Below are positions 1-60,982 of a stretch of DNA of 60,982 nt, in pieces (the first letter of the stretch is position 1; every line of letters begins with the position of its first letter). The notes under the pieces are model-generated. The model was not told where the DNA came from. It worked only from the letters and a program-made list of their open reading frames with translations, and did no database searches. The stretch comes from JBMFOH01 sp049969715 [NCBI: bacterium] (GTDB taxonomy: Bacteria > DUMJ01). Location of the stretch: positions 36,701 to 97,682 of the forward strand of contig JBMFOH010000004.1 in the NCBI GenBank assembly GCA_049969715.1, given 5' to 3'. Made by a program: the position numbers and the translations under genes.

Positions 1-526
1 TTGGCAAAGCCTCTTTTGTATTATGAAGAGCTATCTCTGGCTTAGTACCCTTTGAATCTACCCTTATATCCTCAGTAGAGATACCTTCATTATCTATTCT
101 TATAAGTTTAGCATCTGTCTTTATAATAACTTCGTCTCCAGGTTTCAAGGCTTCCAATATCGAACACAAGGCTAATACTTTTGGAGCGCTATCTAAAGAG
201 AGATTTATAACATTATTTGGAGCTAAACTTGTCTCTATTAAAGATGGATTTAATACAGATGTCTTACTATTATCTATTCCTATAAATATACCTAAATTAT
301 TAGATACTAACTCTTCTATCTTCTTTTTGGAAACAGTCTCCTTTTTCTCTAGTAAGCTAGATTTAGAGTTACTTGCTACACCAACATCGGAAGTTGTTCC
401 CTCCAGCAATATTTTAAGGAGAAGGTTTTCAAATTCAACATTCCCAGAATCTCCCTGAATATTTCTATTTATGACTAGGACATTTATAATATTAGCAATC
501 TCCTTTATGGCAATTGTATAATCCAT
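1..526 (-). CDS. Probable flagellar hook-length control protein FliK, N-terminal part (cut by window edge)
   Basis: An open frame runs on the minus strand from an ATG at 526 to the window edge (about 175 codons) without a stop. The start directly follows the TAG of the upstream motE-like gene. The visible part is a low-conservation, Ser/Asn/Lys-rich sequence (starts MDYTIAIKEI) with no motif I can name. FliK N-terminal halves are typically poorly conserved, and fliK usually follows fliJ and the MotE/YlxF-type gene in this operon order. The assignment therefore rests on position, not on a domain; the diagnostic C-terminal FliK domain would lie outside the window. Confidence 0.55.
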   Translation of the reverse strand, partial: MDYTIAIKEIANIINVLVINRNIQGDSGNVEFENLLLKILLEGTTSDVGVASNSKSSLLEKKETVSKKKIEELVSNNLGIFIGIDNSKTSVLNPSLIETSLAPNNVINLSLDSAPKVLALCSILEALKPGDEVIIKTDAKLIRIDNEGISTEDIRVDSKGTKPEIALHNTKEALP

Positions 527-1069
527 CTAGCCTCCCCATCCCATCTTTTTAGATAAATTTACTGCCTTGTTTGTGTCAAGATTGGTAAGGATTTCTCCCA
601 CCTTTTCCTTATCCAAAAGTACAAGAAGCTCTACAGCCTTATCCTCATCTAAAGCACTAATCAATTTTGCAGCTGATTTAACATCCATATTCTCAACAGC
701 ATTAGCAAGCTTCTTTATGTCTGTGCTTTTCTGATTTAAACTCTGCTTAAGTGACTTCAATTCAGCATTAAGGTTATCTATCATCTTATTTTTTTCTTCT
801 AACTGAGATCTTAGCAATATCTTTTCACTATTTTCTCTCTCAAGCTGAGATTTAAGTGTCTCTAACTGAGAATTTAAGTCATTTACTTTCTCCCTTAACA
901 AAGTCAATTCATCTATCTTCTTTTCGTTAGAAGGTAGATATTTACTTACAATTGGGATCCTTCCTCCTATATCAATTATAAGTCTCTGAGTAATAGGGAC
1001 AAAATAGAGAAAAAACCCTAAACCTATTATACCTATAATTATAATTATAAGCCAACTAATAATTTTCAT
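527..1069 (-). CDS. MotE/YlxF-like protein with MgtE N-terminal-type domain
   Basis: A 180-residue membrane-anchored protein. Residues about 4-25 form one hydrophobic helix, about 45-115 a heptad-rich coiled coil (Leu/Lys/Glu/Gln), and about 120-178 an MgtE_N-like helical repeat (sequences such as AAKLISALDEDKAVELL followed by VGEILTNLDTNKAV). This architecture is that of the MotE/YlxF family, which sits between fliJ and fliK in many flagellar operons and, as MotE, chaperones the stator protein MotB in epsilon-proteobacteria. It overlaps the end of fliJ by 14 bases. Exact role in this organism is inferred from architecture and position. Confidence 0.8.
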   Translation of the reverse strand: MKIISWLIIIIIGIIGLGFFLYFVPITQRLIIDIGGRIPIVSKYLPSNEKKIDELTLLREKVNDLNSQLETLKSQLERENSEKILLRSQLEEKNKMIDNLNAELKSLKQSLNQKSTDIKKLANAVENMDVKSAAKLISALDEDKAVELLVLLDKEKVGEILTNLDTNKAVNLSKKMGWGG

Positions 1070-1502
1070 TCTTCCTTAAGTATCTAACCTTTCCATTTTC
1101 ATCTAATATTATATTCTCTATCTTTTTTAGTTCAAGGTTAAATAGGTCTAAGTCTCGCTCCTTTAATTTCTCCATCATCCGCTTCTTCTTCTCCCAGTTT
1201 AAAAGGACCTCTCTCTGATTTGATATCTCAATCTCAAGTTCTATGAGTTTATTCCTCTGAAAGAGTATATCTTCTTTCTTCTTCTCTATAAAATTTCTAG
1301 CTATCTCTATAATATTTATATCGCCAAGACTCTTCGATAAAAACATCTCACCTATCTTCTTATCCTCTTCTAACATCTTAAGCCTTTCCTCTTCCTCTAT
1401 ATACCTTCTCTTTAATAATACCAACTTTCTCTCTTCTTCTTCTTCCCTTTTCCTAATCCAGTTTAAAAGTCTCTCAAACCTAAAGACAAAGCTAGAAGCC
1501 AT
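1056..1502 (-). CDS. fliJ: Flagellar export protein FliJ
   Basis: A 148-residue, highly charged and almost entirely alpha-helical protein (runs of Glu, Lys, Arg) typical of FliJ, the coiled-coil stalk that inserts into the FliI hexamer and couples it to the export gate. The start MASSFVFRFERLL has the aromatic/basic N-terminus usual for FliJ. It overlaps the end of fliI by 11 bases, and the motE-like gene follows. Sequence identity is weak in this family, so the call relies on composition, length (about 147 residues is usual) and operon order. Confidence 0.88.
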   Translation of the reverse strand: MASSFVFRFERLLNWIRKREEEEERKLVLLKRRYIEEEERLKMLEEDKKIGEMFLSKSLGDINIIEIARNFIEKKKEDILFQRNKLIELEIEISNQREVLLNWEKKKRMMEKLKERDLDLFNLELKKIENIILDENGKVRYLRKNENY

Positions 1503-2826
1503 ACTTATTCACTATCCTAGCCATAGAACTCAAGGTATCCTCAAAAATGACCTTTTCTTCTATATCCTGAGATAGAAATTCATATATCTCATATATCAGA
1601 TTTCTAGCAGAATCTACCCTAGGGTCAGAACCAGAGACATAAGCTCCTATGTGAATTAAATCTCTTGCCTGGGCATATACACTCATTATCTCCCTAAACT
1701 TATTGGCAACTCGCATATGTTCTTTTGATACTATATCAGACATCACACGACTTATACTCGCCAAAATATCTATAGGAGGGTATCTATTCTCCATAGCAAT
1801 ATTTCTAGAAAGGACTATATGTCCATCAAGAATAGCCCTTACTGCATCTGCTATCGGCTCATTCATATCATCAGCCTCCACTAATACTGTATAGAATCCA
1901 GTGATACTACCTCTCTCTGAATTTCCAGACCTCTCTAATAAAAGAGGAAGAAGAGCAAAAACACTCGGGGTATAACCTTTTGTAGTAGGTGGTTCTCCAC
2001 TCGCAAGTCCTACTTCTCTCTGAGCCATAGCAAACCGAGTTACTGAATCCATAAGCAGTATAACATCCCTTCCTATATCTCTAAAGTATTCAGCTATAGC
2101 AGTAGCAGTGAAGGCGGCTTTAAGTCTTATAATTGGAGGCTGATCTGAAGTAGCTACCACCACAACCGACCTAGCAAGACCTTCTTTCCCCAGAGACTTC
2201 TCTATAAAATCTCTCACCTCTCTTCCCCTTTCACCTATGAGAGCAATAACACTTACATCTGCCCTACTATGTCTAGCTATCATCCCTAAGAGAGTACTCT
2301 TCCCTACCCCACTTCCAGCAAATATACCAATACGCTGACCTTTACCACAAGTTAATAGACCATCAATAGCCTTTACACCCACAGGGAGTATGTCCTTTAT
2401 TCTTTCCCTCTTAAGAGGATGGGGAGGGGCATTCTCAAGAGGGCAGTCTATCCCTTCATCTATAGAAGGTCCATCATCCAATGGTCTCCCTAGTCCGTCT
2501 AGGACCCTCCCTAAGATATTACTATTCACCCTCACTGAGAGAGGCTTCCCCAATGGAGAAACAAAAGAGCCAGGCTTTACCCCACTAATATTGCCTATAG
2601 GCATAAGAATAAGCCTATTCTGTTTAAATCCTACAACCTCTGCCAGGATATCTTCATTTCTCTCATCAGAGTATATCTTACACATCTCTCCCACAGAGGC
2701 AGGAGGTCCTATAGACTCAATAGTAAGTCCTGACACTAGATCTATATACCCCACTAAATTAAAAGGCTTTACTTCATATATCTTTTTTCTATACTTTTCC
2801 AGACTGGATAATGTTAGAGAAGACAT
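1492..2826 (-). CDS. fliI: Flagellum-specific ATP synthase FliI
   Basis: A 444-residue F1-beta-like ATPase that powers type III export of flagellar subunits. Walker A is GIFAGSGVGKST at about residues 167-178, Walker B is VILLMDSVTRFA at about 254-265, and the T3S ATPase signature GEPPTTKGYTPSVFALLPLLLERSG follows in two adjoining stretches. N-terminal beta-barrel and C-terminal helical domains are both present, so the gene is full length. The start lies 38 bases inside the fliH reading frame, consistent with translational coupling of FliI to its negative regulator FliH. Confidence 0.97.
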   Translation of the reverse strand: MSSLTLSSLEKYRKKIYEVKPFNLVGYIDLVSGLTIESIGPPASVGEMCKIYSDERNEDILAEVVGFKQNRLILMPIGNISGVKPGSFVSPLGKPLSVRVNSNILGRVLDGLGRPLDDGPSIDEGIDCPLENAPPHPLKRERIKDILPVGVKAIDGLLTCGKGQRIGIFAGSGVGKSTLLGMIARHSRADVSVIALIGERGREVRDFIEKSLGKEGLARSVVVVATSDQPPIIRLKAAFTATAIAEYFRDIGRDVILLMDSVTRFAMAQREVGLASGEPPTTKGYTPSVFALLPLLLERSGNSERGSITGFYTVLVEADDMNEPIADAVRAILDGHIVLSRNIAMENRYPPIDILASISRVMSDIVSKEHMRVANKFREIMSVYAQARDLIHIGAYVSGSDPRVDSARNLIYEIYEFLSQDIEEKVIFEDTLSSMARIVNKYGF

Positions 2827-3457
2827 CTTTAAAACATTCTCCTATCTCTTTAAACCTTTCTTCTAATCTATACTCTACCCTACCTCCTGGAGATATTACT
2901 ATTATATCCCCCTTAGAAAGGGTATCGTCTGGAACAAACTCTATCTTATTCCTCTCAATACTTAAATCATCTATGTTAGATATTAAACCAAATATAGATG
3001 GATTCACAACTATCCTCAAGGATTCCTTGTCTCTCATTAGAGAGATGGCATTTTTTATAATATCTATTACTAATTCAGAGTTACTAAGAATTTCTGTAAA
3101 AACAAACCTTTTAGCTATCTCAATGACCATCTGAGCCATCTCATAGGTATACTCTTCAAATAATCTATGTCTCTCTTGAAGAATCTCTTCTCCTAAGCTT
3201 TCTAAGTATTTCAACCTCTCTGAAAAACTTTCTACAGCTTCCCTATAACCCTCTTCAAACCCAACCTTATATCCTTCTTCTTTTCCTGAAACAAAACCTT
3301 CGTTGTATCCTTCCTTTCTTGCCTTATCTCTTATCTCTCTAGCAATTTTTCTAGCACGTTCTAGGATATTATCTACTATATCCTGGAGGTCTACTAAAAG
3401 ATAACCATCTTCTTCTACCTTCTCATTCAACTCTTCTCTATCCTCTAAATCAGACAA
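2789..3457 (-). CDS. fliH: Flagellar assembly protein FliH
   Basis: A 222-residue protein between fliG and fliI. The N-terminal third is charged and helical and contains closely spaced glycines (KEGYNEGFVSGKEEGYKVGF), the GxxxG-rich segment that is a hallmark of FliH. The C-terminal half (about 110-215) resembles the V/F-ATPase peripheral stalk delta-like domain. FliH binds FliI, restrains its ATPase and tethers it near the C ring. It overlaps fliG by 8 bases and fliI by 38 bases. Confidence 0.93.
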   Translation of the reverse strand: MSDLEDREELNEKVEEDGYLLVDLQDIVDNILERARKIAREIRDKARKEGYNEGFVSGKEEGYKVGFEEGYREAVESFSERLKYLESLGEEILQERHRLFEEYTYEMAQMVIEIAKRFVFTEILSNSELVIDIIKNAISLMRDKESLRIVVNPSIFGLISNIDDLSIERNKIEFVPDDTLSKGDIIVISPGGRVEYRLEERFKEIGECFKDVFSNIIQSGKV

Positions 3458-4460
3458 TTAACTCTTCTTCCCCTCCTCTAGAAACTACAATCTCTCCAGT
3501 TTCATCAAGTCTTCTTATTACAGAAACAATTCTTTGTTGAGCCTGTTCTACATCCCTTACCCTAACTGGACCCATAAACTCCATATCTTCCTTCAACATT
3601 TGAGAAGCCCTGGCAGACATATTTTTAAATATCTTCTGTTTTACCTCTTCTCCAGCACCTTTTAGGGCAAGCGCAAGGTCTTTAGAGTCTATCTCCCTCA
3701 AAACCCTCTGGATAGAACGGTCATCCAATATGACAATATCTTCGAATAAGAACATTTGTCTTTTGACCTCTTCTGCCAACTCAGGGTCTTCTCCCTCTAA
3801 ATACTCAATAACCGTCTTCTCGGTATTTCTATCAACCCTATTTAGGATTTCTACAAAATGTTTTATCCCTCCAGCATTTGTTGATTCTTGAGTAGTAAGA
3901 AGGGCAAGTTTCCTTTCCAATATACTTTCAACCTTATGAACTACATCAGGGCTAGTTCTATCTATCTTTGCCATACGCATAGATATCTCTGTCATTAATT
4001 CTGGAGGTAGAGAGGAAAGAATAGCTGCAGCCTGATCAGGGGTAAGATATGAAAGTATTAAGGCAATAGTCTGGGGGTGTTCATCCTGGATGAAACTTAG
4101 TATCTGTTTTGCATCCATCTTTCTCATAAATTCAAAAGGAGTGATCTGTAATGTAGCAGTAAGCCTTTCTAATATCTCTATTGCCTTCTGCGCTCCAAGA
4201 GCCTTCTCTAAAACCTGTCTAGCATACTCTAACCCCCCTTGAGTTATATAATCTTGAGCCAATGCCATTTGATAAAACTCTTCTATAACCTTATCTCTAG
4301 TATCGGGCTCAATCCTACCTAGATTTGCTATCTCAAGGGTAATCTGTTCTATCTCTTCCTCACTCAACTGTTTCATTACTTGGGCAGATACATCAGGGCC
4401 TAAGGCTATAAGAAGGGCAGCAGCCTTTCTTATACCAGTTATTTCTTTTTTAGAAGGCAT
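3450..4460 (-). CDS. fliG: Flagellar motor switch protein FliG
   Basis: A 336-residue C-ring protein. The middle domain carries the invariant EHPQTIALILSYL motif (about 128-140). The C-terminal domain (about 235-330) retains the charged helix that interacts with the stator (DDRSIQRVLREIDSKDLALAL) and the ARASQMLKEDMEFMGPVR segment. The N-terminal domain begins with an ATG directly after the fliF stop codon. It binds FliF at the MS ring and transmits torque from the stator. Length and domains are complete. Confidence 0.97.
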   Translation of the reverse strand: MPSKKEITGIRKAAALLIALGPDVSAQVMKQLSEEEIEQITLEIANLGRIEPDTRDKVIEEFYQMALAQDYITQGGLEYARQVLEKALGAQKAIEILERLTATLQITPFEFMRKMDAKQILSFIQDEHPQTIALILSYLTPDQAAAILSSLPPELMTEISMRMAKIDRTSPDVVHKVESILERKLALLTTQESTNAGGIKHFVEILNRVDRNTEKTVIEYLEGEDPELAEEVKRQMFLFEDIVILDDRSIQRVLREIDSKDLALALKGAGEEVKQKIFKNMSARASQMLKEDMEFMGPVRVRDVEQAQQRIVSVIRRLDETGEIVVSRGGEEELIV

Positions 4461-6017
4461 CTATCCCTCCTCCTTCATCCAGGACCTCAGTAATTTTACA
4501 AAAGACTGAGGATCACGTCTTGCAAGCTGACTTACCTGTTCCATTATCTCCTTCCTTCGTTGTTCCTCTGGTGAAATAGAAGGAACCTTCTCCTCTACTG
4601 TTATAGGAAGTTCTTCAGGTAAAACTGTCTCTTCAACCCTTTTTGCAGGCTTTATTATGCTCTTTACTATATTCCATACAATAAATATACCAATGATTAT
4701 TGCTGCTAGTATAATTATAAGTCTCAGAAACTGTTGTTGCCTCTGGACAGCCAATTCAGAAGCCATAGCAGCCTCTTCCTGCTGATAATAGGTCTTATCG
4801 AACGGGATACCCTGTACTGTTAATTGATCCCCTCGATTAGGGTCTATTCCTGCGGCAGCTGAAGCCAAATTTGTGATAGACTGTTGCTCCTGAGGAGTAA
4901 GATTCTTATCTACAACTACGGCAACAGAAAGCCTCTTAATCTTACCAGGCTTCTCAAGGATCTCCTGTACCTGTCTATTTACCTCATACTCTATATTGGT
5001 TTCTTGTTTATTATGGATACTCGTTCCTACAGTAGTCTGGGTAGTCACATATCCAGGGATATTTGAAGAAACCCCAGGGACTCCCCCTGGAAGTCCTTGT
5101 CCCTCATAGGATTCTTTTGTCTGCTGCTCCTTTTTAACAATTCCACTCTGTTCTACCACTGGAGAAAAGGTCTCACTAGATGTCTTTAGTTGGGTAAGGG
5201 CTAACTCTACTGAACTTCTTACTATCGCTCTGTTTGGACCTAATATCCCTGTAAGCATACTCTGAACCCTATCTTCAATGGCATTCTCTATCTTATCTTT
5301 TACCTCTAAAAGGAGTGAATCCTCTACATCTAGAGTATTAACCTCATCCTTAAATAAACCTCTTGAAAGCATATTTCCATTGGTATCTACAATAGTAACG
5401 CTTTCTGGCTTTAATCCCTCTACACTACTTGCCACAAGTCTAGCTATAGCCATAACCTCTGATTTAGAGATAGTAGCTCCTGGTTTCAACTTTAACACTA
5501 CCCCTGCTTGAGGAGGAACTGATTCAGCAGCATAGAGTCTCTCCCTTGGTAATACTATATGAACCCTAGCGTAATCTACATTAGAGAGGCTAGAAATAGT
5601 TCTTGAGAGTTCTCCCTGAAGTGCCCTTTGATAGTTAATCTGTTCTACAAAATCTGTAGTGCCCAGAGAAGTCTTATCAAATATCTCAAACCCAATTCCA
5701 CCTCCAGACGGGATATTTTGAGAGACAAGTGATAATCTTATCTCGTACACCCTATCTTTTGGCACCAAAACAGCTGTCCCTCCCTCTGCCAACCTATAAG
5801 GCTCTCCCATCTCTCTTAACTTTGAGGTAACGGCAGCAGCATCCTGTGGAGAAAGATTACTAAAAAGGACAGCGTAGTTAACCCTTGACCCTAAGGATAT
5901 AAAAAGAACAATAAGGAAAATTAAAACAATACCTCCTCCAATAATAAGAGCCCTTACCCTAAAAGAACTCTCTCTCCAAAAACCTTTTATAGACTTCAGT
6001 AGGTCCTGTATATTCAT
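4461..6017 (-). CDS. fliF: Flagellar MS-ring protein FliF
   Basis: A 518-residue inner-membrane ring protein. Transmembrane helices are at about 23-43 and 428-450. Between them lie the two ring-building motifs seen in YscJ/FliF (for example LAEGGTAVLVPKDRVYEIRLSL near 80-100, split here) and a variable Pro/Gly/Gln-rich loop. The cytoplasmic C-terminal tail (about 455-518) is acidic and ends in the FliG-binding region (RDPQSFVKLLRSWMKEE). It lies between fliE and fliG, abutting fliG without a gap. Confidence 0.97.
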   Translation of the reverse strand: MNIQDLLKSIKGFWRESSFRVRALIIGGGIVLIFLIVLFISLGSRVNYAVLFSNLSPQDAAAVTSKLREMGEPYRLAEGGTAVLVPKDRVYEIRLSLVSQNIPSGGGIGFEIFDKTSLGTTDFVEQINYQRALQGELSRTISSLSNVDYARVHIVLPRERLYAAESVPPQAGVVLKLKPGATISKSEVMAIARLVASSVEGLKPESVTIVDTNGNMLSRGLFKDEVNTLDVEDSLLLEVKDKIENAIEDRVQSMLTGILGPNRAIVRSSVELALTQLKTSSETFSPVVEQSGIVKKEQQTKESYEGQGLPGGVPGVSSNIPGYVTTQTTVGTSIHNKQETNIEYEVNRQVQEILEKPGKIKRLSVAVVVDKNLTPQEQQSITNLASAAAGIDPNRGDQLTVQGIPFDKTYYQQEEAAMASELAVQRQQQFLRLIIILAAIIIGIFIVWNIVKSIIKPAKRVEETVLPEELPITVEEKVPSISPEEQRRKEIMEQVSQLARRDPQSFVKLLRSWMKEEG

Positions 6018-6034
6018 ATTTCTATAATTAATTA

Positions 6035-6328
6035 TTATGGCACCATACGCATCATTTCCTGGTAGGCTTCTAATCCTCTATTTCTCACCTCTACCAACAT
6101 AGTAAGAGCTAGACTAGCCTTTTCTATAGCTATCATTACATTATGGATATCTATATCTTCCCCAGTAGAAAAGGCTCTGACAGCATTATCAGCTTCTAAC
6201 TGAAGCTGGTTAACCTTCTCTAAAGAATTCTTGAGTACTTCTATAAAACTCTTTCCCTCACCCTTTAAACCCTGGGAATTTGAAAAACCCACTGGAAAAT
6301 TAAGATTTACAGATTCTATAGGACCCAT
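6035..6328 (-). CDS. fliE: Flagellar hook-basal body complex protein FliE
   Basis: A 97-residue protein with the FliE signatures: SFIEVLKNSLEKVNQLQLEAD in the first half and the conserved C-terminal segment with DIHNVMIAIEKASLALTMLVEVRNR ending EAYQEMMRM (quoted in two parts of the same stretch). FliE joins the MS ring and export gate to the proximal rod. Length matches the family (about 100). It follows flgC by four bases and precedes fliF by 17 bases. Confidence 0.96.
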   Translation of the reverse strand: MGPIESVNLNFPVGFSNSQGLKGEGKSFIEVLKNSLEKVNQLQLEADNAVRAFSTGEDIDIHNVMIAIEKASLALTMLVEVRNRGLEAYQEMMRMVP

Positions 6329-6332
6329 TTTA

Positions 6333-6740
6333 TCACCTCGATATCTCTAACGCCTTTAAAAACATACTTTTACATGCATTCATTACAGACAGATTAGCCT
6401 CATAACTTCTAGTAGCAGAGATCATATCAGTCATCTCTATCACAGGATTTACATTTGGATAAAGTACATAACCTTCTGGATTTGCATCTGGATGCCCAGG
6501 GTCATATACCATTCTAAATGGAGACTGATCTCTCACTATCTCTGCCACCTCTACCCCATCTAAATCTCCAGTTACCTGGTTAAACACCTCTCTAAAAAGA
6601 GGTATCTGACGTCTATAAGGAATCCCATCGATAGTCCTAGTAGTTTCTGCATTAGCCAAGTTGTTTGCTATAGTATCAAGCCTAAGCCTTTGTGCAGTCA
6701 ATCCAGAAGCCGAGATATCCATGGTATGGAATATGCTCAT
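6333..6740 (-). CDS. flgC: Flagellar basal-body rod protein FlgC
   Basis: A 135-residue rod protein. The N-terminus has the rod/hook signature SGLTAQRLRLDTIANNLANAETT, and the C-terminus the conserved YEANLSVMNACKSMFLKALEI helix, which polymerises with the N-terminal helix. The segment YVLYPNVNPVIEMTDMISATRSYE is typical of FlgC. It overlaps flgB by four bases (ATGA), the usual coupling in flgBC. Confidence 0.97.
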   Translation of the reverse strand: MSIFHTMDISASGLTAQRLRLDTIANNLANAETTRTIDGIPYRRQIPLFREVFNQVTGDLDGVEVAEIVRDQSPFRMVYDPGHPDANPEGYVLYPNVNPVIEMTDMISATRSYEANLSVMNACKSMFLKALEISR

Positions 6741-7093
6741 CCTCTCTTACCTCCTGCCACAGTATAGAATTGGTTAAAGAACCACCTAGTAAACTCTACA
6801 AGAGACTGATATTTTAACGCATTTTGATTCATAAGAGTCATCTCTTCGTCCAAATCTACATTATTTCCATCATTTCTAAATGATGTTACATTATTACGAA
6901 CTACTATCGGAGATATCTTAGATAAATCCTGATTATCCTCTATCGCCTCTTTTAAAACCTCTTCAAATACAACCCTATACTTTTTGTATCCAGGAGTATC
7001 TATATTGGCTATATTTTCACTATAGATTTTCTGCCTTAACGAAGCAGCATTTAAAGAAAGTTCTAATATATCCAGTATATTATCCTCTAACAT
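6737..7093 (-). CDS. flgB: Flagellar basal-body rod protein FlgB
   Basis: First gene of the flagellar operon. Conserved FlgB/rod features: SLNAASLRQKIYSENIANIDTPGYKK near the N-terminus and LDEEMTLMNQNALKYQSLVEF near the C-terminus. I chose the ATG at 7093 (MLEDNILDI) rather than an in-frame TTG 15 bases upstream, because a Shine-Dalgarno-like AAGGTGG sits four bases ahead of the ATG and the TTG has none. This gives 118 residues, close to the family norm. An extended -10 promoter lies just upstream. Confidence 0.95.
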   Translation of the reverse strand: MLEDNILDILELSLNAASLRQKIYSENIANIDTPGYKKYRVVFEEVLKEAIEDNQDLSKISPIVVRNNVTSFRNDGNNVDLDEEMTLMNQNALKYQSLVEFTRWFFNQFYTVAGGKRG

Positions 7094-7119
7094 CTTCCAC
7101 CTTCTCAATAAAATTAGAC

Positions 7120-7147
7120 TTTAGATAATTATACCACAAAATATAAT
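7120..7147 (+). promoter_or_regulatory. Putative promoter for the cyclase-CRP pair
   Basis: TTTAGA (7120-7125), a 16-base spacer and a perfect TATAAT (7142-7147) precede the ATG at 7169. The start would be near 7154, giving a leader of about 15 bases without a visible Shine-Dalgarno sequence. The promoter overlaps the divergent flagellar promoter, so the two transcription units may interfere with each other. Confidence 0.5.
7128..7136 (-). promoter_or_regulatory. Extended -10 promoter for the flagellar operon
   Basis: On the minus strand TGGTATAAT is an exact extended -10 (TGnTATAAT), about 35 bases upstream of the flgB ATG, predicting a short leader of about 29 bases. The best -35 (TTTACA at 7154-7159) is 20 bases away, so the promoter probably relies on the extended -10. 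This is a housekeeping-type sigma promoter; I see no sigma-28 or sigma-54 elements here. Confidence 0.6.
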
Positions 7148-7168
7148 AGATGATGTAAAATTGTTAAT

Positions 7169-8848
7169 ATGAAAAATAAAAAGAGCTTACTGTACATTAT
7201 ACTGTCCTGGTTTATTCTCTCTTCTCTTTACTATTTAGGAGCATTAGAAAGAGGAGAGTTAAACATCACCAACTATTATTTTTCTCTTAGAAAACCCCTC
7301 TTGTTCTCTAAAGATATAGTGGTAATTGGTATTACAGATGACTGTTTAAAAGAGATCGGTCAATGGCCATGGCCAAGGGTCTATCATGCCAAGCTTCTAG
7401 AGGTTCTAAAAAATGCTAAGGCTAGTGTAATTGGATTTGACATACTCTTCTCTGAACCAGATAGAGAAGGGGGAGATAACACTCTGAGTATAGCTACCAA
7501 AGATGCTAATAATGTGATATATGCTGCATATCTAGACCTAGAAAGGGGAGCATTATATCAACCCATTCCTATTATAGAAAGGAATAGCTGTGGTATAGGG
7601 CATATAAATATAACTCCTGCTTCTAATGGATTTATCTATAGTCTTCCCCTATCCCTTTCTCTTAACAGAAAAAGAATTATGGCATTCAGTTATCAAGTAT
7701 CTAGACTGTATCTCCAAGAGAGCTTAAAGAGCTTCTTTATTAAACCAAATAATGACCTTTTAATCAATTATTCTGGTAAAAGAATACAAATAATACCATA
7801 TATAGAGGTAATAAGAGGGGAAATTCCTCTGTCATTTTTTAATAGGAAATTAGTCCTAGTAGGAATAACTGCTAAGGGGTTAGGTGACTATTATCTTGCA
7901 CCATCTTACAGAGAACTAATCCCTGGTGTAGAGATTCAGGCTAATGCCATAAATACTATATTAAGTGGAAGATTCCTACAAAAAATCCCTAAGACATCTA
8001 ATATTCTTATCTCTACATTATCTCTTGTATTTATTATCTTATTCCTATTCAAATTAGACCTAAAAAAAGGGATAATAGTAACCCTCGCATCCATAATAGG
8101 TTATCTTACAATAAGTTTTATACTTTTTATCTCTAATGGTATAATAGTGACATCTCTCTTACCTCCTATAACAATGGGAGCCTCCTTTGGAGTATATGAA
8201 GTTATGTCTCATTTAGAAGAGATAAAAGAGAGGGAAAATCTAAAGAACATATTTAAGTTATATCTTGCACCTGAGGTACTAGAAAAGATATTAGTTCAAC
8301 CTAATTTACTCAACCTAAAAGGAGAAGAGGTAGAGGTCACTATTATGTTTGCTGATATCAGTGGGTTTACAAAATTCAGCCAACAATTTCCTCCTCAGAT
8401 TGTAGTAAGATATCTAAACGAATATCTAGGAATGATGAGCAGGTTTATACTTGAAAATAGAGGTACATTGGATAAATTTATCGGAGATGCTGTAATGGCT
8501 ATCTATGGGGCACCTATTAAATGCAATGACCACCATCTAAAGGCTCTTGATACCGCAATAAAGATAATAGAAGAGAGTAAGAAAAGAGACTTAAAAGTGA
8601 AGATAGGGATAAATACAGGAAGGGTGATTTTGGGTAATATAGGGACAGAGATGAGAGTCCAATATACAGCAGTAGGAGATGCCGTTAACCTAGCTAGCTA
8701 CCTTGAGTCAATAGCGGATCCGGGAGAAATCCTTATAGGAGAAGCTACGTATAGAGCTATACAGGATAAGATAATAGCAGAAGAAATTATTCTGAGGGAT
8801 AAATATAATGGGACAAAGGCTTATAAGGTGATAGGATGGAAAGCATAG
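7169..8848 (+). CDS. CHASE2-domain class III adenylate/guanylate cyclase
   Basis: A 559-residue membrane protein. Residues about 8-22 are one TM helix, about 25-265 an extracytoplasmic CHASE2 sensor (GQWPWPRVYHAKLL, GFDILFSEPD), about 282-345 three TM helices, and about 385-558 a class III cyclase domain. Metal-binding aspartates are present (Asp396 in FADISGF, Asp440 in GDAVMA), and Lys436 fits the adenine-specifying position, favouring cAMP. The transition-state Asn507 is present, but the arginine expected four residues later is Tyr511 (VNLASYLE instead of VNLASRLE). Activity is therefore plausible but not certain. The gene overlaps the following CRP-family gene by 13 bases, which supports cAMP signalling as a unit. 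Confidence 0.92.
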   Translation: MKNKKSLLYIILSWFILSSLYYLGALERGELNITNYYFSLRKPLLFSKDIVVIGITDDCLKEIGQWPWPRVYHAKLLEVLKNAKASVIGFDILFSEPDREGGDNTLSIATKDANNVIYAAYLDLERGALYQPIPIIERNSCGIGHINITPASNGFIYSLPLSLSLNRKRIMAFSYQVSRLYLQESLKSFFIKPNNDLLINYSGKRIQIIPYIEVIRGEIPLSFFNRKLVLVGITAKGLGDYYLAPSYRELIPGVEIQANAINTILSGRFLQKIPKTSNILISTLSLVFIILFLFKLDLKKGIIVTLASIIGYLTISFILFISNGIIVTSLLPPITMGASFGVYEVMSHLEEIKERENLKNIFKLYLAPEVLEKILVQPNLLNLKGEEVEVTIMFADISGFTKFSQQFPPQIVVRYLNEYLGMMSRFILENRGTLDKFIGDAVMAIYGAPIKCNDHHLKALDTAIKIIEESKKRDLKVKIGINTGRVILGNIGTEMRVQYTAVGDAVNLASYLESIADPGEILIGEATYRAIQDKIIAEEIILRDKYNGTKAYKVIGWKA

Positions 8849-9516
8849 AATTTCTAAAGACCCTTTCACTCTTTAAGGGAATCTCTGAAGATGCTATTAG
8901 AAAGATATTAGCTATAGCTAAAGAAAAAAGATATAAGAAAGGAGAGATCATATACTACCAAGGGGATATAAGTTATACCCTAGATATAATAAAAAAGGGT
9001 AAATTAAAGGTAACTATAATGACTGAGGAAGGAAAGGAGAAGATATTAGCTATTCTTTCTGAGGGAGATATTATAGGCGAAATCTCATTGATTGATAATA
9101 GGCCAAGGTCTGCTACAGTAGAAGCATTAGAAGACTGTAGTCTCCTTTCCATTAAAAAAGAGGATTTCGGGAAATTCTTATTAGAGTATCCAAAGATATC
9201 TATTGAGATTGCTAGGATCTTAAGCGAAAGGCTGAGAGATGCGGATAGAAGTATAGAAGAGCTTACATTCTATGATGTAAGGACTAGAATAATAAGCCTT
9301 CTGATTTCTCTTGGGGAAAGATACGGAAAACCTATCTCTAATGGGATAGAGATTCATATCAGATTTACTCATCAAGAGTTAGCTGACCTAGTAGGGTCAT
9401 CAAGAGAGACTATAACCAGAGTGCTAGGGGAATTACAGGAGAATAAAATAATACGTATAGAGAAGGATAAGATCCTGATTATCGCTCCAGAGAAACTAAA
9501 GATATTTAAATCATAG
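8836..9516 (+). CDS. CRP/FNR-family transcriptional regulator
   Basis: A 226-residue regulator. The N-terminal cyclic-nucleotide-binding domain (about 8-125) has the phosphate-binding cassette GEISLIDNRPRSATVEA, with the Glu and the Arg-Ser used by true CRP proteins to hold cAMP. The C-terminal winged helix (about 148-220) has recognition helix SRETITRVLGEL, near-identical in pattern to E. coli CRP and FNR. There is no N-terminal cysteine cluster, so an iron-sulfur FNR is unlikely. Overlap with the cyclase gene implies co-translation. A perfect CRP-type site is found 1.5 kb downstream at 11027. Confidence 0.93.
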   Translation: MESIEFLKTLSLFKGISEDAIRKILAIAKEKRYKKGEIIYYQGDISYTLDIIKKGKLKVTIMTEEGKEKILAILSEGDIIGEISLIDNRPRSATVEALEDCSLLSIKKEDFGKFLLEYPKISIEIARILSERLRDADRSIEELTFYDVRTRIISLLISLGERYGKPISNGIEIHIRFTHQELADLVGSSRETITRVLGELQENKIIRIEKDKILIIAPEKLKIFKS

Positions 9517-10185
9517 TTACCTTCTCTCTTTCTTATCGGAGTCTTCTAGTTTATTCCCTTGCCAGTTTGATATATTATTAGAAGAGCCTTCAGAATGGTT
9601 CGAAGAAGAATGCTCATTAGAAATCTCTTCAGATTTTTCTGAAGAAGAATTCTCAGAACCTGGCTGAGTTGGAGGTTTAACTATAGTAGTTTCTCCTTTC
9701 TTTAGTTTTATAGTCCTCTCTTTTGTGGTAACTTCTACTATCCCTTCATATACGGAAACAATTGTAGTTTGATCAGATAGTACCTCTACTGTAAATTCCG
9801 TACCTCTTACTCCAGCAATAGCTGTAGGGGTTCTTACTTCAAAATTAGGAAATAATTTTGTAATATAGGATTTAATAATACCAATAGTTAAAAATAGATA
9901 GTTATCATATATATTAACATTTGTATCTTGCCCTACTTCCACTATACTCCCATCGGAGAACTTTAATCTTGCCCTTGAATTATAAACAGTCTTAAGCTGA
10001 TCGCCAGGGATTAATATATCCCCATCCTTAACTATAACCCATACAGAATCATTATAGCGTTTTTTATATACCTCACCAGAAATTCCTGTAATAATAGCAT
10101 TATAAGGTGAGACGATATTGATCGTCCCACCTACAAGAAAAGAGATTAATATAAGAAGTATTATCCTAGAAGTAGCTTTATTCAT
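9517..10185 (-). CDS. FecR-domain protein, membrane-anchored or exported
   Basis: A 222-residue protein with an N-terminal hydrophobic segment (about 8-28, signal peptide or anchor), a FecR-type beta-rich domain at about 55-155 (LKFSDGSIVEVGQDTNVNI, VRTPTAIAGVRGTEFTVEV, VYEGIVEV) and a Ser/Glu/Asn-rich low-complexity tail (about 170-222). The GVRGTEF motif is characteristic of stand-alone extracytoplasmic FecR domains, which need not be sigma regulators. It is translated after the exported repeat protein (ATGA overlap). Its stop abuts the convergent CRP-family gene. Likely function: envelope or surface protein; no sigma factor gene adjoins it. Confidence 0.88.
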   Translation of the reverse strand: MNKATSRIILLILISFLVGGTINIVSPYNAIITGISGEVYKKRYNDSVWVIVKDGDILIPGDQLKTVYNSRARLKFSDGSIVEVGQDTNVNIYDNYLFLTIGIIKSYITKLFPNFEVRTPTAIAGVRGTEFTVEVLSDQTTIVSVYEGIVEVTTKERTIKLKKGETTIVKPPTQPGSENSSSEKSEEISNEHSSSNHSEGSSNNISNWQGNKLEDSDKKERR

Positions 10186-10964
10186 CTCTTATTAGTTTGA
10201 GATTGTTTTTTATTCTGATTCTGATTCTGAGTATGGCTTTGACTCTGATGTTGATTTTGTTCTTGGTTCTGCTCTTGATTCTGTTCTTGAATCTCAGCTT
10301 GTTCTTGATTCTGTGCCTCTTTTTTAACCATATCCTTAACCTCTTGTCTTACCTGCATTAGGGTAGAGACTATACTTTCTTCAGAGGTACCAAGTTCCGC
10401 CATAATCTTTGTCCAATTCTTATGTTGTTCTCTAAGCCTTAAGATATTATTTAGGGTATCAGCATTGATACTTCCCTGGCCTAAAGCGGCAGCAATAGAA
10501 TAAGCCATAAGGATATCCATCTGACTCACACCTTGAAGCTCTAGATTCTTCAACGTCTCTTCTGTAACCCCATAGTCTCTTTCTAAAAGATATTCTATAG
10601 CAGTATCTCTTATATTACTTTTACCTAGATTATGATATATACCTAACTTAGAGAGGTTTACATCAAAATGTTTAGCTATCTCTCCCCATCCTAAATCTGG
10701 ATTTGACAAGGCATAGTTTTTTATATCATCTAGAGAGATGCTTCCGTTACGTAGAACTATTGCGCACATAATAGCTATCTCTCCATATCCATAGCCTGAA
10801 TTGTAGAGAGTATTTATAGTGTCTGGGTTAAGGATATCGGGAAATGCACTTAAAAGAGCATTTACTACAACCTTATCCTCCAAAGAACTACTACTAGCAG
10901 CAAAAACTGGCAAATTATACAACATTACCCCTACTATAAGGAATAAAATCACTACTCTTTTCAC
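10182..10964 (-). CDS. Exported protein with internal repeat and Q/N-rich tail, unknown function
   Basis: A 260-residue protein that I cannot assign to a family. It starts at a GTG with a strong GGAGGTGA six bases upstream. Residues 1-23 form a Sec signal peptide (cleavage after VFA likely). About 48-101 and about 136-192 look like two copies of one unit: both have a helix, then AI-rich hydrophobic residues, then GSIS or GSIN, D-x-[IL], and W-x-[EK]-I. Residues 217-260 are an almost pure Gln/Asn/Glu tail built of NQEQ-like steps. It heads the operon with the FecR-domain gene, and both proteins end in hydrophilic low-complexity tails. Its promoter has a CRP-type site about 42 bases upstream of the predicted start. 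Confidence 0.8.
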   Translation of the reverse strand: MKRVVILFLIVGVMLYNLPVFAASSSSLEDKVVVNALLSAFPDILNPDTINTLYNSGYGYGEIAIMCAIVLRNGSISLDDIKNYALSNPDLGWGEIAKHFDVNLSKLGIYHNLGKSNIRDTAIEYLLERDYGVTEETLKNLELQGVSQMDILMAYSIAAALGQGSINADTLNNILRLREQHKNWTKIMAELGTSEESIVSTLMQVRQEVKDMVKKEAQNQEQAEIQEQNQEQNQEQNQHQSQSHTQNQNQNKKQSQTNKR

Positions 10965-10998
10965 AAAAAATCACCTCCAATTAATATTTTTCAATCTA

Positions 10999-11004
10999 AT
11001 TATA
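10999..11004 (-). promoter_or_regulatory. -10 element of the exported-protein/FecR operon
   Basis: TATAAT on the minus strand, predicting a transcription start near 10992. No good -35 exists at the proper distance, as expected for an activator-dependent promoter. The CRP-type site at 11027-11042 is centred about 42.5 bases upstream of this start, close to the -41.5 of class II CRP-activated promoters. Confidence 0.5.
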
Positions 11005-11020
11005 CAAGGAAAAGTAAATA

Positions 11021-11057
11021 GATGTATGTGACATACATCACAATCTTGGTATATAAT
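11021..11057 (+). promoter_or_regulatory. Promoter and 19-base palindromic operator of the glycosidase pseudogene
   Basis: GTGACA (11028-11033), an 18-base spacer and TATAAT (11052-11057) precede the glycosidase start. The -35 lies inside GATGTATGTGACATACATC (11021-11039), a perfect palindrome with 9-base arms around one central G. This palindrome overlaps the CRP-type site but has a different centre, so a second regulator (for example the DeoR protein encoded downstream) could compete there. Confidence 0.5.
11027..11042. promoter_or_regulatory. Perfect CRP-type binding site (TGTGA-N6-TCACA)
   Basis: TGTGACATACATCACA matches both half sites of the E. coli CRP consensus exactly. It lies between two divergent transcription units, near -42 of the leftward FecR operon (activating geometry) and over the -35 of the rightward glycosidase promoter (repressing geometry). 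A CRP-family gene and a cyclase gene lie immediately beyond the FecR operon. Binding by that CRP is inferred, not shown. Confidence 0.6.
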
Positions 11058-11093
11058 TTAAAAGAAACTATAAAAAGAGGAGGTCAAGCGTTT

Positions 11094-14018
11094 ATGAACC
11101 TAAAAGAGGAATTTAAAAACCCAGGTAAAGATTATAGGAGTGCTCCTTTCTGGTCATGGAATGATAGGTTAGACCCTAAAGAACTATCCAGACAAATAAC
11201 CAAGATGAAATCCTCTGGAATGGGTGGATTTTCTATGTACTCTAGGGAAGGTCTTGAGACCCCATACCTTAGTGATGAATGGATGAACTGTATAAAAGAA
11301 TCTGTAAAAACAGCCAAAGAGTTAGGGATGAATGCATGGCTATATGATGAAGATAGATGGCCTTCAGGATTTGCCGGGGGATTAGTGGCAAAAGAGATAG
11401 GGGACGAGGGACGAGCCAAAACGTTGATAATGGAGATAGTAAGGGATACTATAGATCCATTGAATTCCTTGATAAGCTTTAAGGCAAGATTAGACGGTAA
11501 TAGAGTTACAAGCCTAGAAAGAGTCACTTAAAAGACATCCCTCCAAAAAGATGAGGTAGGATTAATCTTTAAAAAAGAGATATGCAAGAAATCTGACTGG
11601 TTTAACGGAGATACATATGGGGATAACCTAAACCCAAAGAGTGTAAAAACTTTTATAAAAACTACCTACGAAAGATATCTTAAAGAGGTAGGAGAGGAAT
11701 TTGGCAAGACTATTCCCGGGATATTTACTGATGAGCTGAATATCTTTTCAGGTCATAACCCAGGACTAAAAGGACTTCCTTGGACAGACATACTCTCTGA
11801 GTATTTCAAAGAGAAAAGGGGTTATGAATTGTTAGAAGGACTTCCCTATCTCTTCTTTGAAGGGGAAAGAGCTCACAAGATGAGATACGATTTTTGGCGT
11901 ACTATTACTGAACTCTTTGTTGAATCTTACTCAAAGCAGATAGGGAAATGGTGTAAGGAACATAATATAATATTTACTGGACATTACCTATATGAGAATG
12001 AGTTTCCTCAGTCAATTATTGCCTCAGGAGCCATTATGCCCCATTATCAATACCAAGGAATCCCAGGAATAGATATTTTAACTGAATCTATAAGAGAGAC
12101 ATTAACAGTAAAACAATGTAGCAGTATTGTGAATCAGTTTAGAAAGAAACGATTAATTTCAGAGCTATACGGATGTACTGGTTGGGAATTTACCTTTGAG
12201 GGACAAAAATGGGTAGGAGATTGGCAGTATGCTCTAGGGGTAAATCTAAGATGCCAACACCTAGCTCTTTATTCCCTAAGGGGGTGTAGGAAGAGAGACT
12301 ATCCTCCTTCATTCAACTATAATACAACCTGGTGGAAATATAATAAGGTAATAGAAGACTATTTTGCCAGGCTCTCCTTTATCCTTTCTGAAGGAGAGGT
12401 AGTAAGGGAGATACTACTGATACATCCTATAGAAAGTGCATGGATGATATTTAATGGGAGTAATATAGAAGAGGTATCTTCTATTGGAAGAGGACTTCAA
12501 GAGATTGCAGATACTCTCCTTGCACTTCACAGGGATTTTGATCTCGGAGACGAGTCTATTATAGAGAACTATGGGAAGGTCTTTGGTAGTGAGTTTGTAG
12601 TAAACGAGGCAAGCTATAAACTAGTAATCCTTCCCCCAATGAAGACTATTAGGGCAAGTACTGTAAAATTATTAAAGGAGTTTCTAGATTCTGGAGGGAA
12701 GATAATCTCTGTAACACCACATCCGGATATGGTAGAAGCTAAAAGGGAGGATTTATCAGAATTATTTACTCATCCAAACGTATTCATCCTAACCGATAGG
12801 AATAAATTGGGTGATACTATTGATAATGATATATTTTTTATAGTAAACATTGATAGAGAGAATTCTCATATGGTAGAGATTATCATAAATAATAGAGGTA
12901 AGGTAGAGGAATGGGATGCTCTTACAGGAGACATAAAAGAGGTCTATCCAGACTATGATACAGGAAAAATAAAGATAAATGTGATATTTGGTCCTGCCGA
13001 ATCCAAGATCTACGTAATTGACCCAAAAGTTGAGCCAGAGAGGAAAAATCCTCCAGTGAAGCATTACAAAAAGAGCTTATATATAGGACCAGTTACCCCA
13101 TTTAAACGTACAGATCCAAATATTTTAGTGTTAGATTTCTGCCAGTATAGGCTTAAAGGAGAGGAATGGTCAGGTCTTTTCCCAGTATGGAGGGCGCAAC
13201 AGGAGATTAGAAATAAACTGGGAATGCGAGATATTCATGTTAATGGGATAGAGCAGCGATGGAGATGGGTTGATAAACCACATCCTAACGATGGAACTCC
13301 TTATAGAATTTAAGTTTATATTCAAAATAAAAAATTTACCTAAATCTCCAGCAAACCTAGTATTAGAGAGGCCAGAAGATTTCGAGATCTCTATTAATGG
13401 GGAGAAGGTGTCAAATAGGGCGAACGGATGGTACCTTGATAGAAGTTTTAAGAAGATAGAACTTCCCTATATAAAAGAGGGGGAGAATGAGATAGTTCTC
13501 TACTGCGGGTATAAAACCATATGGAAGTAGAAGATTGCTATCTTATTGGAGATTTTGGGGTTAACCCTATAACTAGAGAGATAATTAATGAACCAGTCAG
13601 ACTACATTTTGGGGATTGGTACCTCCAAGGATATCCTCACTATGCAGGTAGTATTATATACCTAGAGAATATAAATCTAGAGCTTGAAGAAAACGAAAAG
13701 GCATATATAAATTTAGGTAAACATTCAGCTATAACTACAGCTATATGGGTAAATGAGAAATTAGCTGGCTATATCCCTTGGAAATGTATTAATGGACTTG
13801 ATATTACCCGATTTCTCCATAACGGAGAGAACATCATAGGTATAGAAGTAGTAGGAAGTCCTAGGAATATGCTAGGTCCCCTACATCAAAAGAGCGGGAG
13901 AAGACCTTGGACAGATTCAAGGTCTTTCAGAACAGAAAAGGAGGAGTTTACCCCTGATTATGTACTTATGCCATTTGGCTTATTTGACCAGGTAAGGTTA
14001 GATATATTCGAAGAATAA
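11094..14018 (+). pseudogene. GH106-like (alpha-L-rhamnosidase-type) glycoside hydrolase, disrupted
   Basis: The start ATG has an excellent GAGGAGGT nine bases upstream. The reading continues over about 970 codons but is broken three times. There is an in-frame TAA at 11529-11531, with the same frame continuing open to 13313. A frameshift follows near 13302-13313, and a compensating frameshift near 13510-13521. Translated pieces join into one protein: RSAPFWSWNDRLDP and WLYDEDRWPSGFAGG at the N-terminus (GH106-like TIM barrel), a middle region with FTDELN, and a C-terminal beta-sandwich with YLIGDFGV typical of GH2/GH106 accessory domains. An intact gene would act on rhamnosides or related plant glycosides. 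Sequencing error is possible but three independent lesions make decay more likely. Confidence 0.8.
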
Positions 14019-14025
14019 GTAACCT

Positions 14026-14061
14026 TGCTAGAGGATAGGCAGCAATACCTGTCCTCTAGCA
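14026..14061 (+). terminator. Strong stem-loop downstream of the glycosidase pseudogene
   Basis: TGCTAGAGGATAGG pairs with CCTGTCCTCTAGCA (14-base stem, one G-U wobble) around an eight-base loop, eight bases after the stop codon. No U-run follows, so it may terminate inefficiently or stabilise the 3' end. Confidence 0.5.
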
Positions 14062-14075
14062 CAGTTAACACAATC

Positions 14076-14104
14076 TTGACTTTCATAATCAAATACTATA
14101 AAAT
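14076..14104 (+). promoter_or_regulatory. Promoter of the DeoR-family gene
   Basis: TTGACT (14076-14081), a 17-base spacer and TAAAAT (14099-14104) match the vegetative consensus well. The start would be near 14111, with a leader of about 30 bases containing the AAGGGGTGA ribosome binding site at 14127-14135. Confidence 0.6.
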
Positions 14105-14139
14105 GTGCCTAAATGTAAATATACGTAAGGGGTGAGATT

Positions 14140-14907
14140 ATATTTACTGAAGAAAGAATCTCCAAGATCTTGGAGATTATCAACGAAAGAAAGAGTATAA
14201 CAGTTCAGGAATTAAGCGAGATTTTAGGCGTTTGCGAAGTAACTATAAGGAAAGACCTAAATAGACTTGACGAAATGGGGCTTGTTAAGAGAACCCATGG
14301 GGGAGCTATAGCTATAACTAATGTCCAATTTGAACCCTCCCTTAATCAGAGGGAATGTGAGAATCTAGATATAAAAGTAAAGATAGGAAGATTAGCTGTA
14401 GGCCTTATAGAAGATAGAGAGACCATCATTTTAGATTCTGGAACTACTACATATCAGATTGCCAAAAACCTTAAAAATAAATCCTTCTCTGAACTTACAG
14501 TGATAACTAATTCTATAGCTATAGCTAATGAGCTTATAAATTGTATTAATCTCAATCTAATCGTATTGGGAGGAGAGTGTAGGGCTATTACCGGGGCATT
14601 AGTGGGGAGCTTCACCGAAGAGATGCTAAAAAGTATCTATGCTGACAAGGTTTTTTTAGGAGCAAATGGATTTAGCCTTGAAAGAGGACTAACTGCTCCA
14701 AACCCAACCGAAGCTCATACAAAGATGTTAATGGCAAGAAGTGCAAAAAGACGAATAGGGGTAATAGACCATACGAAGATAGGATTGGAATTTTTGGTCT
14801 CTTTTTGCTCCCTATCTGATCTAAATGTCCTCATAACAGATGATGGGGTTTCATCATTATATCTTGAGAAAATCAGAGAGAGTGGGACAGAGGTCCTTCT
14901 AGCTTAG
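14140..14907 (+). CDS. DeoR-family sugar-responsive transcriptional regulator
   Basis: About 255 residues. The N-terminal winged HTH has the DeoR signature (ITVQELSEILGVCEVTIRKD and then GLVKRTHGGA). The C-terminal DeoRC sensor domain has DSGTTTYQIAKNL, LGGECR and GANGFSLERGLT. The frame has no ATG or GTG before the HTH. The first TTG (14170) would cut helix 1 (EERISKILEIINERK) and has no Shine-Dalgarno, whereas AAGGGGTGA at 14127-14135 points to ATA at 14140 or ATT at 14137. I list the ATA. It probably controls the adjacent glycosidase or a linked sugar operon; DeoR proteins usually sense phosphorylated sugars. Confidence 0.88.
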   Translation: MFTEERISKILEIINERKSITVQELSEILGVCEVTIRKDLNRLDEMGLVKRTHGGAIAITNVQFEPSLNQRECENLDIKVKIGRLAVGLIEDRETIILDSGTTTYQIAKNLKNKSFSELTVITNSIAIANELINCINLNLIVLGGECRAITGALVGSFTEEMLKSIYADKVFLGANGFSLERGLTAPNPTEAHTKMLMARSAKRRIGVIDHTKIGLEFLVSFCSLSDLNVLITDDGVSSLYLEKIRESGTEVLLA

Positions 14908-14948
14908 ATTGTATTTTCATTTATTTTGTAGTATCTTTATTTATAGAG

Positions 14949-15887
14949 ATGGATAGCATTATAGAAAATGTCATAGAGAATGTAGAGAAGGTTATTGTTG
15001 GTAAGAGGCAAGTCGTAGAATATTTTTTAGCTTGTATTCTGGCAAATGGTCATATTTTATTTGAGGATATGCCAGGAGTGGGGAAGACTATGCTCTGTAG
15101 AGCTATGGCTATTTCGTTAGGAATGAGCTTCAAGAGGATTCAGTTTACTCCAGACCTCTTACCTTCAGATATAACAGGTGTATCTGTGTTTAATCAGAAG
15201 ATACAGGAATTCGAGTTTAAGCCTGGTCCTATCTTCGCTAATCTTATCTTAGCAGACGAAATAAATAGGGCAACACCTAAAACTCAGTCTAGTTTACTAG
15301 AGTGTATGGAGGAAAGACAGGTTACGATAGAAGGAACAACTATAAAGCTTCCAAAACCATTTATAGTGATGGCAACACAAAATCCTATTGAATATGAAGG
15401 GGTATTCCCTCTTCCAGAAGCACAGGTAGATCGTTTCTTAATGAAGCTCTCCATAGGCTACCCATCTTATGATGATGAAATCGAAATAATAAAAAGTCAA
15501 AGGATCAAACATCCAATAGAAAACTTACAACCTGTGACTTCTTTAGAAGAGGTAATCTCTCTACAAGAAAGGGTAAAAGAGGTATATGTAGACGAAACAA
15601 TCATCCAATATATCTTAGATATCGTTAGTGCTACCCGAAAACACAGTGATATAGCTGTTGGTGCCAGCCCTAGGGGAAGTCTAGCAATGTATAAAAGTGC
15701 CCAAACAATTGCTTATATAAGAGGAAGGGACTATGTCCTTCCTGACGATATAAAAGAAATTGCCCCATTAGTCTTAGCTCATCGTATTATCTTGAAGTCT
15801 GAAAGTTATCTCAGGGGTTATACTCAAAAAGGGATCATCTCTACTATCCTAATGTCGGTAGAGGTTCCTATAGGAAAGGTCAAATGA
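14949..15887 (+). CDS. MoxR-family AAA+ ATPase
   Basis: A 312-residue AAA+ protein of the MoxR group. Walker A is EDMPGVGKTM at about 38-47, Walker B is LILADEINRA at about 99-108, and the sensor region is VMATQNPIEYEGVFPLPEAQ. The C-terminal AAA lid is present (about 225-305). MoxR ATPases act as chaperones for partner proteins, and the gene is followed with an ATGA overlap by a DUF58 protein, the classic partner. Length is normal. The membrane or cell-envelope target is not identified. Confidence 0.95.
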   Translation: MDSIIENVIENVEKVIVGKRQVVEYFLACILANGHILFEDMPGVGKTMLCRAMAISLGMSFKRIQFTPDLLPSDITGVSVFNQKIQEFEFKPGPIFANLILADEINRATPKTQSSLLECMEERQVTIEGTTIKLPKPFIVMATQNPIEYEGVFPLPEAQVDRFLMKLSIGYPSYDDEIEIIKSQRIKHPIENLQPVTSLEEVISLQERVKEVYVDETIIQYILDIVSATRKHSDIAVGASPRGSLAMYKSAQTIAYIRGRDYVLPDDIKEIAPLVLAHRIILKSESYLRGYTQKGIISTILMSVEVPIGKVK

Positions 15888-17053
15888 TACGATGGTTTAC
15901 TCTTGTCTCAATCTTTGGACTTTTTGCTCTCTTCTTTAAGAATCAATTCATCTATACCCTATTTTATCTTTCTATTATTCTACCAGCAGTAAGCCAGTGG
16001 CTTTTGCGCTTTACATTCAAAAGACTAGAGACTAAACCATACATATCTCCTAAGAATATATTCTATCGGGAATCTTCCAGATTCACCATAAAAATATCTA
16101 ATAATTCGCCGATACCTATCTATTGGTTAGAGATTATCGTATATCTACCCCAGAAATTGGTCTTCCAGGATAAGATCGGAGCAGTATATAGGATACCTCC
16201 TAAGGGAATGGTTTCGTTGGATTATGAGATAAAAGGTGTCAGAAGAGGTTGTTATGAATTAGGTCCAATCATCTTGCAATCATCTGATATTATTTCAGGA
16301 GAGGAATTGAGAAATGAAATCAAGCTTTCAGACCGTCTTCTAGTATACCCTAAGATCCTTCCTCTTACCTCTGGTAGATTACACTCATACCAGCCTATAG
16401 GAGAATTAAAGTCAGAAGAGGTTGCTTTCGAAGACCCTTCTAGGTTTAGCGGGATAAGAGAGTATACAGATACCGATCCTATTAAAAGGATACACTGGAA
16501 GGTATCTGCACATACCGGCAAATTGCAGGTAAAGGTTTATGAACCTACTATAGGGGCGCAGAGTGTTATATTCTTAAATCTTAGGTATCAAGATTATCAA
16601 ACCTATGACAGAGACTATAAGGCAGAATTGGCAGTAACATTGTCTTCTTCTCTTTCCGCCTTTCTCATTGAAAAGAAGCAGGCAGTAGGATTAGTAACTA
16701 ATGGTGGAGATATGTTTGTTTCAAACGAAGATATCCCTATCCAAAAAATTCATCCAAAACAGGGTGAGGACCAACTTATAAGGATATTAGAGGTGCTTGC
16801 AAGATGTACGTTAAGGAAGACAGAGCCATTCATAAACGTTATCTACTCTGAAAGCCAGATGTTTCCCAGATGGATGAATCTGCTTGTCATTACCCCTAAA
16901 GAAACAATAGAGATTATAGAGTTTTTGTTAGGGATAAGGCATAGGGGGGCTAACATAACCTTATTTACACTTACCAACTACAAAGGTAATAGGAAAGAAG
17001 AGGGTATCTATATATATGAAATCACCAATGAGGATGAAATCAAAACATTATAG
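15884..17053 (+). CDS. DUF58 domain protein
   Basis: A 389-residue protein with two N-terminal TM helices (about 4-40), a beta-sandwich (about 55-150), and the DUF58 core GIREYTDTDPIKRIHWKVSAHTG near 185-205, followed by a vWA-like fold. DUF58 proteins occur with MoxR ATPases in many bacteria and are presumed substrates or partners in envelope functions. It overlaps the MoxR gene by four bases and the following membrane protein by 38 bases at most. Confidence 0.92.
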   Translation: MIRWFTLVSIFGLFALFFKNQFIYTLFYLSIILPAVSQWLLRFTFKRLETKPYISPKNIFYRESSRFTIKISNNSPIPIYWLEIIVYLPQKLVFQDKIGAVYRIPPKGMVSLDYEIKGVRRGCYELGPIILQSSDIISGEELRNEIKLSDRLLVYPKILPLTSGRLHSYQPIGELKSEEVAFEDPSRFSGIREYTDTDPIKRIHWKVSAHTGKLQVKVYEPTIGAQSVIFLNLRYQDYQTYDRDYKAELAVTLSSSLSAFLIEKKQAVGLVTNGGDMFVSNEDIPIQKIHPKQGEDQLIRILEVLARCTLRKTEPFINVIYSESQMFPRWMNLLVITPKETIEIIEFLLGIRHRGANITLFTLTNYKGNRKEEGIYIYEITNEDEIKTL

Positions 17054-18443
17054 TGCCGGAGAGGTCTATGGAGTACTCTTTATAACATCCCTTTCTCTCA
17101 TGGGATTCCTTATACTATCTAAGATTATAACTATCCTCTTCCCTCAGGTCTATCTTCCATCGTTTACTATAATAAATATTCTTTTGGCAAGCCTATTTGG
17201 TTTTTTCTTCCAATCAGCTGGTTCTAGCATAGTAGGTCTTATCCCATATATCCTCCTATCTAGGTTTATATTTATTCTAGGCGTCTGGAAAGATACTAAT
17301 GAGTGGTTAGGATTTTTTGATATAAGGTCTCATTTCTTTCCTATAACTTTTCTTATATTACTATTATTCTTTTCTCTTTCTTCTTCTTCCTCTTCTGACT
17401 GGACGTTTCTATTTCCTCAAAAAGAAGAATTCCCTCCGCCTTTAGATTCAAAGAGGTACTATGAATGGGTAACTAGCCCTAGACGAAGGATAGACAGAGT
17501 CCCTTATATAAGGAATATGGGAGCCCGATGGATGGTTATCTTAGTACTCTTGGTAATCACCCTCTTAAGTATAGAAGAATGGAAGAAGGAAAAATTCCCT
17601 AATGTATGGGTAGTCATTGTTTGGTACTTTATAGTATATCTGAGCCTTCTAATCTATAGCATCTTACGGATGAAGTTTACAGAAAAAGAGTTAGATGGAT
17701 ACAAGGTTTCAAATAGTATAATTGGAAGGAACTTCTCTTTTCTGTTACTTACTGTTGGACTGGTATTTATAGTATGCCTCCTCCTTCCTTGGGGATACTC
17801 CCCATTTAATCTAGGTCAGTTACTTCTTCTTTTGAATAGAATCTTTCAACCTAAGCCATTAGACTATGGGTCTCCCCAAGTTTCCCCGCTCTTCTGGCAA
17901 CTCAAACTCCTATTCTTAAAACCCTATATAGCTACACCTCACCCAGCAAGCTCTTTAACTATCCCTAAGGGTATACTCATATGGTTCTTAGCGGGATTAG
18001 GCCTTTTGGGCATATTCTTAGGGATAAGAGAGAGATTCTTTCTAAAGGTTGTCAAGATTTTAAAGGAGGGATTTGTAAGATTGTTCTACTCCTTTCTAGA
18101 ATTAAGTAGTGAGATGATAAGGGGATTCGCTAGCATTAAGCCTTCCTCCAAAGGCCTTCCCAAGATCAACCTGAGAGAAAGGCCTAAGAGTATAGTGGGA
18201 TGGATCATATATTATTATAAGGTCTCTTTAAAACTTATGTCTAAAAAGGGTATAGGTAAGGAGGTTTGGGAGACCCCATATGAATATGCCAGAAGGATAG
18301 GTAATTTAAACTCAGAGATAAGTCCTATTCAATGGGAGATTACAGAGATCTTTGTTTCTACAAGATATAAGAATACTAATCCGCCAAAAGAGTGGATAGA
18401 AGGAATAAAAAAGAGAATAAAAGAGATAAGAAAGAGGTTATAA
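17016..18443 (+). CDS. Polytopic membrane protein with C-terminal DUF4129, no transglutaminase core
   Basis: A 475-residue protein with about seven hydrophobic helices (near 20-40, 48-66, 68-95, 110-125, 172-190, 200-218, 238-262, then one at about 325-342) and a cytoplasmic DUF4129-like C-terminus (ETPYEYARRIGN near 415-426). In the usual MoxR-DUF58 operon the third gene encodes a TgpA-like protein: TM helices, a transglutaminase domain, then DUF4129. Here the region between helices holds no Cys-His-Asp transglutaminase motif. Alternative starts at 17028 and 17034 would shorten the overlap with the DUF58 gene. Confidence 0.8.
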   Translation: MKSPMRMKSKHYSAGEVYGVLFITSLSLMGFLILSKIITILFPQVYLPSFTIINILLASLFGFFFQSAGSSIVGLIPYILLSRFIFILGVWKDTNEWLGFFDIRSHFFPITFLILLLFFSLSSSSSSDWTFLFPQKEEFPPPLDSKRYYEWVTSPRRRIDRVPYIRNMGARWMVILVLLVITLLSIEEWKKEKFPNVWVVIVWYFIVYLSLLIYSILRMKFTEKELDGYKVSNSIIGRNFSFLLLTVGLVFIVCLLLPWGYSPFNLGQLLLLLNRIFQPKPLDYGSPQVSPLFWQLKLLFLKPYIATPHPASSLTIPKGILIWFLAGLGLLGIFLGIRERFFLKVVKILKEGFVRLFYSFLELSSEMIRGFASIKPSSKGLPKINLRERPKSIVGWIIYYYKVSLKLMSKKGIGKEVWETPYEYARRIGNLNSEISPIQWEITEIFVSTRYKNTNPPKEWIEGIKKRIKEIRKRL

Positions 18444-18444
18444 A

Positions 18445-19848
18445 ATGGAAGGTATCTTTATAGGATTAGACCTTGGAACTCAAGGCGTCAGGGGGATAGC
18501 TGTAGATGAGGAAGGTAATCTTATAAGAGAATCAAGTTTACTCTTCTCTAGTAAGTTCAAAGACCCAAACAATTGGTGGAAAGGCTGTGAGACTATTCTA
18601 GGGGATATCCTCTCTAAGGTGGAGAGAAAACCAATCCTTTCTATAGGGGTCACGTCTACATCCGGTACAGTAGTATGTATAGATGAAGCTGGGAAACCTT
18701 TGAGTGAGGCTTTTATGTATAATGACCCGGAGGGAAGTGAAGAGTCTAGTATAATAAACGAAAAACTTCAGGCACTTACATTGAAGCTTGGATATAAATT
18801 TAATGCATCCTACGCCCTTTCTAAAATAATGTGGATAAAGAGGCATCTTCCAGAGTTATATAACAAAACAAGATGCTTTCTTTCCCCAACTGATTTTATA
18901 AATTACAAGCTTACAGGTGTAGTTGGGGTTACTGACCATACTAATGCCTTGAAGTTTGGCTTTGACCTAATTGATTACCGATGGCCTAAGGAATTCGACC
19001 TGTTGGAGATAGACACCAATAAATTACCAAAGGTGGTAAAGCCAGGAGAGTTTATAGACAATCTAAACCTAGATAGATTCAAACCCCATCACATCCCTGT
19101 AATTACTGGACTTACAGACGGAAATAGCGGGCAGATAGCTTCAGGAGCAGTAAGAATAAGAGATATAGCAACTACTCTTGGTACTACACTAGTCATAAAA
19201 GGGGTTACTAAGGAATTGGTGAAGGATAGTCTAGGAAGATTCTACAGTCATCTCCATCCTGAAGGTAAGGGTTGGTTTCCTGGTGGTTCAAGCAATGTTG
19301 GAGGGGAAGCCTTAGAGAAGATATTCCCTGGGAAGAATTACAAAGAACTAGATGCAAAGATAGAGCATATGATTCCTACATCTCTCTTAGTTTATCCTCT
19401 GGTAAGGAAGGGTGAAAGATTTCCTTTTGTCAATCCTTATGCTGAAGGTTTTGTCGTTGGAAATCATTCTAGCGAGGAAGAGCTATATGCAGGGTATTTA
19501 GAGGGTGTAGCATATACAGAAAGGTTATGTTATGATATGCTTTCTAACGTAGGGGTCTCTATCGGAGATTATATATACACTGTTGGTGGGGGTTCTAAAA
19601 GTCTATTATGGATGAAGATAAGAGCAAGCATAATGAATAAGACTCTCAAAAAGCCCAAAATGGCTAGTTCTAGTATGGGAATGGCAATCCTTGGAGCAAG
19701 TAAGGTATTCTATCCCTCCCTAGAAGAAGCAGTTTCTAAAATGGTAAAGATAGACCTAGAGGTAGATCCTGAAACAACTTTGGTGTCTTATTATGAAGGA
19801 AGGTATAATCAATTCGTAGAGGCATTAAAATCTAGGGGATATATATGA
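18445..19848 (+). CDS. FGGY-family carbohydrate kinase
   Basis: A 467-residue sugar kinase. The N-terminal lobe begins FIGLDLGTQGVRGIAVDEEG (phosphate-1 motif), and the C-terminal lobe contains TVGGGSKSLLWMKIRAS (adenosine motif, about 374-390). A conserved catalytic-type Asp lies in GLTDGNSGQIASGA near residue 227. It is closest in feel to xylulokinase-like members, but the substrate cannot be read from sequence and no isomerase adjoins it. It starts one base after the preceding stop and overlaps the next gene by four bases. Confidence 0.9.
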   Translation: MEGIFIGLDLGTQGVRGIAVDEEGNLIRESSLLFSSKFKDPNNWWKGCETILGDILSKVERKPILSIGVTSTSGTVVCIDEAGKPLSEAFMYNDPEGSEESSIINEKLQALTLKLGYKFNASYALSKIMWIKRHLPELYNKTRCFLSPTDFINYKLTGVVGVTDHTNALKFGFDLIDYRWPKEFDLLEIDTNKLPKVVKPGEFIDNLNLDRFKPHHIPVITGLTDGNSGQIASGAVRIRDIATTLGTTLVIKGVTKELVKDSLGRFYSHLHPEGKGWFPGGSSNVGGEALEKIFPGKNYKELDAKIEHMIPTSLLVYPLVRKGERFPFVNPYAEGFVVGNHSSEEELYAGYLEGVAYTERLCYDMLSNVGVSIGDYIYTVGGGSKSLLWMKIRASIMNKTLKKPKMASSSMGMAILGASKVFYPSLEEAVSKMVKIDLEVDPETTLVSYYEGRYNQFVEALKSRGYI

Positions 19849-21452
19849 TTATTAAGGTGTTAGATGGCCACAATGTAATAGGAGGAAACAAGGTCTTCGT
19901 AGGAGGAAAAGAGTATGGAGTAATATTAGACTTTGGCTTAAATTTTTCTTCCTGGGGGATGTATTTTGAAGAGTTCGTAGCTCCAAGGACAGGACTTATA
20001 GTAAAAGACCTTCTTAGACTTAACCTAATACCTAGGATAGATATATATAGAAAGGACCTCACAATCGGATTAGAACTACCCAAGCCTCCTAGGGAGATAC
20101 TCTTTACCTTCATATCTCATGCCCATATGGACCATATGGGGCTCATTGGTCTTATGAGAGAAGATATACCTATCCTTTCCACATCAGAGACGTTGGCTCT
20201 TATTATGGCTCTAAATGAGATCCATACTGATGAGAAGAGCTCCCTGAAGATAGAGGATAGGATAAGCGGGAAATATCCGATAAGAAAAGATGTTATGATA
20301 AAAGGCAGAAATCAAAGGAACAAAAATCTTAAGAAGAGATGCCTAATCCATACAAGAGACATCAACATATTATCTCTACCCTTTCTCGAAGAAGATTCTA
20401 AGGAGGCATTTGAAGAGATAGGACTAGAATATTCTCCTATCAGTAACCTTACCAATGCAAAAATATTCCCTGTGTACCACTCTGTAGTAGGCTCTAGTAG
20501 TCTCTATTTTGAAATAGATGGGATAAAGGTTCTCTATACAGGAGACCTTAGAGAAAGTCCTTCATTACAAGAAGAGAGAATACTTCAGGAGATAGGCGAG
20601 TATAGAGCTAATCTGGCTAGGTCTACAAAAAATATGATAGATACCATAAAAGGAAAGATAGATCTACTTATAGTAGAGGGAACAAGGATAGGAAGTGAAA
20701 ATAGTCATTCGGAAGTAACTGAGGGAATACTCTACTCAAACATATATAATGAGGTAAAAAACAATTCTAGAAGGCTTATCATCGCAGACTTCCCCTTGAG
20801 ACACCTAGAAAGATTCCATACCTTTCTTAAGATAGCTAAAGACCAGATGAGATTCCTAGTGGTTCTCCCAAAGGATTATCTCCTATTAAAAGCCTTGGCT
20901 CTAGTAAATTCGGAATGGAAGTTAGAAGAGAACTTCTTCCACTATCTAAGGATCTTTCACCAGGGAAAGGGAGAATGGAAAGGTCTAGAAGGGAGACTTC
21001 TAAGAGGAGAACTTTTTAATGATGTCCCTATCGAAAATCTCATAATTACACCACAAGAGATAGAAAAAAATAAAGGGCAATTTATCTTAAATCTAGGCTA
21101 CTTTGAATTTCCAAACCTCCTAGACTTTACATCTGAGACGTTAGATGGTGCAATCTATATCCATTCCAACAGTGAGGCCTATACAGAGGAACAGAATATA
21201 GACTTCAATAGATTATTGAACTGGTTAGAGTTTTTTCATATAGTACCAAAAGGGATAAGGAAAGAGAATGGAAAACTAACCTTTGATAATACTTATCATG
21301 CCTCAGGACATATCTCCCCTATGGCATTAGAAGAACTTATAGAAGAATTAAATCCTACGTTTATAGTGCCAATACATACATTGGTACCTGAATGGTTTGA
21401 AAGAAAATGGGGTAAGAAGGTATATCTAAATTCTGATATAATATTAGGTTAA
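19845..21452 (+). CDS. Metallo-beta-lactamase-fold hydrolase, RNase J/beta-CASP-like
   Basis: A 535-residue protein with the zinc motif SHAHMDHMG (H-x-H-x-D-H, about residues 89-97), VYHSVVGSSSLYFE, the metal-ligand segment VLYTGDLRES near 232-241, and C-terminal HASGHISPMALEELIEEL followed by VPIHT, the RNase J-type beta-CASP and RMMBL signatures. This makes a ribonuclease-like or nucleic-acid-processing role likely, but the N-terminal part (LDGHNVIGGNKVFV) differs from RNase J proper. It overlaps the kinase gene by four bases, which may be only packing. Confidence 0.8.
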   Translation: MIIKVLDGHNVIGGNKVFVGGKEYGVILDFGLNFSSWGMYFEEFVAPRTGLIVKDLLRLNLIPRIDIYRKDLTIGLELPKPPREILFTFISHAHMDHMGLIGLMREDIPILSTSETLALIMALNEIHTDEKSSLKIEDRISGKYPIRKDVMIKGRNQRNKNLKKRCLIHTRDINILSLPFLEEDSKEAFEEIGLEYSPISNLTNAKIFPVYHSVVGSSSLYFEIDGIKVLYTGDLRESPSLQEERILQEIGEYRANLARSTKNMIDTIKGKIDLLIVEGTRIGSENSHSEVTEGILYSNIYNEVKNNSRRLIIADFPLRHLERFHTFLKIAKDQMRFLVVLPKDYLLLKALALVNSEWKLEENFFHYLRIFHQGKGEWKGLEGRLLRGELFNDVPIENLIITPQEIEKNKGQFILNLGYFEFPNLLDFTSETLDGAIYIHSNSEAYTEEQNIDFNRLLNWLEFFHIVPKGIRKENGKLTFDNTYHASGHISPMALEELIEELNPTFIVPIHTLVPEWFERKWGKKVYLNSDIILG

Positions 21453-21463
21453 TCATCCTTCTC

Positions 21464-21492
21464 TTGCTTAAGCATACTCTATTTTGTATAAT
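21464..21492 (+). promoter_or_regulatory. Promoter of the aspartate-family/ilvE operon
   Basis: TTGCTT (21464-21469), a 17-base spacer and a perfect TATAAT (21487-21492). Predicted start near 21499, leaving a leader of about 32 bases before the ilvE ATG. That is too short for a lysine riboswitch, a T-box or a peptide attenuator. Confidence 0.65.
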
Positions 21493-21530
21493 TAGGGGAA
21501 ATCTTGAAGAAGTTAGGAGGACTAAAGCTT

Positions 21531-22406
21531 ATGAGTGTGGTCTATATAAATGGAGAGTTTGTCCCTACTGAAGAAGCAAAGATATCAGTATATGATAGAG
21601 GACTTCTATATGGGGACGGTGTATTTGAAGGTATTAGAGCTTACAATGGAAGGGTCTTTAAACTAGATGAACACATAGAGAGGTTATATGAATCTGCACA
21701 TAGCATTCTCATAGAGATCCCTCTAAAGAAAGAGGAATTTAAAGAGAAAATAGCTGAAACTGTAAGGAGAAATAACCTAAAGGATGCATATATACGTCCT
21801 ATCGTTACTAGAGGAGTAAAAGGACTTGGAATAAATCCTTGGGATACAATGACACCAACAGTCATTATAATAGCAGACAAGATCTATCTCTACTCTTCTA
21901 AGATGTATGAAGAGGGAATCTCTGCAGTATGTGCCTCTACTATAAGAAATAACCCTAATGCTAGTAATCCTCAAATAAAATCTCTGAACTATCTAAATAG
22001 TGCAATGGCAAAATTTGAAGCATACTTGGCTGGAGTGGAAGAGGCTATCTTTTTAAATCCTCAAGGTTATGTAATAGAGGCGGCTGTAGATAACATCTTT
22101 ATCTATACTAAAAAGGGTATACTTATAACTCCTCCTACCTATCTTGGTGCCCTTAAGGGTATAACTAGAGATACTGTAATAGAGATAGCAAAAGAAAAAG
22201 GTCTTGAGATAAGAGAGGAACCATTTACCAGGCATGATTTATATAATGCGGTAGAGGCATTCCTTACAGGTACCGCTGCTGAGATTATACCTTTGGTAAA
22301 GGTTGATGGAAGGGTAATTGGAGATGGTAAACCTGGCAATATCACTAAAGATATTATGAATTCCTATAAAGAACTTACCCAAAAATCTGGATATCCTATA
22401 TATTGA
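21531..22406 (+). CDS. ilvE: Branched-chain amino acid aminotransferase
   Basis: Class IV PLP aminotransferase of 291 residues, catalysing the last step of Val/Leu/Ile synthesis. Motifs: YDRGLLYGDGVFEGIRAYNG, the PLP lysine in SLNYLNSAMAK (KSLNYLNS), LTGTAAEIIPL and ITRDTVIEIAKEKGL. I use the ATG at 21531 because TAGGAGG lies ten bases upstream; a TTG nine codons earlier has no such site. D-amino acid transaminase is a possible alternative, but the EGIRAY and LTGTA motifs fit IlvE. It is the first gene of the long biosynthetic run. Confidence 0.92.
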   Translation: MSVVYINGEFVPTEEAKISVYDRGLLYGDGVFEGIRAYNGRVFKLDEHIERLYESAHSILIEIPLKKEEFKEKIAETVRRNNLKDAYIRPIVTRGVKGLGINPWDTMTPTVIIIADKIYLYSSKMYEEGISAVCASTIRNNPNASNPQIKSLNYLNSAMAKFEAYLAGVEEAIFLNPQGYVIEAAVDNIFIYTKKGILITPPTYLGALKGITRDTVIEIAKEKGLEIREEPFTRHDLYNAVEAFLTGTAAEIIPLVKVDGRVIGDGKPGNITKDIMNSYKELTQKSGYPIY

Positions 22407-22407
22407 T

Positions 22408-23715
22408 ATGAGAATTCCTGATAATAGGCTATTACCAGATACAGTAGATATAAACAAATCAGGTCACCTAGAGATAGGAGGAGTTGATATATTAAGGTTA
22501 GTAAGGGATTATGGAACACCCATCTACCTCTATGATGAAACAACTATAAGAAATAGGTGTAAGGAGTTTCTCCATAGTATAAGAGGAACCTATCCAAATT
22601 CCAAGGTGATATTTGCTGGAAAGTCATTTCTCATAAAGAAGATGGCAAAACTAGTGGCTGAGGAAGGGTTGGGATTGGATGTAGTTTCTGGGGGAGAACT
22701 CTATTTAGCAAAAGAAACTGGATTTAATATGACTGACATCTATTTCCATGGAAATAACAAAACCTTAGAGGAATTGAATTTTGCCCTCAACATAGGAGTT
22801 GGTCATATTGTAGTAGATAATCTCTATGAGATGAAGCTCCTTGCATCTTTAGTAAAGAGACATCCTGTAGATATCCTAATTAGACTTACACCAGGTGTAA
22901 ACCCCCATACTCATTCATATATAAATACTGGAAGAGTAGATTCAAAGTTTGGCTTCCAGTTGAATAGTCAAGATTTGGAAGAGGCTATAAATATAGTGAA
23001 AGGTAACCCATTTTTAAACTTTATAGGGCTACACTGTCATATAGGTTCCCAGATATTCGATATTGAATTCTTTCGTCTAGCTGCAGAGATTATGGTAGAA
23101 CAGCTGGTTCTCTTCACTAAGAAATGGGACTTAACTGTAAAAGAGCTAGATCTAGGAGGAGGATTAGGAATAGCCTATAAGCCAGAGGATAATCCTCCCA
23201 CCCCAAAAGAATTAGCTATAGCCATAGCCGACCCTATAGGGGAAAGATGTGTTAACGAGGGTATAGAATTGCCTACCATTGTTTTAGAACCTGGTAGGTA
23301 TATAGTAGGAAATGCAGGAGTAACAGTCTATACAGTAGGTGCTATAAAAGAAATCTCTGGAATACGCAAATATGTAAGTATAGACGGGGGTATGTCTGAT
23401 AATCCAAGACCAATGCTTTATCAAGCTGAGTATACAGCTTTTGTTGCCAATAAGATGAACGAGGATTGTAAGGAAACAGTTACTATAGCTGGTAGACACT
23501 GTGAATCTGGTGATATCCTTATAGATAAGACATTTCTCCCTGAACTTGTTCCTGGGGATATACTTGTAGTAGCTGCCACTGGAGCATATAATTATTCTAT
23601 GTCAAGTAACTATAATCTCTTCCCTAGGCCCATAGTTATTGGGGTGAAGGATGGAAAAGAAGAGATTTGGGTAGAGAGAGAAAAATACTCAGACCTAGTG
23701 AGGTTACATAGATGA
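22408..23715 (+). CDS. lysA: Diaminopimelate decarboxylase
   Basis: A 435-residue fold-III PLP enzyme that converts meso-diaminopimelate to lysine. Visible: the PLP lysine region FAGKSFLIKKMAKLV (about 68-82), GLDVVSGGELYLA, the GLHCHIGSQIFD motif, the glycine-rich phosphate loop LDLGGGLGIAY, EPGRYIVGNAG, and the active-site cysteine in GRHCESGDIL. The first motif reads AGKSF where most LysA have AxKAN, a mild variation. It starts one base after ilvE and overlaps hom by four bases. Confidence 0.95.
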   Translation: MRIPDNRLLPDTVDINKSGHLEIGGVDILRLVRDYGTPIYLYDETTIRNRCKEFLHSIRGTYPNSKVIFAGKSFLIKKMAKLVAEEGLGLDVVSGGELYLAKETGFNMTDIYFHGNNKTLEELNFALNIGVGHIVVDNLYEMKLLASLVKRHPVDILIRLTPGVNPHTHSYINTGRVDSKFGFQLNSQDLEEAINIVKGNPFLNFIGLHCHIGSQIFDIEFFRLAAEIMVEQLVLFTKKWDLTVKELDLGGGLGIAYKPEDNPPTPKELAIAIADPIGERCVNEGIELPTIVLEPGRYIVGNAGVTVYTVGAIKEISGIRKYVSIDGGMSDNPRPMLYQAEYTAFVANKMNEDCKETVTIAGRHCESGDILIDKTFLPELVPGDILVVAATGAYNYSMSSNYNLFPRPIVIGVKDGKEEIWVEREKYSDLVRLHR

Positions 23716-25013
23716 GAATATTAAATATAGGTATGATAGGACTTGGAAATGTTGGAAGTGGAATATGGAAGGTTCTGAAGAAGAAAAAGTCAGAGGTCAA
23801 AGCCTTTCCTTGGGATATCTTAGAGATAAAGAAGATCGGGGTAAGGGATATAAAAAAAGAAAGGCAGGTAAAGGTTCCCTCAGAACTCCTTACCCAGGAT
23901 GTAGATAGTATTATAAATTCTCCTGATATAGATATCATAATAGAGGTAGCTGGAGGTAAAGAAGAAGGTTTTAAGATCATTTCTAAGGCTATAAATGCTG
24001 GGAAACATATAGTTACCGCTAATAAGGATGTGATAGCCTCATATGGAACTGAGCTCTTTCATCTTGCCAAGGAGAAGAATGTAAGGATATACTTTGAGGC
24101 AAGTGTAGGGGCAGGTATCCCTATTATAAGGGTCCTCCGAGAAGACCTTATAGCCAATAGCATTCAGGAATTAAGAGCTATCCTAAATGGAACAAGTAAT
24201 TATATCCTCACAAGAATGTCAGAAGCTGGAGAGGATTTTGAAAGTGCCCTAGCCACTGCCCAAAGGTTAGGATATGCAGAGCCAAATCCAGCTAATGACG
24301 TAAAAGGTACAGATGCAGCATATAAATTGACAATCCTTGCCTCAATAGCGTTCAATACCTATGTAACCCCTAATGATATATATGTAGAAGGGATAGATAG
24401 GGTAACAAGTAGAGACATAGATTATGCCCATGAACTTGGATATGAGATAAAATCTCTTGCCATAGCAAGAAGACATAACGATGGATTAGAGCTTAGAGTA
24501 CATCCTACTATGATTCCAAGGACATCTATGCTTGCCGCCGTCAGAGGAGTGTATAACGGGATATACCTTGTAGGAGACGCAGTTGGTCCAATGATGTTCT
24601 ATGGAAGAGGAGCAGGAAGTCTACCAACAGCCAGTGCGGTTGTCTCTGACCTATGTGACCTAGCTCGTTCGTTAAGGGATGGAGCTAGTACTCAATATGA
24701 ATCACCATTCTTGGCACGTGCCTCTATAAGACCTATGGATAGGCTAGAGACTAGGTACTATATAAGGTTAAATGTACCTGATAGACCAGGGGTATTGGCA
24801 GGAATAGCTAAGGTATTTGGAGAACTTGGGATAAGCATAGCTAGCGTAGTTCAAAAGGAAGTACCTGATACCCGGGGGCAAGCAGAATTAGTTATTATTA
24901 CACATACCGCTCAAGAAGGACCTTTCTCTCAAGCAATCTCTCAAATGGAGAGGCTAGATGTAGTAAACAAAGTAGAGTCCACAATGAGAATAGAAGGTGT
25001 TGTTGAGGAATGA
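23712..25013 (+). CDS. hom: Homoserine dehydrogenase with ACT domain
   Basis: A 433-residue monofunctional enzyme reducing aspartate semialdehyde to homoserine. N-terminal Rossmann fold (GMIGLGNVGSGIWKVL), catalytic core with NGTSNYILTRMSEAG and GYAEPNPANDVKGTDAAYKL, and a C-terminal ACT domain (about 350-425, NVPDRPGVLAGIAKVFGELG) that usually gives threonine feedback control. Overlaps lysA and thrC by four bases each. Confidence 0.97.
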   Translation: MRILNIGMIGLGNVGSGIWKVLKKKKSEVKAFPWDILEIKKIGVRDIKKERQVKVPSELLTQDVDSIINSPDIDIIIEVAGGKEEGFKIISKAINAGKHIVTANKDVIASYGTELFHLAKEKNVRIYFEASVGAGIPIIRVLREDLIANSIQELRAILNGTSNYILTRMSEAGEDFESALATAQRLGYAEPNPANDVKGTDAAYKLTILASIAFNTYVTPNDIYVEGIDRVTSRDIDYAHELGYEIKSLAIARRHNDGLELRVHPTMIPRTSMLAAVRGVYNGIYLVGDAVGPMMFYGRGAGSLPTASAVVSDLCDLARSLRDGASTQYESPFLARASIRPMDRLETRYYIRLNVPDRPGVLAGIAKVFGELGISIASVVQKEVPDTRGQAELVIITHTAQEGPFSQAISQMERLDVVNKVESTMRIEGVVEE

Positions 25014-26053
25014 GATGGCAAGGTGTTTTAAGAGAATATAAAAAATACCTCCCAGTTACTGAGAAGACCCCTCTCATTACTCTATATGAAGGTAATACTC
25101 CTCTTATCTATGCATCTAATATCTCTAAAGAATTAGAAGTAAAGGTATATCTAAAATATGAAGGGATGAATCCCACGGGGTCATTCAAAGATAGAGGAAT
25201 GGTTGTTGCTATAGCCAAGGCATTAGAAGAGGGGGCTCGATCGGTGATATGTGCTTCTACTGGAAATACAAGCGCATCTGCAGCAGCTTATTCTGCCTGC
25301 AGTGGACTTAATGCAATTGTATTGATTCCTGAAGGGGCTATAGCATTAGGCAAATTAGCCCAAGCACTCACTTATGGAGCAAAGGTAATTGCTATAAAGG
25401 GAAACTTTGATGACGCACTAAGGCTTGTTAGAGAGGCAGGAAGAGATTATCCTGTTGTAATAGTAAACTCTATAAATCCATATAGGATAGAAGGACAAAA
25501 AACTGCTGCCTTCGAAATATGCGATGAACTTAAAGATGCTCCCGAATATCTTTTTATCCCAGTAGGGAATGCAGGTAATATTACCGCCTATTGGAAAGGA
25601 TTTAAAGAGTATAGACTAAACGGGAAGAGTAGTACACTTCCCAGAATGATGGGATTTCAGGCTGAAGGAGCTGCTCCTATAGTAAGAGGATACCCAATAG
25701 AATCTCCTCATACTATAGCGACTGCGATAAAGATAGGGAATCCAGCCAGTTGGAGGTTTGCAGTGGAAGCAGCAAAAGAGTCTGGAGGCATTATTGATAT
25801 GGTCTCTGATGAGGAGATCATTCATGCCTATAGCTTTGTAGCTAGTCTTGAAGGGATATTTGTTGAACCTGCCTCAGCCGCTTCTATTGCAGGACTTATA
25901 AAATATATAAAGAACAATAAGTTACCTAAAGATGCTACTGTAGTTTGCGTCCTCACAGGACATGGACTAAAGGATCCAGATACAGCTGTAAAGGTTGCCT
26001 CTAACCCTATAGTAATATCCCCTTTAATAGAGGAGTTAAGAGAGTTTTTATGA
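25010..26053 (+). CDS. thrC: Threonine synthase
   Basis: A 347-residue fold-II PLP enzyme that turns O-phosphohomoserine into threonine. The PLP lysine is in NPTGSFKDRGM (about 53-63), with CASTGNTSASAAAYSA binding the cofactor and VPVGNAGN-like PVGNAGNITAYW holding the phosphate. This is the short class without the N-terminal extension. Flanked by hom and thrB with ATGA overlaps, the usual order. Confidence 0.96.
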   Translation: MRWQGVLREYKKYLPVTEKTPLITLYEGNTPLIYASNISKELEVKVYLKYEGMNPTGSFKDRGMVVAIAKALEEGARSVICASTGNTSASAAAYSACSGLNAIVLIPEGAIALGKLAQALTYGAKVIAIKGNFDDALRLVREAGRDYPVVIVNSINPYRIEGQKTAAFEICDELKDAPEYLFIPVGNAGNITAYWKGFKEYRLNGKSSTLPRMMGFQAEGAAPIVRGYPIESPHTIATAIKIGNPASWRFAVEAAKESGGIIDMVSDEEIIHAYSFVASLEGIFVEPASAASIAGLIKYIKNNKLPKDATVVCVLTGHGLKDPDTAVKVASNPIVISPLIEELREFL

Positions 26054-26949
26054 GACTGAGGGTAAAAGCACCAGCTACTACTGCCAATCTAGGGGTAGGA
26101 TTTGATACATTAGGTCTAGCATTGAAACTGTATAATATATTCGAGGTAAATAACGAAGAGCCGCCAGGTTTAGAAATATATGGAGAAGGAGCGGAAATTC
26201 TCTCTAGTAGAGAAAATAATACGTTTCTCTCTACTATTGATATATTTGCTAAGGCATTTAGGTGTATATTACCCCCGTTAAAGATAAGGGTATGGAATAG
26301 TATACCTCTATGTAAAGGGCTTGGAAGTAGTGCCACTGCTATTGTAGCAGGACTTTTGGTGGCTAATTCTATATCAGGGAAAAAACTTACCAAAAAAGAA
26401 CTACTAAAATACGCAGTTGAGATAGAAGGTCATCCAGATAATGTAAGTGCTGCTATGTTTGGGGGATGTACGGTATCTCTTTTTTATAATGATAAGATAG
26501 TGGTAAAAAAGATACCTTTCCCTGATTCTCTCTCTTTGATAGTAGCAATACCAGAATTTGATGTGCCAACTGGATTATCTAGGACAAGACTACCTCGAAG
26601 TGTTCCCTTTGAAGTAGCAACCAGAGGTTTAGCTAGAATAGGAACTTTTATTGCTTCTATTGTAGAAAAAGATCTAGAAGAATTATCATTTATCCTTGAA
26701 GACGAGCTTCATGAACCATATAGGGAAGAGTTTATTCCAAACTATAATAGAATAAAAAGGGAGATATTAGAGCGTGGGGCTATTGGAGTTATGATAAGTG
26801 GTTCTGGCCCGACAATAGTTATCCTAACATGTAGAGATAAGAGTGACACGCTTTATAAATCAATTTCAGAAATATTCACTAGTTATGATTTAAATGTTAA
26901 GCTTCTAAATCTAGAGATAGATGATAAAGGTGCAGTCTTGGAGGTGTAA
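26050..26949 (+). CDS. thrB: Homoserine kinase
   Basis: A 299-residue GHMP kinase that phosphorylates homoserine. The phosphate loop LCKGLGSSATAIVAG is near 87-101, the N-terminal motif APATTANLGVGFDTLGLAL is typical, and the C-terminal GHMP motif is MISGSGPTIVIL. Full length, overlapping thrC by four bases. Confidence 0.96.
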   Translation: MRLRVKAPATTANLGVGFDTLGLALKLYNIFEVNNEEPPGLEIYGEGAEILSSRENNTFLSTIDIFAKAFRCILPPLKIRVWNSIPLCKGLGSSATAIVAGLLVANSISGKKLTKKELLKYAVEIEGHPDNVSAAMFGGCTVSLFYNDKIVVKKIPFPDSLSLIVAIPEFDVPTGLSRTRLPRSVPFEVATRGLARIGTFIASIVEKDLEELSFILEDELHEPYREEFIPNYNRIKREILERGAIGVMISGSGPTIVILTCRDKSDTLYKSISEIFTSYDLNVKLLNLEIDDKGAVLEV

Positions 26950-26954
26950 AAAAT

Positions 26955-27962
26955 ATGTATGATGTAGCGGTAGTAGGAGCTACTGGGCTAGTAGGTAGGG
27001 AGATGGTCTCTATCTTAGAGAAGAGAGATTTCCCGGTAAGGTCTCTTAGACTTTTAGCGACAAGTCGTTCCCAAGGAATGGTGATGCAATTCAAAGGAAA
27101 AGATATAGTGGTAGAAGAAGCTAAACCTGAAAACTTTAAAGGGATCCAGATTGCCCTATTTTCTGCTGGAGAAAAAGGGAGTAAAGAATTCTCTCCTGAA
27201 GCAGTAAAATCAGGAGCCATAGTGATAGACAATAGTAATGCCTTTAGGATGGAACCAAACGTTCCTCTTGTAGTCCCAGAAGTAAATGAGGAAAAACTAA
27301 AGGAGCATAAAGGTATCATAGCCAATCCGAACTGTTCCACCATACAAATGGTTGTGGCTCTAGCCCCAATCCATAGAAAGTACAAGATAAGAAGAATAGT
27401 AGTCTCAACCTACCAATCTGTATCTGGCACAGGACGAGAGGCTATAGATGAGCTGTGGGAAGAAACCAAAAATATCGTAGAGGATAAGCCTATAATTCCC
27501 AAGGTGTATCCTCATCAGATAGCCTTTAACCTGTTGCCTCATATAGATATATTTTATCCCAATGGATATTCGAAAGAAGAGATGAAGATGGTAAATGAAA
27601 CTAGAAAGATACTAAATGATCAGTCTATAAGAATATGCGCCACTACAGTAAGAGTCCCTGTATTTAGAGCACATTCTGAATCTGTAAACATAGAAACAGA
27701 GTCTCCTATAACACCTGAAGAGGTAAGGGACCTTTTGAGTAAATCTCCTGGAATAGTAGTTATGGATAAACCTGAGGAGTGTATCTATCCTATGCCGATC
27801 TTAGCAGAAGGTAGAGATGAGGTGTTTGTAGGGAGAATCAGAAGGGATGAATCTATAGAGAATGGTATAGCTATGTGGATAGTCTCTGATAATATAAGAA
27901 AGGGAGCAGCTTTGAATGCAGTTCAAATAGCTGAATCTCTTATAAAACTAGGATTAGTATAA
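26955..27962 (+). CDS. asd: Aspartate-semialdehyde dehydrogenase
   Basis: A 335-residue NADP-dependent enzyme making aspartate semialdehyde from aspartyl phosphate. N-terminal GATGLVGREMVSIL binds the nucleotide; the catalytic cysteine is Cys127 in NPNCSTIQM; VSTYQSVSGTGREA and VPVFRAHSES complete the active site. The lysine and threonine branches share its product. It lies five bases after thrB. Confidence 0.97.
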   Translation: MYDVAVVGATGLVGREMVSILEKRDFPVRSLRLLATSRSQGMVMQFKGKDIVVEEAKPENFKGIQIALFSAGEKGSKEFSPEAVKSGAIVIDNSNAFRMEPNVPLVVPEVNEEKLKEHKGIIANPNCSTIQMVVALAPIHRKYKIRRIVVSTYQSVSGTGREAIDELWEETKNIVEDKPIIPKVYPHQIAFNLLPHIDIFYPNGYSKEEMKMVNETRKILNDQSIRICATTVRVPVFRAHSESVNIETESPITPEEVRDLLSKSPGIVVMDKPEECIYPMPILAEGRDEVFVGRIRRDESIENGIAMWIVSDNIRKGAALNAVQIAESLIKLGLV

Positions 27963-27974
27963 ATTGGAGGGGCT

Positions 27975-29192
27975 ATGTTGCTAGTTCATAAATACGGTGG
28001 AACCTCTGTAGGGACACCTTCGAGAATAAAGATTATAGCAGAAAGATTAGCTAGATTAAAAAAAGAAGGAAATGACCTAGTAGTAGTTGTCTCTGCTATG
28101 GGTGATACTACCGATGAGCTAATCGCTCTTGCCAAAGAAATTTCAAAATCTCCTTCCCCTAGGGAACTAGATGCGCTTATGTCTACTGGAGAACAGATCT
28201 CTGGAGCATTGATGGCGATGGCTCTGAATAGTATGGGGATTCCTGCGATCTCTCTCACTGGGTGGCAGGCAGGAATATTTACAGACGAAAATGCTACGCG
28301 GGCAAGGATAAAGGCTGTAGACACCTCTAGGATTGAAGAAGAACTGAGGAAAGGTAAGGTTGTAATTGTTGCAGGTTTCCAAGGTATATGTGATCAAAAT
28401 GATATTACTACCCTTGGACGAGGAGGTTCTGATACTACAGCGGTAGCCCTTGGTATAGCGTTAGGAGTAGAAAAAACTGAGATATATACTGATGTGAAAG
28501 GAGTATATACAGCAGATCCTAGGATAGTAAAGAATGCAAGGAAATTAGACCTTATTTCCTATGAGGAGATGTTAGAACTTGCCAGCCAAGGGGCTAGGGT
28601 AATGCATACCAGGGCAGTAGAACTTGGCTGGATTTATAATATGAAGATAGAGGTAAAGTCCTCTTTCGACGATGAATCTGGAACTATAATTCAGGAGGTA
28701 AACAATATGGAACCTGTAAGCAGGGTTAGAGGAGTCGCTCATAAAAAAGATATAGCAAAGATTACACTTAGACATGTTATCGATAAGCCTGGAGTAGCAC
28801 ATAGAATATTCAAACCTTTAGGAGATGCTGGTATTAATGTAGATGACATCATTCAGAATATAAGTGAATCAGGTTATACTGATATTTCATTTACTATATC
28901 TATAGATGATGTAGACAAGGCATTAGAGATTTTAGGGATGGTCAAAGAACATCTTGATATAAAAGAGGTCCAGTGCAATAAAGATGTAGGTAAAGTATCT
29001 ATAGTTGGAGTAGGAATTCAAAGTACTCCAGGAATAGCTGCGAAGATGTTCGGCCTTTTAGGAGATGCAGGGATCAATATAGATATGATCTCTACCTCAG
29101 AAATAAAGATTGTTTGTATAATAAAGGAACAGGAAGTGGAAAAGGCAGTGAAGATTCTGCACGATGGCTTTAGCCTAGGAGTTGAAAGTTGA
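27975..29192 (+). CDS. lysC: Aspartate kinase with two ACT domains
   Basis: A 405-residue monofunctional aspartokinase, the first step of the pathway. Kinase motifs: KYGGTSVGTPSRI at the N-terminus, FQGICDQNDITTLGRGGSDTTA split across residues near 135-156, and TDVKGVYTADPRI. Two C-terminal ACT domains (from about 265, KPGVAHRIFKPLGDAGINVD and a second GIAAKMFGLLGDAGINIDMI) indicate feedback inhibition. GGAGGGG precedes the ATG. The internal GTG/ATG for a separate beta subunit, as in Bacillus, is possible but not evident. Confidence 0.97.
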   Translation: MLLVHKYGGTSVGTPSRIKIIAERLARLKKEGNDLVVVVSAMGDTTDELIALAKEISKSPSPRELDALMSTGEQISGALMAMALNSMGIPAISLTGWQAGIFTDENATRARIKAVDTSRIEEELRKGKVVIVAGFQGICDQNDITTLGRGGSDTTAVALGIALGVEKTEIYTDVKGVYTADPRIVKNARKLDLISYEEMLELASQGARVMHTRAVELGWIYNMKIEVKSSFDDESGTIIQEVNNMEPVSRVRGVAHKKDIAKITLRHVIDKPGVAHRIFKPLGDAGINVDDIIQNISESGYTDISFTISIDDVDKALEILGMVKEHLDIKEVQCNKDVGKVSIVGVGIQSTPGIAAKMFGLLGDAGINIDMISTSEIKIVCIIKEQEVEKAVKILHDGFSLGVES

Positions 29193-29458
29193 ATAGAGCT
29201 ATAATCACTGTAATGGGGCTTGACCATACTGGTATTGTAGCAGGGATAAGTTCAGTTCTAGCTGATTTTGGCGTTAATATACTAGATATAACACAGACTA
29301 TCATGGGTGATATGTTTGTTATGGTGGTCCTTGTAGATATTACCTATTTAAACGATCTAACCTCCCTTATGGAAGCGCTTCTAAAAGAAGCAGAAAAACT
29401 TAAGGTAAAGGTATCTCTAGAAAGGGAAGAGATATTTAGAGTAATGCATAGGATATAA
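29189..29458 (+). CDS. ACT domain protein, UPF0237 family
   Basis: An 89-residue stand-alone ACT protein (MGLDHTGIVAGISSVLADFG). It starts with a TTG overlapping the lysC stop (TTGA). UPF0237 proteins are nearly always paired with a UPF0210 gene, as here, four bases downstream. The ACT domain suggests amino-acid sensing, but the regulated process is unknown. Confidence 0.93.
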   Translation: MNRAIITVMGLDHTGIVAGISSVLADFGVNILDITQTIMGDMFVMVVLVDITYLNDLTSLMEALLKEAEKLKVKVSLEREEIFRVMHRI

Positions 29459-29461
29459 GAG

Positions 29462-30820
29462 ATGTTTTTTACTACTGAAGAGATATTAGAAACTATTAGA
29501 ATGGTCCAGATAGAGCATCTAGATATCAGAACCGTTACTTTAGGGCTCGACCTCCTTGACTGTAGAAGAGATTCAGTAGAAGAGACAGTTTCCTCTATCT
29601 CTAAGAGATTAAAAGAAGCCACCCAGAACTTCCTAGAAGTTGCCAAAAGGGTAGAGATAGAGTACGGAATACCTATAGTTAATAAGAGGGTTGCTATAAC
29701 CCCTATTTCTTTGCTCATTACTAGTAAAAAGATAGAAGATTACCTCTATCTCGGTAAAAATCTAGACAAGGTGGGAGAAGAAATAGGCTTAGACTTTATA
29801 GGCGGTTACACTGCCTTTTTAGAATATGAGATAGATAAAAATAGGCTAGCATTCTTAAAGGCTATTCCTCCGTTATTAAATGAGACTAGTAGATTGTGTG
29901 CATCTATAGTTGTAGCATCCACTAAAAGTGGAATAAATGTGGATGCTATAAAAGAGATAGCCTATATAATTCTTGACACAGCCAAGATTAGAAATAATCC
30001 AATAAGCTGTGCAAAACTTATCGTTATGAGTAATCCTCCACCAGATAATCCATTTATGGCTGGGGCATTTCACGGTATAGGTAGAGGAGAAAGGATATTA
30101 AGTGTCGGAATAAGTGGCCCAGGAACAGTAAGAGCAGCAATAGAAAGGTTATCTAAAGAGGCAAGTCTCATAGATGTTGCTGAAGAGATTAAAAGGGTGG
30201 CATTCAAAATTACTAGGGCTGGAGAATTTATAGGAAAGGAGATATCGAAGAGATTAGGTATAAGATTTGGTAGCGTAGACATATCACTTGCTCCTACCCC
30301 CGAAGAAGGAGATAGCGTAGGAAAGATTATGGAGAAAATAGGGGTAGAGGTTATAGGGGCTCCTGGAAGCACTGGTGTACTTTTCCTCTTAAACGATGCC
30401 ATTAAAAGAGGAGGACTAATGGCTTCCTCATCGGTAGGAGGATTAAGTGGAACATTTATTCCTGTAAGCGAGGATAAGGGTATTGCCGAATCGGTATCTC
30501 GCGGAGCCCTCACATTAGAGAAACTAGAAGCCCTTACAAATGTATGTTCGGTAGGGCTTGATATGGTTCCTATCCCGGGAGATATTGACCCATACGTACT
30601 AATGGGCATCATCCTCGATGAAATGACTATAGGGGTGATGGCAAATAAAACTACTGCAGTAAGGATTCTTCCTATACCTGGAGGGAAACCTGGTGAATGG
30701 GTAGAGCTTGGTGGTTTATTAGGGAAAGCACCCATCATTAATATAAATAGTTTTTCTTGTAAGAGGATATTTGAGAGGGGTGGAAGGATACCACCTCCTA
30801 TTAATAGTTTTAGAAACTAA
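29462..30820 (+). CDS. UPF0210 (DUF711) family protein
   Basis: A 452-residue protein of the UPF0210 family. Glycine-rich conserved segments: MAGAFHGIGRGERILSVGISGPG, VDISLAPTPEEGDSVG and GALTLEKLEALTNVCSVGLDM with VPIPGD. The family resembles glycyl-radical/PFL-like folds structurally but lacks the radical glycine motif, and its reaction is unknown. Pairing with the ACT protein within an aspartate-family operon suggests a role linked to amino-acid supply. Confidence 0.93.
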   Translation: MFFTTEEILETIRMVQIEHLDIRTVTLGLDLLDCRRDSVEETVSSISKRLKEATQNFLEVAKRVEIEYGIPIVNKRVAITPISLLITSKKIEDYLYLGKNLDKVGEEIGLDFIGGYTAFLEYEIDKNRLAFLKAIPPLLNETSRLCASIVVASTKSGINVDAIKEIAYIILDTAKIRNNPISCAKLIVMSNPPPDNPFMAGAFHGIGRGERILSVGISGPGTVRAAIERLSKEASLIDVAEEIKRVAFKITRAGEFIGKEISKRLGIRFGSVDISLAPTPEEGDSVGKIMEKIGVEVIGAPGSTGVLFLLNDAIKRGGLMASSSVGGLSGTFIPVSEDKGIAESVSRGALTLEKLEALTNVCSVGLDMVPIPGDIDPYVLMGIILDEMTIGVMANKTTAVRILPIPGGKPGEWVELGGLLGKAPIININSFSCKRIFERGGRIPPPINSFRN

Positions 30821-30847
30821 AAATATTTTCTTATACTGGAGGTAATT

Positions 30848-31633
30848 ATGAAATTAGCTTGTCAGGAAAATCTAGTAAGTGGTGTTAGTTTGAAGGAGAA
30901 GATTGCTAAACTGGAAGATTTTGGATTCGATGGAGTAGAGGTCTGGGGTAATAATCTTAAAGAGAGATTAAGTGAAATAAAGGAGGCATTAAAAGGGAGA
31001 TCTATCAAGGTAAGCACTGTCTGTTCAGGTTATGGAGGATGTCTTCTAGACCCAGATAAAAAGGAAAGAGAAAAGGCAATTAATGATATAAAAGAGCTAC
31101 TTTCTCTCTCTGCAGAATTAGAAGCAGTTGGTCTAATAGTTGTTCCTATCTTTGGTCCTCCAAGGCTCCCAGACCTAACCCCTCTTATGACTGTAAGAGA
31201 CTTAGAGAAGAAACTTCTAGTAGAGTTATTAAATGAACTCGGAGAATATGCCTATAAGGAAAATACCTATGTATTGATTGAGCCTCTAAACAGATATGAG
31301 ACCCATTTTATAAGGTCCCTAAAAGAGGGGAGAGAGATATTAGAACTTTCTAACAATAAAGGACTGAAGTTAATGGCAGACTTTTTTCATATGAGTATAG
31401 AAGAGGCAAACATCACTGAGTCTATCTCTAAAAACATAGAATCTATAGCTCATATCCATCTAGCTGACAGCAACAGACTTCTACCGGGGATGGGTCATAC
31501 TGATTTTTCTATACCGTTTAAGGTGCTAAAAGAGAGAGGTTACAATAACTATATGGCTTTAGAGTGTGGAGTTCCTGGAGACCCAGATAAACTCTTACCT
31601 AAAACTGTAAGTCTTTTAAAATCTTTTATATAG
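30848..31633 (+). CDS. TIM-barrel sugar phosphate isomerase/epimerase
   Basis: A 261-residue protein of the xylose-isomerase-like TIM-barrel superfamily. Visible: FDGVEVWGN (strand 1-2), the metal ligands in VLIEPLNRYETHF, MADFFHMSIEEANI, IAHIHLADSNRLLPGMGHTDF and MALECG. This is the pattern of hydroxypyruvate isomerase or keto-hexose epimerase relatives. GGAGGTAATT precedes the ATG. The next gene is a Gfo/Idh oxidoreductase, a common catabolic pairing; the substrate is not readable. Confidence 0.87.
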   Translation: MKLACQENLVSGVSLKEKIAKLEDFGFDGVEVWGNNLKERLSEIKEALKGRSIKVSTVCSGYGGCLLDPDKKEREKAINDIKELLSLSAELEAVGLIVVPIFGPPRLPDLTPLMTVRDLEKKLLVELLNELGEYAYKENTYVLIEPLNRYETHFIRSLKEGREILELSNNKGLKLMADFFHMSIEEANITESISKNIESIAHIHLADSNRLLPGMGHTDFSIPFKVLKERGYNNYMALECGVPGDPDKLLPKTVSLLKSFI

Positions 31634-31644
31634 GGAGGAAAGAG

Positions 31645-32625
31645 ATGTCAATAAGAATAGGATTCATAGGAACTGGTGGGATAGCCCAACATCATATGAA
31701 TCAGCTTGTCCAGATAGAAGATACAAAGATTGCCTGTGGTTATGATGTATCTAAAGAGACCTTGGTAAATGCATCGAAAAGATTTGGGTTCACCCCCTAT
31801 GAAGATCTGGACAGGATGCTTAGTTCAGAGATTCTAGATTGTGTATATGTCTGTATCCCTCCATTTGCCCATGGAGATGTGGAGAAAAAGATTATAGAAA
31901 AGAGGCTTCCATTCTTTGTGGAAAAACCTATAGGAGTCGATCTTAATACTGCAAAAGATACCCTAAGCCTCATAGAAAAAAATAATATTATTACAAGTGT
32001 AGGATACCACTGGAGATATATGGATATAACAAAGGAAGCTAAAGATACTGTCTCCCCTGATAAGATTGGTATGGTGCTAGGTTATTGGATGGGGGGATTA
32101 CCTATGGTCCCTTGGTGGAGACGGAAAGACCAGTCTGGTGGACAGTTCGTAGAGCAGACTACACACATAGTTGATCTGGCTAGATTCATGGTTGACGATA
32201 TAACCGAAGTGTATGCCCTATTTGCTAGAAGATTGATATTTGATGTAGAAGGGATGGATGTCCCTGATGTAGGAACAGTAAATATAAGATTCAGGAATGG
32301 GGTCATAGGAAATATATCGAATACCTGCGGATTGAATTTTGGACATACTGTTGGACTCCATATATATGCTAGAGACCTAGTAATAGAAGTTCTTGGGAAT
32401 AAACTCATCATAAATGAACCAAAGAAGAAGACAGAACTACAAGCAAAGTCAAATCCTTATCTTGAAGAGGACAAAGTATTCATAAATGCAGTAAGGACAA
32501 AGGACCCATCTTGTATACTCTCTACATATAGAGATGCAATAAAAACGTTGGCAGTCACATTATCTGCATGGGATTCTGCAAATATGAATAAAAAGACAGA
32601 AGTCCCTAAGATAGAGGAGGGCTAA
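31645..32625 (+). CDS. Gfo/Idh/MocA-family oxidoreductase
   Basis: A 326-residue NAD(P)-dependent dehydrogenase. The Rossmann motif GFIGTGGIAQHHMNQL is at the N-terminus, the family EKP motif is in FFVEKPIGVDL (about 92-102), and the catalytic-type HIVDLARFM follows. Substrates of this family are cyclic sugars or sugar alcohols. GGGAGG precedes the ATG. Adjacency to the TIM-barrel protein suggests sugar or polyol oxidation-isomerisation. Confidence 0.9.
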   Translation: MSIRIGFIGTGGIAQHHMNQLVQIEDTKIACGYDVSKETLVNASKRFGFTPYEDLDRMLSSEILDCVYVCIPPFAHGDVEKKIIEKRLPFFVEKPIGVDLNTAKDTLSLIEKNNIITSVGYHWRYMDITKEAKDTVSPDKIGMVLGYWMGGLPMVPWWRRKDQSGGQFVEQTTHIVDLARFMVDDITEVYALFARRLIFDVEGMDVPDVGTVNIRFRNGVIGNISNTCGLNFGHTVGLHIYARDLVIEVLGNKLIINEPKKKTELQAKSNPYLEEDKVFINAVRTKDPSCILSTYRDAIKTLAVTLSAWDSANMNKKTEVPKIEEG

Positions 32626-32629
32626 TAGT

Positions 32630-33622
32630 ATGGCTAAGATATATTTAGAACAGGATGCAAGTCTAGATGTATTGAAGGATAAGAGGATAGGAGTCATAGG
32701 ATATGGTAATCAAGGTAGAGCTCAGGCTCTTAATCTAAGAGATAGTGGCCTAGATGTAACTGTTGGAAACATAAAAGATTATGCTTGGGACTTAGCTCAA
32801 AGGGATGGTTTTGAAGTAAAAGAGATTAGTAAGACCGTCAAGGATACTGATGTAATCCTGATCCTTATTCCCGATGAAGTTACTCCAAGGATATTTAAAG
32901 AAGAGATAGAACCCTATCTTTCTAGTGGAAAGGTGATAGATTTTGCAAGTGGATACAATATAGCATATGGTTTCATAGTACCTCCTAAAGGAGTAGATAC
33001 AGTAATGGTAGCTCCTAGGATGATAGGAAAGGGGGTAAGGGAATTATTCGAAAGCAAGAAAGGGTTTCCTGTACTCATCGGGGTGGAACAGGACGCCTCT
33101 GGAAGAAGTTGGGAATATGCATTAGCGCTCTCTAAAGGTATAGGAGCCCTTCTGCCAGGCGGCTGTGGAGTTTCATCTAGCTTCTATGAAGAGACTCTTG
33201 TAGACCTCTTCAGCGAACATTCTTGGGCGGGAGCGATGTTGTATCTCCTTCAAAGTTGCTACGAAGTACTTGTAGAAGAAGGGGTTAGTCCCGAGGTTGC
33301 TATCCTAGAATTATATGCCTCAGGAGAACTAGGAGAAATAGGAAATTCTATAGCTCAGTTAGGACTATGGAACCAACTGAAACTACACTCCCATACAAGT
33401 CAGTATGGACATATGACTTGGGGAAAGAGATACATCACTGAAGAGACCAAGAAGATTATGAAAGATGCAATAGAGGAGATTAAGGATGGACGCTTTGCCA
33501 GAGAGTGGTCTTTAGAACAACTTCTAGGGCTACCTTCTTTTAACCAGCTTTGGAGGTTAAGATTAAGTCATCCATTATCTAAGGAGGAAGATAAACTTTA
33601 TAAGATCTTAGGAAGGAGATGA
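32630..33622 (+). CDS. Ketol-acid reductoisomerase-like protein, divergent
   Basis: A 330-residue protein with the class I KARI layout: N-terminal Rossmann segment IGVIGYGNQGRAQALNLRDSG, then a helical knotted domain. The catalytic aspartate and first glutamate remain in VDLFSEH (Asp192, Glu196). Two other key positions differ from authentic IlvC. The active-site His107 (HGFNI in IlvC) is Ser107 in FASGYNI, and the Lys130 of APKxPG is Arg130 in APRMIGKGV. The usual SNTAEYG also reads HTSQYG. It may act on another ketol substrate or be a non-catalytic paralogue. It follows the Gfo/Idh gene by four bases and overlaps the next gene by four; no ilvB, ilvN or ilvD is present here. Confidence 0.85.
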   Translation: MAKIYLEQDASLDVLKDKRIGVIGYGNQGRAQALNLRDSGLDVTVGNIKDYAWDLAQRDGFEVKEISKTVKDTDVILILIPDEVTPRIFKEEIEPYLSSGKVIDFASGYNIAYGFIVPPKGVDTVMVAPRMIGKGVRELFESKKGFPVLIGVEQDASGRSWEYALALSKGIGALLPGGCGVSSSFYEETLVDLFSEHSWAGAMLYLLQSCYEVLVEEGVSPEVAILELYASGELGEIGNSIAQLGLWNQLKLHSHTSQYGHMTWGKRYITEETKKIMKDAIEEIKDGRFAREWSLEQLLGLPSFNQLWRLRLSHPLSKEEDKLYKILGRR

Positions 33623-34983
33623 ATCTTAGACTTTACTCTAGTATTCTCGCTGGTAAGATTAGCATAAAACTTTCTAATCTATTCCACTTTGGAGGGACTA
33701 GTTTTCCCGGAAAACTAGCCCTTTCTATATATCCTGATCTTCTTAAGGACCTATCTAGAAACCTAAATCCAGTTATTCTTCTTACAGGGACAAATGGAAA
33801 GACTACTACTGCTAGGATTATCTCCAGTATATTTACTGAGGTTGGTATAGCTCACATCCATAATCGAGCTGGAGCAAATCTTCCTAGAGGGATAGCTACG
33901 AGTCTTATTAGAAGCTCTACTGTATTAGGAAGGATAGAAGGGGCTGCTGGAGTATTCGAGATAGATGAGGCACACATAAAATCTCTAGTAAAGGACATAA
34001 AACCACAAATTATTATAATAACCAATCTATTTCGAGATCAGTTAGATAGATACGGAGAGGTAGATAAGCTTGCTAAGACATTTCGAGATATAGCTATTTC
34101 TAATAGAGAGGTTTCCTTTGTTCTTAACGGAGATGACCCTCTTGTCTCTAGCATCACACACAACCTAGATAACAAGACATTATATTTTGGGATAGATGCT
34201 TCTAGTGAATACACCTATTCAACTATAGCTGATATAAAATCTTGTCCATTCTGCGATACCACCCTTGTATATGAAAAACATTATATGGCTCATCAAGGGG
34301 TTTTTAGATGCCCTACATGTGGATTCAAAAGGCCAAACCTAGATATAGTAGCTACAGCAATCGACTCTGGGTTAGATGGTTCATCCTTTTATGCCTCTTT
34401 TAAAGGGTATAGGCTTCCTATAAAGACTCAACTTCCAGGTATGTACAATATCTATAACATCTTAGCTGGCATACTATCTGCACTTATATTAGATATCCCG
34501 GTTGATGATATACTAAGAGGCATTTCTAACATGAAGGCTGCGTTCGGAAGAGGAGAGAGGTTTATCTTCCACGATAAGCTGGTGTATATGCTTCTTGCCA
34601 AAAATCCTGCCGGATTTAACGAGATCCTTAAGATGTTTACAAAACTCCAAGACCCAACAGTAGTTATTGCTATAAACGATAACATACAGGATGGAAGAGA
34701 CATTTCTTGGCTCTGGGATGTAAACTTCGAACTACTAAAAGATAACTCTCATCTTATTGTTACTACAGGAAAAAGATCATACGATATGGCTTTAAGACTT
34801 AAATATGGCGGATTTGAACCTAATAAATTTCTTGTAGAGGAAGACCTTCTTAAGGCTCTATATAAAGCAGTAGACTCTTCTAAAGGAGATAAAGTATATG
34901 TAATACCCACCTATACTGCAATGCTTGAGCTTCGCAGGAAGCTTGAATCCCTCGGTATTACTAAGGGCTTTTGGAAGGACTAA
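33619..34983 (+). CDS. murT: MurT-type Mur ligase family protein (DUF1727)
   Basis: A 454-residue Mur-ligase-like ATPase. P-loop GTNGKTTTA at about 57-65, a zinc knuckle with Cys209, Cys212, Cys231 and Cys234 (CPFC and CPTC), and a C-terminal DUF1727 domain with LAKNPAGFNEIL and NDNIQDGRDISWLWDV. These are MurT signatures. MurT with the glutaminase GatD amidates lipid II stem-peptide glutamate. GatD is normally the next gene, but here the next gene is convergent and unrelated, so the partner must be elsewhere. The last 23 bases overlap the convergent O-antigen-ligase-like gene. Confidence 0.92.
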   Translation: MNLRLYSSILAGKISIKLSNLFHFGGTSFPGKLALSIYPDLLKDLSRNLNPVILLTGTNGKTTTARIISSIFTEVGIAHIHNRAGANLPRGIATSLIRSSTVLGRIEGAAGVFEIDEAHIKSLVKDIKPQIIIITNLFRDQLDRYGEVDKLAKTFRDIAISNREVSFVLNGDDPLVSSITHNLDNKTLYFGIDASSEYTYSTIADIKSCPFCDTTLVYEKHYMAHQGVFRCPTCGFKRPNLDIVATAIDSGLDGSSFYASFKGYRLPIKTQLPGMYNIYNILAGILSALILDIPVDDILRGISNMKAAFGRGERFIFHDKLVYMLLAKNPAGFNEILKMFTKLQDPTVVIAINDNIQDGRDISWLWDVNFELLKDNSHLIVTTGKRSYDMALRLKYGGFEPNKFLVEEDLLKALYKAVDSSKGDKVYVIPTYTAMLELRRKLESLGITKGFWKD

Positions 34984-37150
34984 GCACCCTTTCTGATTCT
35001 TCTAAAAATATCTTTGCCTCTTTATCCTTCTTCTCAGTAGCTAAATATATAGCTTCAGCAGAGAACCTTACTGTTTCCCAATCCTTCACTTCTCTTGCCG
35101 ACCTCATTAGTATCCTCCACATAAATATATCTCTCTGTTCGATTTCTATATATCTTTTCGAATATTGATAGGTTAGTTTTGGATTATGAAGATAGTCACT
35201 ATATATATTTGCTAGTGCCCTTAAGGCAGGTTTATAATAAGGGTCATATTTCAAACACTCCTCTAAATGAAATATGACATCCTTGAGATAGGACCTATCG
35301 ATCTTACATCCTTCCGTATAAAAGGCTGCTATTGCATAATGTGCACTTGTAGGATACTTTACATACCTTAGAATAAATGGGAATAATTTCCTCCCCTCAC
35401 TAAATGCTTCCCTAGCCGATTCCTGGGTCTTTGCTCTGTCTACTTTCATCCCATATATCTCCAGTTCCCTTTGAACAGAGTAACCAATAGGATAGATATT
35501 GAAAGACTCTCTAAATAATTCTAATGCCTTATCCCATTCTCTTCTATTATATGCATTTATACCACTTAAAAGGACCCTATGGGCATCTATCTGTCTTATT
35601 CCAATCTGAGTTGAAAAGGTGCAAAATATAATCAAACTGGACATTAATATAGGAAGGAATCTCTCCTTTATATTCCAATCCTTACCCTTAGCAGTATTTA
35701 TTACCCCTATAATCCCACAGAAAACATAAAAGTATAAATATGTGGTGCTTGTACCAAATATAAGTACTCCATCCACAGCAAATCCTATTATACCAAGTAC
35801 CAATGCTGCAACAAATATTCTATAAGGGTGTCTCGACCTATGGATCGACACCCCCTTTCTTATCACTAGGTATAACGTCAAGAGAAATGCTAATAACCCA
35901 AGTAAACCTGTCTGTAAAAAGGTATCAATATACTCATTATGGGTCCTATCTGGATAGGTGATACTGTCTAACGCATCCTGCCTAGCGAGTTCCAATCCTT
36001 TATGTCTAATGAGTACCTTACCAATCACATCTAAGCCAAAACCACAAAATAGTCTTACAGGGTCATTCAACATCCTCTCTCTTATAAGTTTCAGGGAGTT
36101 TCTTATCATATATGGCCTTCCCTCTCCTTCTATTTCAGATAGCATGGAGAATCTTCCTTTAAAGCTTTCTTCTAATCTCAAATTTCTGCTTGGAGAAAGT
36201 AATTCTATATATGGAAAGCCTATATATACTGTAATCATAACAATACCTATCAAGACTAAAGATTTCCAATGTAATATTAAATTTTTTCTGATATATGGGA
36301 ATATATATTTCAAATACGAATAGGTCCATAAAATGGATAGAACAAACACAATTATTTTAATAAGAATGCCTGCCGGAAGATAGAGAGTTATACCTAATAA
36401 AAAGGCAAAAAATATTACATAAAAAACACTTTTCTTATACACATACAAAGGAGTCTTCGGCTCCAAAAATACTATTGGCAAAAGAAAGAGAAGAATGATA
36501 TATGTAATCCAAGAACTTCTAGTCCCTGATACTAATAGGACAAAAAAGCTCATTCCAAACAAGATAGAAGCTAAAAACTTCCATTCCTTTCTTGAGTATA
36601 TCGTCTCTATAATAGTAAGAGGCAGTACCATTACTAAAAACTGCCCCAGGAAATCTGGATTTCCAAGAGAAGAAATGACCCTTCCCCAAGTAGCACTCAT
36701 TGGAAACATATCATATCCGAAGACCTGTCTAATGCTTTTAATAATTACAAATCCCAAACTTAAAAAGACCCCATACCTTAATAATAGAAGTTTTCTGTGG
36801 TCTATAAAGATAGGTATAAATGCCAAGGCTATTATAGGTACTAGAGAAGATAACCCCATATATCTTTCCCACTCACCATTGAGACTTATCAAAGAATAAT
36901 CAGAAAGAATAGTAGAGAAAGAAAATGTAGTAATCAAAAATACTATCGCCCAGAAGATATAAGAGTTATTTTTATATACCTTAAACTTCAATATAAAGAT
37001 CACGATTAAAATTAAGCCTAAGCCTATCCTTATTAAGACAAGCTTAGGCAACTCAAATGGGTCATAACTTTTAGGATAGAATACAGCTGGTATAAAGCTT
37101 ATTATGACAAAAAATAATATAAAGATTACATCTCTACGATTCCATCTCAT
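34961..37150 (-). CDS. O-antigen ligase (Wzy_C) domain membrane protein with C-terminal TPR-like region
   Basis: A 729-residue polytopic protein. About eleven or twelve TM helices occupy residues 8-475. A large extracytoplasmic loop after about 295 carries the conserved Wzy_C/WaaL features (RLFCGFGLDVIGKVLIRHKG and YPDRTHNEYIDTFLQTGLLG, with the Arg and His of ligases). Residues about 500-715 form helical TPR-like repeats. Such proteins polymerise or ligate glycans, including O-antigen, exopolysaccharide or protein glycans. It is last in the minus-strand run after yajC. Confidence 0.86.
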   Translation of the reverse strand: MRWNRRDVIFILFFVIISFIPAVFYPKSYDPFELPKLVLIRIGLGLILIVIFILKFKVYKNNSYIFWAIVFLITTFSFSTILSDYSLISLNGEWERYMGLSSLVPIIALAFIPIFIDHRKLLLLRYGVFLSLGFVIIKSIRQVFGYDMFPMSATWGRVISSLGNPDFLGQFLVMVLPLTIIETIYSRKEWKFLASILFGMSFFVLLVSGTRSSWITYIILLFLLPIVFLEPKTPLYVYKKSVFYVIFFAFLLGITLYLPAGILIKIIVFVLSILWTYSYLKYIFPYIRKNLILHWKSLVLIGIVMITVYIGFPYIELLSPSRNLRLEESFKGRFSMLSEIEGEGRPYMIRNSLKLIRERMLNDPVRLFCGFGLDVIGKVLIRHKGLELARQDALDSITYPDRTHNEYIDTFLQTGLLGLLAFLLTLYLVIRKGVSIHRSRHPYRIFVAALVLGIIGFAVDGVLIFGTSTTYLYFYVFCGIIGVINTAKGKDWNIKERFLPILMSSLIIFCTFSTQIGIRQIDAHRVLLSGINAYNRREWDKALELFRESFNIYPIGYSVQRELEIYGMKVDRAKTQESAREAFSEGRKLFPFILRYVKYPTSAHYAIAAFYTEGCKIDRSYLKDVIFHLEECLKYDPYYKPALRALANIYSDYLHNPKLTYQYSKRYIEIEQRDIFMWRILMRSAREVKDWETVRFSAEAIYLATEKKDKEAKIFLEESERVLSPSKSP

Positions 37151-37162
37151 CTCATTTTAGAA

Positions 37163-37438
37163 TTAGTCTTTTGCCTGTTTACCAACGATGGCATCTTTTA
37201 ACATCTCTACAGTAACATTCTCTGCAAGTTTGACGAGTGCGGTTTTATCCTTCACTTCTATTATCGTTCCTAAGAATCCTCCCTCAGTTATTATCCGCAT
37301 TCCCTTCTTTAGGCTACTTACAAATTCCTTATGCTTTTTATCCCTCTGTTGTTGAGGCCTTATAAGCATAAAATAAAAGATGACAAAAAAGATTACCCAG
37401 AATATTAGAGGGTAATAGATAGATTGTCCCTCTCCCAT
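37163..37438 (-). CDS. yajC: Preprotein translocase subunit YajC
   Basis: A 91-residue protein with one N-terminal TM helix (about 8-24) followed by the conserved FMLIRPQQQRDKKHKEFVSSL and GMRIITEGGFLGTI segments of YajC. It associates with SecDF at the Sec channel. The tgt-yajC order is the widespread arrangement. It begins directly after the tgt stop codon. Confidence 0.96.
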   Translation of the reverse strand: MGEGQSIYYPLIFWVIFFVIFYFMLIRPQQQRDKKHKEFVSSLKKGMRIITEGGFLGTIIEVKDKTALVKLAENVTVEMLKDAIVGKQAKD

Positions 37439-39550
<2,112 letters not shown>

Positions 39551-39570
<20 letters not shown>

Positions 39571-40642
39571 CTACAGTAACTCCAGGGAAATAGTAGGCTA
39601 TAATCTCTTTATAATTGAAGCCTCTCTCAGCCATTCCTCTTGCTCCCCATTGACAAAGCCCTACTCCATGACCATTCCCCTTTCCATTAATAATTACTCT
39701 ATCTTCCTTTACTTCTATTCCAACTATAAAGGTGCTTGGCAGATGAAATACATCCCTCACTTTAGTCCCACCTATTCCATTTATATACATTAACCTTCCT
39801 GAACTATCGTATCTTATAGACATATCCCCATCACCTATCAAGTTCTTCCAATCTTCTCTTTTTATCACCCTTTGCCAACTCTTCCATTGAGACTCTGTAC
39901 AGTAATTACATTCTACTCCTTTTAAATAAGGTAATTTCTCTATATTCCATATATTCGTAGCATCTTCGGTATGTCCTCCACAGGTAGAATGATAAAATAC
40001 CTCGGCAAGTAGATTATTATAAAGGACTACCTCTCCTTTTGTAGCATCTACTGCCTCATTTGTAGATTGATGTTCCTCCGTTTTCCCTTTATATAATTGA
40101 GAATCTATGGAATCAGTAAGATCATAATCTTTTTTACTATTTCTAGATAAAGCCTTTAAAGTATATGTCCTTGCCAATACTGCCTGAGCCTTAAGGGCTT
40201 CTATAGGCCAGTAGTAAGGCATCTCAGAAGGAACCACACTATATAGATAATCCTCCAGAGGGAGAATATTTATCACTAGTATCTTCTCTCCTCTAAATAG
40301 TATCCTCACACTCCCTCTATATGGATTTCCGTTTATATAGATATCTTCTCCCAAAACATCTATAGCTGTATTCAGCCCTATTACGATGTCTCTTTCTTTC
40401 ATATCTGGAAGATTAAAGGCAAATATTACCCCGTTTGGTACCATTTTCCCACTTATACTAACTACATCTTTAAATATCTGAGAAGTGTCTCCCTTCATAT
40501 TAACAGTAATGGACCTTCCTTCAATATTAAATTCAGTACCACTACGTACAAGAACCCTCACATATATCTGTGTAAAGGCTTCAGATATTGGGGTAAAAAC
40601 TAAAAGAGCCAAAAAAATAGGTATTAAAAGTTTATAACGCAT
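39551..40642 (-). CDS. SpoIID/LytB-domain protein
   Basis: A 363-residue exported protein with an N-terminal signal/TM segment (about 5-25) and a SpoIID domain over about 100-355 (YLYSVVPSEMPYYWPIEALKAQAVLARTYTL, YHSTCGGHTEDATNIW, GNGHGVGLCQWGARGMAERG, YYFPGVTV). SpoIID-type proteins are lytic transglycosylases acting on denuded glycan strands. Members are common outside spore-formers, often beside queA, so this alone is no evidence for sporulation. A cell-wall-remodelling role is inferred. Confidence 0.92.
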
Positions 40643-40644
40643 CT

Positions 40645-41130
40645 TTAAGCTTTCTTTATTCTTTTTAAGGCAGAAATGATGAGAATAGAAATAACTATCC
40701 CGCTTCCAGCTTGAAAGCAGTTCCCTGGAATCTCTACTAGTGCCGGACCAATTCCATATAGAATAATTTCTGCCAGAAAGTACCCTATTACCATCTCTAA
40801 TCCTGCTAATATCAGAAATGGAAGTTTTCTATAGATACTCTCTGGGTTATAGGCAAAATATCCTACTATAAAACCTTCTATTCCTTTTATTACAAGAGTA
40901 AATGGAGCCCAATGGGCATATCCTGTAATTATATCTGCTAAGGCCGAACCTATCCCCCCAGCTAAACCTCCTATCTTAGACCCAAATAGCATAGCAATAG
41001 TAAAAATAAGAGTATCGCCTAAATTTATATATCCTTTAGTCTGAGGGGATGGAATCTGGATTACTATGGTAGCTGCAGTTACTAAAGCTGCCCCTACTCC
41101 CGTATAAGCTAGCATTCTGGTTGCCTTCAT
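40645..41130 (-). CDS. ECF transporter substrate-binding (S) component
   Basis: A 161-residue protein with five to six TM helices and the ECF S-component pattern: an N-terminal helix, GYINLGDTLIFTIAMLFG, GGIGSALADIITGYAHWAP, then TLVIKGIEGFIVGY. It captures a vitamin or related micronutrient and docks on a shared EcfAAT module, which is not in this window. First gene of the run with queA and tgt, so a queuosine precursor is one possible cargo, but the sequence resembles the broad family rather than QueT specifically. AAAGGAGG precedes the ATG. Confidence 0.88.
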   Translation of the reverse strand: MKATRMLAYTGVGAALVTAATIVIQIPSPQTKGYINLGDTLIFTIAMLFGSKIGGLAGGIGSALADIITGYAHWAPFTLVIKGIEGFIVGYFAYNPESIYRKLPFLILAGLEMVIGYFLAEIILYGIGPALVEIPGNCFQAGSGIVISILIISALKRIKKA

Positions 41131-41173
41131 CTAGCCAAAACCTCCTTTATAGTGTTTTTCTAGTATCAAATAT

Positions 41174-41181
41174 ATTATAAT
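41174..41181. promoter_or_regulatory. Shared palindromic -10 for divergent transcription
   Basis: ATTATAAT reads TATAAT on the plus strand (41176-41181) and on the minus strand (41179-41174). The minus start would be near 41167, a 37-base leader before the ECF gene with AAAGGAGG. The plus start would be near 41188, only about four bases before the ATG at 41192. Neither has a convincing -35. Confidence 0.45.
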
Positions 41182-41191
41182 ATATAAGTCT

Positions 41192-42202
41192 ATGAAATAC
41201 CTACCTATAGGAAAGTTAAAGAGTGACTTTCTAGAGAGGATTATCTCCCAGTATAAGGGAAGTCCTGACCCTAGAGTAATTATTGGACCTTCTATAGGAG
41301 AAGATGCTGCTATAGTATCATTCTCCGATAAATATCTAGTAGCCAAGACAGATCCAATTACCTTTGCTACGGATGAGATCGGCTGGTATGTAGCTCATGT
41401 TAATGCTAATGATATACTTACAAGAAGAGCTCTACCTAGATGGTTTATGGCTTCGATACTTTTACCCGAAGGTATAGCCACAGAAGAGATGGCGGAGGAG
41501 ATATTTTCACAGATCTCTCTTGCCTGTAAAAGCCTTAATGTGGCAATTATAGGCGGTCATACAGAGGTTACAGTAGGGCTAGACAGACCTATAGTAGTAG
41601 GATGTATGCTTGGAGAGGCAGAAAAGGACAGATTAATAGCTACATCTAAAGCCGAGATAGGCGATGCAATAGTTATAACTAAAGGAATTGCCATAGAAGG
41701 GACAGCTATTATAGCAAGGGAAAAGGAAAGAGAACTCTTAAAGAAAGGTTACTCAGAAGAATTCATCAAGAGATGTAAGGAGTTCCTATATAATCCAGGA
41801 ATAAGTATCTTTAAGGAAGTGTCTATTAGTAAAGACCTCAACATCCATTCTATGCATGACCCTACAGAAGGAGGACTAGGTATGGGTATATATGAGATAT
41901 GTAGGGCATCGAATACTGGGGCAATAATCTTTAAAGAAAAAATTCCTATTTTAGAAGAGACAGAGACCTTATGTAGAGAATATGGAATAGACCCTTTGGG
42001 ACTTATTACCTCTGGCACATTGATCGCTACTCTCCCTTTAGATGAGGCTAAGAAGTTAGTTGATATCTGTAATACTAATAATATATTGGCTAGTATTATA
42101 GGTGAGATAAAACCCAAAGACTATGGAATCAAAATCTCTTATCAAGGTACTTCGAGAGACCTAAATATAAATGAGTCTGATGAGATCTTAAAGGTCCTCT
42201 AA
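41192..42202 (+). CDS. AIR synthase-related protein (HypE/ThiL-like)
   Basis: A 336-residue protein of the PurM/HypE/ThiL/SelD superfamily. The N-terminal ATP-binding segment is IGPSIGEDAAIVSF, then DPITFATDEIGWYVAHVNANDILTRRALPRWF (split around residues 53-84) and the C-terminal MHDPTEGGLGMGIYEI. It lacks the C-terminal cysteine (PRIC) of HypE, and no hyp or thi genes are near. It is probably a stand-alone archaeal/thermophile-type hydrogenase-expression-factor homologue of unknown function. No ribosome binding site precedes the ATG. Confidence 0.85.
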   Translation: MKYLPIGKLKSDFLERIISQYKGSPDPRVIIGPSIGEDAAIVSFSDKYLVAKTDPITFATDEIGWYVAHVNANDILTRRALPRWFMASILLPEGIATEEMAEEIFSQISLACKSLNVAIIGGHTEVTVGLDRPIVVGCMLGEAEKDRLIATSKAEIGDAIVITKGIAIEGTAIIAREKERELLKKGYSEEFIKRCKEFLYNPGISIFKEVSISKDLNIHSMHDPTEGGLGMGIYEICRASNTGAIIFKEKIPILEETETLCREYGIDPLGLITSGTLIATLPLDEAKKLVDICNTNNILASIIGEIKPKDYGIKISYQGTSRDLNINESDEILKVL

Positions 42203-42276
42203 ACATAAAAACTTATTTTAATATAAATACTGTTCTTACCGCTACCATTACCTCTTTATCATAGTAGATGTATTAT

Positions 42277-42291
42277 AATACCAAGGGTATT
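42277..42291. terminator. Possible weak terminator between convergent genes
   Basis: AATACC-AAG-GGTATT followed on the plus strand by TTCTATTACT. The stem has only six pairs, so this is tentative. The rest of the 148-base gap (42203-42350) shows nothing recognisable. Confidence 0.3.
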
Positions 42292-42350
42292 TTCTATTAC
42301 TCATAAAATCCATTCATCTTTCATCTTTACCTTCTCTTAAATAGGATAAC

Positions 42351-43565
42351 TTAAAGGGAATTTTCAATCTTTATCTTTCCCTTTACAAGCACAAGCTTGA
42401 GACTTATATCTCTATCAAAGACTACTATATCTGCATCTTTCCCCGGAGAAAGACTTCCCTTTCTGTCAAATATATTCATCACTCGTGCAGGAGTAGAAGT
42501 TATCATCTTAATAGCATCTATAAGAGGTACGTCTCCGACCTTAAACATTATTTTTACTAGCCTATTACTAGTAGCTATACTTCCAGCAAACTCCTCTTTA
42601 CTGGGAAGCCATGCCACTCCGTCTTCTACTATAACTTTTTGTCCAGTTTTTAACCCACCTAATATATATTCTCCTTCAGGCATTCCAGCTGCCCTCATAG
42701 AATCTGTAATAAGGCATATACGATCTGGTCCTTTTATCTTATAAATCAGCTGAAGTAGACTTTTAGGGAGATGTTTCCCGTCAGCTATAATTTCTACAGT
42801 CATCCCATCGATAAGATATGCTCCTTCTACTACTCCAGCATATCTATACCCTCTAATTCTTCTTACCATAGACATCCCAGAGTATAGGTGAGTTATGTGA
42901 GTATACCCATATTCAAAAGCCTTTAACACATCTTCATATTGAGCGTCACTATGTCCAATAGATGGAAGGATACCTCTTTTTTTAAGTTCTAGCCCTAATT
43001 CTAAAGCTCCTGGAAGTTCAGGAGCAATAGTCCAGCGGATTATGTCCTGAGAATATTCTAAAATTTTCAAATATTCTTCAGGTCTAGGATTCCTTATAAA
43101 TCTTGGATCCTGAGCCCCACTTTGTTTTATAGAAAGATATGGACCTTCAAGATGGAGTCCTAAAAGTTCTGGTCCATCACACCTTTTTCTGGCATTTCTA
43201 AAATTATCTAAAGTAAGGAATAAGTCTTCCAAACTACTGGTGAGAGTGGTTGGGATGATAGATGTAGTCCCATATTTCATATGAACCTTAACTGCCTCCA
43301 ACATACCGTCTGTATCCCCATCCATAAAATCATACCCACCACCCCCATGGGTATGTATATCTATAAACCCTGGAGAGATGAAATTCCCCTCTGTATCTAT
43401 AACCTTTAAGTCTTTAGACTCTCCTCTCAGTCTATCTTCATATCTTTCTATCTCATCACTATTCTCAAAAAGAGTAACTATCTTTTCATCCTCAATGAGG
43501 ACCCCACCGTTTTTTATCTCTCTAAAAGGTGTAATAAGAACTCCATTCTTCAAAAGTATTCTCAT
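42351..43565 (-). CDS. nagA: N-acetylglucosamine-6-phosphate deacetylase
   Basis: A 404-residue amidohydrolase. Metal and active-site motifs: GFIDIHTHGGGGYDFMD, LHLEGPYLS, SIGHSDAQYED, THLYSGMSMVR and the catalytic aspartate in LITDSMRAAGMPEGEY. It removes acetate from GlcNAc-6-phosphate. No nagB lies in this window; the neighbouring DegT aminotransferase and isomerase may belong to a related amino-sugar route, and a GH20 gene 5 kb away could provide GlcNAc. Confidence 0.94.
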   Translation of the reverse strand: MRILLKNGVLITPFREIKNGGVLIEDEKIVTLFENSDEIERYEDRLRGESKDLKVIDTEGNFISPGFIDIHTHGGGGYDFMDGDTDGMLEAVKVHMKYGTTSIIPTTLTSSLEDLFLTLDNFRNARKRCDGPELLGLHLEGPYLSIKQSGAQDPRFIRNPRPEEYLKILEYSQDIIRWTIAPELPGALELGLELKKRGILPSIGHSDAQYEDVLKAFEYGYTHITHLYSGMSMVRRIRGYRYAGVVEGAYLIDGMTVEIIADGKHLPKSLLQLIYKIKGPDRICLITDSMRAAGMPEGEYILGGLKTGQKVIVEDGVAWLPSKEEFAGSIATSNRLVKIMFKVGDVPLIDAIKMITSTPARVMNIFDRKGSLSPGKDADIVVFDRDISLKLVLVKGKIKIENSL

Positions 43566-43578
43566 CTCTATCTCTCAA

Positions 43579-44790
43579 CTAAGACTCTAACTCTGATCTT
43601 AGCTCATCTATGTTTTCTTTTATCTTGGAAACCCCTGTAAGTATATCGTCTATATCCTCCTTTGAACCAAGGAGAACGTTCTGAGGTAACCAGACCCCTT
43701 CTTCATAGCAGGCTTTCTCTGTGACAGGAAGATAGATATCTCTATAATCTCTCTCCTTGTATGGCCAATCTAATATGGCTGGGAACTTATATAGGGGAAC
43801 GTATCCAGGGCTAGCAGGTATTCCTTCTACATTTAAAGCCTTTATAAATGTATCTCTCTTTACTCCTTTAAACTCCTCCTTATTATATCTAAATATAAAG
43901 AGATGATACGCATGTCTTGTTACCCCTCCATCTGGTATCAAAGGTTCTACTCCTCCTATCTTCTTTAAGCCATCTCCTAGATATTTAGCATTTTCCTCTC
44001 TCTTTCTCATCTGCTCCTCTATCCTTTCCATCTGAACAAGAAGTATTGCCGCTTGGAATTCAGTCATCCTGTAATTCCAACCAAGTATAGGGTGGTCATA
44101 CCATCCACCTTCTTTGACTCTTCCTACATTCATAAGAGACCATGCCATATCGGCAAACTTTTTGTTGTTTGTAGTAACTATCCCACCCTCTCCTGCATTT
44201 ACATTCTTCGATGCCTGAAAACTAAATGTTGCTATATCCCCTATGGAGCCAACCTTCTTACCTCTCCACTCTGCGCCATGAGCCTGAGCAGCATCCTCTA
44301 TAACAAGAAGGTTATACTTCTTTGCTATCCTCATTATTTCATCCATATTCGCCGGACAACCACCAATGTGAACAGCAATGATTGCTTTTGTCTTAGTAGT
44401 TATAGCCTGTTCTATACTCTTTGGTTCTATATTGTATGTATTTGGATCTATATCTGCAAATACAGGGTCTGCTCCAACTAGTATACAGGCACTAGCGGTA
44501 GCTATAAATGTGTAGGCAGGAACAATAACCTCATCCCCTTTTCCTATATTCATAGCTCTGATACCTATTTCTAAAGCCGCTGTGCCATTGACACATGTCA
44601 CTCCATAGCTTGCACCAACAAACTTGCTAAATCTTTCTTCGAATTCCTCGTTCTTCTTGCCTGAGATCCTACCCCAGTGTCCACTCCTTAGAACCTCTAT
44701 CAATGCCTCTTCCTCCCTCTTATCAAAGATAGGCCAATTAGTAAAGGGTTTGGTTCTTACAGGATTTCCACCATTAACAGCGAGTTTCAT
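43579..44790 (-). CDS. DegT/DnrJ/EryC1/StrS-family aminotransferase
   Basis: A 403-residue PLP sugar aminotransferase. Start MKLAVNGGNPVRTKPF, cofactor segment GTAALEIGIRAM, the aspartate in VIEDAAQAHGAEW and the PLP lysine in FSFQASKNVNAGEGG. This subfamily often occurs in catabolic clusters with TIM-barrel isomerases and oxidoreductases rather than in O-antigen synthesis, which fits its place between nagA and an isomerase. The exact amino sugar or cyclitol is not identifiable. Confidence 0.92.
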   Translation of the reverse strand: MKLAVNGGNPVRTKPFTNWPIFDKREEEALIEVLRSGHWGRISGKKNEEFEERFSKFVGASYGVTCVNGTAALEIGIRAMNIGKGDEVIVPAYTFIATASACILVGADPVFADIDPNTYNIEPKSIEQAITTKTKAIIAVHIGGCPANMDEIMRIAKKYNLLVIEDAAQAHGAEWRGKKVGSIGDIATFSFQASKNVNAGEGGIVTTNNKKFADMAWSLMNVGRVKEGGWYDHPILGWNYRMTEFQAAILLVQMERIEEQMRKREENAKYLGDGLKKIGGVEPLIPDGGVTRHAYHLFIFRYNKEEFKGVKRDTFIKALNVEGIPASPGYVPLYKFPAILDWPYKERDYRDIYLPVTEKACYEEGVWLPQNVLLGSKEDIDDILTGVSKIKENIDELRSELES

Positions 44791-44793
44791 AAT

Positions 44794-45627
44794 CTAATCC
44801 TCCCATCCAATCTCTTTTAATGCATTTTTTAACCAATCTAATCCCTTCTTTAGACCAATCTTAGGGTCTTCAAGCCCTTCATATTCTATACAGAGAGGAT
44901 ACTTATATCCATTCTTCTTAAGCTCCTTCAAGAATACCTTTAGGTCTATCTCTCCTTCTCCAAGGGCTAGTGATATATATTTATCTCTTATACCATTCTT
45001 TGTACTTCCGTCTTTTAGATGAGTATGGACAGTATAAGGAGCAACGAGTCTAAAAAATTCCCCTATGTCTTTTAGACTATTACCATACCAGTAGTAATTT
45101 GAAGTATCTACTGTGAGCCTTAGATGCTCTGAACCTACAGCTTCCAGTATATCTAGTTCTCCCCTAGCATCATTAGTGAGATCTCCGTGATTCTCCAATC
45201 CTAGTATTATTCCAAGTTTTTCTATCCTTTTTACCATCTCCTTGAAGCCTTCTATTATAAGTTTGATAGCATCTTTCTTGTTTATCCCCTCTTTAGGCTC
45301 ACCGCCAAAAGCTCTGACAACCTTAGCGAAAACCTCTTTGGCTAGTTTACAGGTATTCTCTAGCCTTTCTATCTGCCTAGCTAACTCTCCAATATTCCTC
45401 TGTACGAAATCGTTATAGCCTGATACGGCAAATGGTTCTAGATTGTATTCTTTTAATAACTCTTTTATTTTGGAGACGTTTTCAAAGGTTAACGGAAGAC
45501 TGCCTTTATGCACCCCAGGCAATGTAGAGATCTCTATACCATCGAAACTTGTAAAACTAGCATACTCCAAGAATTCCTTGAATGTGTATCTTCCCATAGA
45601 CAAACCCAGCGAACCTATCTTAGGCAT
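44794..45627 (-). CDS. TIM-barrel sugar phosphate isomerase/epimerase
   Basis: A 277-residue xylose-isomerase-like TIM-barrel protein. FDGIEISTLPG near the N-terminus, metal ligands in LGLENHGDLTNDARG, LRLTVDTSNYYWYG, YTVHTHLKDGS and CIEYEG. The two metal Glu, the Asp and the His positions are kept. GGGAGG lies upstream of the ATG. First gene of the minus run with the DegT aminotransferase and nagA. Confidence 0.88.
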   Translation of the reverse strand: MPKIGSLGLSMGRYTFKEFLEYASFTSFDGIEISTLPGVHKGSLPLTFENVSKIKELLKEYNLEPFAVSGYNDFVQRNIGELARQIERLENTCKLAKEVFAKVVRAFGGEPKEGINKKDAIKLIIEGFKEMVKRIEKLGIILGLENHGDLTNDARGELDILEAVGSEHLRLTVDTSNYYWYGNSLKDIGEFFRLVAPYTVHTHLKDGSTKNGIRDKYISLALGEGEIDLKVFLKELKKNGYKYPLCIEYEGLEDPKIGLKKGLDWLKNALKEIGWED

Positions 45628-45661
45628 CTTACTTCCTCCCGGACTACTGAATCTATATAGA

Positions 45662-45689
45662 ATTATATCTATATCTACAGAAAAATCAA
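45662..45689 (-). promoter_or_regulatory. Promoter of the isomerase-DegT-nagA operon
   Basis: On the minus strand TTGATT (45689-45684), a 16-base spacer and a perfect TATAAT (45667-45662). Predicted start near 45655, about 28 bases before the ATG. Confidence 0.6.
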
Positions 45690-45724
45690 GAGCATTTTCC
45701 AGCTAATGTAATCTATTATTCCTA

Positions 45725-45738
45725 GTGGTTTCAACCAC
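45725..45738. promoter_or_regulatory. Small inverted repeat GTGGTT-TC-AACCAC
   Basis: Six-base arms around TC lie between the divergent nagA operon and MFS promoters. It could be an operator for either unit. No regulator gene adjoins it. Confidence 0.35.
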
Positions 45739-45761
45739 ATAAGCTTGTAGAATATCTAATT

Positions 45762-45799
45762 GAAAGATATAGCATTTTATCTTTCTGTTTTGCTATAAT
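45762..45799 (+). promoter_or_regulatory. MFS promoter with inverted repeat over the -35 region
   Basis: TGCTATAAT (45791-45799) is an exact extended -10. Directly upstream, GAAAGATA (45762-45769) and TATCTTTC (45778-45785) form a perfect 8-base inverted repeat with an 8-base spacer covering the -35 area, as expected for a repressor operator or a small hairpin. Confidence 0.5.
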
Positions 45800-45850
45800 T
45801 GTAGCATAATTTCTTAAGATCATCCCATTTAAAGAAAGGAGAATCAGAGA

Positions 45851-47074
45851 TTGTTTAGTAGAATCAAGGGTAATGCTAAGGCTTGTTTAATGTTCGAACC
45901 TATGTGGGTAATTCCATTCAGTATGTTCAGTACATATGCATCAGTATATATGCTCGAATTAGGGGTTAAAGAAACTCAGATAGGACTTATAACATCAATA
46001 GGTTTAGCATTGCAGATCTTTACATCGTTCATAAGTGGACATCTTACTGATAGCCTTGGAAGGAGAAAAGCCCTTTTGATCTTTGACCTAGTAAGTTGGA
46101 GTATAGCTACCTTCATATGGGCTATATCTAAAAACTTCTGGTATTTCCTTATAGCAGCTATTGTAAATAGCTTTCAAAAGATCCCCAATACTGCATGGTA
46201 TTGTCTATTGGTTGAGGATACAGACCCTAAAGATAGGTCAGTTATTTTTACCATACTCCAAGTAATTAGTGTAATTGCAGGATTCTTCGCCCCTTTAGGA
46301 GGACTTCTAGTAAATAGATTCACACTAGTTCCCGCTGTCAGGCTTATGTATATAATAGCATTTGTAAGTATGACCATAATGTTCTTTATGAGGAATAAAT
46401 TCACATATGAGACTGAAATCAGTTTAAAGAAAAGTTTAGAAAGCACAAGGATCAATTTTATAGAAAGTCTAAAAGAATATAGAGATGTAACAAGAGAGAT
46501 ATTTACCAACAAGGCACTGTTGATCCTATTTAGCGTCTATATATTGAATAATTTCCAGATGACTATGAGCAGAACCTACCTCTCTATCTATCTGGTAGAT
46601 GCTTTGAAGCTCAATAAGGCACTGATAAGTATATTCCCTGCCCTCTCCTCTATAGCGATGTTATTATTGCTATTCTTCGTTATGCCCAGATTTAAAGAAG
46701 AAAACTCTAATAGATATATGATGATTGGGTTTATGGCATCTATGTGGGCTAGTTTAACTCTAGTACTAACACCACCTCAGAACGTTATAGGGGTAACTAT
46801 ATCTACAATAATGGCGGCTGTCGGTTCTATAGTAGCCAATCCCTATTTAGAAGCCACTATGGCAAACTCTATAGCTGATAATAATAGGGCAAAGATATTG
46901 GCTATTCTAACAGTACTTATTCTAGTATTTGTCTCTCCTTCTGGAATAATAGGGGGATGGACTTATACTATAAATCCTAAGATACCATTCCTACTTATAA
47001 CACTAGCATTTTTAATGAATATATCTCTAATGATTGCCTTTATTAGAGAAAAGAGAGAAAAAATTACACAATAA
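45851..47074 (+). CDS. Major facilitator superfamily transporter
   Basis: A 407-residue protein with about 12 TM helices. The conserved MFS loop 2-3 motif appears as GHLTDSLGRRKALL (about 58-71). The start is a TTG with AGGAGA upstream. It is adjacent to and divergent from the isomerase-DegT-nagA operon, so uptake or export of a sugar or amino sugar is plausible, though the family covers many substrates. Confidence 0.88.
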   Translation: MFSRIKGNAKACLMFEPMWVIPFSMFSTYASVYMLELGVKETQIGLITSIGLALQIFTSFISGHLTDSLGRRKALLIFDLVSWSIATFIWAISKNFWYFLIAAIVNSFQKIPNTAWYCLLVEDTDPKDRSVIFTILQVISVIAGFFAPLGGLLVNRFTLVPAVRLMYIIAFVSMTIMFFMRNKFTYETEISLKKSLESTRINFIESLKEYRDVTREIFTNKALLILFSVYILNNFQMTMSRTYLSIYLVDALKLNKALISIFPALSSIAMLLLLFFVMPRFKEENSNRYMMIGFMASMWASLTLVLTPPQNVIGVTISTIMAAVGSIVANPYLEATMANSIADNNRAKILAILTVLILVFVSPSGIIGGWTYTINPKIPFLLITLAFLMNISLMIAFIREKREKITQ

Positions 47075-47077
47075 AAA

Positions 47078-47107
47078 ACAATAAGAGCCCTTGAGGGCTC
47101 TTATTGT
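47078..47107. terminator. Rho-independent terminator after the MFS gene
   Basis: ACAATAAGAGCCC pairs perfectly with GGGCTCTTATTGT around TTGA (13-base stem), four bases after the MFS stop. On the plus strand the GC-rich part is followed by TTATTGT. The A-run before the stem makes an even better U-tract on the minus strand, so it may work in both directions. Confidence 0.75.
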
Positions 47108-47195
47108 AAGGGGGGTAGGTCATATGATGAGGTTACCTAGACTGCTAATCTATAATATTAATGCTATTAACTAGATATAGTATAAGTAGATACTG

Positions 47196-47234
47196 TTAAG
47201 ATAGAATTAAGAAAAGATTAAGATTATGTTAAGA
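47196..47234 (+). promoter_or_regulatory. Four TTAAGA direct repeats at 11-base intervals (PhoP/PhoB-type box)
   Basis: TTAAGA occurs at 47196, 47207, 47218 and 47229, all identical and separated by five bases each time. Direct repeats with one helical-turn spacing directly upstream of a -35 are the binding geometry of OmpR/PhoB-class response regulators; the B. subtilis PhoP box is TT(A/C/T)A(A/C/T)A with about 5-base spacers. The downstream genes are rpmB and ilvA. The regulator itself is not in this window. Confidence 0.6.
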
Positions 47235-47242
47235 CTTGACAC

Positions 47243-47270
47243 TTGACTTTAATCAGGTTTAAATGATAAT
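47243..47270 (+). promoter_or_regulatory. Promoter of rpmB-ilvA
   Basis: TTGACT (47243-47248), a 16-base spacer and GATAAT (47265-47270). A perfect TTGACA at 47236-47241 lies just ahead but has only TTAAAT at 17 bases. The TTAAGA repeats end nine bases before TTGACT and one base before TTGACA. Confidence 0.5.
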
Positions 47271-47332
47271 CTTATTAGGGATTGCCCTTGCCATTTGAAA
47301 TTAAAAAATTAAGATTACTAGGAGGGAAGCTT

Positions 47333-47512
47333 ATGGCAAAGAGATGTGCTATATGTGGTAAAGGACCAATATATGGGAATAATGTTAGCCATTCTAATAG
47401 AAAGACCCGTAGACGTTGGTTACCAAATCTCCAAAGGGTCAAGCTAAATATAAATGGCATAATAAAGAGAGCTTATGTCTGTACTGATTGTATAAAATCT
47501 ATTTCAGCCTAG
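47333..47512 (+). CDS. rpmB: 50S ribosomal protein L28
   Basis: A 59-residue L28 ([20 protein letters not shown], then [13 protein letters not shown]). Two CxxC motifs (CAIC and CTDC) mark it as the zinc-binding form. I start at the ATG at 47333, preceded by GGAGGG at six bases, rather than at upstream in-frame codons. The stop codon directly abuts the ATG of ilvA, an unusual partner for L28. Confidence 0.97.
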
Positions 47513-48715
47513 ATGGATATAACTGAAAGGCTAGAAAAGGCAAGGGCTGTTTTATCTCCTATAGTTCATAGTACCCCCTTACAGTATTCTTTTACCCTTT
47601 CTGAATGGGTGAGTCATCCTATCTATCTAAAGTGCGAGAACTTTCAAAAGACTGGATCATTCAAGGTAAGAGGAGCTTATTTCAAACTGTCACAACTTAC
47701 TCCAGTGGAGAGAGAAAAGGGTGTGATAGCCTGTTCTGCAGGAAATCATGCCCAAGGAGTAGCGTATGCAGCCTCTAAATTAGGCATAGAAGCTACTATA
47801 GTGATGCCTGAGTTTGCCTCTATTTCTAAGATAGAGGCTACCAAAGGATATGGTGGAAAGGTCATCCTTTACGGAGGAACCTTTGACGAAGCACAGGAAA
47901 AGGCTCTAGAAATCTCCAAAGATACAGGAAAAATATTTATCTCCCCTTACGACGACCTAGATATTATAGCAGGACAGGGAACAATTGGATTAGAGATACT
48001 AGATAAGTTACCAGATGTAGATATGGTGATGGTTCCAATAGGCGGAGGAGGACTAATTGCAGGGATAGCATCCGCGATAAAGAAGGTAAGGTCAAAAACC
48101 AAAGTAATCGGAGTACAAACTAAAGCCTTCCCCAATGTATATAATGCCCTTTCTAAGGGAAGAATCGACCTTGAGGGTTCCTCCGAAACAATTGCAGATG
48201 GAATAGCAGTAAAGAAGCCTGGGAAGTTAACCCTAGAGATTATATCCGATTTAGTAGACGATATCATTTTAGTAGAAGAAGAAGAGATTGCTAGTGCTAT
48301 TCTTTTTCTTTTGGAAAGATGTAAGATGATGGTGGAAGGGGCAGGAGCGGTAGGAGTAGCTGGTATAATGTATAATAAGACACTGTTAAAGGGTAATATA
48401 GTAGCTATTCTAAGTGGAGGGAATATAGATGTAAATCTTCTCTCTACCATCATTGAAAGAGGACTAACAAAATCTGGTAGAAGATTAAGATTTATTACTC
48501 CTATTCTAGATAGACCAGGAGAATTGAATAAACTTTTATCAATAATAGCTCAGGTAAAGGCAAACATTATCTCTATCCACCATGAAAGGTTAAACCCTAT
48601 ATTACCTATAGGCTCAGTAGAGGTGGAGATTTCAGTAGAAACAAGAGGAAAAGAGCACAGTCAAGAGGTTATAAACGCTATAAGTGCAGCCGGTTATAAA
48701 CTTTCTATACTATAA
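47513..48715 (+). CDS. ilvA: Threonine ammonia-lyase with C-terminal ACT domain
   Basis: A 400-residue PLP fold-II enzyme deaminating threonine to 2-oxobutanoate. The PLP lysine is Lys51 in FQKTGSFKVRGA, with SAGNHAQGVAYAA and the phosphate loop PIGGGGLIAG. The C-terminal ACT-like domain (about 325-400, LDRPGELNKLLSIIAQVKANI) is of the short TdcB/IlvA2 type seen in thermophiles. Together with ilvE it would serve isoleucine synthesis; a catabolic role is the alternative. It has no intergenic space after rpmB. Confidence 0.94.
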   Translation: MDITERLEKARAVLSPIVHSTPLQYSFTLSEWVSHPIYLKCENFQKTGSFKVRGAYFKLSQLTPVEREKGVIACSAGNHAQGVAYAASKLGIEATIVMPEFASISKIEATKGYGGKVILYGGTFDEAQEKALEISKDTGKIFISPYDDLDIIAGQGTIGLEILDKLPDVDMVMVPIGGGGLIAGIASAIKKVRSKTKVIGVQTKAFPNVYNALSKGRIDLEGSSETIADGIAVKKPGKLTLEIISDLVDDIILVEEEEIASAILFLLERCKMMVEGAGAVGVAGIMYNKTLLKGNIVAILSGGNIDVNLLSTIIERGLTKSGRRLRFITPILDRPGELNKLLSIIAQVKANIISIHHERLNPILPIGSVEVEISVETRGKEHSQEVINAISAAGYKLSIL

Positions 48716-48719
48716 CTTG

Positions 48720-50450
48720 TTATCTTATCTTCAATTCTATTCTTCCAGCCGCACCCCAGAATCTAGTTATTACTACTTCTAACCCCTCAGGTTTTCTCTC
48801 AGATAGCCATAGAGATGCATATTCTTTTGATACTCCTATCAAGTCAGAACCCTTTATAGATCCATCTAGTCTTTTAGTTGCTACCTTTAATATATTTCTC
48901 ATAAAGACAAGATCTTTCGGTAACCTTATTCCATCTGTCCCATTTAGGACCTCTTTATACCGCGTCTTAAGTCCTACTATTTTATCCTTATTCTTAGGGT
49001 CATAATACCACTGGTCCGCGAATAGTATGTGTTTTAGATAACTTGAGATATCCCGCCTTCCAAAGAGTTCACGAGCTTTAAGTACACTTTTATCTTCCCC
49101 ACTAAAACTCAGCCACTTTTCTTCCCAATTCCCATTTCCTTCAGCTATCTCCATAGAAGCGAGAATAAGAGGATCTAAAAATGAGAATAGGCATTCCTCC
49201 CCATCATCTCCCCATGCAGTAATTAAAAAGCCAAAGAGGTTCTCTTCTTTAGCAGCTGTAAGAAAATTTTTCATATTCTCTAAAGCGATATCAAAGTTAG
49301 GATAATAGGTATTCCAATTGGCAAGTCCAGGACAGGCTATTTCTTTGTTCTTTCTCTTCCCAAACAAATCTATTCTATCTTTAAAAAATTCCTTAGAACT
49401 AGCACTGTAATCCCAATTAGCTATAACCACATCATCCCAGATCTTACTCTCTAGAACAAGTTTCCATTTATCTTTCTCTTCTTTATTTAAATACATTCCT
49501 GATATCATATCCCCCCATACTATAGGTTCTTTTCCATACCCTCTAGAGATCTCAATAAGATTTCTATACTGCTCTTCATAGAGAGATGGCCCTTCAAACC
49601 TCCATGACTTATCAAGACTCTTTCCCCTTCCCAAAGCCCAGGTCTCATCTCCACCTATATGAACATACTTTGAGGGGAAAAATGCTAATACCTCTTTAAG
49701 GAGTTCATAAGAGAATTCTCTTGCTTCCTTACTGCTTAAGTCTAAACATCCTTCTTGAGGAGAATGCCATTCACTAAATCTTCTAAACTGAGGTAATGTA
49801 AGTATATTCTCCATATGTCCTGTAAGTTCTAGAGAAGGAAAGACTTCTATTCCAAGTCTCTTACCATAAGCTATTATCTCTTTAAGTTCTTCTTCCGTGA
49901 GCCTACCCCTATATCTACCTATCTCAGGATATTTCTTCCAAGGGAAAAGGTCCTCTAGATATATAGCAAAATAGTTATACTTTAAAAGAAAGAGCGTTCT
50001 CAAAATCTTCTTAAATGTAGCAAGATTAGGGATTCCACCCCTTGCTATATCCAAGTGATAACCCCTAAATCTAAAGTGGAACGATTCATCAACAGTAGCC
50101 TCTGGGAGTTTATCTTTATATCTATTTATAAGTTGTATTAAAGTTGCATAAGCCGTATACTTATTGCCCCAAAACTGAATCTCCCTGTCTCTTATCAATA
50201 CCTTAGTATTTTGGCTATCACCACCTAATCTTTTGATGGTCCAAGAGCCTTTCTTTATATTAAATTCTTTCATTAGAAAATCCGGAAGATTACGAAACCC
50301 ATCAAAATTAAACCACCTCCCAGTAAACTCTATATGTCTAGGTTCTGGAATTATTAGTATATTTTCAGCATTTGCACCAAAAGATTGCAACTGAAACAAA
50401 AAGATAGAGAGGACTAGATAGAAAATCTTCTTTTTAGTCCTCTCTAACAT
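48720..50450 (-). CDS. Glycoside hydrolase family 20-like beta-N-acetylhexosaminidase, exported
   Basis: A 576-residue protein with a signal peptide (about 8-28, cleavage near AEN). Residues about 30-120 are the GH20b-type alpha/beta domain, and about 125-430 the GH20 TIM barrel. The catalytic pair is Asp268-Glu269 in YVHIGGDETWALG; RGYHLDIARGGIP opens the barrel. GH20 enzymes release terminal GlcNAc or GalNAc by substrate-assisted catalysis. It is seven bases downstream of an ADP-ribosylglycohydrolase-like gene and ends convergently with ilvA. Supply of GlcNAc to the nagA pathway is inferred. Confidence 0.88.
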   Translation of the reverse strand: MLERTKKKIFYLVLSIFLFQLQSFGANAENILIIPEPRHIEFTGRWFNFDGFRNLPDFLMKEFNIKKGSWTIKRLGGDSQNTKVLIRDREIQFWGNKYTAYATLIQLINRYKDKLPEATVDESFHFRFRGYHLDIARGGIPNLATFKKILRTLFLLKYNYFAIYLEDLFPWKKYPEIGRYRGRLTEEELKEIIAYGKRLGIEVFPSLELTGHMENILTLPQFRRFSEWHSPQEGCLDLSSKEAREFSYELLKEVLAFFPSKYVHIGGDETWALGRGKSLDKSWRFEGPSLYEEQYRNLIEISRGYGKEPIVWGDMISGMYLNKEEKDKWKLVLESKIWDDVVIANWDYSASSKEFFKDRIDLFGKRKNKEIACPGLANWNTYYPNFDIALENMKNFLTAAKEENLFGFLITAWGDDGEECLFSFLDPLILASMEIAEGNGNWEEKWLSFSGEDKSVLKARELFGRRDISSYLKHILFADQWYYDPKNKDKIVGLKTRYKEVLNGTDGIRLPKDLVFMRNILKVATKRLDGSIKGSDLIGVSKEYASLWLSERKPEGLEVVITRFWGAAGRIELKIR

Positions 50451-50457
50451 AGAACGC

Positions 50458-52329
50458 CTACCTAAACTCCCAAGGGAATTTATGTTCTATAAGGTCAGCA
50501 AATCCATGATGGAATTTGTCACCAGTAGCAATAACAAAATGAACCTCTAGAGGCTTTTCTTTTCTCTCAACCTTTATAAAGAACTGATTCCATCCTTCTT
50601 TTAAGGCAGTTTCTACATAGCTTCTTCCATCTCCACCATAGTTCGGTCTTAAAATTCCTTCAGTTCTTACCTCATAGATCTTATTACCATTCAACCATAT
50701 CTTGAATGGGCAATTTGAAGGAAGTCCTACTCTTACTGGTCGAAGCTCTGGACTGTATACATAATGTCTCAGATAAATAACACCATCTTTCCCATCAAAA
50801 TAAGGCTCAACTACAAGCTCATTTCCATCAAAATTAACTACCTTCCAATCCCCACTAATTCCACTAGGATTTGGTTCACCCTCTAAAGTGAATTCTGTAT
50901 CAATATTTCCATCTAAGCGCTCAGAAACTAACCATTTATTAGATGCCACAAATACTATAGGGATGCTCTCTGTCTGGGGGCGATCTTTAATAGAGATATC
51001 TATATTCCCCCTATTTGATATGTCTAAAGCATTTACCTCATAAACCTTAAGGGAGAAAAATAAGGAAATCTCTTCTTGAGGTTGCAATGTAAGTTCTCTC
51101 ATCTTAGGAGAGACATCCCAACCTTCAGGGAATCTACAAGATACTTTAACTTCAAGAGGAATTAGTCTTAAGTTTTTCAGTATAACCTTGAACTCTTTAT
51201 CCACTTCCACCCTAATGGCAGGATTATCTATATAGTCTATAGATATATTCAAACTCGTAGTATCAAAATTCACTTTAGTTGGAGATGTCTTCCATAACTT
51301 CTTTACATCATCACTAACTAGAAATGGATCATGCCCATTTTCATATAGAGCTATAACCCTTTTACCTACTTTACAAACCCTCTCTGTAAGGTCATCTAAA
51401 TCCTTAGGTTCTCTTACATTTCTTATTCCCCCCCAAGAAGAATTAGTGACAATCTTATCACTGAGCGGTTCTATCCATTTCTTAGGGAGTCCATCCTTAC
51501 CTAGAATAATTCCTAATATAGATCCAAGAGTAGCGCCAGTACAGTCTGTATCATAGCCACAATTTACCGCCTTGCATATGGCATCACCAAAGTCTTCTCC
51601 ATACAGCCATCCTATGGTCTGAAAACCCAAGTTTACTGGAGAATACTGTGCTACTGGACTATAAGAATTCCTTAAAACGAAGTTTCTTGCATCTTTCCAA
51701 TCCATACCTTTCTGATAAGCAGTTATAGCATTTTTTATAGCCTTTGCTGTCTCACAGTTCTCTGGAATAAATGATAGCCCAATCTCTAGGAGCTTCATTT
51801 TATCAGAAATGACAAATGCGGCAGACTCTACCACTGCATTAAAAATTTCTCCGTATACCGACTCTCCTCCAGCATGATCTACTATTGCATCTTCATAAGC
51901 ATACCTGGCCGCAACATTTGGTAGCCCGGGTGCAATACAAGCCCAAATTTCAGAACGGATTGGACTTCCCATACAGTGCTTAAACCAGTTATTAAAATAG
52001 CCAGATACAGGTGGTACTAAGCCTTTTTTAAGATTCGTCTTATTCAGTCCATACTCATCAAAATTATAAACAATACAGTCTAACCAGTATTCTGCCAGGT
52101 CTCTAGCAGTAATATTGAGTCCTTTATCTTCAAGAGCTTGTAACCAGATCAACTGAAGTTCTAGGTCGTCATTCGGAAGTCCTCCCTCTTGAAGCTTCGG
52201 GTACCACCACACATCAAACATCTCTTCTTTCCCCCACATATTTTCGAGTGGGGTTCCTAGGGTACCCCCTGCATTTTTTCCTAGCCAACATCCATAAACT
52301 TTGTTATAATATTCTTGTTCAGACAACAT
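50458..52329 (-). CDS. ADP-ribosylglycohydrolase-fold protein with C-terminal beta-sandwich domains
   Basis: A 623-residue protein. The N-terminal ADP-ribosylglycohydrolase-like domain (about 5-330) keeps the metal-binding motifs: GKNAGGTLGTPLE, the acidic NDDLELQLIWL and the late GYDTDCTGATLGS. After about 350 there are one or two beta-sandwich regions (IEYIDNPAIRVEV-like, then a galactose-binding-like C-terminus with NGNKIYEV). Members of this enlarged group sit in carbohydrate clusters, and their true substrate is not known; an N- or O-glycoside with ribose- or sugar-like leaving group is possible. Paralogue of the next upstream gene, with composition like the bulk of the window. Confidence 0.87.
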   Translation of the reverse strand: MLSEQEYYNKVYGCWLGKNAGGTLGTPLENMWGKEEMFDVWWYPKLQEGGLPNDDLELQLIWLQALEDKGLNITARDLAEYWLDCIVYNFDEYGLNKTNLKKGLVPPVSGYFNNWFKHCMGSPIRSEIWACIAPGLPNVAARYAYEDAIVDHAGGESVYGEIFNAVVESAAFVISDKMKLLEIGLSFIPENCETAKAIKNAITAYQKGMDWKDARNFVLRNSYSPVAQYSPVNLGFQTIGWLYGEDFGDAICKAVNCGYDTDCTGATLGSILGIILGKDGLPKKWIEPLSDKIVTNSSWGGIRNVREPKDLDDLTERVCKVGKRVIALYENGHDPFLVSDDVKKLWKTSPTKVNFDTTSLNISIDYIDNPAIRVEVDKEFKVILKNLRLIPLEVKVSCRFPEGWDVSPKMRELTLQPQEEISLFFSLKVYEVNALDISNRGNIDISIKDRPQTESIPIVFVASNKWLVSERLDGNIDTEFTLEGEPNPSGISGDWKVVNFDGNELVVEPYFDGKDGVIYLRHYVYSPELRPVRVGLPSNCPFKIWLNGNKIYEVRTEGILRPNYGGDGRSYVETALKEGWNQFFIKVERKEKPLEVHFVIATGDKFHHGFADLIEHKFPWEFR

Positions 52330-52358
52330 ACACTAGCCTCCTTTTAAAAGTTTTTGTA

Positions 52359-53891
52359 TCAGTCTTTTGGTGCACTGGTAGAAGCAGGAATTGACCTTAC
52401 TGCTTCAGATCCAAGTATTATGAATTTTAGATTCTCACTTCTTTTTGCGGTTCTTATAGCCACCTCAAGGGTATTTTGTTTCTCTACTATATCAGCTAAA
52501 ATGCTAAACTTATAGTGACCAGCCTCTACTTCAAGAGTACTAACTTCCCATCCTACTGGAGTCTTCACTTCTATTCTTACTTCATCTATATTCACTGGTC
52601 GCCAATCTTTCATAAGCGAGATCTCAAATATTCGCCTTATACCAGGACGAAGTACAGGCTCTCCTCCATAGTGGAATACAACCTGCAAGTTATCAACCTG
52701 TTCAACAGAACAGTGCGGATCAAAAGTAAGTAAAGGTCTTATCTTTTCGTTGTCAAAAAGCAAAGACAATACATCATTAGGGATAGAAGTTTCTTCTGCA
52801 AAGGTAACAGTTTGTGATCGTTCAGAAATTAATCTTTCTGCCACTTGCTGTGTACGGGAGGTAAGGTCAGTAATTGTTAAGGGGAGCCCCTGAGTAATAG
52901 TTAATGGAACAGGTGTTATTGCATCCCCTACGGGTTTTTTCCACTCCTCAGGAATTCCAGATGCTCCATAAAGAATTCCCAGAAGAGACCCAAGGGTTGC
53001 ACCCGTGCAATCTGTATCATATCCACAGTTTACTGCCTTACAAAGTTTATCACCAAAATTCTTCCCATAGAGCCAGCCTATAATTGTAAATCCATGATTT
53101 GGAATGGCGTTACAGGCATTGTAATGCCCAAAGATAGTTACAATTCTCTCCCTGGCTTCACCCCAGGATATTCCCTCTTCATAGCATCGGACAGCTTCTC
53201 TGATACAACGGGCAATATGTGAAGATATTGGAATCATTGAAAGTCCTATTTCGATAAGTGTCTTCGGCTCATTAATGACAAATGCAGCACTTTCAACCGC
53301 TGCCCAGAACATCTCTCCCCATCGGCCTTCTCCACCTGTATGGTCCATCGAAGAATCCATCCAGGCAAGAGATGCTGCCAACTGAGGGTCTCCTGGAGCA
53401 ACACAAGCCCATATTTCACTCCGAATTGGAGAACCCATCTCATCAACAAAATAGTTCTGAAATGCACCTGAGATTGGTGGTTTTAAACCTCGATTGAGGT
53501 TATATGTGCAGAAACTATACTCAGCATACCAATGTTTATAAAGATGCTTCATCCAGTAGTCAACAAAATCATTAAATGTTGGATTTACGCCCCTATCTTC
53601 CAACATCTTTAGCCAGACAAGCTGAAAATCCAGGTCATCATTTGGAAGTGGCTGACCAGGGGACCAACTTTCACTGTTTATGATCATTTTCATCTCTGGG
53701 AAATATTGGTTATAAAATTGTTCTATCAATTTTAGCCACTTTTTCGTTGCATTCCAATCAAAATAGGTAAGCGCATTGGTGTACTTCTTACCTTCAAAGG
53801 GAGCACCAAGTGTACCTCCAATGTTTTTGCCAAGCCAACAACCTTTCATCTTGTCTAAATATACATCTCTGCTTATACAGAGTTTATTCAT
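52359..53891 (-). CDS. ADP-ribosylglycohydrolase-fold protein, second copy
   Basis: A 510-residue paralogue of the downstream gene with the same motifs (GKNIGGTLGAPFEG, LPNDDLDFQLVWL, GGEGRWGEMFWAAVESAAF, GYDTDCTGATLGSLLG). It lacks the long C-terminal extension but keeps a beta-sandwich (about 370-500). By eye its base and codon use differ from its neighbour: more GC, more CAG/CTC-type codons and fewer ATA, suggesting a different recent origin. Metal ligands appear intact. Substrate unknown. Confidence 0.87.
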   Translation of the reverse strand: MNKLCISRDVYLDKMKGCWLGKNIGGTLGAPFEGKKYTNALTYFDWNATKKWLKLIEQFYNQYFPEMKMIINSESWSPGQPLPNDDLDFQLVWLKMLEDRGVNPTFNDFVDYWMKHLYKHWYAEYSFCTYNLNRGLKPPISGAFQNYFVDEMGSPIRSEIWACVAPGDPQLAASLAWMDSSMDHTGGEGRWGEMFWAAVESAAFVINEPKTLIEIGLSMIPISSHIARCIREAVRCYEEGISWGEARERIVTIFGHYNACNAIPNHGFTIIGWLYGKNFGDKLCKAVNCGYDTDCTGATLGSLLGILYGASGIPEEWKKPVGDAITPVPLTITQGLPLTITDLTSRTQQVAERLISERSQTVTFAEETSIPNDVLSLLFDNEKIRPLLTFDPHCSVEQVDNLQVVFHYGGEPVLRPGIRRIFEISLMKDWRPVNIDEVRIEVKTPVGWEVSTLEVEAGHYKFSILADIVEKQNTLEVAIRTAKRSENLKFIILGSEAVRSIPASTSAPKD

Positions 53892-53907
53892 CCTTCCTCC
53901 TTTTTAT

Positions 53908-55032
53908 TTAAAATTTCCCCTCTAACATTGATTGTTTCAATTTAAAATAATACATAGCATTCTCAAGTGAAATTTCAGGCGAAAAACAATGGTCAAGTGT
54001 TGGAATATAACCACCTGTCTCAAACATAGGAATAAGCTTCTTCTCTAATTCTTGTTTGATCTCTTCTTTATTTCTAAAAAGGGACCTTTTATCTATACCT
54101 CCACATAATGCAAGGCTTTTGCCATACTGTTTCCGAATCTTCACTGGATCCATATTAGCAGCAGATTCCAATGGCCAGTGACAATTAATGCCTGCTTCGA
54201 TCAAAGATGGGATCAACACCTCAGTATTCCCATCACTATCCAGTTCTATAATCTTTACCCCATGCCTATAGAGATGGTTACAAATTGCCTTGTGTCTAGA
54301 AAAGAAAAATTCCTTGTAAATCTTAGGCGAAATAAGTGGTCCTGCATTATAAGCAAAGTCCTCATTGATAATACAGGCATCAACCTCCACCTCAGTTAAA
54401 GCCTTCTCGGTTGCCTTTACGAAAAATTCCACCATAAAGTCGAGCATCTCGTGGATTAACTCTGGCTGTTCAAAGAAGGCGTAGGAGACACCTTCAGTAC
54501 CCATCCAGTCCCTCAAATTCCAATACAGTCCACCAAATGCACAGTTTGGATAGAGATAAAGAGGATAATCACGGTTCTTGTATTGTTGCTTCAACTCTTC
54601 CCAATTTGACGGATACCGCAAAGGGTGATATGGATCGTAGTGTCTCTTCATCTCTAAAAAGTCCTCTCGCTTCTTCACAAAGAAGTCTAAATATGTATCC
54701 ATACTCAGTCTAGTGTCTCTTACTGTACCCTCCTTTAATGCCCTACGTTTACGTCCGAACTGATCAATAAAGATGACATATCGCTCCGTCTCTTCGAGTA
54801 CTCTATACTCAAACCCAGGGATTGGACCCATGTTTAGAGGTATAAATTCTCTTCTATCTAGATTGGCAAACTTCGGCTCACCTCTAAACCAATCACCTAC
54901 AAGATCTTCTTCTCTCAAACCCTCATTCAGCCATCTCTCATAGGTTTGTCCCCATACCCCCAACTCATAATTAGGAATTCTATCTACTGGCTTAAACTGC
55001 AAAATATTTAGGAATCTTTCTCTACCAGTCAT
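53908..55032 (-). CDS. Uroporphyrinogen decarboxylase-family (methyltransferase-like) protein
   Basis: A 374-residue TIM-barrel protein of the UroD/MtaA group. MTGRERFLNILQFKPVDRIP is the typical N-terminus; further features are CIINEDFAYNAGPLISPKIY, KIIELDSDGNTEVLIP and ALCGGIDKRSLF. Such proteins in sugar clusters are not haem enzymes; related ones are corrinoid-dependent methyltransferases, but no corrinoid protein is encoded here. Composition resembles the adjoining 52359-53891 gene. The gene is intact, unlike its paralogue upstream. Confidence 0.87.
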   Translation of the reverse strand: MTGRERFLNILQFKPVDRIPNYELGVWGQTYERWLNEGLREEDLVGDWFRGEPKFANLDRREFIPLNMGPIPGFEYRVLEETERYVIFIDQFGRKRRALKEGTVRDTRLSMDTYLDFFVKKREDFLEMKRHYDPYHPLRYPSNWEELKQQYKNRDYPLYLYPNCAFGGLYWNLRDWMGTEGVSYAFFEQPELIHEMLDFMVEFFVKATEKALTEVEVDACIINEDFAYNAGPLISPKIYKEFFFSRHKAICNHLYRHGVKIIELDSDGNTEVLIPSLIEAGINCHWPLESAANMDPVKIRKQYGKSLALCGGIDKRSLFRNKEEIKQELEKKLIPMFETGGYIPTLDHCFSPEISLENAMYYFKLKQSMLEGKF

Positions 55033-55039
55033 TATGATC

Positions 55040-55144
55040 TCATCCTTTCAATCCTGTAATTACTATGCCCTGAATAAAATACCTCTGAGCTATAAAGAAA
55101 ATTAAAACCATAACTCCATAACACTTAATTAATCCATACTTCTC
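55040..55144 (-). pseudogene. Remnant of a carbohydrate ABC transporter permease (C-terminal end)
   Basis: A short frame ending in AQRYFIQGIVITGLKG and a stop. That ending is nearly diagnostic for MalG/AraQ-type permeases, which finish with Q-R-Y-F-x-x-G-x-x-x-G-x-x-KG. Only about 34 codons remain recognisable and the conserved Pro segment before FFIAQ appears deleted. It lies between the broken and the intact UroD-family genes, so a transporter gene was probably removed there. Confidence 0.65.
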
Positions 55145-55173
55145 AATTTTATTTCTTATAATAGTCTCCCATG

Positions 55174-56209
55174 CTACTTTAACATTGCAAGTACATTTTC
55201 TAACTTGGCACTATTATTAAGTTCTGTAGTGGAACCAATAAAATATCCTGGATATCCAATCTCAATTGCCTCTTTACACACTCTTTTTACCTCTTCTATA
55301 GTGCCATTAGAGAGCAATTGACTTACATCTATCCCACCTGCAATAAAAAGTTTATCTCCATAGAGTCTTTTAACTTCTCTTAGGTCCATACCTGCTACTG
55401 TCTCTATTGGATTCAATCCATCTACACCTGTAGCTATTAGATCTGGTATCACACCCATTATGTATCCATCAGAATGAAATAGACACTTTATTCTATGCTC
55501 ATGCCAGGCATCATTTAATCTTTTTAGTCTTTTTTAGTCTAGGGAAAAACTCTTTCCTTAACTACTGAGGAGAATGAAGTAGTCTTTCTTTTGCAACGAT
55601 ATCTCCATATGGAAGAGCGCAAGGTGAAAGCCTTTTATCAGCTACGCTATGGATAAATTTGACCTGAAAATCAGTATATGCATCTAAGTATTCTGATATA
55701 AGTCCTGGGTCGTCTGCAGAGAGATATGAAAATAATTCTATGCCAAGAGCCCATCTCAATTCATCAAGACCTGTACCCGTCTCAGCATGAATCACTACCG
55801 TGTCTTTTACATAATCTAATATCTTGTTAAATCGACCTAGGTAGTGTTTGGCAATCTCTTTTACATCCATCTCTTTTAGTCTTTTTATACTGGCTTTTAT
55901 CCATTCTTTTGCTCCTTCTTCATCTCTGAAAGGTCTTTCCTCTATCCAAGATGTCCACCTCTCTTGTCTAATAATGAGTCCATCTTCTCGCTTATACGTT
56001 CTAGGCTCTAACGGTCCTGTGATACTCCTTGTCATATCTAACATCTTAGATATAGCCTCACAGGTTATCTTTAGGCCTTCCTCACCAGGTGGCGGGACCT
56101 TCCCTGTAAAGTACTGTATTACTGCATCGTTATAGGGTAAGTCATAAACAGGTACCCTATCCGTCTCTTGAAGATTCAGTGTAGCTTCTACCCTTTCTCG
56201 TTTAGTCAT
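55174..56209 (-). pseudogene. UroD-family gene, broken by a stop codon and a 10-base duplication
   Basis: The first 215 codons (MTKRERVEATLNLQETDRVP) read to an in-frame TAG at 55562-55564. The same frame continues for 15 codons (LRKEFFPRL). An exact 10-base tandem duplication then shifts the frame; removing one copy restores RLNDAWHEHRIKCLFHSDGY and the rest (GVDGLNPIETVAGMDL, FIAGGIDVSQLL) to the stop at 55174. Without the extra copy the length is 342 codons including the final stop, normal for the family. It is a paralogue of the intact UroD-family gene nearby. Confidence 0.88.
55521..55540 (-). repeat. Exact 10-base tandem duplication inside the UroD-family pseudogene
   Basis: TTTTTAGTCT occurs twice in a row (AGACTAAAAA on the coding strand). 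Removing one unit restores the reading frame and the family sequence PRLKRLNDAW, so the second copy is the mutation. Replication slippage is the likely origin. Confidence 0.9.
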
Positions 56210-56253
56210 TTACTTCATCTTTCCATCCATCTATAAATAGTAAACTAAGAGGA

Positions 56254-56277
56254 GGTTATGAGGTAGTCCTCAAAACC
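56254..56277 (-). terminator. Stem-loop after the solute-binding protein gene
   Basis: GGTTATGAGG and CCTCAAAACC (one mismatch, loop TAGT) lie 12 bases beyond the stop codon. No U-run follows on the minus strand. Stem-loops here commonly protect binding-protein mRNA and lower expression of downstream permease genes. Confidence 0.45.
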
Positions 56278-56289
56278 CCCCCTAGTTGC

Positions 56290-58179
56290 TTACTTTTCAT
56301 AGAAAAATTGTACTACACTATAGTTAGCGCCAATAGCAAAACCAGAACGAGGAACATTCTTTATCCTCGTAGAGACTATCATAGGCACTTTAATCTTTTC
56401 TGTAATAGTGACGACTGGTAAATACTGTTTATGCCAAACAAGGCTCTCCCGCCAGAGTTTTTTATCTTCATCAGATCCAGGGATAACTTGCCATCCTTCC
56501 TCAGTTAAATTCCAACCCTTTTTTACCCAAGCTGGTGGTTCTTCCCCTTCTTTGCCATTTGTAGTATACCACCTATTCCATTCTGGAGCACTTATCCAAA
56601 ATATACCAGATGTAAAGGGATTATTCCATACTAAAGTATGAAACCAGTATACTGTAGCCTGAATTTCATTAGCCATAACACGCTGAAGCCATAACTGTGG
56701 ATCTATCCTCTTTAAAGTTGCTTTAATTCCTATAGCTTTAAGATATTCTACTAAAAGTTCACATACTGGCATAAAGTCAGCGCCTTGAGCGCCACATTCA
56801 ATTAGAACAGTAAATGGCTTTCCATCTGGTCTAAGACGAAATCCTTCTGGATCTCTCTTGGAAAGTCCGATCTGATCTAGTAATTTATTAGCCTCTACAA
56901 CATTATATTCACTAGGCACTGTCTCTGGCAGAGAAGCAAAACCATAGTACACGCTATTTATTACCTCTTTACGATTTATTGCTAAGCTTACAGCCTTTCT
57001 AAACCTAACATCTCCAACGATCTTACGCCAGACTGAGTCTTTATAAGTAAGGTTAAAGGCTAAGTCACCCGAAGTAACATGCTGATCCAATAAAATTACT
57101 CTGAAACCAGATTTTTCCTCATTTTGTTTATAAACGGGGAGTTTTGCTAAATCTGTGCTTTCTCGTAAGAAATCAACCTCACCTGTTAAAACCTTCATAT
57201 TGACCATTTCTACATCTTGAACTTGAGTTGAGACGATTTTATCTATATATGGAAGCTGATTTCCTACAATATCTACTTTAAAGTAGTATGGATTCCTCTC
57301 CCATTCATATACTCCGCCTGAAGCCTTTACTAATCTCCACGGAGTAAGAACAGGAAAACCTATACTTGCTGCTTGAGTCTCCTCATACTTACTAAAATCT
57401 TTGAGATTAAACAACTGCCACCACTCATTCTTTAGTCCTTCTTTTTCTAGCAATGGCTTTAACTTCTCTATAGGGGTATACTTAGCATGGAACTGCTTCA
57501 AATAATGGGCTGGTTTTATTAAGTCCCTATAATTATTCCAACCCTCTATTGTAAGCATCTTCAAAAAACCAGCGTATGGTTTTGGAAATGTAATACGGAA
57601 CGTATATTTATCTAGAACTTCTAGCTTCATTGGTTCGCCATCTGATTTCCCACCAACCCTAAACTCTGCTGGAAATCTTGGGGTAAGCTTTTCATTTAAT
57701 AGGCAATCTTCATAAGTAAATCTTACGTCTTCTGTAGTTACAGGTTCACCATCAGACCACTTTAATCCTTCTCTAAGTCTGAAAGTAAAGATTTTATTAT
57801 CCTTTACATCAAAACTTTCAATAATATTTCCTATTATCTTACCACCACTAAATCCAGTAGACCAAAGAAGTGGTTCATTATTCATAATAAATACATCAGG
57901 GGCCCAGTCAGCAACACTATGGGCGCTTCTTATCGTCCCACCATATTTCCCTACCTTCCAATCAGGAAGGTCCTTCCTAGATATTAATACCCCAGGTCCT
58001 ACTACAAATGGATTCTTTGGTAATCTCTCTTCTACTGGTGGAAGCTTTCCAGCTTTTACTAGTTCAGTGAGCATTGGAGACTCATTATACTTCTTTTGAG
58101 AGAAAGAAATTGATACACTTCCTACACTCAAACTAAAAACCAACATTAAAATTAAATTCACTACTAAAAACTTCTTCAT
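56290..58179 (-). CDS. Family 5 extracellular solute-binding protein (peptide/oligosaccharide type)
   Basis: A 629-residue SBP_bac_5 protein with a signal peptide (about 1-27; MKKFLVVNLILMLVFSLSVG start). Mature N-terminus has VEERLPKNPFVV and KYGGTIRSA, followed by FTFRLREGLKWSDGEPVTTED (part of the family signature). Homologues with this N-terminus bind plant oligosaccharides or peptides. No matching permease or ATPase genes adjoin it; downstream lie a UroD pseudogene and the permease remnant. The 182 bases between it and lacI show no clear promoter. GGAGGG precedes the ATG. Confidence 0.93.
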   Translation of the reverse strand: MKKFLVVNLILMLVFSLSVGSVSISFSQKKYNESPMLTELVKAGKLPPVEERLPKNPFVVGPGVLISRKDLPDWKVGKYGGTIRSAHSVADWAPDVFIMNNEPLLWSTGFSGGKIIGNIIESFDVKDNKIFTFRLREGLKWSDGEPVTTEDVRFTYEDCLLNEKLTPRFPAEFRVGGKSDGEPMKLEVLDKYTFRITFPKPYAGFLKMLTIEGWNNYRDLIKPAHYLKQFHAKYTPIEKLKPLLEKEGLKNEWWQLFNLKDFSKYEETQAASIGFPVLTPWRLVKASGGVYEWERNPYYFKVDIVGNQLPYIDKIVSTQVQDVEMVNMKVLTGEVDFLRESTDLAKLPVYKQNEEKSGFRVILLDQHVTSGDLAFNLTYKDSVWRKIVGDVRFRKAVSLAINRKEVINSVYYGFASLPETVPSEYNVVEANKLLDQIGLSKRDPEGFRLRPDGKPFTVLIECGAQGADFMPVCELLVEYLKAIGIKATLKRIDPQLWLQRVMANEIQATVYWFHTLVWNNPFTSGIFWISAPEWNRWYTTNGKEGEEPPAWVKKGWNLTEEGWQVIPGSDEDKKLWRESLVWHKQYLPVVTITEKIKVPMIVSTRIKNVPRSGFAIGANYSVVQFFYEK

Positions 58180-58361
58180 AATCTTTCACCCTCCTACCAA
58201 TAATTTTGATAAAATTTTAAGATTTTCAGAAACTCTACTTTTTCTCTAGACTCAAGAGCCCTATCTTTTCAGGTTAACTAGTCCGAATTACCTTTCAAAC
58301 CTTTGGTATTACTATCACTCTTTTCTCTCAGACATCGTTCCTTCTCTTTACCTCTCCATTC

Positions 58362-59384
58362 TCACATCCTATTCTCCTCAGATTTAATACTTTTAGTAGA
58401 ATCCCTTATTACTAACCGAGGTAATAAGGTGATAGATTGCACTGGTAATGCAGGGTTATCTCTTCTTTTTATAAACATTTCACAGGCAAGCCTACCCATT
58501 TCATATGCAGGCTGAGCTACAGTGGTAAGACTTGGCATAACCAGAGCACTTTCTCTAATGTTATCGAATCCAATAATTCCTAACTCTTCAGGAATTCTAA
58601 TCCCAAGTTCCCTTGCTCCCAATATAGCCCCAATAGCTACAACATCATTTACTGCCAATATTGCATCAGGTTTCGAAGGTCTATTCCATAAGTCCTTTAT
58701 AATATTGAATCCACAAGCTTCGGTTAAATCTCCTTCTATTATTAGACTCTCATTGGGAGTAATTCCCCACTCTAATAATGCTCTTTTATAACCTTCTAAT
58801 CTTCCTTTTCCTACCCCTTTAGATAAAGGCGCCCCTATATAAGCAATCTTAGAGTAGCCTAATTTTAAAAGATAGGATGTCGCTTGGTAAGCTCCCATCT
58901 CAGTATCTACATGAACCTCATCAACATTGTCGATTCTATGAGCTATGGTAACGACTATTATTCCCTTCTTACTCAGATAACTCAAAAATCTATTACCTTC
59001 TTCACTCCATCCTTCTCTCCCAACAATAACGCCCTCCAGTCTCCTTTCATCGATAATTTTTAGATACGATAGCTCTTTCTCTCCCTTACTATCTGTATTA
59101 AATATAGCTACAATAAAATTGTTAGACTCAGCAACATCCTGAATACCCCGAACATAAGAAGGATAGAAAGGATTATCTAAATTCGGGACTAATACCCCAA
59201 TAGTTAGAGTTTTTTTAGTTCTAAGATTTCTAGCCACAGAATTAGGAACATAATTAAGTTCTTTAGCTACCCTCAGAATCTTCTCTCTAGTAGTATCACT
59301 AATATACCCCTTATTGTTAAGAGCTCTCGATACCGTAGCAGGAGAGACTCCCACTATTTCTGCAATCTCGTATATACTACTCAG
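58362..59384 (-). CDS. LacI-family transcriptional regulator
   Basis: About 340 residues. The N-terminal HTH reads IYEIAEIVGVSPATVSRALN, and the hinge and periplasmic-binding-like domain (LTIGVLVPNLDNPFYPSYVRG, IGFDNIRESALVMPSLTTVAQP) follow. The only way to include helix 1 is a CTG start at 59384 with GGAGG seven bases upstream; the first GTG lies after helix 1 begins and no ATG or TTG exists in the open frame. An operator-like palindrome lies over its own promoter. It probably controls the adjacent sugar genes. Confidence 0.92.
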   Translation of the reverse strand: MSSIYEIAEIVGVSPATVSRALNNKGYISDTTREKILRVAKELNYVPNSVARNLRTKKTLTIGVLVPNLDNPFYPSYVRGIQDVAESNNFIVAIFNTDSKGEKELSYLKIIDERRLEGVIVGREGWSEEGNRFLSYLSKKGIIVVTIAHRIDNVDEVHVDTEMGAYQATSYLLKLGYSKIAYIGAPLSKGVGKGRLEGYKRALLEWGITPNESLIIEGDLTEACGFNIIKDLWNRPSKPDAILAVNDVVAIGAILGARELGIRIPEELGIIGFDNIRESALVMPSLTTVAQPAYEMGRLACEMFIKRRDNPALPVQSITLLPRLVIRDSTKSIKSEENRM

Positions 59385-59402
59385 TTTTATACCTCCTATT
59401 TA

Positions 59403-59444
59403 TGAAATCGATTATATAATATAATAAACCAAAATAAAAGTCAA
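59403..59444 (-). promoter_or_regulatory. lacI promoter with LacI-type operator
   Basis: On the minus strand TTGACT (59444-59439), a 17-base spacer and TATTAT (59421-59416). Covering the predicted start is TGAAATCGATTATA (59403-59416 on the plus strand), one mismatch from the LacI/CcpA consensus TGWAANCGNTNWCA. This suggests autorepression. Confidence 0.55.
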
Positions 59445-59470
59445 TATATTTAGAGTAATTAAATGATAAA

Positions 59471-59483
59471 TATGAAATGGATT
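59471..59483 (+). promoter_or_regulatory. Second copy of the operator motif
   Basis: TATGAAATGGATT matches TATGAAATCGATT at 59401-59413 at 12 of 13 positions, exactly 70 bases away in the same orientation. It could be an auxiliary LacI site for looping, although it lacks the CG centre and the right half. Confidence 0.35.
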
Positions 59484-59527
59484 GCTTAACACTAAAAATA
59501 AAATAATACTTCACTAAAAGATCTCTC

Positions 59528-60538
59528 TTATACTCTCCCTATAATCTTTAGATATAATCCCGGGTTTTTTGCTAAACACTCTAGATACTCTGGAAGCTCA
59601 TCAAATGAAACTACCTTGCTTATAAGAGGCTCTACATTTACCTTTCTATTCTTAATAAGCTCTATAGCTTCAGGAAACTCTCCTACACTATTCCTAGAAC
59701 CATATACATCTAATTCTTTCCTAGTGATCATACTGGTAGGTAGAGAGACCTCTCTATCAGGCCATCCTACAAAGGCTATTCTTCCTGTATATGCAGATGT
59801 TTCTATAGTACTCCTTATAGCAGAAGAACTACCAGTGGCTTCAATCACACATTCTGCCATTCTTCCATCTGTTATATCTTTAATACTCTGGATTATATTA
59901 TCCTTCTGTGGATTTAGAATAAAGCTAATTCCAACCTTCTTAGCAATTTCAAGCCTGCTATCTATTAAATCTATTATTATCGGTATTGCTCCCAAATAGA
60001 GAGAGACCTGTGCTGCTAGATTACCAATCTGTCCTGCCCCAAAGATTACAATGTGCTCACCTTCTTTTAGCTTTAATCTGTGTATAGCATGAAGAGATAT
60101 CGATAGGGGCTCTACCATAACCAATTCTTCATAGGGCATATCTTCAGGCAATTTATGGAGAAGCTCCATTGGGTGACATATGTATTCCGCCATCCCTCCA
60201 TCTATATGGACTCCTAGGACCTTTAGATTCTCACAGGTATTTGTTCTCCCTATAGAACAGGGATAACAGGTTCCACAATATACATATGGTTCTAATATAA
60301 CCTTATCCCCTATCTGAAAATTTCCCGAAGGGTCAATCTCTATTATCTCTCCCACTACCTCATGCCCAATGATTCTAGGATATATTACTAAAGGAGATGT
60401 CCCTTTATAGGCAGAGATATCTGAACCACATATACCAACTGCTAGCACCTTTACTTTGGCATAGCTAGAAGGACAAGGATTATCCTCTATCTCTTTAATA
60501 TATACCTTGCCTGGTGCTTCCAGGTAAAGCGCCTTCAT
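59528..60538 (-). CDS. Zinc-dependent medium-chain alcohol/polyol dehydrogenase
   Basis: A 336-residue MDR enzyme. Catalytic zinc ligands are the Cys in VGICGSD (about 34-40) and GHEVVGE (about 58-64). Structural zinc cysteines are in CGTCYPCSIGRTNTC (about 88-102), and the NAD-binding motif is GAGQIGNLAAQ. The pattern fits sorbitol, threonine, galactitol or L-idonate dehydrogenases. Upstream in the same direction as lacI. GGAGGGG precedes the ATG. Confidence 0.93.
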   Translation of the reverse strand: MKALYLEAPGKVYIKEIEDNPCPSSYAKVKVLAVGICGSDISAYKGTSPLVIYPRIIGHEVVGEIIEIDPSGNFQIGDKVILEPYVYCGTCYPCSIGRTNTCENLKVLGVHIDGGMAEYICHPMELLHKLPEDMPYEELVMVEPLSISLHAIHRLKLKEGEHIVIFGAGQIGNLAAQVSLYLGAIPIIIDLIDSRLEIAKKVGISFILNPQKDNIIQSIKDITDGRMAECVIEATGSSSAIRSTIETSAYTGRIAFVGWPDREVSLPTSMITRKELDVYGSRNSVGEFPEAIELIKNRKVNVEPLISKVVSFDELPEYLECLAKNPGLYLKIIGRV

Positions 60539-60576
60539 GAATTTTCCCCTCCTTTAAAATAGAATCCTTAGAATAT

Positions 60577-60604
60577 ATGATAGAATAGGTAAAAATTAAA
60601 TCAA
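60577..60604 (-). promoter_or_regulatory. Promoter of the Zn dehydrogenase gene
   Basis: On the minus strand TTGATT (60604-60599), a 16-base spacer and TATCAT (60582-60577). Predicted start near 60570, 32 bases before the ATG. The putative insertion-sequence left end begins 20 bases further upstream. Confidence 0.5.
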
Positions 60605-60709
60605 GAGGATCTTCTATAAAACTGGGTTCTATAAACTTTTGCGTGGTATTTAAAAATAGTTTGTAAGAAAATTATTAATAGGATAAAACTTTATCCAGTG
60701 GTTAGACCT

Positions 60710-60982
60710 ATGATATTAAGTCTATTAAAATATCTAAAACACTATATAGAGCTAATAAAAACTGAAACCTCGCCAAACATTATAACAGTAAGACTTAAAA
60801 AACGTAAAATCATATGTGAACAATGTCACATAAAGATGCACCTTCATTACCTTGGTAGACAGAGGAAAGTTCTCATAGGAGAGTCTTCCTGGATAGTTTG
60901 TCATCTGCTAAGATACATCTGTCCAAGATGTAGAAAAACCAAAACAATAAATATACCTTTTGTAAAGCCAAAAGCTAGGATA
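60710..60982 (+). mobile_element. Insertion sequence with ISL3-type transposase, 5' part (cut by window edge)
   Basis: The frame from the ATG at 60710 stays open for 91 codons to the window end. It encodes a zinc-finger N-terminus with CEQC at about residues 39-42 and CPRC at about 73-76, plus basic stretches (RLKKRK, RQRKVL), as in the zf-ISL3 domain. The catalytic DDE domain would lie beyond the window. GGGTTCTATAAACTTTTG at 60624-60641 resembles ISL3-family terminal repeats and may be the left end, but the right end cannot be checked. Confidence 0.65.

Follow-up and report, generated by a model that had tools for sequence, protein, structure and literature searches.

CiaR is a regulator of the OmpR class, and the PmrA/BasR box has the form CTTAAG-N5-CTTAAG, in which each unit is palindromic. 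Pho boxes are described as two 11-nt direct repeats (PMC4415409) with a strict spacing to the promoter (PMC10294691). Publications on the CiaR-csRNA system give a site of the form TTTAAG-N5-TTTAAG lying 10 nt from the -10 box of sister RNAs with anti-Shine-Dalgarno and anti-AUG segments, and treat the final G of the TTTAAG unit as invariable (PMC8186281, PMC3091779). Small RNAs linked to PhoB are also on record: EsrL of enteropathogenic Escherichia coli is reported to be PhoB-controlled, with PhoB binding not seen in K-12 (PMC10294691), and a PhoB-induced RNA acting on rpoS receives mention in PMC8829014.

The locus described here combines elements of these systems. It lies in a window of 60,982 nucleotides, the whole stretch of DNA that was analysed, and consists of an array of direct repeats between the plus-strand rpmB-ilvA genes and a predicted small-RNA gene on the minus strand. 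The features of the locus are the following.

45851 to 47074, plus strand: MFS-like transporter gene, an open reading frame whose MFS family matches all fall below their cut-offs; convergent with the small RNA.
47073 to 47172, minus strand: predicted small RNA of type A, about 100 nt, with its 5' end estimated as the seventh nucleotide after the -10 box.
47078 to 47107, minus strand: intrinsic terminator hairpin of 13 bp, predicted from fold and sequence and followed by a U run on the minus strand.
47104 to 47148, minus strand: near-invariant core of RNA A, whose C-rich segment ACCUACCCCCC is complementary to ribosome-binding sites; a CAU (anti-AUG) is also present.
47179 to 47184, minus strand: predicted -10 box of the small RNA, TATACT, separated by 10 nt from the last CTTAAC 6-mer and identical at six of six positions in all three relatives.
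47196 to 47234, minus strand: array of four 11-bp direct repeats, TTAAGA on the plus strand and CTTAAY-N5 on the minus strand; predicted Pho-type response-regulator site.
47243 to 47248, plus strand: -35 box TTGACT of the rpmB-ilvA promoter, conserved in relatives.
47267 to 47272, plus strand: probable -10 box TAATCT of rpmB-ilvA after an 18-nt spacer, TAACCT in relatives, assigned by reading.
47333 to 47512, plus strand: rpmB, ribosomal protein L28 (TIGR00009, 84.9 bits, above cut-off).
47513 to 48715, plus strand: ilvA, threonine ammonia-lyase (TIGR01127, 502.8 bits, above cut-off).

The array is real and lies above chance expectation. Four exact TTAAGA units at an 11-base period had been reported in the initial annotation, and the same four starts are found in the window sequence (47196, 47207, 47218 and 47229); the array contains at least two 11-bp direct repeats, as expected of a Pho box. 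At up to three mismatches, the four-unit pattern has two matches in the window, which are two registers of the 47196-47234 array, and it is matched in 0 of 100 dinucleotide-preserving shuffles of the window. The top score of 24/24 compares with 21/24, reached once among 150 first-order Markov copies. Single TTAAGA pairs are not unusual within the window: at up to one mismatch there are five, with a shuffle mean of 2.23, and nine of 100 shuffles reach five. Beyond the array lie TTGACA at 47236-47241 and TTGACT at 47243-47248. Two further features of the window lie at a distance from this locus. At 50458-53891, two adjoining minus-strand open reading frames of 623 and 510 residues have similar N-termini and, read by eye, look like ADP-ribosylglycohydrolases. 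At 10212-10305, short tandem repeats of 6, 12 and 24 bp in the 3' part of an open reading frame give rise to a Gln/Asn-rich tail.

Conservation of the repeats in close relatives, left to be checked by the initial annotation, was followed through the IlvA protein. Among the best 80 of 245 loci encoding a relative of IlvA, the top three (L001, L002 and L003) show 75-76% identity over nearly the whole protein and the fourth 47%; the three belong to metagenome bins, whose genomes are referred to as G001, G002 and G003. The array and rpmB-ilvA occur together in all three, thus in four of four species with the window. The units are near-identical to those of the window (24/24, 23/24 and 24/24 positions in L001, L002 and L003), the fourth unit of L002 being TTAAGG, while identity in the spacers is 8/15, 11/15 and 6/15. 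TTGACT is kept as the rpmB -35 box in all three relatives; the TTGACA adjoining the array shows no conservation in L001-L003. Across the rpmB promoter stretch (47236-47273), each relative matches the window at 21 of 38 positions, and the rpmB leader is identical at 33/57, 35/57 and 28/54. Within this otherwise diverged leader, GCCCTTGCC (47284-47292) is kept in four of four species and may serve autoregulation by L28.

On the other side of the array, the core of the predicted RNA A is identical to the window at 45/45, 44/45 and 45/45 positions in L001, L002 and L003, with 14/24, 14/23 and 12/24 in the 5' part. The terminator letters agree at 18/29, 20/31 and 17/28 positions, and the relatives keep the hairpin with other stem letters.

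Recurrence of the array was searched in G001, G002 and G003, in place of the window's own genome. The arrays recur there, so the repeats, whose uniqueness had been raised as a doubt, are not unique. If up to one mismatch is allowed, a pattern of three TTAAG units has 17, 12 and 15 matches in G001, G002 and G003 (overlapping registers counted), compared with 0, 0 and 1 for the reversed control, and the four-unit pattern with up to three mismatches has 23, 15 and 14, compared with 1, 1 and 1; some of the matches fall within genes. In 1,925,383 bases of G001, merged three-unit arrays scoring 14-15/15 occur at 10 places and in the reversed control at none. Arrays scoring 13/15 are mostly chance occurrences, since the reversed control gives 17 of these against 23. 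One of the ten top arrays lies inside a gene. The nine others adjoin three small RNAs (A, B and C), a 28-residue open reading frame at a proA locus, two genes for SBP_bac_5 proteins, one for an alkaline phosphatase with a PstS-like protein encoded behind it, and genes for a DUF4032 protein and for a LacI regulator. No zinc genes were recognised among the genes adjoining the arrays examined.

The direction in which the arrays act is suggested by their distance to a -10 box. On the opposite strand the units read CTTAAY and are separated by 5-nt spacers; TAnnnT follows the last 6-mer at a spacing of 10 in eight of the nine G001 loci, which are not fully independent, as the alkaline phosphatase and the two SBP promoters look related. 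At other spacings from 0 to 49 it occurs in at most two of the nine, and in the opposite direction the maximum is three. The TAnnnT form was chosen after the TATAAT score of the -10 search had proved uninformative. Counting the nine G001 loci together with their recognised counterparts, 21 of 23 sites have the spacing of 10 (A 4/4; B, C, small-ORF, alkaline phosphatase and DUF4032 loci 3/3 each; the two SBP loci 2/2, in G001 only; LacI locus 0/2 genomes), a fixed distance to the -10 box such as a Pho box has. Two further sites of two units each, upstream of pstC in G001 and G003, have no TAnnnT at this spacing; with them the count is 21 of 25.

Several individual loci are worth recording. The minus-strand reading frame at the proA-type locus (L113, L120 and L124) encodes a conserved hydrophobic 28-residue sequence, MMKRxLIIFFGLSAL..., with a GGAGG site, an array and -10 box at N10 upstream and a terminator-like hairpin downstream, and is likely an array-controlled small membrane protein. 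Transcripts of the alkaline phosphatase and of the two SBP_bac_5 genes (L111, L115 and L117) would share a leader around GATGNGGTGAGGTATAA, L111 less closely, perhaps as copied promoters or as a common RNA element. A weak array in G002 (L172, G002:C56:8576-8613), with three mismatches of 20 and TATTTT at spacing 10, was left out of the 23-site count; it precedes an open reading frame that, by reading, resembles a 5'-nucleotidase, and an array is absent from the counterpart in G001.

Searched across 59 genomes with up to two mismatches, the promoter pattern has matches in 17. G001, G002 and G003 contain 15, 13 and 12, compared with 0 in the reversed control, and the other 14 genomes contain 1 to 4 each, among them G054 (4, control 1), G049 (3, control 0) and G018 (2, control 0), together with single matches in G030 (one mismatch only) and G048 (no mismatch). 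The G048 site (L321), in a distant genome, is one mismatch-free three-unit CTTAA array with TAnnnT at the same spacing.

In the relatives, sister RNAs are predicted beside hpt (B) and leuD (C), with the same layout of array, N10, -10 box, RNA and terminator as at A. A covariance model built from ten sequences of A, B and C, window A included, gives three strong matches in each of G001, G002 and G003 (60.9-80.0 bits), all of which are the model's own members and lie beside arrays. The next-best match in these genomes has 28.0 bits, eight weak ones in all reach E 1, and no further strong family member was seen in the three genomes. In the 56 other of the 59 genomes, searched with stricter filters and at most 87 candidates scored per genome, the model has no match at E ≤0.001. 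The single strong match in the window is A itself (71.7 bits, 47073-47148), a sequence contained in the model, and the next has 17.8 bits. Outside the three known members, G002 contains a weak match of 28.0 bits and E 0.0046 (L303, G002:C66:8105-8152). An Rfam scan of the window returned no match at gathering score, and thus no known RNA family for the window; the best sub-threshold match at the locus is RefA9, with 30.7 of 49 bits and on the opposite strand. Judged from the sequence comparisons, the conserved target of the array is most likely a previously undescribed divergent small RNA, one of three sisters.

The assignment of the site to the PhoP/PhoB/OmpR class, proposed from the window alone, gains support from the genes that bear the same repeats in the relatives' genomes and from the presence of OmpR-family regulators. 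In G001, the genes behind one array encode an alkaline phosphatase (PF00245, 278.5 bits) and a PstS-like protein (PF12849, 167.9 bits), and an array is also found at a look-alike alkaline phosphatase gene in G002 and G003; the Pfam assignments were made in G001, and similarity at the N-terminus identified the genes in G002 and G003. Upstream of pstC-pstA-pstB-phoU, looked at in G001 and G003, there is a two-unit site, TCTTAACAATTTCTTAAAA, in both genomes and no three-unit array; phoU was called by PF01895, and the pst genes from inspection of their sequences. In 1,925,383 bases of G001 there are 24 exact two-unit sites, compared with 8 in the reversed control. The relatives' genomes thus carry the same repeats at phosphate-uptake and phosphatase genes.

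OmpR-family regulators (PF00486) number one each in G002 and G003 and two in G001. Among NCBIfam models, the shared regulator scores 295 bits with YycF (cut-off 340), 263.5 with MtrA (300) and 256.1 with PhoB (296.2). The best model for the adjoining kinase is PnpS, at 364.4 bits (cut-off 400), and its WalK score of 322 bits is also below cut-off; neither protein passes any NCBIfam equivalog cut-off. Because no regulator score passes its cut-off, the label PhoB/PhoP-type draws mainly on the site-bearing genes, and a WalR-like role is possible. On the evidence of these genes, the array is most likely a predicted Pho box of a PhoB/PhoP-type (OmpR-family) regulator.

By reading, the cores of A, B and C all hold a C-rich stretch complementary to the Shine-Dalgarno sequence, and A and C, but not B, have a CAU rightly spaced for AUG. 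The predicted folds pair parts of the A and B segments, so an unpaired state is itself a prediction. Duplex energies were computed against 1623 G001 gene starts, with eight shuffles per RNA. Those of A are weaker than seven of eight shuffles at rank 10 and six of eight at rank 50, those of B better than all eight at both ranks, and those of C better than six of eight at rank 10 and all eight at rank 50 and weaker than six of eight at the top. This prediction yields no clear target list among the G001 gene starts for any of the three RNAs.

The predicted pairing favours one gene class. In roughly 2 Mb of G001 there are 39 SBP_bac_5-like open reading frame models, some of them fragments, which is many for the genome size. 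Within 719 genes that have a GGAGG site, the 33 SBP_bac_5-like ones show stronger predicted pairing than the others with A (p 0.0048), B (p 0.0051) and C (p 0.0011); the count of these genes overstates the evidence, because they are paralogous and the 39 models include a few fragments. A bias as extreme is seen in 0/150, 4/150 and 0/150 shuffled cores for A, B and C, and average pairing with gene starts as strong in 32/150, 0/150 and 2/150, by which B and C surpass shuffled cores in general and A does not. In an unmatched form of the SBP test, with six shuffled cores each, single shuffled cores reach p 0.026 (A), 0.020 and 0.0025 (B) and 0.017 (C). By core pairing, the SBP gene at G001 C18:29699 stands at rank 2 for A, 4 for B and 18 for C among the 1623 gene starts. 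Since the SBP genes are paralogues, we treat the bias as a lead only, with ABC solute-binding-protein genes as candidate pairing targets of A, B and C.

The DNA itself shows a conserved array that recurs at phosphate genes, a fixed spacing, and an RNA family with its terminators; the regulator, the sister RNAs and the phosphate genes are seen in the relatives only, which are metagenome bins whose completeness is not given. The explanation that best covers these features as a whole, to which we assign a probability of about 0.7, is that the Pho box array drives the minus-strand small RNA under phosphate shortage. When phosphate runs short, a PhoR/PnpS-like kinase would phosphorylate a PhoB/PhoP-type response regulator, which would occupy the four CTTAAY-N5 units in head-to-tail order, standing in for a -35 element. 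The bound regulator would recruit RNA polymerase to TATACT 10 nt further on, giving a minus-strand RNA from 47172 to 47073, and the two sister RNAs, present in the genomes of the relatives, would be turned on likewise. The C-rich segment of each RNA may then pair with Shine-Dalgarno regions, and for two of the three RNAs with the start codon as well; this pairing would lower translation of the target mRNAs, plausibly including those of ABC solute-binding-protein genes. In this scheme we infer the identity of the regulator, phosphate as the signal, expression of the RNAs and repression of their targets.

The locus could also be read toward the plus strand. The initial annotation had the array controlling rpmB-ilvA. 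Such control might act by activation from upstream of the TTGACT box or through shared control of both divergent promoters. A conserved TTGACT -35 box does start 9 bp past the array, and the units at the LacI gene and at pstC likewise lie upstream of ordinary-looking promoters, but no -10 spacing is conserved on the TTAAGA side across the nine G001 loci, and the spacing that is conserved points the opposite way, into the small RNA. The promoter stretch at 47236-47273 keeps just its 21 of 38 positions, and the TTGACA next to the array is unconserved. At the proA-type array of G003, another gene replaces proA on the TTAAGA side while the array and the small open reading frame on the CTTAA side stay, and at the hpt locus the TTAAGA-side neighbour is convergent. 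For want of a conserved spacing there, and in view of the G003 proA-type locus, direct control of rpmB-ilvA is placed second as a main role for the array and appears unlikely; an additional effect of the array on the rpmB promoter is conceivable. A far less probable reading takes the conserved block as a cis-acting plus-strand element in the leader of rpmB, and likewise of leuD, where the GGGGGG motif might precede a leader peptide. At rpmB and leuD the plus strand does offer what reads as a ribosome-binding site with an ATG, but in copy B this ATG is missing and no gene follows on the plus strand, and both the U run of the hairpin and the phased -10 box belong to the minus strand; a leader peptide or attenuator is ranked low for these reasons.

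The small RNA, rather than either plus-strand unit, thus remains our preferred target, and the question of its signal brings in a further alternative. The arrays might be sites of a general envelope-stress regulator resembling WalR or CiaR, with the small RNAs answering some other signal than phosphate. NCBIfam places YycF/WalR above PhoB for the shared regulator, and the two SBP_bac_5 genes, the DUF4032 gene and the LacI gene that bear arrays are not classical Pho genes. Against this, units are borne by the alkaline phosphatase-pstS operon and by pstCAB-phoU, and the partner kinase is closer to PnpS (364 bits) than to WalK (322 bits), both below cut-off. We consider an envelope-stress role doubtful and favour phosphate control of the small RNAs.

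With phosphate as the signal, the apparent oddity of a response regulator acting on a ribosomal protein and threonine deaminase gives way to a coherent regulon. The interpretation predicts a small-RNA family not described before, together with the switch that controls it and a target class that can be tested, in bacteria known here only as metagenome bins. Its furthest extension is a phosphate-starvation regulon of an uncultured lineage with a post-transcriptional arm, in which three sister RNAs pair with translation starts and lower a large set of ABC solute-binding proteins, in a layout nearly that of CiaR-csRNA and reached independently; we hold this tentatively, at somewhat below even odds. 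If true, it would be a further case in which a two-component system drives sister RNAs directed at ribosome-binding sites, here in another physiological setting.

Comparison with known systems places the locus between several of them. The PmrA/BasR box has the same TTAA core and 11-bp period, but its units are palindromic, unlike those of the array. EsrL is likewise a small RNA reported to be PhoB-controlled, but it is a single RNA; in the parts of the literature on phosphate-regulated small RNAs with Pho boxes that our searches covered, the precedents are single RNAs and none matches the A, B and C family. With the Pho box and the PhoB/PhoP regulon, the system shares tandem 11-bp direct repeats at alkaline phosphatase-pstS and pstCAB-phoU and a distance to the -10 box that is mostly fixed. 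The unit is different, CTTAAY in place of CTGTCAT (E. coli) or GTTCACC (Streptomyces); the arrays extend to as many as six units, and the apparent targets include a small-RNA family and a small hydrophobic protein.

The likeness to CiaRH and the csRNAs of streptococci extends to TTAAG-type 6-mers, 5-nt spacers, 10 nt from the last unit to the -10 box and then a terminator, and several sister RNAs with anti-Shine-Dalgarno segments, here three predicted paralogues per relative genome; the arrays and predicted RNAs here have this 10-nt spacing and terminator throughout the family. In contrast, the arrays here also lie at phosphate genes, the hosts are uncultured and known from bins without a streptococcal name, and no Rfam family was matched in the window. 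Along the direction of transcription, the units read CTTAAY and not NTTAAG-N5-WTTAAG with its final G. Because this invariable G is absent, we do not count the system as a member of the CiaR-csRNA group, though it would work alike. The ordinary part of the predicted system is its Pho box; the unusual part is a three-member small-RNA family placed under it.
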